Positions 1 to 39,713 of a DNA stretch of 39,713 nt are shown piece after piece; positions within the stretch are counted from its first letter, which is position 1; the number at the start of each line of letters is the position of its first letter. The notes beneath the pieces are model-generated. The model worked only from the letters and a program-made list of their open reading frames with translations. It did no database searches and was not told the origin of the DNA. Position numbers and translations under genes: made by a program. This stretch comes from an uncultured Bacilli bacterium (lineage in GTDB: Bacteria; Bacillota_I; Bacilli_A; RFN20; CAG-826): positions 1 to 39,713 of the forward strand of contig CANQQL010000010.1 in NCBI GenBank assembly GCA_947625975.1, in the 5' to 3' direction.

Positions 1-161
1 ATTGCAACAGATTAATTATTTTTCTATGTTTTCATCAAAATTATTTATTTCGTTGCATTAACTTTGTCACTTAACAAGCAATTTTAATTTTTATATTAAA
101 AACAGCTTTACTTTTTATGTAATATTTAGATTATCAAATAACAAAATTTTAATTTGAATTT

Positions 162-1013
162 TTATTCTTTCACCGCTAAATAATGCGTAACACCTGAGAT
201 GGTTTCACCATCTATTTGTAACGCAGTTGGCCGATCAAAAGTAACTTCAATACGATTAGCCTTCAACACTTCCACAATTTTTTTATGTTTAATATGATTA
301 CCTTTATTCAAACTCCCAAAAACCATTAATCCAAATAGTCTCGTTGCCCCGTGAATGCACACCATCATAAGTTTTTTATCCTTTCGATTCTGACTCGGTG
401 CAATCATTAGACCTCCACCATAAAATCTTCCATTCATTGCAGAAGCAATCCAAATTTTCTTTTTGGAGATTTCTACACCATCCACAACAATCTTTCCATT
501 TGGAAATTTATATTTACAGAGAGCAAGTTTCATGCAAATAGCAGAATAAGATATTTTCTTTGCACCTTTTTTAATTTTTTCATCTGCCACCTCACATACT
601 TGTCCGTCAATACCAAAACCAACACCATTAATGAAATAGTATTTTTTCTCATTGACAATAACATATGGTAAATGTTTCACATAATCATTTATTAAGGCTA
701 AGCCATCGCTATCAATTTCGCTCTTTATATCATTTAAAAAATCATTACCTGTTCCGGCACTAGTTAAATACAATTTGCAGAGAATCTCAATATCTTGAAT
801 TTGATTAACAAATTTATTTAAAGTTCCATCTCCGCCCAAGAGAATTACATTATCCTCATTTTTTAAGCTTAACATAAAATTTTTTACATCTAAATCAATT
901 AGACTAATGGACTTTAAATCATTAAATCTATGTTTTAACTTCTCGGTGATGACTTCTACATTTTTTTCTCCAGCGTTATTATTTGCTTTAGGATTAAATA
1001 AAATATAATTCAT
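162..1013 (-). CDS. Diacylglycerol kinase / YegS-BmrU family lipid kinase
   Basis: 283 aa ORF with GGDGTLN motif and YFINGVGFGIDG, typical of the DAGK catalytic family. Confidence 0.85.
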   Translation of the reverse strand: MNYILFNPKANNNAGEKNVEVITEKLKHRFNDLKSISLIDLDVKNFMLSLKNEDNVILLGGDGTLNKFVNQIQDIEILCKLYLTSAGTGNDFLNDIKSEIDSDGLALINDYVKHLPYVIVNEKKYYFINGVGFGIDGQVCEVADEKIKKGAKKISYSAICMKLALCKYKFPNGKIVVDGVEISKKKIWIASAMNGRFYGGGLMIAPSQNRKDKKLMMVCIHGATRLFGLMVFGSLNKGNHIKHKKIVEVLKANRIEVTFDRPTALQIDGETISGVTHYLAVKE

Positions 1014-1845
1014 TATTACTTTCTTCCTTTCTTTGTTCTAATTTTAGACGAATTTCATTTTTTGTTTTTTCAGCAATTTCAAATGAATTCATTGATTTAT
1101 AATTTTCATAATATAAACAATCTACAATATCAAAATAAACATCGGTTCTTTTCCAAAAGAAATTTTTATGAATTTGGTTACAATTTGACAAGGCCAAAAC
1201 TACGATTGGAGCCTCTGATTTAATGGCTATCTTATACGATCCTGCTTTGAAATTTAATAATTCACCCGTCTTACTTCTTGTACCTTCGGGGCAAATCGCA
1301 ATATGCCCAAGATCATCTTCAATATATTTAATACATTTTGAAATTGATCTTGCTGCATTAAAATCATTTCCCCGATCAAGCGTTACGAACCCCGCCTTGT
1401 GAATAAATGCTCCCGCAATGGGAATATTTTCATTTTGCGGTTTAGTTACAAATATAATCGGTGATATTTTTAAAACTTTCATCATCACAATTTGATCAAA
1501 ATTCGAAGTATGATTACTTACAATTAATACTCGACCATTTGAGGGAAGTTTATCAAGTCCCGATATATGGATTTTACTTCGTGATAAAGATATCAATATA
1601 TAGCAAGTTTCCTTAATTAACCAATAATAAAATTTATTGGGCTTGTTTATTTCTTCTTTTTTATTGATAAAAAACGACCAAATAAGTAATAAAAGAAGAT
1701 ATAAGAAAAAAATTAATATGTAAAAAATCGGCACCAGTATTAAAGCTAAGGCAATTGTCCATATATGAACATATAATTTTGTTGCTATCTCTATATAAGT
1801 AACGCTAATAACACTTAACAACCAAAGAATAATGTTTATAATCAT
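994..1845 (-). CDS. plsC: 1-acyl-sn-glycerol-3-phosphate acyltransferase (PlsC family)
   Basis: SNHTSNFDQ (HX4D) and PEGTRS motifs, N-terminal hydrophobic segment; overlaps dagK-like gene. Confidence 0.85.
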   Translation of the reverse strand: MIINIILWLLSVISVTYIEIATKLYVHIWTIALALILVPIFYILIFFLYLLLLLIWSFFINKKEEINKPNKFYYWLIKETCYILISLSRSKIHISGLDKLPSNGRVLIVSNHTSNFDQIVMMKVLKISPIIFVTKPQNENIPIAGAFIHKAGFVTLDRGNDFNAARSISKCIKYIEDDLGHIAICPEGTRSKTGELLNFKAGSYKIAIKSEAPIVVLALSNCNQIHKNFFWKRTDVYFDIVDCLYYENYKSMNSFEIAEKTKNEIRLKLEQRKEESNNELYFI

Positions 1846-1858
1846 AAATGTCCCTACT

Positions 1859-1879
1859 AATTAAATTGAAAATTTAATT
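1859..1879. repeat. AT-only perfect inverted repeat (AATTAAATT-GAA-AATTTAATT)
   Basis: 9-bp arms read directly; between plsC and the PfpI-like gene; possible weak terminator. Confidence 0.4.
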
Positions 1880-1919
1880 ATATAAACACTATAAAATAAT
1901 ATTAACTTTTTGTAAATAA

Positions 1920-2471
1920 TTAATTTTCACCTTGTAAAGAAGCCAACAATTGATTCTTTTCCTTTTCATTATATAAACTTTCAATTACCAAAAGCGCAAA
2001 CTCTATTGAATAGTACATTGATTTTCCTGTAATAAAATTTCCATCTCTTACAGCGCCTTTAGTTCTTAAATATTTTCCACTAATTATTTGCTTTTCAAAT
2101 CCGGGATAAACCGTAAAATTTTTGTCTTTTAACAATCCTAATCTTCCAATGAGCATAGGTGCTGCACATATTGCACAAACAAATTTATTATTTTTAACAA
2201 AATAATCAATAGTTTTGTTTACTTCTATTAAATTAACTAAAATTTTCGATACACCAGGTCCTCCTGGAATAAATAAAAAATCATAGTTACTTAGATTTAA
2301 ATCTTCTAACAGAGCATCTACCTTCATTTCAATGCCACGTGCTGACACTACTTCTTTTCGATGCATAAGGCTGGCAATAGTTATTTCTTCCTTATGTCTT
2401 CTCCACACATCAACTGGCGCAAGCATTTCAACATCTTCAAAATAATCTCCGACTATTACTAATCCTTTCAT
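1920..2471 (-). CDS. DJ-1/PfpI family protein
   Basis: DFLFIPGGPG and FVCAICAAPMLIG nucleophile-elbow Cys motif. Confidence 0.85.
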   Translation of the reverse strand: MKGLVIVGDYFEDVEMLAPVDVWRRHKEEITIASLMHRKEVVSARGIEMKVDALLEDLNLSNYDFLFIPGGPGVSKILVNLIEVNKTIDYFVKNNKFVCAICAAPMLIGRLGLLKDKNFTVYPGFEKQIISGKYLRTKGAVRDGNFITGKSMYYSIEFALLVIESLYNEKEKNQLLASLQGEN

Positions 2472-2582
2472 ATAATCACCAAAAATATTATATAATATTT
2501 TTAAAAATTTTAAAAATTAATAGCATGTTATTTAAATAATGATTTTTTAAATTAATAAATTATAATATTTATGGTGATTAAA

Positions 2583-3179
2583 TTGATAAAAATATATTTA
2601 TATACGTTAATAGAAGAAAATTGTTTATTATCATTGCCCAAAAACATCCAGAATCATTTAAGTAACTATAATGAAAAGCAAAAAATTATTAGTGCCTCTA
2701 ATTATTATAAACTATCCTTGGAACTCTCTAAAAACCAATTAAATATTAATGATTTATTTTTTTCTAGCAATGGAAAACCCATCATTAAGGGATTGTATCT
2801 TTCTTTAACTCATAATAAAAACTACTATGGCTTTGCCCTTTCTTCTACCCAAGATGTAGGATTGGACATTGAAAGCATTCCAAGATTTAAATTTTCAAAA
2901 ATTGCCAACAAGATATTAAACGCAGAAGAAACTAAAGAGTATAACAAGGTTCAAGATAAAGAAACCTATTTAGCATCAATTTGGTGTGAAAAAGAGGCGA
3001 TGGGAAAAATGTTGGGAACTGGTTTAAACTCTAATATTTTTAATATTCAAAGTAGCAATAAAAAAATTATAAAACTTCACGATGATATTATAGTAATTGT
3101 TTCCGATCAACCTATTAAAAATTTTGCGATATATATAGACGAAAAAAATTTTGATTTCAATTCTCATAATCTTGTTTAA
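2583..3179 (+). CDS. 4'-phosphopantetheinyl transferase, Sfp/HetI-type
   Basis: LSLTHNKNY, GLDIE and WCEKEAMGK motifs. TTG start at 2583 preferred over ATG 2571 because GGTGA sits 5 nt upstream. Confidence 0.75.
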   Translation: MIKIYLYTLIEENCLLSLPKNIQNHLSNYNEKQKIISASNYYKLSLELSKNQLNINDLFFSSNGKPIIKGLYLSLTHNKNYYGFALSSTQDVGLDIESIPRFKFSKIANKILNAEETKEYNKVQDKETYLASIWCEKEAMGKMLGTGLNSNIFNIQSSNKKIIKLHDDIIVIVSDQPIKNFAIYIDEKNFDFNSHNLV

Positions 3180-4236
3180 TAAGTTTCTTTAAACCATCCA
3201 AAGAAAGAAGTGAATGTATTTCTTCAAAGGTCGTAAATTTCACTTCTTTTAATTTAAAATAAATATCATTAATAATACTGTCTTCATTTGTCTTAGCCCG
3301 TAAATAATTTTTTTCTAAATAACCTTCTAAAGTTTCTTCGAATACGGTTAAAACAAGTCGTCGGTATAGCCCTAAAATTGAGTTTTCTAACCAATATACA
3401 AAAGGTTTGGATTTTTCTTCATATTTTTTAAATTTTAAATAAAGCGGAAGTCCATCATTTGCTCCATGATAAATATCCACAAATATATAATCAAAATCAA
3501 TAATATTTGTTTGATTTAAAAAATTAAACGCATCAGCTTTAATTATTTTAATCTTCTCTTTTTTATCAAATTGTGGCAACAAGTATTGGCAAAATAAATC
3601 AATTATTGTTTGATCATTTTCCACAATTGTAATCGACTTAACATCTTCTTTCAAAGAAGCCATATAGGCATAATAACCTAATCCTAATCCAAAAGTTAAA
3701 ACATCCCCTTTAGTCATGTTTATACTGCTTTGCATAGTTAATATTTCATTAGGAGTTACGCTCATCCAAATTATATGGTCTTTCGTAATTGCGGGATATT
3801 TAACATCTTTTTCAAAATATCCAATTTGATAAATTTCTTGAAAATTATCTAAAAATTTAACATCATCATAAGGGAATGTTTGATAAGCATAATATGTATC
3901 AAATTCTAAAGTATAATGCTTAAATTTTACTTGTTTAAAATCTATATTTTTAAAATACGTATTGGAAAATAATGTTTGATTATTAACCAATTTAATTGCA
4001 GGTTTAAGATATTCTTCAATAATTTTTTTGTTCTCTTTGTCTTCAGAATCAATTTCAAAATAATTTAAAAACTCATTCAAAACCGTGGTCTTATGATTTT
4101 GAATTTTGCTTTTTTCAATTAGATTATAATAGGAATTAAATTCTTCAAACATTTTAGAAACCGAGATATTTATATATTTAATTTCTATTAATTTTTTTAA
4201 TTTTTCTAAATCTCTTTTATTTAATTTCAGTATCAT
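3157..4236 (-). CDS. Spermidine-synthase-like / SAM-dependent methyltransferase-fold protein
   Basis: VLTFGLGLGYYAYMAS, TIVENDQTIIDLF, DYIFVDIYHG Rossmann methyltransferase motifs; unassigned N-terminal region. Confidence 0.6.
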   Translation of the reverse strand: MILKLNKRDLEKLKKLIEIKYINISVSKMFEEFNSYYNLIEKSKIQNHKTTVLNEFLNYFEIDSEDKENKKIIEEYLKPAIKLVNNQTLFSNTYFKNIDFKQVKFKHYTLEFDTYYAYQTFPYDDVKFLDNFQEIYQIGYFEKDVKYPAITKDHIIWMSVTPNEILTMQSSINMTKGDVLTFGLGLGYYAYMASLKEDVKSITIVENDQTIIDLFCQYLLPQFDKKEKIKIIKADAFNFLNQTNIIDFDYIFVDIYHGANDGLPLYLKFKKYEEKSKPFVYWLENSILGLYRRLVLTVFEETLEGYLEKNYLRAKTNEDSIINDIYFKLKEVKFTTFEEIHSLLSLDGLKKLIKQDYEN

Positions 4237-4684
4237 TATTTATTTGCTCAATCAATCTTTCTATGCATATCTTTAATTTTTTATAAACCAAATCATATCT
4301 TCCGGTATACCAAGGATCTTCAATATCTCCGGATAGACCGACATATTCTGATAACAAATGTATTTTCTTCAAATCATCTTGTGGAATTATTTGTTTTATG
4401 CCCCATAAATTTTCTTGATCCATTAAAAATATTAGATCAAAATTGCGATAATCATTTTCATCAATTTGTTTTGCGTGATGTCTTTCTATATTAATATTAT
4501 ATTTTATTAGTGTTTGTTTCATAGGTGGATAAATATCATTGCCTATTTCTTCTCTTGATGTTGCTCTAGATTCACAATAATATAAGTGATTTAGATTTTG
4601 TTTTCTAACAAGATTATTAAAAATAAACTCTGCAGCGACAGAACGACAAATATTACCATGACAGACAAAAAGTATTTTTTTCAT
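4217..4684 (-). CDS. Low-molecular-weight protein-tyrosine phosphatase family protein
   Basis: CHGNICRS (CX5RS) P-loop and EDPWYTG; start moved to MKKILFVCHGN. Confidence 0.85.
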   Translation of the reverse strand: MKKILFVCHGNICRSVAAEFIFNNLVRKQNLNHLYYCESRATSREEIGNDIYPPMKQTLIKYNINIERHHAKQIDENDYRNFDLIFLMDQENLWGIKQIIPQDDLKKIHLLSEYVGLSGDIEDPWYTGRYDLVYKKLKICIERLIEQINNDTEIK

Positions 4685-4841
4685 ATTAAAATTCTTTCTT
4701 TTTAAACACAATTATAAATTTAATTTTCTTTTTGTTATTCTCTATATTACATATTCTAATTTTGAAATTAATCTGTTTTTCAGTCTTTTTTATCATTAAA
4801 AGTATTAACAAAAACAATATATCAAACTGAATTTATTGATT

Positions 4842-5465
4842 TTATTTTCCATCCGGAAAAGATGTTGATATTCTTCGTTCTTTTTTGGGCAAACCATATT
4901 TATCTCTTGCCAATTCAATACCTTGCATCAAAAAAATCATATTATTAGCTAAATTACGCATGGTTTGAAGACCTTCCAAATCTTTTTCAACATCTTCGGC
5001 AGTATAACCATGCACCATATTCCAATAGGAACTTGTGGCAATTGGCATTTCGGTTATAGAAAAATATTTGTTCAAAACGTCAAAAGTTGCAGTGTTACCA
5101 CCCCTTCTACAAGACACTACTGCTGCACCGACTTTCATTCTTTTTTCAAACGAAGTACTATAAAATAAACGGTCTAGCAAGCTTATAAGCGAACCATTAG
5201 GCGATCCATAATATACCGGACTTCCTATCACTAAACCATCTGCACTTTCAAATTTTTTGGCAATTTCGTTTACCAAATCATTAAATACACATTTTTTATT
5301 GGTATAACAAAACCCACAAGCCATGCATCCGGTTATCGGGTTTTTACCTATGTTAACTTGTTCGGTTTGAATGCCTTTTTCTTCAAAAACATTAATCATT
5401 TCTTTTAAAGCACGATTGACACATCCAAAGTTATTTGGACTTCCATTAATTAATAAAACTTTCAT
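4842..5465 (-). CDS. Flavodoxin family / NADPH-dependent FMN reductase-like protein
   Basis: LLINGSPN, GCMACGFCYTNKKC, GLVIGSPVYYGSPNG motifs. Confidence 0.85.
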   Translation of the reverse strand: MKVLLINGSPNNFGCVNRALKEMINVFEEKGIQTEQVNIGKNPITGCMACGFCYTNKKCVFNDLVNEIAKKFESADGLVIGSPVYYGSPNGSLISLLDRLFYSTSFEKRMKVGAAVVSCRRGGNTATFDVLNKYFSITEMPIATSSYWNMVHGYTAEDVEKDLEGLQTMRNLANNMIFLMQGIELARDKYGLPKKERRISTSFPDGK

Positions 5466-5827
5466 ATTTTCTCCTTTTGTTTTGATAAGATAAATTTTGC
5501 ATCTCCGGCTCCATAAATTGATTTTAAATCTAAGTCAAATATATTATCAATTGTTCCGAGTTTTGTAAAATTCCAATTGTTATATCCGTAATAAAAACAA
5601 ATTGAATTGCCTTGATATAAAATGATATCTCCTGGAATGGTAGCAATATTTTCATCATTGCGTGGCAAAGATTTTGGAAGAGCACCAACTTTTTCAAAAT
5701 CACCATAATCCAATGTGTTAATTATAAGTGGTCCGTTTTCAAGCAATTTTAGTAAGGCTAGAGTAGAACTATTCTCAACAAGTGTTGCCATTAATTCGTG
5801 AGAATTAACTTCTATTTTAATTTTCAT
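5462..5827 (-). CDS. Cyclophilin-like fold protein
   Basis: Sequence resembles the short cyclophilin-like domain family (IPGDIILYQGNSICFYYG); 4-nt overlap with flavodoxin-like gene. Confidence 0.65.
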   Translation of the reverse strand: MKIKIEVNSHELMATLVENSSTLALLKLLENGPLIINTLDYGDFEKVGALPKSLPRNDENIATIPGDIILYQGNSICFYYGYNNWNFTKLGTIDNIFDLDLKSIYGAGDAKFILSKQKEKI

Positions 5828-5898
5828 TTTGTTATCCTCTATTAATTAAAATTTTTTTGTCGTTATTTAAAAAGTGAGCAAAACTCACTTTTAAATAT

Positions 5899-7326
5899 TT
5901 ATTTCTTTTTTAATTCATCAAGAATCATTTTTGAGGTCATTGCTGGATTTGCCTTACCACGAGATTTTTTCATCACTTGTCCTACTAAAAAACCTAAAGC
6001 TCGATCTTTACCATTTTTATAGTCTTCAATTGATTGAGGATTTTCCTTTAAAACTTCAAGAATTAATTCAAAAATTGCTCCCTCATCAGACATTTGAACT
6101 AAACCTAATTCATTTGCGACATCAATTGGCGAGGCATCGTTTTCCACAATTACCGCAAATACATCTTTGGCCTGTTTAGAGGAAATTTTCCCTTCTTCAA
6201 TAAGTTTAATTAAATCGCTTAAATGCTCCGGCGATAATTGCAGATCTTTAATTTTAAGATTGTTTTTATTAAGATATGCCGCGATATCAACCATAATCCA
6301 GTTTGCTAATAATTTAGGAGAGGCGTTAAATTTTACCGCTTTATCAAAATAATCGGAAACATCTTTATCTTGAATTAAAATATCTGAATCGTATTCATTT
6401 AAGCCTAAAATAGTCATGTATCTATCTTTTTTTGAGGCCGCTAATTCCGGACATGTCTCGATAGCATTTTTAACAAATTCATCGCTTAATTTAATTGGAG
6501 TTATATTAGGTTCCGTAAAATATTTATAATCTACCGCATCAGTTTTTTTACGCATTAAAACTGTTTCTTTTCTTGTTTCATCAAAGCGCCTAGTTTCCTG
6601 CTCTACGGGAACTCCTGATAAAAGAAGCTGTTGTTGACGAGTAATTTCAAACTCAATAGCCTTTTCAACATTAGATAAGGAATTTAGATTTTTGATTTCT
6701 ACTTTTGTTCCAAATTTATCACTGCCAATAGGTCTTAACGATATATTGACATCGCAGCGAAGCGAGCCTTCTTCCATTTTGCCATCGCTAACATCACTGA
6801 ATTGCACAATGGATTTAATTTGTTCAACATATTTCATCGCTTCTTCTCCATTTCTGATATTAGGACGAGAAACAATCTCTATCAATGGAGTCCCAGCACG
6901 GTTGTAATCTAGAAGAGAATAGGTAGATAAATGGAGTTGTTTACATGTGTCTTCCTCCATATGTAATCTTTCAATTTCTATTTTCTTTTCCCCGTTATTG
7001 GTCTTTATCATTACATAACCATCACGACCAATAGGTCTTTTATCTTGGGTAATTTGAAAGCCTTTTGGTAAGTCTGCATAAAAATAGTTTTTCCGATCAA
7101 ACCACAACTCTTGATCAATTTTCATATGCAAGGCATTCGCGACTCGTATCGCATTTATAACTGCTTGTTTATTAACAACTGGCATTGTTCCAGGGAAGGC
7201 CATATCAACTGGATTAACCAACGTATTAGGTTCTGCACCAAATTCAACAGGTGCAGAAGAAAACATTTTTGATTTAGTTTTCATTTCCACATGTATTTCA
7301 ATACCAATAACTGCTTCAAAATTCAT
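5899..7326 (-). CDS. gatB: Asp-tRNA(Asn)/Glu-tRNA(Gln) amidotransferase subunit B
   Basis: VIGIEIHVEMKTKSKMFS, NRAGTPLIEIVS, KVEIKNLNS; C-terminal YqeY-like tail. Confidence 0.97.
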   Translation of the reverse strand: MNFEAVIGIEIHVEMKTKSKMFSSAPVEFGAEPNTLVNPVDMAFPGTMPVVNKQAVINAIRVANALHMKIDQELWFDRKNYFYADLPKGFQITQDKRPIGRDGYVMIKTNNGEKKIEIERLHMEEDTCKQLHLSTYSLLDYNRAGTPLIEIVSRPNIRNGEEAMKYVEQIKSIVQFSDVSDGKMEEGSLRCDVNISLRPIGSDKFGTKVEIKNLNSLSNVEKAIEFEITRQQQLLLSGVPVEQETRRFDETRKETVLMRKKTDAVDYKYFTEPNITPIKLSDEFVKNAIETCPELAASKKDRYMTILGLNEYDSDILIQDKDVSDYFDKAVKFNASPKLLANWIMVDIAAYLNKNNLKIKDLQLSPEHLSDLIKLIEEGKISSKQAKDVFAVIVENDASPIDVANELGLVQMSDEGAIFELILEVLKENPQSIEDYKNGKDRALGFLVGQVMKKSRGKANPAMTSKMILDELKKK

Positions 7327-7327
7327 T

Positions 7328-8788
7328 TTATTTCACCAACTTTCTTGAAGATAAATTGTACAATCCAGTTCCATCTTCAATATTTTTAGCTATTTTAAAG
7401 AGTTCTTTTTCCTCGAATTTTCTTCCCATTAAATTTCCCCCAATCGGCATATTCTCAATAAGGCCAATTGGTAATGTTATAGAGGGAAGACCAGCAAAAT
7501 TACCTAACACCAAAATATTATCCGCTATTAAATAATTCGTTGATAGTTTATCTGAACTATCCGTAAATTTTGGAGCAATATTTGGGGCAGCAGGAATATA
7601 AATAAAGTCGTAGTTATTCAAAATTTCATTGGTCCTATTTACTATTAATCTTCGAGCCTTTTGTGCACGCAAGAATAAATCTTCTTGATTTTCTCGCATT
7701 AAAGAAAAACTACCAATAATAAATCTACGGCGGATTAATTCACAAAATCCTTTGGTTCGTGCATTGCACATTACTTCCTGATAGGTATCTCCTCCATAAC
7801 GCGGTCCAAATTTTATTCCATCAAGATTAGCATTATTTGAAGTTGCTTCTGCACAAGAAATAACCATATAGGTAGGATAGCATGCTTCAAGTAGTTTTAA
7901 ATCAAAACTTACATTCTCAACAATTGCACCATTTTCTTTTAGCTTTTCTACAGTATTATTGAAAATAGTTAAAACTTTTTCATCACGAATGCTATCTATG
8001 ACTTCTTTTAAAATTGCAATTCTTTTTCCTTTAATTGTGTCATTAATATTTGAAATATAGTCGTCTACTTTTTTATTTGAACTGGTAGCATCATGTAAGT
8101 CTCTTCCCGCTAAAAGAGATAGTGCAAAAGCGGCATCTTCCACGGATCTGGTAAAATATGCGACATGGTCTAATGACGGAGCAAAAGGAAACAAGCCAAA
8201 ACGCGATATTCTACCCCAAGTTGGCTTAAAGCCCACAAGGCCCGCAAATGAGGCTGGTTTTCTAACAGAATCACCTGTATCACTACCCAAGGCAAACGGA
8301 GCTATACCCGCAGATACCATGGCTGCCGAACCACAACTAGAACCACCTACTAACCTTTCGTGTTTCGGATCATAGGGATTATAGGTTATTCCCTTATGCC
8401 CGGTTGTACCTGTTCCACCCATTGCTAACTCATCAAGGCAAGTTTTAGCAATAGGAACAGCATGTGCATTCAATAGTTTTTCTACTACCGTTGCATTGAA
8501 AACCGGAATATAGTCTTTTAAAATCTCACTACTTCCTGTGGTAAGAATATTTTTAGTGGAAAAATTATCTTTTATACCAAAGGGGATTCCCCAAAAAAGA
8601 TTATTTTCCTCTGGTTCAGTCAATTCCGAAGCAATTTCGATTGCTTTATCTTCTAAAATAGTTTCAAAGGCATTATTAGTATCTGCTTTTGCTCTTTTAA
8701 TGGCTTCTTTTGCTAATTCTAAAGGTGTAATTTCTTTTTTTACCAAAGCCTCATGCATTTCTTTGATTGTTAAATCTAAATAATTCAT
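7328..8788 (-). CDS. gatA: Asp-tRNA(Asn)/Glu-tRNA(Gln) amidotransferase subunit A
   Basis: Amidase signature GGSSCGSAAMVSAGIAPFALGSDTGDSVRKPASF. Confidence 0.97.
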   Translation of the reverse strand: MNYLDLTIKEMHEALVKKEITPLELAKEAIKRAKADTNNAFETILEDKAIEIASELTEPEENNLFWGIPFGIKDNFSTKNILTTGSSEILKDYIPVFNATVVEKLLNAHAVPIAKTCLDELAMGGTGTTGHKGITYNPYDPKHERLVGGSSCGSAAMVSAGIAPFALGSDTGDSVRKPASFAGLVGFKPTWGRISRFGLFPFAPSLDHVAYFTRSVEDAAFALSLLAGRDLHDATSSNKKVDDYISNINDTIKGKRIAILKEVIDSIRDEKVLTIFNNTVEKLKENGAIVENVSFDLKLLEACYPTYMVISCAEATSNNANLDGIKFGPRYGGDTYQEVMCNARTKGFCELIRRRFIIGSFSLMRENQEDLFLRAQKARRLIVNRTNEILNNYDFIYIPAAPNIAPKFTDSSDKLSTNYLIADNILVLGNFAGLPSITLPIGLIENMPIGGNLMGRKFEEKELFKIAKNIEDGTGLYNLSSRKLVK

Positions 8789-9085
8789 TTAACCCACCAC
8801 CTTTGGCAGTTTTATTTGACCATCGAGCACATCTTTTGCATTTTTTAAAGCATCGGATTTAGTTAATGGTTCCGTTACTTCATCTTCTCTTAAAAAATCT
8901 GTAGTTACATCAAATGGGAATGTCATTGGTTCGACATTATCAACATCAGGAATTTCTCCGATTAGTTTCATTTGTTTAATAATAATTTCGAACTCTTTTT
9001 CCAGCGTGTCATATTGTTCATCGGACATATCGAACATTAATCGAGATGCCGCATCTTTTAAAACTTCTTTAGTAATTGCCTTCAT
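8789..9085 (-). CDS. gatC: Asp-tRNA(Asn)/Glu-tRNA(Gln) amidotransferase subunit C
   Basis: NVEPMTFPF...LREDEV motif, adjacent to gatA; start MKAITK with GAGGAG upstream. Confidence 0.9.
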   Translation of the reverse strand: MKAITKEVLKDAASRLMFDMSDEQYDTLEKEFEIIIKQMKLIGEIPDVDNVEPMTFPFDVTTDFLREDEVTEPLTKSDALKNAKDVLDGQIKLPKVVG

Positions 9086-9089
9086 ATTT

Positions 9090-13302
<4,213 letters not shown>

Positions 13303-13329
13303 TTAAATCACCAATACTTTGTAAATATT

Positions 13330-13352
13330 TTAGCATATTTATTATGCTAAAT
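13330..13352. repeat. Stem-loop (TTTAGCATA-TTTAT-TATGCTAAA), possible weak terminator of the upstream minus-strand lipoprotein gene
   Basis: 9-bp inverted repeat between 13387 ORF and pcrA; no strong U-tract. Confidence 0.4.
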
Positions 13353-13386
13353 AAATGAAATATCTTATCAATTACAGACTTTACAA

Positions 13387-13800
13387 TCAAAACAAAACAG
13401 CAGAAATATCTCTGATTCCCACATACATTTCCTTCAACTTATTATTTTCTATGAAAATCAACGTAGGAAATCCCAGAAATTTTATTTCTTCTACTGTCAT
13501 AACTCCAATACTATCTTCACATTTTATTCCTTTTTGGAAGTCTAATGGTGCTTCTACTATAAAAAAATCACTATGCTCTTTTGCATAGTACTCTATTTGA
13601 TCTTTAATTGCGTTACATGCTGAACAATGGGCAAGAAAAAAATAACAAAAGTGGGTTGATCGGATTTTAAAAACATCTTCACAATTAATATAAATAGAGT
13701 GTTTAGTATTTGTATTTTCACTAGTATTATTTATTTGTGAAAAGTCAACGCATGATGTTAAAAAACACATCGTAAGACACAAAATTAATTTTTTCATCAA
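13387..13800 (-). CDS. Thioredoxin-fold-like putative lipoprotein
   Basis: Signal peptide with lipobox-like FLTSC; HCSAC (CxxC) and GFPTLIFIENNK cis-Pro-like region. Confidence 0.7.
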   Translation of the reverse strand: MMKKLILCLTMCFLTSCVDFSQINNTSENTNTKHSIYINCEDVFKIRSTHFCYFFLAHCSACNAIKDQIEYYAKEHSDFFIVEAPLDFQKGIKCEDSIGVMTVEEIKFLGFPTLIFIENNKLKEMYVGIRDISAVLF

Positions 13801-13889
13801 ATCACCTTAATATAAATATAGATAGACCTCTTGTCGAATTGTGAAATATAATGTTTATAAAAGTTTTTTTATGATAAAATTATGAATGT

Positions 13890-14780
13890 ATGAAACCAAA
13901 AACCAGTTTTACTTCAAATTTAACTTTTATTGCCTTAATGACATCATTTAACATCATTTTTTCCGTGTTAATGTTATTTTTACCTGCTTTATCACTTATA
14001 CTTTATTTATTACTACCATTCATTAGCACGTTAGTAGTACTTTTTTGTAAGGCAAAATACCTTCCCATTTACTATATCGCTTCAATTGCTATCTCTTTTA
14101 TAATCAATCTTAACGGCTTGGATTTTATTATTTTTACTTTACTGCCTTCCTTAATCACTGGAACGATATTCGGTATTTGTTTAAAAAAAGAGGTCAATAT
14201 TGGATTAACAATACTTATTTCCTCTTTTTGCCAATTAATTTTTTCGCTTTCAACAATTCCTTTAGTAAATCTGATATATACGAATAATCGCAATATAATC
14301 GAAGTTTTTTCTCTCTTTCTTGGTGAAACAAAAAGTTATTTAACATACAAACTATTTTTGCCATTAACGCTAGTGGTCTCTTTGGTACAAAATATTATTA
14401 GTTTTCTTATTATTTCTTCGGAAGTCACAAAGTTTAACGTGACACTAAACGAAACTAACAAACACTATGTAGCTTATTCATATCTTAATCTTATTATTAT
14501 TATTTTAAGCGGTTTATCTATCTGGCTATTCGATGATTTAATGTTTTTACTACTTTCGCTAAATATTATTTTGTTCGCTTTATCTTTAGCATCAGGCAAT
14601 TATTTTAAAAACAAACCATTTATCCTAGTTTCTATTTTAATCCTAATATTATGTTTTGTTTTATTTGTACTTTTAGCGCAAAACCAATTAAAATTATATT
14701 TACCTTTTATCTTAGAAATACCAATATTAACTTTTTCAATATATGATATTATTCATAGTTTTTACAAAAAAAGATGCTAA
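13890..14780 (+). CDS. Polytopic membrane protein, DUF2232/YybS-like or ECF S-component-like
   Basis: Multiple hydrophobic helices over 296 aa; family assignment uncertain. Confidence 0.5.
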   Translation: MKPKTSFTSNLTFIALMTSFNIIFSVLMLFLPALSLILYLLLPFISTLVVLFCKAKYLPIYYIASIAISFIINLNGLDFIIFTLLPSLITGTIFGICLKKEVNIGLTILISSFCQLIFSLSTIPLVNLIYTNNRNIIEVFSLFLGETKSYLTYKLFLPLTLVVSLVQNIISFLIISSEVTKFNVTLNETNKHYVAYSYLNLIIIILSGLSIWLFDDLMFLLLSLNIILFALSLASGNYFKNKPFILVSILILILCFVLFVLLAQNQLKLYLPFILEIPILTFSIYDIIHSFYKKRC

Positions 14781-14804
14781 AATAAAATAAGGAGTGTGGT
14801 TAAC

Positions 14805-15146
14805 ATGATGTCAATACTTAAAACATTTGGTTTGGGACTATTGTGTACTATTTTATCTCCTTTAATTTTAGTCGTATTTGTCTTGTATTTTATTTATTCT
14901 TTAATAGGTATAATCATTATGTTTTTTATCACTGTATATCGTTATTTTGCTAAAGGTGGCAGTGTTTTAGACGAACTGGAAATCGAGAAAAAAGCTAAAC
15001 AAATATTAAAAAATCAAGAAGAACAAAGAATGAATATGTATAACAATATTGCTCCACAAACATATCTAAATGGCAATAATTCTTCTCCCGTAACAGACAA
15101 TTATATAAATTATTCTAATGAAAATAACGGAGGTGAACAAAAATGA
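14805..15146 (+). CDS. Small membrane protein of unknown function
   Basis: Hydrophobic N-terminal half and charged C-terminus; AAGGAG upstream; 4-nt overlap with next ORF. Confidence 0.6.
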   Translation: MMSILKTFGLGLLCTILSPLILVVFVLYFIYSLIGIIIMFFITVYRYFAKGGSVLDELEIEKKAKQILKNQEEQRMNMYNNIAPQTYLNGNNSSPVTDNYINYSNENNGGEQK

Positions 15147-15778
15147 TCTACCTTCTTAAATTAACTGAAAATGATAAAAGAATTCTTATTGCTATCTTTC
15201 TTTTGGTCATACTTGTTTTTCTTCTCGTTGGGTTAATAGTTAATATTATTCGTAGAATTATGGCAAGACAAGGTCGCGCTGTTGATACTTACATGTATGA
15301 TATTATTAAAGCTAAAGTAATTACGAAACCCAGCGAATTTAGAAGAATTGGATTTCTTAAAAATTTTCAAACTCTTTATAAAAAAATAAGATTACCAATA
15401 ATCTTACTTTTTATATCCTTTGTCATATGCCTTGTTCGTTTTATCGTAACTAAAGAATTGTTTTTTACTACATATTTTTCAGTAGATAAAGGCATTGGTA
15501 GTTTATTTTATCAATGGGATTGGGCAAACGCTGAAAAGTCCACAATTCTAGGTATTCCAACAATATTCCCGGCACAATGGCCGGATGTCTTAAATGTTCC
15601 TCATTTTGAAGGCAATTTCAGTTCAATAACCGCCTATATTTCTTTCCCGTTTTTAACAGTGGGCTTAATTCTTTACTTTGGACATTTGCTAGCTTTTATT
15701 TCGCGTAGCATTCAAACCAGAAAATTATCACATAAAGTATTTCAAAAAGACTTATCAAAAGTAATAAATGAAATATAG
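15143..15778 (+). CDS. Membrane protein of unknown function
   Basis: 211 aa with about three predicted TM segments; GGAGGTG upstream. Confidence 0.6.
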   Translation: MIYLLKLTENDKRILIAIFLLVILVFLLVGLIVNIIRRIMARQGRAVDTYMYDIIKAKVITKPSEFRRIGFLKNFQTLYKKIRLPIILLFISFVICLVRFIVTKELFFTTYFSVDKGIGSLFYQWDWANAEKSTILGIPTIFPAQWPDVLNVPHFEGNFSSITAYISFPFLTVGLILYFGHLLAFISRSIQTRKLSHKVFQKDLSKVINEI

Positions 15779-15784
15779 TTATTT

Positions 15785-16822
15785 TTATTCGTTTTCTAAT
15801 TCAATAATGTAGGTTAGTTTCCCAACATAATGTTCGTTTTGAAATTCGTATTCATACCCTTTACTCATTGCATAACCGGCATTATTAGTAATAAAATCGT
15901 CCGCACTTTTCTCTTTATTATATTCATCATCTAATAGTTTTGAAGAATAAGTTATTCTTTCGTTATTTTGATTATCTTCATCAATTACTTTAAGCAATCT
16001 ATTGCAATTGAGGGTAAATAATTCTTTATAGGTAATACTTTCAAATACTTTTACTTTTTGATCTTTGAATTCGTCCGAAATCGAAATTTTCTTTGTGCAT
16101 TCTTCTGTCCCTACAATAATTACATCATAATAATTTTCCGGCAAATCTGACACATACTCTATATTCATGACAAAAGCAGGATTATTTTTGTAAGCATAAA
16201 TTGTAGATTTTATACGAATACAAAGGCCATCTTCAAGAGTTGTTGGCAAAGAATATATTTCATATCTCATGTCCAGATTATTAGTTGTTTTTATCGTTTC
16301 CCCATAATTATTTGGATCAATATAATTATGATAAAACAAATAATCTCCTTCTTTTAAAGCATTACCAGATTTATCAAAAAATAAAGATACTCCATCGGAC
16401 AAATAATTTCCTATACTTTTATAAGATAAACTATCTTTTATCAGCGTAGTTTTAGAATTATCAGCTTCAATCTGAATTAACTGGACATTGTCGATAGATC
16501 TAATATCTTCGCAATTAAAATTTCCTTCCGAAAAGTAAATTTTTTCTCCGTAAATAACAAAATCAGGAGAATATATTTTATTATTATCAACATATTTTTT
16601 ATATATTTCCAAAGACTCTTTTTGATTTTTTCCCGCAATCGGAACAATACCCTCAACTTGATTGGCAGTTTGAACTAAATTAACGACATTTGCACCTATT
16701 TGGTAAGCTAAATATCCAAATAATACAAAATTTATGGCAATTAAAAGTCCACGAATTCTTCGCTTGGATTTTAATTTTCTTGTTAATTCTTCATCGTCAA
16801 AAGTTGTTATTTCTTCTGCCAT
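15785..16822 (-). CDS. Unknown protein with single N-terminal TM segment
   Basis: 345 aa ORF, TM at about residues 25-50, extracytoplasmic-looking remainder; follows asnS. Confidence 0.6.
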   Translation of the reverse strand: MAEEITTFDDEELTRKLKSKRRIRGLLIAINFVLFGYLAYQIGANVVNLVQTANQVEGIVPIAGKNQKESLEIYKKYVDNNKIYSPDFVIYGEKIYFSEGNFNCEDIRSIDNVQLIQIEADNSKTTLIKDSLSYKSIGNYLSDGVSLFFDKSGNALKEGDYLFYHNYIDPNNYGETIKTTNNLDMRYEIYSLPTTLEDGLCIRIKSTIYAYKNNPAFVMNIEYVSDLPENYYDVIIVGTEECTKKISISDEFKDQKVKVFESITYKELFTLNCNRLLKVIDEDNQNNERITYSSKLLDDEYNKEKSADDFITNNAGYAMSKGYEYEFQNEHYVGKLTYIIELENE

Positions 16823-16832
16823 AAATACCTCT

Positions 16833-18224
16833 TTAAAATTTTAAATTATTTGGTGTGCGTGGAAATGGTTGAACATCACGAATATTTGCCATTCCGGTTA
16901 AATACATTAATAAGCGATCAAAGCCTATACCAAATCCCGCATGTTTACATCCGCCAAATTTTCTTAAATCTAAATACCACTCGAGTCCTTCGACTTTCAT
17001 ACCAAGTTCATGCATTCTATTTAATAGAACATCATATCGTTCTTCCCGTTGACTTCCGCCTACTAATTCACCAACAGCAGGAACTAATAAATCACACGCT
17101 GCGACGGTTTTTCCATCATCATTTAAACGCATATAAAACGCTTTAATATCCTTGGGATAATCTGTTAGGAATACTGGCCCTTTGACTACTTGTTCTGTAA
17201 TATATCGCTCATGTTCACTTTGCAAATCCATCCCCCAAAAAATATTATCATTTTCAAATTTGTGGCCATTGTTTTTAGCCTTCGTTAATTCTTCTATTGC
17301 TTCTGTATATGTCACACGAGCAAAATGTGAGTTTAAAACTTCATTTAATCTTTCTATTAAGGATGTATCAATCATAGTATTAAAAAAATTCATTTCTTCT
17401 TTACAGTTTTCCATGACATATTTAATACAAAATCTCACACAATCTTCGATTAAATCCATATCATCTTCTAAGTCGGCAAAAGCAATTTCCGGTTCAATCA
17501 TCCAAAATTCAGATGCATGGCGAACAGTATTAGATTTTTCAGCTCTAAAAGTCGGACCAAAGGTATAAACATCTCGATAGGCTAAAGCAAAGGCTTCAAC
17601 CTGCAATTGTCCAGAGACCGAAAGAGATGCCGGTTTACCAAAGAAGGAGTTAGGATCTTTATCACTGGTTATAACTGAAAATGCTTCACCTGCACCTTCC
17701 GCATCATTTCCTGTTATGATTGGTGTATGTACATAAACAAATCCTTGAGATTGAAAAAATTCGTGTATGGCCATCGACAGCACACTTCTTAAACGAAAAA
17801 CAGCATTAAAGGTATTTGTACGAGGCCTCAAATGGGCAATATCACGCAAGAATTCAAATCCATGTCGTTTTTTTTGCAAAGGGTAGTCTTCCGCTACATC
17901 TCCTTCAAGTTCAATTTGTTTAAGATGTATTTCAAAAGGTTGCTTCATTTCCGGTGTTAAAACAAATTTTCCGGTAATATAAATAGCTGCCCCTGTTTTA
18001 AAATGAGAAATTTGTTCAAAATTATCAATTTCGTTTTTATCATATACTAATTGGGCATTACGGAAATATGTGCCATCATTTAACTCAATAAATCCAATCG
18101 TTCCATTATTTCTATTTGTTCGAATCCAACCTTCTAATTTTACATCAGCAATTGATTCCTTTTCAAAATCATCACCAAAACGACAGGTTTCATATAACTC
18201 TCTTACTGTTTTAAACTCTTCCAT
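16833..18224 (-). CDS. asnS: Asparaginyl-tRNA synthetase
   Basis: Class II motifs ([39 protein letters not shown]), [12 protein letters not shown]. Confidence 0.97.
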
Positions 18225-18290
18225 AAAATCTTCTCCTCAAGGTCATAAATATTATATCATTTATATATATTAACTATTAATATCTAATTG

Positions 18291-19304
18291 CTAAAAATTT
18301 CTAAAATCATCAATTTTCCAACTTGGATCTACCGAAATTGATAAATCCGCAAACAAATGCTCATCATATAGTCGAGAACCCAACTTCGCAATCATTGCCG
18401 CATTATCCGTGCAACACCACATCGGAGGGATGACCACATCCACATTGGTATTTTTTAATCTGCTTTGAATTTGTTCTCTTAAGTAAGAATTAGCAGAAAC
18501 CCCACCAGCCAAAACTACCTGCTTCACTTTAAATTCTTTGACTGCTCTTAACGCTTTATCTAATATCATACCAATCGCTGTTTCTTGAAATGAGCAACAT
18601 AAATCCGGAATATTTACAGTCTCACCTTTTTGTTCCATATTATGCACCATATTTATAATACTTGTTTTTAAACCAGAATAAGAAAAATCATAAGATTTAT
18701 CATTTAAAGGGTGTGGCAATTTATAGGTATGTCTACCTTCTTTGGCGTATTTATCAATTGGTATACCACCTGGATAAGGAAGTCCCATGACTCTTGCAAC
18801 CTTATCATAGCATTCTCCAACAGCATCATCTTTTGTCTCACCAATTATTTCAAAATTTAAATGGTCTTTCATAATAACTAATTCCGTATTCCCACCACTT
18901 ACTACAATTGCCAGAAGTGGAAAAATTAATGGCTTAACAAATTCATTAGCGTATATATGACCGGCTAAATGATGAACAGGTATTAATGGTTTATCATACA
19001 ACAAAGACAATATTTTGGCTGCCTGAATCCCCACATGAAGGGCGCCGATTAAACCAGGACCTCGCGTTACCGCAATTGCCGACAAATCCTCTAATTTTAC
19101 CTTAGCGGTATCTAAAGCTTCTTTAATTACAATTGAGATATTCTCAGCATGCAAGCGAGAAGCAATTTCCGGCATTACACCTCCATATTTCGTATGTACG
19201 GCAATTTGTGTTGATACAATATTTGCTATAAGTTGCTCATCTTTAACAATGGCCACCGCCGTTTCATCACAAGATGATTCAATTCCTAAAATAATTTTTG
19301 CCAT
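18291..19304 (-). CDS. tsaD: tRNA N6-adenosine threonylcarbamoyltransferase
   Basis: LGIESSCDETA, HHLAGH, GECYDKVAR, VVLAGGVSAN; start ATG overlapping rimI stop (TGATG). Confidence 0.97.
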   Translation of the reverse strand: MAKIILGIESSCDETAVAIVKDEQLIANIVSTQIAVHTKYGGVMPEIASRLHAENISIVIKEALDTAKVKLEDLSAIAVTRGPGLIGALHVGIQAAKILSLLYDKPLIPVHHLAGHIYANEFVKPLIFPLLAIVVSGGNTELVIMKDHLNFEIIGETKDDAVGECYDKVARVMGLPYPGGIPIDKYAKEGRHTYKLPHPLNDKSYDFSYSGLKTSIINMVHNMEQKGETVNIPDLCCSFQETAIGMILDKALRAVKEFKVKQVVLAGGVSANSYLREQIQSRLKNTNVDVVIPPMWCCTDNAAMIAKLGSRLYDEHLFADLSISVDPSWKIDDFRNF

Positions 19305-19747
19305 CAACACTCACCAACTTCCTTAATCATAAAGATTGCATCATCGCCATTATCATAATAATGCTCTTTTATAAGTTCTTTCCTAAAACCGAATTTTTTA
19401 TACAAAGCCAAAGCTTTTTCATTATATGTTCGTACCTCTAATGTGATTCTGTTCACTTCTTGACTCTGAACACGATTAATCATATCAGAAAGTAAAACAG
19501 TCCCAATTCCTTTTTTTTGTAAAGACGCATGTACCGCAATTTGATTTAATTGAGCCACATCAAAAGTAATCCAAAAATCAATAAATCCGCAAATAATACC
19601 TTGGTACTCGGCTACCAGCAAAATCGCAAAGGGGTTTTCCTTTAATTCATAAAGGAATTGTTCTTTATTCCAAGGCGAAATAAAACTTTCATTTTCAATC
19701 ACAAGAACCTTATCCAGGTCTTCTACTTTCATTGGTCTTATTAACAT
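19304..19747 (-). CDS. rimI: GNAT N-acetyltransferase, RimI-type
   Basis: GNAT fold (ENESFISPWNKEQF, VHASLQKKGIGTVLLSDMI, LEVRTYNEKALALYKKFGF), position between tsaB and tsaD. Confidence 0.9.
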   Translation of the reverse strand: MLIRPMKVEDLDKVLVIENESFISPWNKEQFLYELKENPFAILLVAEYQGIICGFIDFWITFDVAQLNQIAVHASLQKKGIGTVLLSDMINRVQSQEVNRITLEVRTYNEKALALYKKFGFRKELIKEHYYDNGDDAIFMIKEVGEC

Positions 19748-19751
19748 AAAA

Positions 19752-20336
19752 CTAATCCTTCATATAAACTGGTGTCACACTTAAATGATTTTTTTCTGCT
19801 TTTAAGTACGGCATTAAAGATACCATTTGTTGTAAAATATTTACTATCTTTCCTTCTATATTCAAATGATTAGTGTCTCCACATACCACATAGTCAGGAT
19901 GCTCATTAATATAAGCAATAAGTTCATTGTTTTTCATAATTTGATCACTAACTAACACTTTTTCATTTGCATAAACCCCCATATAACTTCTGCCACTTCG
20001 AGCGTTTATAACACAAATCGAAGGAAAATTTTCATCTTTTAATACTTGTAATGATGAAACCGTAAATAAAGGAATATTTAAAGCCATAGCCATAACTTTA
20101 GCAATAGTAAGTGAAATTCTCACTCCCGTGTAAGAACCCGGTCCAATTCCGCAAATAACGCTTGCAATATCCTTTCTGCTAACTTGGTTTGTTTTTAAAA
20201 TTTTTTCTAATTCAACAATCAGCCTTTCACTTTGTCTTTGCCAAGCTTCATATTGAATAGAAGCTATAAGTTTTCCATCTCTTGCTAAGCCCACTGCTAA
20301 AAATTTATCTGAACTATCTAGTAAAACGCTAATCAT
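19752..20336 (-). CDS. tsaB: tRNA threonylcarbamoyladenosine biosynthesis protein TsaB
   Basis: GIGPGSYTGVRISLTIAKVMA motif, operon context. Confidence 0.95.
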   Translation of the reverse strand: MISVLLDSSDKFLAVGLARDGKLIASIQYEAWQRQSERLIVELEKILKTNQVSRKDIASVICGIGPGSYTGVRISLTIAKVMAMALNIPLFTVSSLQVLKDENFPSICVINARSGRSYMGVYANEKVLVSDQIMKNNELIAYINEHPDYVVCGDTNHLNIEGKIVNILQQMVSLMPYLKAEKNHLSVTPVYMKD

Positions 20337-20802
20337 GATACTTCTCCTTTAAAATCTCAAATAAAGAAAAATACTGCGGATTTTCTGTTGTTATTTTAAA
20401 CTGACGCGTATTCAAATCCAAATGATGAATTTCAATATTTAAAATTTGTTTATCATCAATTAAATCTTTTATGAAGTTCGGCCACTCTATAACACAAACT
20501 CCATCCCCTTCAATGTACTCCTCTAAACCTAAAATTTTATTTGTTCCATCTTCTAAGCGATATGCATCAATATGATACATCGGAAGAGTTGCCTTAAAAT
20601 AGCATTTCATTATGTTAAACGTAGGCGAAGAAACCTTTTCTTTAATTCCCAATCCCCTAGCTACTCCATTTGTAAAGGTTGTTTTACCGGCTCCCAAATC
20701 ACCTGTTAAAGCTATAACACTACCCCGAAAAACAAATTTAGAAATTAATTCACCTAATTCTATAGTTTCATCTTTTGAATAGCTTTTAAAATTAATTTCC
20801 AT
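20329..20802 (-). CDS. tsaE: tRNA threonylcarbamoyladenosine biosynthesis ATPase TsaE
   Basis: ALTGDLGAGKTTFTNGVARGLG Walker A, SPTFNIM, HIDAYRL, VIEWPN. Confidence 0.95.
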   Translation of the reverse strand: MEINFKSYSKDETIELGELISKFVFRGSVIALTGDLGAGKTTFTNGVARGLGIKEKVSSPTFNIMKCYFKATLPMYHIDAYRLEDGTNKILGLEEYIEGDGVCVIEWPNFIKDLIDDKQILNIEIHHLDLNTRQFKITTENPQYFSLFEILKEKYHD

Positions 20803-20917
20803 AAAAACACCTTACTTTGAGTGTTATTATATCACAAAGATATAATAAATTATTCAAAATAGAAAAAAGTTTATTTTCTACAAATTAATAAATATAATAT
20901 ATGCAGGAGTTGATGAT

Positions 20918-21814
20918 ATGTTCGATATTATTGTTGTCGGCGGTGGTCCTATCGGTTTAAATGCCGCGATTAAATTTTCTGAAAATAAAAAAATATTACT
21001 AATTGAAGCTGAAGATTTTTTAGGTGGTCAAATAATAAAACTTTATCCTGAAAAAGAAATTGTTGATATTGATGGTATTCCTTCCATTATTGCGAAAGAT
21101 TATGTTACACAATTAATCGAAAAGTGCAAACAAAATGCTAACATTCAAATCGGTTTGAATGAAAAGGTTAATAGCATAATAGGGACTAACGAAACCATTG
21201 AAGTATCAACTACCAAACAAACATACCAAACAAAAAAAGTTATTTTAGCAATTGGTTTAGGTACTTCATCGCCACGTCCAATGGGATTGGAAAATGAGTC
21301 AAAATGCAAAAATATTCTATATTCTCTCCAAGATTTATCAATGTTGAAAAATAAAAATGTGTTAGTATTAGGAGGCGGCGATTCTGCTTTAGATTGGACC
21401 AAAGAAATATCCAAAATATCCGACTTTGTAACCATTATTCATCGAAGAAACGAATTCAGAGGAAATTTTGACACTATCAAAGGAATAAAAAACGTCATTG
21501 TTAAAACTCCTTTTATTCCTGTCGCTATCAATATGAAAAACAACTTACTGGAAAGCTTAGTAATCCGCAATGTTGAAACAAATCAAGAAGAAACATTAAT
21601 GGCAGATTTTGTTTTTGTTAATTATGGAAACATTCCTCTAGTTAATACCTTTGGCCTTGTCAGTTTAAACAATGGCTTAGTTGTCAACGATAAATGCCAA
21701 ACAAGCATGAAGAATGTCTTTGCCATCGGTGACGTCGCGCGTTATGAAAATAAAAAGCATAGAATTCAACCAGGATTAAATGAAATAAAAATTCTTGATA
21801 ATATAATCAAATAA
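20918..21814 (+). CDS. FAD-dependent pyridine nucleotide-disulfide oxidoreductase, ferredoxin-NADP reductase (type 2)/TrxB-like
   Basis: GGGPIGLNAA, GGQIIKLYPEKEIVDIDGIP, VLGGGDSALDW, FAIGDV; lacks TrxB CxxC. Confidence 0.8.
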   Translation: MFDIIVVGGGPIGLNAAIKFSENKKILLIEAEDFLGGQIIKLYPEKEIVDIDGIPSIIAKDYVTQLIEKCKQNANIQIGLNEKVNSIIGTNETIEVSTTKQTYQTKKVILAIGLGTSSPRPMGLENESKCKNILYSLQDLSMLKNKNVLVLGGGDSALDWTKEISKISDFVTIIHRRNEFRGNFDTIKGIKNVIVKTPFIPVAINMKNNLLESLVIRNVETNQEETLMADFVFVNYGNIPLVNTFGLVSLNNGLVVNDKCQTSMKNVFAIGDVARYENKKHRIQPGLNEIKILDNIIK

Positions 21815-21819
21815 AAATT

Positions 21820-22341
21820 TTATTTTATTTTTAAAAATAATTCATGTTTTTCTTTAATTATCGAATCATCAAAAGGGAAATATCTTTTTTTCATTAGATA
21901 GAAGATCTTTTTAACTTCAGTTTTCAAAACAGAATTTAATTCATCATCATAGCCATATTTTTGCCGATGATTTTCATATTCTTTTTCATCCAGTACTTTA
22001 ATGTTTCCGTCTGGATATAACTTAAGATCTAAATCGTAGTCGATATATTTAATCTTTCCATCATCCTCTATACTTGGTGAAGCAATATTGCAATAATAAC
22101 AAACTCCTTCATCTTTTAACATGGCAATTACATTGTACCAATCTTTTTTCGAAAATATTGTTATGGCCGGTTCATGCGTATACCATCTTCTGCCATCTGA
22201 CTCTACAACCCGTGTACGATTACTTGCAACAATAAAAAAGTATTCATTATCCTCTAATACATAGTTCTTCTCCCAATATCTATGTAAACTACCATTGTGC
22301 TTAAAACTATGTATTTGAACCCATTGATCTTTCAAACACAT
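21820..22341 (-). CDS. DUF402 family protein (nucleoside tri/diphosphatase-like)
   Basis: HRYWEKNYVLEDNEYFFIVASNRTRVVESDGRRW, YYCNIASP, YIDYDLDLKLYPDG; AAGGA upstream of MCLKDQW. Confidence 0.85.
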   Translation of the reverse strand: MCLKDQWVQIHSFKHNGSLHRYWEKNYVLEDNEYFFIVASNRTRVVESDGRRWYTHEPAITIFSKKDWYNVIAMLKDEGVCYYCNIASPSIEDDGKIKYIDYDLDLKLYPDGNIKVLDEKEYENHRQKYGYDDELNSVLKTEVKKIFYLMKKRYFPFDDSIIKEKHELFLKIK

Positions 22342-22425
22342 ATAAATCCTTCTTTCATTTTTTTCTAACAAATTAGTTCCTAATTATTATTGCATAACAA
22401 ATTATATATAGCAAATATTTAAAGT

Positions 22426-22453
22426 AAAAAAGCACATATTTTATGTGCTTTTT
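22426..22453. terminator. Bidirectional intrinsic terminator (AAAAAGCACATA..TATGTGCTTTTT)
   Basis: Strong hairpin with T/A tails immediately 3' of the 22456-23340 ORF. Confidence 0.85.
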
Positions 22454-22455
22454 GT

Positions 22456-23340
22456 CTATAATTCTTGAATAATATTTTTAATTTGAGCTAAATCATTTTG
22501 CGCCTTAAGGAAACTATTAATCGGAGTTTCTTCATAAAGTGGAATGGCCATTAATTTATCCGAATAACTTAAAGCAATAGAAATAACATCTCCATTTGCC
22601 GCGACTGTTAAATCATATAAATCTTCATTAATTTCAATATTATTAATTATATCGAAAATGTTTTTTTCTTTTTCCAGTTCAAAATCCTTATCGGAGCTAT
22701 ATACTAATAATTTTTCATTATCGAGAATTTTATCTAATCCATCAAGATCAGAAGGGCCAAAACAATTTTCTTGTTTTGCTTTACGATAAATCAATGTTCT
22801 GCCGTGCAAATTTTTTTTACTTTTAAATTGTATGAACTTACCACAAAATGCAATAATAGTTTTTTTCACATCTTCAGGGTTTGTCGTCTTAAATAACAAA
22901 TCACCCATTTCAATCTCTTTATCATCTAAAATAAAATGTACAATATTTCTTGAGCGGGTAAAGCAAACATCTTTCATAATTCTTGCGTTTGAAATTTTTT
23001 CAATAGTTAAACTATCTTCGGGTAAAGATTCAAACGTTTCAACGCCTATACTTTTTAGCATTACTTTTGTTGTATCTTCATAATAATTTTTAATGTAATT
23101 AAAGGTATATCTATTAATCTTCTTCTTTACAATATTTACATAAGCAAATAACGCAATTACTATAACAATACACGCTATAAATCCGATTGTATCTTGTTCC
23201 ATTTTATGACACAACACAAAAATGCCAATAAAAGCTATAACCGATACAAATAACAAAACAAAATTAATTATTCGCGCTTTTTTAAAATATGCTAAAAAAT
23301 CCAGTCGTCTTTTTTCTAATTTTTCTTTTAGTTCTTCCAT
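22456..23340 (-). CDS. Unknown protein, two N-terminal TM helices (DUF3137-like architecture)
   Basis: 294 aa ORF, two hydrophobic helices followed by soluble domain; family assignment tentative. Confidence 0.55.
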   Translation of the reverse strand: MEELKEKLEKRRLDFLAYFKKARIINFVLLFVSVIAFIGIFVLCHKMEQDTIGFIACIVIVIALFAYVNIVKKKINRYTFNYIKNYYEDTTKVMLKSIGVETFESLPEDSLTIEKISNARIMKDVCFTRSRNIVHFILDDKEIEMGDLLFKTTNPEDVKKTIIAFCGKFIQFKSKKNLHGRTLIYRKAKQENCFGPSDLDGLDKILDNEKLLVYSSDKDFELEKEKNIFDIINNIEINEDLYDLTVAANGDVISIALSYSDKLMAIPLYEETPINSFLKAQNDLAQIKNIIQEL

Positions 23341-23376
23341 TTGCTTTCTCTCCTATGATTAATAATATCATATTTA

Positions 23377-23913
23377 TTACATCATAGCGTTATTTAATGC
23401 ATAATTTCGAATTTTTTTGCTTGTTAAGAGGAATAGTACGATAACCATTGCGGCGGAAGATAAATCTACCGGTCCGTTATAAACAATACCTTCCCAAAAT
23501 GTAACATTGTAAGCAAATACACTTGAACATGTTTTTGATAAGCATCTTAAAACAAAGCATGCAAATATTCCCACTGCCACAATTAAAGTCTTGCCAGATT
23601 TAAATTGCTTTTTCATAAAACCAATTAAACCAATAACACTTGAGGCTAAAAGGTAATCAAAAATTATACTTATAATACCATAAGAAGAGCTTCTGGCTAC
23701 TAAGAATGCAAGTAATCCATAGCAAAATCCAGCAAAAACTCCCCATAGTGGTCCAAGCATTAAAGCCACATAAACAACCGGCAATAAAGAAAATGAAAAG
23801 AATGTTCCACCATCTGTCAGTTGAATAAAAGGAATTAAATCCAAGATTAAGTTCGCAACGATAGCCATTGAAATCATCATTGCCGTTAAAGTTATTTTTT
23901 TTGTCCTGCTCAT
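23377..23913 (-). CDS. thiT: Energy-coupled thiamine transporter S component ThiT
   Basis: ECF S-component-like (DLIPFIQLTDGGTFFSFSLLPVVYVALMLGPLWGVFAGFCYGLL); directly downstream of a TPP riboswitch. Confidence 0.9.
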   Translation of the reverse strand: MSRTKKITLTAMMISMAIVANLILDLIPFIQLTDGGTFFSFSLLPVVYVALMLGPLWGVFAGFCYGLLAFLVARSSSYGIISIIFDYLLASSVIGLIGFMKKQFKSGKTLIVAVGIFACFVLRCLSKTCSSVFAYNVTFWEGIVYNGPVDLSSAAMVIVLFLLTSKKIRNYALNNAMM

Positions 23914-23954
23914 AAGTTTATACCTCCTTTTTAAATTCTAGAGGAAATAAAAAA

Positions 23955-24036
23955 TATCCCTACGCTAGAATTACCTAGATCAGGTTCGGTCGAAGTTAAA
24001 CAACTTCCTCTCAGCCTAGTTCACTAAGCTCCCGTG
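23955..24036 (-). promoter_or_regulatory. TPP (THI-box) riboswitch aptamer
   Basis: Minus strand reads GGGAGC..CTGAGAGGAAG..GACCGAACCTGATCTAGGTAATTCTAGCGTAGGGA, matching the THI-box core. Confidence 0.97.
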
Positions 24037-24139
24037 TGATTATTATATATTTAATATAAGAAAAAATAAAGAGAAAGTGCACATTCGCCTATTTTTCTGC
24101 ATATATTCTTATGAACAAAGAAAAAGGAGAGTTTTATTT

Positions 24140-24613
24140 ATGGATAGAATGACACCGCCGCCAAATTATTACGGTGCGCCTTACCCGAATTTTAATCAAA
24201 ACATGCCGAATCCGCAAATGCAAGGTCAAGGTCCACAACCACCTATGCCAAATTCCATGAATTCTGGTCAGCAAACACAAATGCCCAAACCGCCACAAGG
24301 ATTTGAAGAATCAATCTTCGTTGAACAAGGTCCTGTTACGCCACCAAAAACAGACCAAATTTGTATGAGTTATTCATACGCTGACATAGCGCAAGCAAAC
24401 CGAGGTAAAAAAGTTGTCGTATACTGCTCTTTTGCGGATGCAAGTCAATGGCATGATGTAACATTTGAAGGAAGAATTCTTTATGGTGCAATTGATCATA
24501 TTGCCTTAGAGTCCGAAGAAAATCCCGGACACTATATTGCTATTTTAGGTGTATATATTGATTATATGGTGTTTCTTGAAAAACCTAATATACCAGCCAA
24601 AAAGTCCATTTAA
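24140..24613 (+). CDS. gerQ: GerQ-like spore coat / germination protein
   Basis: Pro/Gln/Met-rich N-terminus plus C-terminal W-HDVTFEGRILYGAIDHIALESEENPGHYIAILGVYIDYMVF domain; start at AAAGGAGAG-N9-ATG. Confidence 0.8.
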   Translation: MDRMTPPPNYYGAPYPNFNQNMPNPQMQGQGPQPPMPNSMNSGQQTQMPKPPQGFEESIFVEQGPVTPPKTDQICMSYSYADIAQANRGKKVVVYCSFADASQWHDVTFEGRILYGAIDHIALESEENPGHYIAILGVYIDYMVFLEKPNIPAKKSI

Positions 24614-24626
24614 TGAAGTGAGATTA

Positions 24627-24665
24627 TAAAAGTAGACAAGGGATAAAACACCAAGTCTACTTTTA
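24627..24665 (+). terminator. Stem-loop downstream of gerQ (AAAAGTAGAC...GTCTACTTTT)
   Basis: 10-bp inverted repeat with T-rich 3' side. Confidence 0.7.
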
Positions 24666-24672
24666 CTATACT

Positions 24673-24694
24673 AGTCCATAACATGGACTTTTTA
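24673..24694 (+). terminator. Second intrinsic terminator (AGTCCAT-AAC-ATGGACT-TTTT)
   Basis: 7-bp stem, 3-nt loop and T-tract; overlaps the 3' edge of ung. Confidence 0.75.
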
Positions 24695-25351
24695 ATTTTG
24701 CCAATTTATTTCTGTTAATCCGTGACTTTTCAGATAATTATTTGCCTTTACAAAGTGATATTGATTGAAAAAACCGCCTCTATTTGCCGAAAGGGGAGAA
24801 GGATGTGTGGCTTCTAATATTAAATGAAGCGGATTATTTAAATATTTTTTTAAACTTCTCGCATAACTCCCCCAAAGCAAAAAAACTATTGGTTGATCTT
24901 GTTCATTAATGGCCGTCAAAACATCTTTTATAAATTCGTCATAGCCAATATTTTGATGTGATAAAGGCATAGATTTCCGAACACTTAAAATTGTATTTAA
25001 TAAGAGCACTCCTTGCTTAGCAAGATAAGTTAAATCACCATTATTTTTCATTTTAAAACCAAAATTATTTTCAATTTCTTTATAGATATTTATCAAAGAG
25101 GGAGGCAAGGGAACACCCTTAGGAACAGAAAAACATAATCCCATTGCTTGATTTTCTTCATGATACGGATCTTGGCCAATAATAACTACCTTAATACTTT
25201 TTAATGGTGTTAATTGAAAAGCTTTAAACATTTCCTTTCTTGGTGGATAAACAACATATTTACCATATTCATAAGATAATATTTTATTGATTTTCTTGGC
25301 ATAATCTTTTTGCTTTATAAGCGAAAATAAATCTTCCCATGTTTCAATCAT
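24692..25351 (-). CDS. ung: Uracil-DNA glycosylase
   Basis: VIIGQDPYHEENQAMGLCFSVP, HPSPLSANRGGFF motifs; ATGATTGA overlap with upstream gene. Confidence 0.96.
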   Translation of the reverse strand: MIETWEDLFSLIKQKDYAKKINKILSYEYGKYVVYPPRKEMFKAFQLTPLKSIKVVIIGQDPYHEENQAMGLCFSVPKGVPLPPSLINIYKEIENNFGFKMKNNGDLTYLAKQGVLLLNTILSVRKSMPLSHQNIGYDEFIKDVLTAINEQDQPIVFLLWGSYARSLKKYLNNPLHLILEATHPSPLSANRGGFFNQYHFVKANNYLKSHGLTEINWQN

Positions 25352-26651
25352 TTTTTTCCACCTTTCCTTCCGAATCTTCACTTACCAAATCTTTAAGAGG
25401 TATTGATCTTGGTTTAACAGGAACAACTTTAACAGGCTTACGTAATTTAACGGGATTTAACGGTTTTACGACTTCATCTTCTATTTTCTCTTCTTTTTCT
25501 TCTGGCGGATTTGTTTCATAAGCCTTTAAATTAGGCTTATTTTTAGTGTTTAAAACATCAAGCTTTGAATCTAAAATTATTGGGCTACTATCAGTATTTT
25601 CATCTATCTTTTCGGAATCTAGCTCTTTATAAATCTTTTCCTGTTTAATTTGTCCTTTAGTATTGTTTTTAGTTTCATCTAAAGAAGGATAAATAATTCG
25701 CAATGGTTTTTTCTCAAGATTTGGTTTAGCAACTTCAAAACTTTTCCTCTCTTGTACACCTAAATCCACTATACCCTCTGACAAATAATCAAAATAGTTT
25801 TGTCGGCTTTGTTTATCCTTTTCATTTATTTCTTTAATATCAATAGTAGCTATAGTATCCGCAATGGATTTTTTATGCGTAAACTTGGCATGTTCTAAGA
25901 TATCAATATTTTCTATAATTGTTTCTTCGCTTTGAAGTTTGCTCATGCGTCTCTCATGTTCTTTAAGTGCTCTCTTAGCTTTAGATCGCGCTATTGGTTT
26001 CTTTAATAAGGCAGCAAAGAAAGAACATATTATCCAATAAAGTCCGCCAACTACTACAAAACCAACAATTAATATAACGAATTTCACACCATCATCTTGT
26101 GCAATTAATGGTAAAGCATTTTGTTTATAAAAATCTATGTTTTTTTCAAAAACAGAATACATATTTGGTGCGATTTTTAAAAAATTTGCTTGCATATCAG
26201 CACTATTTAAAAGGAAAAAATATAAGAGCCACAAATTTAAAGGTAACCAAATAAACGCAAGACGTAAGATAGGAACTCTTTTTTCAAAGAAAACTGAATC
26301 AAATTCACTTTTCGGTGTCAGATTTTCACTCGGTTTTTTTGTTGCTTTGTGCTTATTTTTTTTATGATCTAAAATGGTGAAAACAATAAAATAAATAACA
26401 AAAATTAAAAAATTCAAAATAAATAAGCTAATAGTATTAGCAATAATATAGTTAGTTACACCATTTTCAGTAAAAGTTGGTAAATGAAGAAACTTGCTGA
26501 TTGCAGTTAAAATTATATTGATTAAATCTCTTATCCACAAAAAAAACTGTGGCAAGGAATTTACGATGCTCGGGGTTAAAAACAAAATAGAAAATATTAA
26601 TTCCGCAATGATAAAGACAATCGGAAAAATCCATTTTTTCATTTTGTTCAC
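25344..26651 (-). CDS. Unknown multi-TM protein with long charged C-terminal cytosolic tail (KPV-rich end)
   Basis: 435 aa, several hydrophobic helices in first ~210 aa, then Lys/Glu-rich tail ending LRKPVKVVPVKPRS. Confidence 0.6.
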   Translation of the reverse strand: MNKMKKWIFPIVFIIAELIFSILFLTPSIVNSLPQFFLWIRDLINIILTAISKFLHLPTFTENGVTNYIIANTISLFILNFLIFVIYFIVFTILDHKKNKHKATKKPSENLTPKSEFDSVFFEKRVPILRLAFIWLPLNLWLLYFFLLNSADMQANFLKIAPNMYSVFEKNIDFYKQNALPLIAQDDGVKFVILIVGFVVVGGLYWIICSFFAALLKKPIARSKAKRALKEHERRMSKLQSEETIIENIDILEHAKFTHKKSIADTIATIDIKEINEKDKQSRQNYFDYLSEGIVDLGVQERKSFEVAKPNLEKKPLRIIYPSLDETKNNTKGQIKQEKIYKELDSEKIDENTDSSPIILDSKLDVLNTKNKPNLKAYETNPPEEKEEKIEDEVVKPLNPVKLRKPVKVVPVKPRSIPLKDLVSEDSEGKVEKND

Positions 26652-26749
26652 TCCCTTAATTATTATAATAAACTATTTTTTAATATTAACCTATAAATAT
26701 TTTACAAATATTTAGCACATTGTAGTATAATAAGAATCGAGGCAATTCC

Positions 26750-27817
26750 ATGAAAATTTTATTTGTTTTTAATCATCCAGCTCCATATAAAGTAAATCTT
26801 TTAAATGAGTTATCTGCTTATCATCAATGGGATGTAATTTTTGAACGTAGAAAGAATAGTAATAGGCCTAAAGATTTTTATTATAAAGAGTGCTTTTTAT
26901 TTAATTGTTTTTTCATTAAGGGATTGCCTATTGGCGAAGAAAATTGTTTTAGCTTTGGAATAAAAAATTATATAAAAAAACATCATCAAGAATACGATCT
27001 CATTATCATGAATGGTTTTTCTACTTTTGCAGAAATGTTTGCCATTCATTATATGATCAAGCATCACATTCCTTATGTTTTATACATTAATGGGGGCATA
27101 CCAAAAAAAGATTCGAAACTTAAATATAATTTAAAAAAATATTTTATTTCTAATGCGTTTTGTTATTTTTCACCTTCTATTAAATCCGACGAATATTTAC
27201 TTTATTACGGAGCAAACAAGGAAACAATTTTTCATTATATTTATTCTACAATTTATTCTAATGAAGTTTCTTCGCGAAAAACGAATCGAAAGATAAGCAA
27301 AATATCCGATTTACATTTTGTAACATTTGGACAATTTATTGCTCGCAAAAATAATATGCAATTGTTAGAGCTAAGTAAAAAATATAATTTTCCTTTAACT
27401 TTGATTGGCTCAGGTCAAGAAGAAAAAAAATATAAACAGTTTATTAAAAAATATAATCTCGAATCGTTAATAGTTATAAAACCATTTTTAAGACATAATG
27501 AATTGCTTAAAGAACTAAGAAACTATGATTGTTTTATCTCCTTATCACGAAAAGATATTTATGGTCATATGATAAATGAAGTTTTATCGCAGGGATTACC
27601 GGTAATATGTTCAAATAAAATTGTTTCTGCTCATAAATTAATAAATAAAAACACTGGCGTTATGGTCAATATTAACAATAGTAGTGAGATTGAAAATGCT
27701 TTAAATTATCTTGTAAAGAACTTTTATAACTTCAATTGTCAAAATATTGCTAATCAAAATACGATTGAAGATATGATTGCCTCGCATCTTAGCATCTTAA
27801 AGGAACTTGAGAAATGA
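26750..27817 (+). CDS. Glycosyltransferase, GT-B fold (group 1 / GT4-like)
   Basis: FNHPAPYKVNLLNEL N-terminus, FGQFIARKNNMQLLEL, GSGQEEKKYK, SLSRKDIYGHMINEVLSQGLPVI. Confidence 0.8.
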   Translation: MKILFVFNHPAPYKVNLLNELSAYHQWDVIFERRKNSNRPKDFYYKECFLFNCFFIKGLPIGEENCFSFGIKNYIKKHHQEYDLIIMNGFSTFAEMFAIHYMIKHHIPYVLYINGGIPKKDSKLKYNLKKYFISNAFCYFSPSIKSDEYLLYYGANKETIFHYIYSTIYSNEVSSRKTNRKISKISDLHFVTFGQFIARKNNMQLLELSKKYNFPLTLIGSGQEEKKYKQFIKKYNLESLIVIKPFLRHNELLKELRNYDCFISLSRKDIYGHMINEVLSQGLPVICSNKIVSAHKLINKNTGVMVNINNSSEIENALNYLVKNFYNFNCQNIANQNTIEDMIASHLSILKELEK

Positions 27818-28977
27818 AAATTATCTATCTTACCACTTCTTCAACAAATATTGACTATGAAACTATTTTAAAAAATTGTTTGGAAAGACCCAATCCTAGC
27901 AATCAGAATTTTCATAATGCCTTAATTCATGCTTTTGCATGTCATTTTAATGTCGAGGTATTTTCTACTTCACTAATCAATAGCAATAAATTACTGGATA
28001 ATTCTTTAAAGCACACAACATCTTTTGAAAATCATATTTGTTACAATTATCTTTCAATTCACGAAAATAAATTAAAAAATTATTTAAATATAAAAAAAGA
28101 ATTAACAAAAAAATTAAAAATTCAATTATCAAATACTAATAAAAATCAAATTCTCTTAGTTATAGATGCCATGAATTATACTTTGTCACGAATTGGCCAA
28201 ATATTTGCCAAAAAATACAAATTAAAAACTCTTGGTATTATAACTGACAACCCAAATTTAATTTCTAACTTATCCTCTAATGGTAAGAAACTTCTTCTAA
28301 AATCTTTTGCAAATTTTAATTATTATATATGCCTAAATGAAAATTTAAATTTACTAGCCAACAAACATAATAAACCACACATCATTATAAATGGAGTTTA
28401 TAACAAAACAACCAATAGCAAAATAAAACAATTTCCTGGTTATTTTTTCTTCGGTGGTTCTCTTTACGAAAAATATGGTATTAAGAATTTAATACATGGA
28501 TTTTTAAATACGGTAGGTGAATCTAAATTACTCATCGCCGGAGATGGTCCATTAAAAAATTATGTTGTGAATAAGTCAATCAAAAATCGTCGAATCGTGT
28601 ATCTTGGAACTATTTCACAAACTACATTACAGAGCTATGAAAATCATGCAATTGCCAATATAAATCCTCGCCCCTTTACAAAAGATTTGGATACATATTG
28701 TATCCCTTCAAAAGTTATTGAATACGCTGCTAGTAATGCCTTAACGATATCTACGCATCATTCCTTATTACATAAAGTTTTCGGCTCTTCAATAATTTGG
28801 ATTGAAGATGATGAAAAATCACTTACAGAGGCTATTGAAAATATTGTAAACATGAGTCAGGAAGAAAGAAAACTAAAAATATTCGATGCCAATTCTATCG
28901 CATATAAAAATTTCTCTGTAGATTCAGTTGCAATTATCATTAAAGATTTTCTTGACCAAATAGCCTTACTTTGCTAA
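27814..28977 (+). CDS. Glycosyltransferase, GT-B fold (GT4-like)
   Basis: FFGGSLYEKYGIKNLI, LLIAGDGPLKNYV, YLGTISQTTLQSYENHAIANINPRP, CIPSKVIEYAAS; 4-nt overlap with upstream GT. Confidence 0.8.
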   Translation: MKIIYLTTSSTNIDYETILKNCLERPNPSNQNFHNALIHAFACHFNVEVFSTSLINSNKLLDNSLKHTTSFENHICYNYLSIHENKLKNYLNIKKELTKKLKIQLSNTNKNQILLVIDAMNYTLSRIGQIFAKKYKLKTLGIITDNPNLISNLSSNGKKLLLKSFANFNYYICLNENLNLLANKHNKPHIIINGVYNKTTNSKIKQFPGYFFFGGSLYEKYGIKNLIHGFLNTVGESKLLIAGDGPLKNYVVNKSIKNRRIVYLGTISQTTLQSYENHAIANINPRPFTKDLDTYCIPSKVIEYAASNALTISTHHSLLHKVFGSSIIWIEDDEKSLTEAIENIVNMSQEERKLKIFDANSIAYKNFSVDSVAIIIKDFLDQIALLC

Positions 28978-30174
28978 TTTTTCAAGCTCTGCTTCTATTT
29001 TTTTCATAATAATATCGTTCTGTAAATTATGCACATAATAATTGTAATTATTTTTAGCCATTTCATTTCTTTTTTCTAAAGAAAGCGAATTAAATTTAAT
29101 GAAAGCATTGGCAATGGAATTTATCTCGCAATCAGTTATGATACTTCCTTGTGCTTTTTTTAGCAAACTTCGTCCATCTCCATTTATTGCAGCAATAATT
29201 GGTCTCTTTTGCGACATATAAAAAGTTAACTTATTCGGAATTGTTTTGCCAACAATTCCATCATCCTTTAATCCAAGATATAAGGCATCACAATTATTAA
29301 AGTATTTAATGGCTTCGCCGCTTTGGATAGCCCCTAAATATATAATATTTTTCTCTAATTTTCTATTCTTTATTTCGCCTAACAAATAGTCTTTTAGCGA
29401 TCCTAATCCGATTATATGCATTCTTAGTTTTATTTTTTGACGACATAAATCAATGGCATCCACTAATTCTTCTATCATTTGTACTTTACCAATATTTCCG
29501 CAATATACTAAATTTAAGTAACTTTTATCATATTCAATCGATTCTTTAAATGAGGCAACTTTAAATTCATTTGTTAGCTGCGGCACATATTCACAATTAG
29601 AAATATCATAACCGATAACTGTTTTTAAATATTCGATAAAGGATGGTGAAGAGACAAGTATTTTATCAGTATTTTTGTAAAGTTCTTTCGACCACTTTAA
29701 AAGAATTTTATAAAAAAGACTATCTTTTTTAACCATTCCCGTGGCCACAACTGATTCCGGCCACAAATCTAAACAATGTAGAATATGTTTTATGTTATGT
29801 TTTTTTGCGTATTTTATGGCGGGTGCAATTGAAATTACCGGAGACAAAGATATCGAATATACAACATTGAAATCCTGATCCAATTGCTTTATAAACCTTT
29901 TTGCATTGAACCAATAAGATAAATAGTTTTGGATAATTGAAATTTTAGTACCTTTGCGAGGCAAAACTTTTACACGATAGACTTTAACACCATTATGAAT
30001 TTCAAAAAATTTCTTTTCATATCCAGGCACAATTTTATAATATCCATAGTTTGGTAAGCCAGTTAAAACAGTTACTTCATGACCTTGTTTAACTAGATGT
30101 TCAGCAACTAGAGCTACAGAAAACGGGTCAGGGTAATAGTACTGACTAACAATTAATATTTTCATGTCGCTCAC
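28966..30174 (-). CDS. Glycosyltransferase, WcaI/WbuB-like GT4 family
   Basis: ILIVSQYYYPDPFSVALVAEHLVKQGHEVTVLTGLPNYG, LYLGLKDDGIVGKTIPNKLTFYMSQKRPI. Confidence 0.88.
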   Translation of the reverse strand: MSDMKILIVSQYYYPDPFSVALVAEHLVKQGHEVTVLTGLPNYGYYKIVPGYEKKFFEIHNGVKVYRVKVLPRKGTKISIIQNYLSYWFNAKRFIKQLDQDFNVVYSISLSPVISIAPAIKYAKKHNIKHILHCLDLWPESVVATGMVKKDSLFYKILLKWSKELYKNTDKILVSSPSFIEYLKTVIGYDISNCEYVPQLTNEFKVASFKESIEYDKSYLNLVYCGNIGKVQMIEELVDAIDLCRQKIKLRMHIIGLGSLKDYLLGEIKNRKLEKNIIYLGAIQSGEAIKYFNNCDALYLGLKDDGIVGKTIPNKLTFYMSQKRPIIAAINGDGRSLLKKAQGSIITDCEINSIANAFIKFNSLSLEKRNEMAKNNYNYYVHNLQNDIIMKKIEAELEKLAK

Positions 30175-30259
30175 CTCTTTTATATTTTAATATAAAAAGA
30201 TAATGTTTTATAGTAATTTAAATAATTTAAGCTATAATATGAACCATAAGGGGATAAAA

Positions 30260-31714
30260 ATGAAAGATAATATACGTTATAGTGTAATAGTAAATCTTAT
30301 TAGAACTCTTGTTCTGACACTTTTATCTTTTATCTCTTTTCCTTATGTTTGTAAAGCATTGGGTGCAAATGCTATGGGAACTTATACTTGGGCGAACACC
30401 TTTGTATATTATTTTTTAATAATTGCAAAATCCGGTATTCCCAATGTTGCTATCCGTGAATGTTCAAAGGTACAAGATAATAAAGAAAATTTATCTAGAA
30501 AAGTACAAGAATTTTTCCTTATTCAGGCTATATTAACAATTCTTTCTTTTGCCTTAATGTGCGCAATGGTATATAGTGTCAAAGAATTAACATCAATCAA
30601 AGAATTAATATTCATCTTAAGCATAAATTTTGTGGTCGGTGTCTTTTCTTTTGAATGGGTCTTTATCGCACTTGAAAAGCACTATTTTATTTCTTTTAGA
30701 TCAATTCTCACCTTAACAATTAGCACTATTTTAATTATAAGCTTAGTAAAAGGTCCAACAGATATATATTTATATGCTGTTTTAGCAATATTAAGCACAA
30801 TATTAACGGCAATTATAAATTGTATAGTTTTAAAGAAATATATAACTTTAAAATATGTCGGAAAATATGATTTTGCACAGTATATACGACCTATATTTAC
30901 AGTTTTCATTATTTCTTTAATTCTAACGCTTTATAATTCTACAGATTCCTTTATTTTAGGCTTTTTAGATTCAGGCAAATCATCTGTAGCAAGTTACTCC
31001 GTTGGCATAAAGAGTATTGAAATTATTATTACTTTAATCACTTCTCTAGATGCTGTTTTTATCCCTAGAGCAACAAAATATTGCAAAATGGAAAACAAAG
31101 TGTTTTTTCAAAACTTGACAAATTATGGTTTTAATATTTGTCTGTTTATAGCTATTCCCGGTATAGCCACAATGTCTATGCTCTCTAAACAAATAACTAA
31201 TTTAATTTCTAGTGGCGCTAGTGGCTATGAAAATGCAAATATTACTTTAATAATTCTCGTTTCTATGACCTTAACTTTTTCTCTTTCTGATATGATTTAT
31301 GAACAAATTCTTTTGCCAATGAAAAAGGAAAAGTATTATTTATTTACTATGCTGATGGGAACAATATTGAACATCGGTGGCTCAATATCTCTTGGTCTTT
31401 TATTTAAAGACAAACCCACTATTGGGGTAGCCATTGCGACAATGCTTGCCGATGTTATCGTTCTTTTAAATTTGCTTTTAATAGCAAAAGATTATGCCAT
31501 AAAAGCTTTATTTAATAAAAATTCTCTTAAGCTTCTAATTGCCGGAATTTTGGTAACAATCTCTTCTTTCTTATTAACTTACTTCTTAAAATTATCTGAT
31601 GTTTTATCAATCATTATTGTTGTGCTGGTGGGTGCTGTAATATATCTTGGCTCCTTGCTATTAATGAAAGAGAATTTAGTAATGTCCTTTGTTAATCGAA
31701 AAAATAAAGGATAA
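30260..31714 (+). CDS. Wzx-type polysaccharide flippase / oligosaccharide repeat unit transporter
   Basis: Polytopic; FPYVCKALGANAMGTYTWANTFVYYFLIIAKSGIPNVAIRE typical; start at ATG 30260 with AAGGGG upstream and TATAAT at about 30234. Confidence 0.88.
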   Translation: MKDNIRYSVIVNLIRTLVLTLLSFISFPYVCKALGANAMGTYTWANTFVYYFLIIAKSGIPNVAIRECSKVQDNKENLSRKVQEFFLIQAILTILSFALMCAMVYSVKELTSIKELIFILSINFVVGVFSFEWVFIALEKHYFISFRSILTLTISTILIISLVKGPTDIYLYAVLAILSTILTAIINCIVLKKYITLKYVGKYDFAQYIRPIFTVFIISLILTLYNSTDSFILGFLDSGKSSVASYSVGIKSIEIIITLITSLDAVFIPRATKYCKMENKVFFQNLTNYGFNICLFIAIPGIATMSMLSKQITNLISSGASGYENANITLIILVSMTLTFSLSDMIYEQILLPMKKEKYYLFTMLMGTILNIGGSISLGLLFKDKPTIGVAIATMLADVIVLLNLLLIAKDYAIKALFNKNSLKLLIAGILVTISSFLLTYFLKLSDVLSIIIVVLVGAVIYLGSLLLMKENLVMSFVNRKNKG

Positions 31715-31862
31715 CAAAAATTAAATATAAAGTCTAACATTATTATTTCTCTGTAAACCATACACAAAAGGTATCACCTTGTTGGCCTGCTCTAATTAAT
31801 TATTCTTTTTGATTTTTTTATAAACACAAAAATTCTATTATCACGAAACGATACAAAATAAT

Positions 31863-33230
31863 TTATTTTTTTAAGTATAGCGAAGCAATTGTCTCGACAT
31901 GAAACGTCATCGGGAACATATCAACCGGAGTTAGTGAATCAATTTTATATAATTTGCTTAAATATGCTGCATCCCTTGCTAAGGTGCTAGGATCACAAGA
32001 AACATAGATTATTTTCTTTGGTTTAAGTTTTAATAATGAATCTAAAAATGATTTATCTAATCCTTTTCTCGGGGGATCAACAAAAACTACATCTGGCTTT
32101 TGATGTTTTTCTTCAAGCTCCATAATAAATTTTGAAGAATCTTCTGCAAAATACTCCGCATTAGTAATACCATTTAATCTTGCATTATTTTTCGCATCTT
32201 TAATTGCCTCTTTTATTATTTCTACACCTATAACATGTTCAGCATTTCTTGCCGCAATGAGCCCAATTGTGCCTATTCCGCAATAAGCATCTAAAACCAA
32301 TTCCTTGCCGGTAAGGTTTGCCTTTTCAATGGCAAGTCGATAAAGTTTTTCTGTTTGAGTTGGATTCACTTGATAAAATGATTTAGAAGAAATTTGAAAT
32401 TTTACTCCACATAATTCATCTAAAATAAATCCTTTGCCTAATAATATTTTCTCTTTTTCGCCAATTATTACATTAGTATCTCTTTTGTTTATATTTTGCA
32501 CAATTGTTGTAATTTCCGGACAAGCCTTATGTAAATCTTTAACAAGATTTCCTCTTCCCGGAAATGAATCAGCATTAGTAACAAGCACGAGCATAATTTG
32601 AGGATAATATTTACTTGTTCTTATCAAGCAATGTCTTATTATTCCGGAACGCGTTTCTTCATCATAGGGAGAAATCTTATGTTTTTTCATAAGTATTTTT
32701 AATGTATCAACAATTTTTGTAGCTCTTGAATCTTCAATATAACATTTGTTAATTGGAATTATTTCATGTGAATTGGTGCGATAAAATCCCGAAATTATTT
32801 CTTTCTTTTGATTTAAGCCCAGAGGCATTTGAATTTTATTACGATAAAAATAAGGATTTTCCATTCCAATCGTGTCTTCTGCTTTCACTTGCAAATGCCC
32901 TATCTTATAAAACGCATCTTCAACTTTTCTCTTTTTAAACGCTAATTGTTTGGAATAATTAAGATTTTGAAAACAACAACCCCCGCATGCTGTGGCCACC
33001 GGACATTGAGGTTTAATCCGATCATCCGATAAATTATAAAGTTTAATAATTTTTCCAAAAAACATTTCGCTTTTTTCAAAATTTAACTTGATATCTGCTT
33101 TTTCACCCAATAATAAAGCATCAACAAAGACAGGCTTTGTCGAAGTTTTGACTATCCCTTTACCATCATACGTATAATCAACACATATTCCGGTAATGGT
33201 TCCTAAATCATAATTTTTCTTCTTTTTCAT
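31863..33230 (-). CDS. TrmA/RumA-family RNA (uracil-5-)-methyltransferase with [4Fe-4S] motif
   Basis: CPVATACGGCCFQNLNYSKQLAFKK, LDAYCGIGTIGL, FVDPPRKGLD, IIYVSCDPSTLARD. Confidence 0.93.
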   Translation of the reverse strand: MKKKKNYDLGTITGICVDYTYDGKGIVKTSTKPVFVDALLLGEKADIKLNFEKSEMFFGKIIKLYNLSDDRIKPQCPVATACGGCCFQNLNYSKQLAFKKRKVEDAFYKIGHLQVKAEDTIGMENPYFYRNKIQMPLGLNQKKEIISGFYRTNSHEIIPINKCYIEDSRATKIVDTLKILMKKHKISPYDEETRSGIIRHCLIRTSKYYPQIMLVLVTNADSFPGRGNLVKDLHKACPEITTIVQNINKRDTNVIIGEKEKILLGKGFILDELCGVKFQISSKSFYQVNPTQTEKLYRLAIEKANLTGKELVLDAYCGIGTIGLIAARNAEHVIGVEIIKEAIKDAKNNARLNGITNAEYFAEDSSKFIMELEEKHQKPDVVFVDPPRKGLDKSFLDSLLKLKPKKIIYVSCDPSTLARDAAYLSKLYKIDSLTPVDMFPMTFHVETIASLYLKK

Positions 33231-33275
33231 ATGCTATTATTATTTAAATATCTAACTAAACGTGTGTTATGTAAA

Positions 33276-34862
33276 TTATTTGTTTTTCATTAATTCTTTG
33301 ATGTACTCAGTTTCTTTTATAACATCCAAACGAGGAAATAACGGATCGATTTTATGAACTTTAAGATTGCTTACCTTGCCAAATTCATAAATGTTTTTAT
33401 ATTCCCTTAACTCGTTACTTACTCCGAGTGCATCTAAAGCTTTATCTGCAGCATGAATTAAAACAGGTTTTAACATTATCGAACTTACATATATTACATT
33501 CGCTAAATGGCTCATCACCGAAGCAAGCTCTTTTATTTTTTCTTTATCTTTGGCCAAGGACCAAGGCGCTGTCTCATCAATGTATTTATTTGCTCGTGAC
33601 ACAAGATCCATGACCGCTATAAAAGAATCAGTTATATGAAGATTTTCAAAACCTTCTTCATATTTTGTTATTGTTTCTTTAACTGAGTCTCTTAAAGATT
33701 GATCAAACTCAGTAACGTTACCAACATAGGTAGGTATTACGCCATTGAAATATTTTTCAATCATTGATACAGTACGGCTTAATAAATTCCCATAATCATT
33801 TGCCAAATCCATATTTAAACGCTCCACAAATTGCTCTGGTGAGAACGTTCCATCCTGTCCAAAAATTGTTTCTCTAACGAGGTAATATCGCACAGCGTCA
33901 ACACCATATTTTTCGATTAAAGGATAAGGATTCACAACATTTCCCTTAGACTTTGACATCTTGCCATCTTTCATCATTAAAAGGCCATGTACAAATACTT
34001 TATCCGGAAGTCTTAAATCCAAAGCCATTAATAAAACCGGCCAGTAAATTGTATGAAATCTTGTAATATCATTACCGATAACGTGTACAATTTCTGTGTT
34101 TTCTCCCCAAAATTCTTGGAATTTTTTTACATCATCACTTAAATACCCTAAAGCCGAAATATAGTTTACCAAGGCATCAATCCAGACATAAATTATATGC
34201 TTGGGATTTTCTCTTATAGGAACTCCCCAACTAAAAGAAGTGCGGGAAATACATAAATCTTCAAGTCCGGGTTTAATAAAAGTATTAAGCATTTCATTTT
34301 TACGAGATTCCGGATAAATAAAATCGGGATGTTCTTCATAAAACCTTAATAATCGATCGACATATTTGCTGACTTTAAAGAAATACGCCTCTTCTTCGGC
34401 TTCATGTACTTTTCGACCACAATCGGGGCATATATGTTCTTCTCCGACTTGGGTATCAGTCCAAAACGATTCACAAGGTGTACAATACCAACCTTTATAC
34501 TTACCTAAATAAATATCACCTTGTTCTAACAACCGCGAAAATATCTTTTGCACGACAATTGTATGTCTTTTTTGTGAAGTACGAATAAAATCATCATTAG
34601 TTATTTCTAAAGCTTTCCATAAATTTTGAATGCCTTCAACTATCTCATCGACAAATTCTTGAGGAGTCATGCCTTTTGCATTAGCATTTTTTTCAATTTT
34701 TTCACCATGCTCATCGGCACCTGTTAAAAAATATGTATTATAGCCTCGATATCTTCGATAACGGGCAATAGCATCGCAACATGTTGTACAATAAGCATGT
34801 CCTATATGTAAGTTGGCACTTGGGTAATATATTGGCGTTGTAATATAATAATTTTTTTTCAT
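33276..34862 (-). CDS. metG: Methionyl-tRNA synthetase
   Basis: YPSANLHIGHAY (HIGH), KMSKSKGN (KMSKS), CTPC..CPDC zinc knuckle. Confidence 0.97.
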   Translation of the reverse strand: MKKNYYITTPIYYPSANLHIGHAYCTTCCDAIARYRRYRGYNTYFLTGADEHGEKIEKNANAKGMTPQEFVDEIVEGIQNLWKALEITNDDFIRTSQKRHTIVVQKIFSRLLEQGDIYLGKYKGWYCTPCESFWTDTQVGEEHICPDCGRKVHEAEEEAYFFKVSKYVDRLLRFYEEHPDFIYPESRKNEMLNTFIKPGLEDLCISRTSFSWGVPIRENPKHIIYVWIDALVNYISALGYLSDDVKKFQEFWGENTEIVHVIGNDITRFHTIYWPVLLMALDLRLPDKVFVHGLLMMKDGKMSKSKGNVVNPYPLIEKYGVDAVRYYLVRETIFGQDGTFSPEQFVERLNMDLANDYGNLLSRTVSMIEKYFNGVIPTYVGNVTEFDQSLRDSVKETITKYEEGFENLHITDSFIAVMDLVSRANKYIDETAPWSLAKDKEKIKELASVMSHLANVIYVSSIMLKPVLIHAADKALDALGVSNELREYKNIYEFGKVSNLKVHKIDPLFPRLDVIKETEYIKELMKNK

Positions 34863-34888
34863 AACGAAACCTCCGTTTTGTAAAAATA

Positions 34889-34915
34889 AAACCGTTATCG
34901 CGTTGATAACGGTTT
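34889..34915 (-). terminator. Intrinsic terminator between rpmE and metG
   Basis: AAACCGTTATC-5 nt-GATAACGGTTT perfect 11-bp stem followed on the minus strand by TTATTTTT. Confidence 0.9.
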
Positions 34916-34926
34916 AAGATTGAAAA

Positions 34927-35133
34927 CTATTTTTTAATTCCGTATTTCTTCATGAAACGATCAACGCGACCATCAGTTTGGGTAAAGCGTTGTTTACCAG
35001 TATAAAATGGATGGCAATTTGAGCAAGTATCAACACGAATTTCTTTTAATGTTGAACCTGTTTCAAATGTTGCACCACATGATACACATGTAACTGTGCA
35101 TTTATGGTATTCTGGGTGAATATCTTTTTTCAT
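34927..35133 (-). CDS. rpmE: 50S ribosomal protein L31 (zinc-binding type)
   Basis: [23 protein letters not shown]...[14 protein letters not shown]. Confidence 0.97.
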
Positions 35134-35149
35134 AATAATTCTCCTTCCG

Positions 35150-35176
35150 CCTTAAGCAATTTATGTAAGCTTAAAG
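35150..35176 (-). promoter_or_regulatory. Stem-loop in rpmE 5' leader, candidate r-protein leader
   Basis: Minus strand CTTTAAGC-11 nt-GCTTAAGG (8 bp, one G-U) just upstream of the GAAGGAGA ribosome-binding site. Confidence 0.45.
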
Positions 35177-35191
35177 AAAGTTTGCGATGTA

Positions 35192-35221
35192 AATATACCA
35201 TAATTTATTGATTGTAATCAA
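35192..35221 (-). promoter_or_regulatory. Predicted sigma-A-type promoter of rpmE
   Basis: Minus strand TTGATT-N18-TATATT with TATGG extended -10 context. Confidence 0.55.
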
Positions 35222-35247
35222 TAGTAATTAAAAATTTCTTGTTAATT

Positions 35248-35326
35248 ATTGTTAATCTCAATCGAAAAAGCAACACATGATGAGAAAAGGTGTTGCGATA
35301 TGAATTGTAATGAATAAAATGTTAAA
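35248..35326. repeat. Copy 1 of ~78-nt intergenic repeat with conserved hairpin
   Basis: Aligns along its whole length with 39637-39713; GCAACAC (35270-35276) pairs with GTGTTGC (35290-35296). Confidence 0.85.
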
Positions 35327-35629
35327 ATCAAATAAGGTGTGCATAAGTATTTTACAATTTATTAAAAGCGCTTTCTATAAATGAGAGATTATTTGACAAT
35401 TGATCATATAATCTTTTGTATTCATTCACAAGCAATCAGCAAATTTGAAAATAGTGCTAATTTGATAAGCAAAAAATGCTTTAAAAGTAGTTCTATAATT
35501 TTAATTTTCATAAAATCGCCCAAAAAAATACAATATATTTTTTAAAATTCAAATGTGGTATGCTATTTAATTAAGCAAAAAATTAAAAAATAAATGTGCA
35601 ATTTAAGGCATAAATATTATTTCTTGTGG

Positions 35630-35635
35630 TATAAT
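35630..35635 (+). promoter_or_regulatory. Predicted extended -10 promoter of tldD
   Basis: TGTGGTATAAT followed by GGAGG and ATG at 35659. Confidence 0.55.
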
Positions 35636-35658
35636 GCTATCGATTAGGAGGAAAATTT

Positions 35659-37056
35659 ATGATATCAAAATCACAGGCCATTGAAATTTTAAATGCCGGT
35701 CTTGCCACAGGTGCAGATTTTGTCGAAATTTTCATTGAAGAAAAATACAATAATAATCTTAGTATTGATAATGATAAAATTGAGACCATTTCTTCTGGAA
35801 TAATCTATGGTGCCGGTATCAGACTTTTAAGAGATTTACGTAGTGTCTATGGTTATACCAATGATTTATCTAAGAAAAGTCTATTAACACTAGCTTCAAC
35901 CTTAGCCGCTTCCTTTCAAGGAGAAAGAATCTTAGAAGTCAAAAAATTAACTAAACAAAAAGTCAAAAATGTTCACACAACCTCACGTCATTTAAATGAA
36001 GTTACTAAAGAAGAAAAAATTTCCTTTATTACAAAAATTTCTGACGAAATGAAACAATTTGGAGATAAAATCGTGCGTCGAATTGTTTCTTTTGGTGATA
36101 ATACTCAAAAAATCGTTATCATAAACTCTGATGGCAAGATTTTTGAAGACACTCGCGAACGTGGTCGATTATACATTAGTGCTTTGACGTCTGACAAAAA
36201 TGGTATCGAAAGTAGCGGTGTCGGTCCAGGAGCTTCGAAGGGTTTTGAATATTTTGAAAAAGAAATAGATGCCCTAGCGCTTGCACGCAATGTTTGCGAA
36301 GTGGCGATTAAAAAATTGACTGCCAAAGAATGTCCATCTGGCAAAATGCCTGTTGTTATTGGAAACGGATTTGGTGGAGTTATTTTTCATGAAGCTTGCG
36401 GTCATCCTTTAGAAGCATCTTCTGTTTCAAAGAATTTATCAGTTTTTGCTAATAAATTAGGTCAGCAAATTGCTGCGCCGGTAGTAACCGCTATTGATGA
36501 TGGAACAATTGTTAATGAATGGGGTTCTAATAATATTGATGATGAAGGAAACAAAACTCAAAAAACCACTTTAATAAAAGATGGTATTCTTGTAAATTAC
36601 CTAATCGACAATTTTAATGGACGCCGCATGGGAATGAAGGGTAATGGTGCTTGTCGTAGACAATCATATGCTTTTGAACCAACTTCCCGTATGTCAAACA
36701 CTTATATCGCGGCTGGTAAATCAACCGTAGATGAAATAATTAAAACTGTCAAATTAGGACTATATGCCAAATCTTTAGGTGGTGGTTCGGTTAATCCAAC
36801 AACCGGCGATTTTAACTTTGCAGCCGATGAAGCCTATATGATTCGTAATGGAAAAATTGCCGAAATGGTTAAAGGTGCGACATTAATAGGCAACGGAGCC
36901 GAAGTATTGCTAAATATTGATATGGTTGGAAATGATATTAAACTGGCGCAAGGAATGTGCGGTGCATCTTCAGGAAGCATTCCTGTTGATGTCGGTCAAC
37001 CAACAATTAGAGTATCAGAAATAACTGTCGGAGGACGAGGAGGAGCGTTAAAATGA
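35659..37056 (+). CDS. tldD: Metalloprotease TldD
   Basis: FHEACGHPLEASS (HExxxH) motif and ~465 aa TldD-type architecture. Confidence 0.95.
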   Translation: MISKSQAIEILNAGLATGADFVEIFIEEKYNNNLSIDNDKIETISSGIIYGAGIRLLRDLRSVYGYTNDLSKKSLLTLASTLAASFQGERILEVKKLTKQKVKNVHTTSRHLNEVTKEEKISFITKISDEMKQFGDKIVRRIVSFGDNTQKIVIINSDGKIFEDTRERGRLYISALTSDKNGIESSGVGPGASKGFEYFEKEIDALALARNVCEVAIKKLTAKECPSGKMPVVIGNGFGGVIFHEACGHPLEASSVSKNLSVFANKLGQQIAAPVVTAIDDGTIVNEWGSNNIDDEGNKTQKTTLIKDGILVNYLIDNFNGRRMGMKGNGACRRQSYAFEPTSRMSNTYIAAGKSTVDEIIKTVKLGLYAKSLGGGSVNPTTGDFNFAADEAYMIRNGKIAEMVKGATLIGNGAEVLLNIDMVGNDIKLAQGMCGASSGSIPVDVGQPTIRVSEITVGGRGGALK

Positions 37057-38384
37057 TTAAGCTACAAAAATATTTTGAACTAGCAAAATGTGCCGGCATT
37101 GAGGCACTGGAAATCTATATCGTTCGTAATTATTCTCTGGGATTTTCTCTATTCCATGGAGAAATTGATAGCTACACTACAAATGATAGTATTTCACTCG
37201 GTGCGAGAGGAATTTTTAATGGAAAAATGGGTTATGCCTACTCAGAGAAAATAGATAAAAGCACCCCAGAATTTATTATTAAAAACATTGTAGAAAATGC
37301 TAAAAATATTACCAGCGAAAATAAAGTTTCAATTTTTGAAGGATCAAAAAAATATAAAAAATATAATTGTTATAACAAAGAATTGGATTTAATTCCTGTC
37401 GAAACTAAATTAAATAAACTATATGAATTAGAACGCAAATTAAAAGAATCCGATCCTAGAATTACAGAAATTGGCGGAGTTGGCTATGAAGAGACGCGCG
37501 GAGAAACTATCCTTGCTAACTCGTATGGTTTAAGATTATCAGAAAAATCCAATTACTATGTGTTTTATGCTGAGGCCGTGGCTAAAGATGGCGAAGATAC
37601 AAAAACTGGTTACAAAACTTTCTTAGATTGCGATTTTAATAAATTCGACTTAGATAAGTTTGTTGAAGAAGTAAAAGATAATACCATTAAACAATTAGGA
37701 GGAAAGCCTTGTAAATCAAAAAACTATCGTGCAGTACTTGCTCCTCGTGTTGTTTCTTCTTTACTGAGTGCAATGCTTAATTCCACTATTGCCGAAGAAG
37801 TTCAAAAGCACTCTTCATTATTTGAAGGCAAACTAAATACACAAGTAGTTTCCAAGAAAATAACCATTTCCGAAAAACCTTTGGCGCATAATATCTTTTT
37901 CAAAGGTTTTGATGATGAAGGTGTTGCGACATATAACAAAGATATTATAAAAAATGGCGTATTAAAAACGTTTTTATATAATATAGAGACTGCTCTTAAA
38001 GATGGTGTTCAAACTACTGGCAACGGATATCGTTCCTCTAGTAAATCACCCGTAGAAACAGGCTATAATAATATATTTTTAAAACCCGGAAAATTATCCG
38101 AAGAGAAAATGATAGGAAAAGTAAAAAATGGTATCTATATTGATTCTATAACCGGACTCCACGCCGGTCTTAATTCCCAATCTGGTAATTTTTCTCTTCA
38201 AGCAACAGGCTTTATTATAAAAGACGGAAAAATTTCCGACCCTGTCAATTTAATTACAGTTGCCGGTAACCTTGTAAAAGTTTTTCAAGACGTTACAATG
38301 GTCGCAAATAATATTGAGCTATTAACTAATGCTACTTCTGTTCCTTCTATAGCAATTAAATCTATTATGGTCTCGGGAAACTGA
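37053..38384 (+). CDS. tldE: TldE/PmbA family metalloprotease subunit
   Basis: 443 aa PmbA-like ORF, 4-nt overlap with tldD. Confidence 0.93.
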   Translation: MIKLQKYFELAKCAGIEALEIYIVRNYSLGFSLFHGEIDSYTTNDSISLGARGIFNGKMGYAYSEKIDKSTPEFIIKNIVENAKNITSENKVSIFEGSKKYKKYNCYNKELDLIPVETKLNKLYELERKLKESDPRITEIGGVGYEETRGETILANSYGLRLSEKSNYYVFYAEAVAKDGEDTKTGYKTFLDCDFNKFDLDKFVEEVKDNTIKQLGGKPCKSKNYRAVLAPRVVSSLLSAMLNSTIAEEVQKHSSLFEGKLNTQVVSKKITISEKPLAHNIFFKGFDDEGVATYNKDIIKNGVLKTFLYNIETALKDGVQTTGNGYRSSSKSPVETGYNNIFLKPGKLSEEKMIGKVKNGIYIDSITGLHAGLNSQSGNFSLQATGFIIKDGKISDPVNLITVAGNLVKVFQDVTMVANNIELLTNATSVPSIAIKSIMVSGN

Positions 38385-38466
38385 AGTTTGAATTAAACAA
38401 ATATTATAAAATGATTAATAAATAAGTTTGGCAAAAGAGTATTTTATAGTAAACACATTCATTTAA

Positions 38467-38490
38467 AAAGTGGTCGATTTCGACCACTTT
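38467..38490. terminator. Bidirectional intrinsic terminator downstream of tldE
   Basis: AAAGTGGTCG-ATTT-CGACCACTTT, 10-bp perfect stem with T-rich flank on both strands. Confidence 0.9.
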
Positions 38491-38699
38491 ATTTAATATC
38501 TGGGTTGTAGAAGAACTCCCAAATTCTCAATATTTTCAATGATAAATCACGTTCTGAACCATTTTAATTCGCGCCAATCTTAACTCATTACAAAACTCTC
38601 GACTCTAATGACCTGCATTGATTGATTCGAATTTTATCTACTTTCAAATCGATTCTTAGTTTCGATTGCTCTTTGAGTCGACAAACGTAAGGTATAATA

Positions 38700-39551
38700 T
38701 TACTTTTCGATATAAAGAATCCCAATACATTTTGGGCCACAATGTGAAGAAATAACGCAACCTGCGTATGTTGGTAAAAGATATTTTGGATCTATAAATT
38801 CACTGAGTTTTTTCACAATATACTCACAGTATTCATCAGAGCAAGCGTGTGTAATTGTCACAGTACCTAAATCAACCTTACCTGCCAGATAGGCTTCCTT
38901 AAATTCTGCAATCATAATATCTAAAGCATTTTCAAATCTTCCTCGAGGTGTCTTATGCACATTTAAGACACAATCTTTCATTTTGATAATTGGACAAATT
39001 CTTAAAATTTTCCCAAAGAAATATTTAATTCCCGAACATCTTCCGCCTTTATATAAGTAATCCATAGTTTTAATAGCAAAAGAGCATTGTGTTTTGGGAG
39101 TTATGTCTTTCATTTTTTCCACAATTTCGCTAGCACTTAATCCGGCATTCCTGAATTCAATTAGTTTTAATACTTGAAGTCCAATGGCAGAACTGAGATT
39201 CATTGAATCAATAACAAACACTCGGCCATTAAATTCTTTTGCCACAATTGAAGCAGAAGAATATGTTGATGATAGTTTAGATCCAATTCCCATAAATATT
39301 ATATCAAATCCCAAATCTACAAATTTTTTAAATTCTTCCATAAAAGTTTTTGGAGTTATTGCAGAAGTTTTCGGTAATTCTTTAAATTTTTCTGCCATTT
39401 CAAATAACTGAGATGGAACAATGTCTATAATATCTCGATAAGTATTTCCGCCAATTGTAACATTTAGCGGTAACATTTCAACATCATTTTTAGCTAGTAA
39501 CTCTAATGGTAAATCACAAGTCGAGTCAGTTATTATTTTAACAGGATTCAT
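38700..39551 (-). CDS. DegV family fatty-acid-binding protein
   Basis: KIITDSTCDLPLELL, LPKTSAITP, GRVFVIDSMNLSSAIG, DYLYKGGRCS motifs. Confidence 0.95.
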   Translation of the reverse strand: MNPVKIITDSTCDLPLELLAKNDVEMLPLNVTIGGNTYRDIIDIVPSQLFEMAEKFKELPKTSAITPKTFMEEFKKFVDLGFDIIFMGIGSKLSSTYSSASIVAKEFNGRVFVIDSMNLSSAIGLQVLKLIEFRNAGLSASEIVEKMKDITPKTQCSFAIKTMDYLYKGGRCSGIKYFFGKILRICPIIKMKDCVLNVHKTPRGRFENALDIMIAEFKEAYLAGKVDLGTVTITHACSDEYCEYIVKKLSEFIDPKYLLPTYAGCVISSHCGPKCIGILYIEK

Positions 39552-39583
39552 AAGTAATTCTCCCCCCTTTAGACAGTAAAATA

Positions 39584-39612
39584 ATTATATAGTAACTAAT
39601 CTTTATTGTAAA
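39584..39612 (-). promoter_or_regulatory. Predicted sigma-A-type promoter of degV-like gene
   Basis: Minus strand TTTACA-N17-TATAAT upstream of AGGGGGGAG and ATG. Confidence 0.7.
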
Positions 39613-39636
39613 TAAAAGGGATTGAATGTTCATCAA

Positions 39637-39713
39637 ATTGTTAATCTAAATTGAAAAAGCAACACATGACGAAAAAAGGTGTTGCAATATGAATTGTAAT
39701 AAAAAGTGTTAAA
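39637..39713. repeat. Copy 2 of ~78-nt intergenic repeat, truncated by window end
   Basis: Aligns with 35248-35326 with a handful of substitutions and a 2-nt gap; same GCAACAC/GTGTTGC hairpin. Confidence 0.85.

Follow-up and report, generated by a model that had tools for sequence, protein, structure and literature searches.

The window analysed here is the entire contig C10, 39713 bases, of a draft genome comprising 66 contigs and 1.27 Mb. Toward its right end it carries metG (33276-34862, minus strand), an L31-like gene read by eye from the sequence (start near 35133, minus strand), two TldD/PmbA genes (35659-38384) and degV (38700-39551, minus strand), with Pfam support for metG, for both TldD/PmbA proteins and for DegV. 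Just upstream of the L31-like gene, at 35141-35176 on the minus strand, lies a sub-threshold match to the L31-Firmicutes ribosomal protein leader, scoring 26.5 bits against a gathering score of 33.3. Two copies of a repeat bracket the tldDE-degV genes, and the window sequence and gene calls bear out the initial annotation in placing them in the same orientation, 4.4 kb apart, both intergenic. Pairwise alignment gives 91% identity across 67 nt without gaps, and a search within the genome gives 89% across 79 columns; the E value of the latter, 7.9e-23, puts the similarity beyond chance. The sequences flanking the two copies are unrelated to each other.

Both copies are read on the plus strand. 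Copy 1 (35250-35340) has its outer tip at 35250, with its interior pointing toward higher coordinates, and begins with the terminal inverted repeat TGTTAATCTCAATCGAAAAAGCAACACA (35250-35277), a segment common to the left-type and right-type ends defined below. Its subterminal GTGTTGC (35290-35296) is an inverted copy of GCAACAC at 35270-35276, giving a 7-bp stem with a 13-nt loop. Copy 2 (39639-39713) begins with the terminal inverted repeat TGTTAATCTAAATTGAAAAAGCAACACA (39639-39666), whose 28 bases are the same as those that open the right-type consensus, and repeats the arrangement, with GTGTTGC at 39679-39685 inverted relative to GCAACAC at 39659-39665. The suggestion that this second copy may continue was sound, as it ends only where the contig ends.

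A similarity search of the contigs found 13 clear related ends on 12 contigs of this genome: seven of a left type (two on C10 and one each on C4, C30, C15, C25 and C35) and six of a right type (C32, C63, C2, C52, C37 and C1). In alignments the two types have about 28 bp in common, the terminal inverted repeat itself, and then diverge; relative to the transposase, the repeats of the two types stand in opposite orientation. Eleven of the 13 ends are located at contig ends, and the common 28 bp always faces unique flank, the flank lying outside the repeat. Measured from GTTAAT to the contig end, eight ends run 53, 72, 72, 74, 76, 76, 76 and 76 bases, and three further ends run 305, 315 and 341 bases. 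Such placement of ends at contig breaks is the effect of a multi-copy element on short-read assembly, and the lengths close to 77 are suggestive of a k-mer overlap left by the assembler. Because the ends cluster at contig breaks with lengths near 77, the length of about 78 nt first given for the repeat is mainly an assembly effect, set by where the break falls. It does not hold as a unit: within the genome, copy 1 is closest to a left-end remnant on C4, and the similarity between them extends over 92 nt at 97% identity and stops at 35340. The case illustrates how an apparent unit of this size can arise from draft-assembly breaks inside a multi-copy insertion sequence.

When left-type and right-type contigs were paired by the sequences outside the repeats, three exact pairs emerged, with target duplications of 15, 15 and 16 bp if the first T is assigned to the terminal repeat. 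These are GAATGTTCATCAAAT (15 bp, C10 with C52), AATTTTGTGATATTT (15 bp, C15 with C32) and TTAAAAGCACCTTACG (16 bp, C25 with C1). In a control with about 20,000 random pairs drawn from these loci, comparable matches reached a length of 12 at most, and 11 of the pairs matched over 8 or more. Of the three targets, that of C25/C1 (AAGCACCTTACGGTGCTT) is a hairpin; the other two are not clearly so. In the window, the left copy of the duplication occupies 39624-39638 on the plus strand, immediately before copy 2, and the same 15 bp recur directly outside the right end on C52, a contig that carries mscL adjoining that end. In the congeners G003 and G001, sequence matching C52 adjoins the degV region: the aligned parts are separated by only about 50-60 bp, and the element is absent. 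The C52 pairing, the position of mscL and the uninterrupted congener sites together identify copy 2 as the left end of an element that has inserted between degV and mscL; the element that starts at 39639 and joins C52 is probably a whole copy.

What such an element encodes is indicated by relatives in which its ends extend further. In the relative G134 (L038), a frame reading DSLTQKDVDLIFSHINSTPRKSLGFSTPYAVF... lies directly behind a right-type end; the sole NCBIfam match of its C-terminal 78 aa is the IS30 transposase model NF033563 (E = 3.7e-5), at 23.6 bits, to be read against a cut-off of 80 that applies to the whole protein. At the opposite end, two left-type copies of greater length (L027 and L002) continue for 110-120 bases until they reach a start codon followed by MKHLNQSDRIKS or VKQLNQSEPNK. 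Just about 12 codons of this transposase-like start are available, and in position and kind they are similar to the first codons of intact IS30-like transposases from the same order. Neither among about 190 relatives nor in an exact terminal-repeat scan of the genome contigs did any single contig hold both ends and the whole transposase gene of this very element, and because none spans the element, its interior is pieced together from separate end fragments and related elements. A solved-structure search with a related transposase returned no match. The same genome also encodes a different IS30-like transposase (L065:1219-2430, on C27) and an IS481-like transposase (L017:404-1375, on C35); each gene was considered as the source of the repeat and set aside, the repeat ends not being found as its termini.

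On the sequence evidence, the repeat is very probably the left (5') terminus of a multi-copy insertion sequence of the IS30 family. It is ordinary mobile DNA of a known type. By analogy with established IS30 biology, the transposase would bind the terminal repeats and would join both ends into a circular intermediate, which would be pasted into a new site; the left end would also carry the transposase promoter and leader. Copy 1 would be a decayed left-end fragment from an earlier insertion upstream of tldD, a reading adopted because similarity stops at 35340 and because neither a right end nor a duplication partner for it was found. The metG-tldD interval that contains it (34862-35659) is variable: it measures about 0.8 kb here, with the L31-like gene and the IS remnant, and about 4 and 10 kb in the congeners G002 and G003 (L131 and L132), with several lipoprotein-like genes. 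Deletion of tldDE-degV between the direct repeats, also raised in the initial annotation, is possible in principle, and there is no sign of such a deletion here.

The two copies were first thought to be possibly a structured RNA or a shared regulatory site for the neighbouring genes, a reading to which their intergenic positions and the potential GCAACAC/GTGTTGC stem lend some color. The stem occurs in nearly all left ends, but among 14 distinct sequences no pair had changed on both sides, the folds of the two copies are weak (z = -1.2 and -1.9), and a search of Rfam gave no hit at the repeat. Nor is a regulatory role called for by the location, since the target duplications and the empty site in congeners account for it by insertion, and the sequence itself is explained by IS ends and transposase coding sequence. 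We regard both proposals as extremely improbable, and with that the lead toward a presumed novel RNA or regulatory element is closed; the stem may instead serve transposase binding or a transposase leader. Essentially no credence attaches to a local segmental duplication of non-mobile sequence, the outcome foreseen had just two copies existed. It would suit a pair of copies in one orientation 4.4 kb apart, but it does not explain why 12 contigs carry 13 ends, why eight relatives hold more copies, or why the flanks of the pair are unrelated; the same counts uphold the alternative suggestion of a dispersed DNA element.

It is also very unlikely that the short repeat is a non-autonomous MITE, moved in trans by an IS30-like transposase, with copies of the 35250-35340 kind as whole units. 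A few short left-type copies with no transposase gene do occur in contig interiors (copy 1, L002 and L019), as that reading would have it. A MITE, however, requires two ends, and these copies are left ends only, with no adjoining right-type end found; they stop at differing points, after about 80, 92, 110 and 150 nt, and the longer ones extend into the beginning of the transposase gene, in the manner of truncated IS copies. The earlier suggestion of a MITE-like remnant came near the mark for copy 1, taken as a truncated IS end, and extends no further than that copy. One short copy, a left-end fragment about 80 nt long (L019:1501-1577, on contig C4 of G132), sits between two similar membrane-protein frames and may have split a gene.

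Beyond the genome of the window, related ends occur in eight of 193 relatives, mostly in other families of the order, with right-type ends in distant families reaching up to 97-98% identity; the three congeners had no related ends at the threshold used. This patchy distribution is consistent with horizontal movement. Exact copies of the terminal repeat are also present in genome records that come from samples with a rabbit name (Lapin) and are titled uncultured Bacilli. Viral carriage was considered, and two terminal-repeat patterns had no exact match in viral contigs. On contig C18 of G142 (L021:1-147), a left-end remnant and a right-type end directly adjoin each other in one orientation, the arrangement to be expected had a copy inserted beside the inverted repeat of another. 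E. coli IS30 is known to choose such targets (PMC9333248).

Intact IS30-like elements of 1.56-1.70 kb, with IS30-type transposases, are present elsewhere in the order (L096, L097, L108 and L112). Their inverted repeats are near-perfect, for example TGTTAAGTGACAAGGACGATGCAA and GTTAATTGAAAAACAAAATGCAAC, and the L096 transposase matches IS30 above the curated cut-off, at 82.2 bits. They resemble the window element in the TGTTAA...GCAAC layout of the terminal repeats (looser in L097), in transposase type and in their long common flanks, and differ from it in the middle of the terminal repeats; the C-termini of the order's transposases show about 33-57% identity to that of the window element. The flanking words are 12-16 bp long (AAAGTCGATGTCAA, GTAAAATATGAA, ACGAAAAAATAGGA and CATTGATCAGTTTCCT), and that of L096 reads as a hairpin, the other three not clearly so. 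Because all four elements have such flanks, long duplications look general in the IS30 group of this order.

E. coli IS30 has 26-bp terminal inverted repeats and makes 2-bp target duplications (PMC9333248). The window element is like it in terminal repeat length, here 28 bp, and apparently in transposase family, but differs in duplicating 15-16 bp. There is perhaps an even chance that this order of uncultured Bacilli harbors an IS30 subgroup, as yet unnamed, that steadily makes 14-16 bp duplications and sometimes lands in terminator hairpins; if so, strand joining at the target would be spaced more widely than in classical IS30. The consistent 14-16 bp length of the duplications is in itself a small but useful fact about transposition in these bacteria. 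In the papers searched on the IS30 family we found no more specific account of long duplications than those for IS1630. The original description of that element, by its title, reportedly concerns inverted repeats duplicated as targets. In Mycoplasma fermentans M64, IS1630 has 27-bp inverted repeats and duplications of 16-26 bp in four copies (PMC3317919). The likeness to the window element is one of features: an apparent IS30-type transposase, terminal repeats of about 27 bp and long duplications. The two differ in that duplications here, at 15-16 bp, sit at the bottom of the range given for IS1630 or slightly under it, and in that only one of the three targets here is a clear hairpin.
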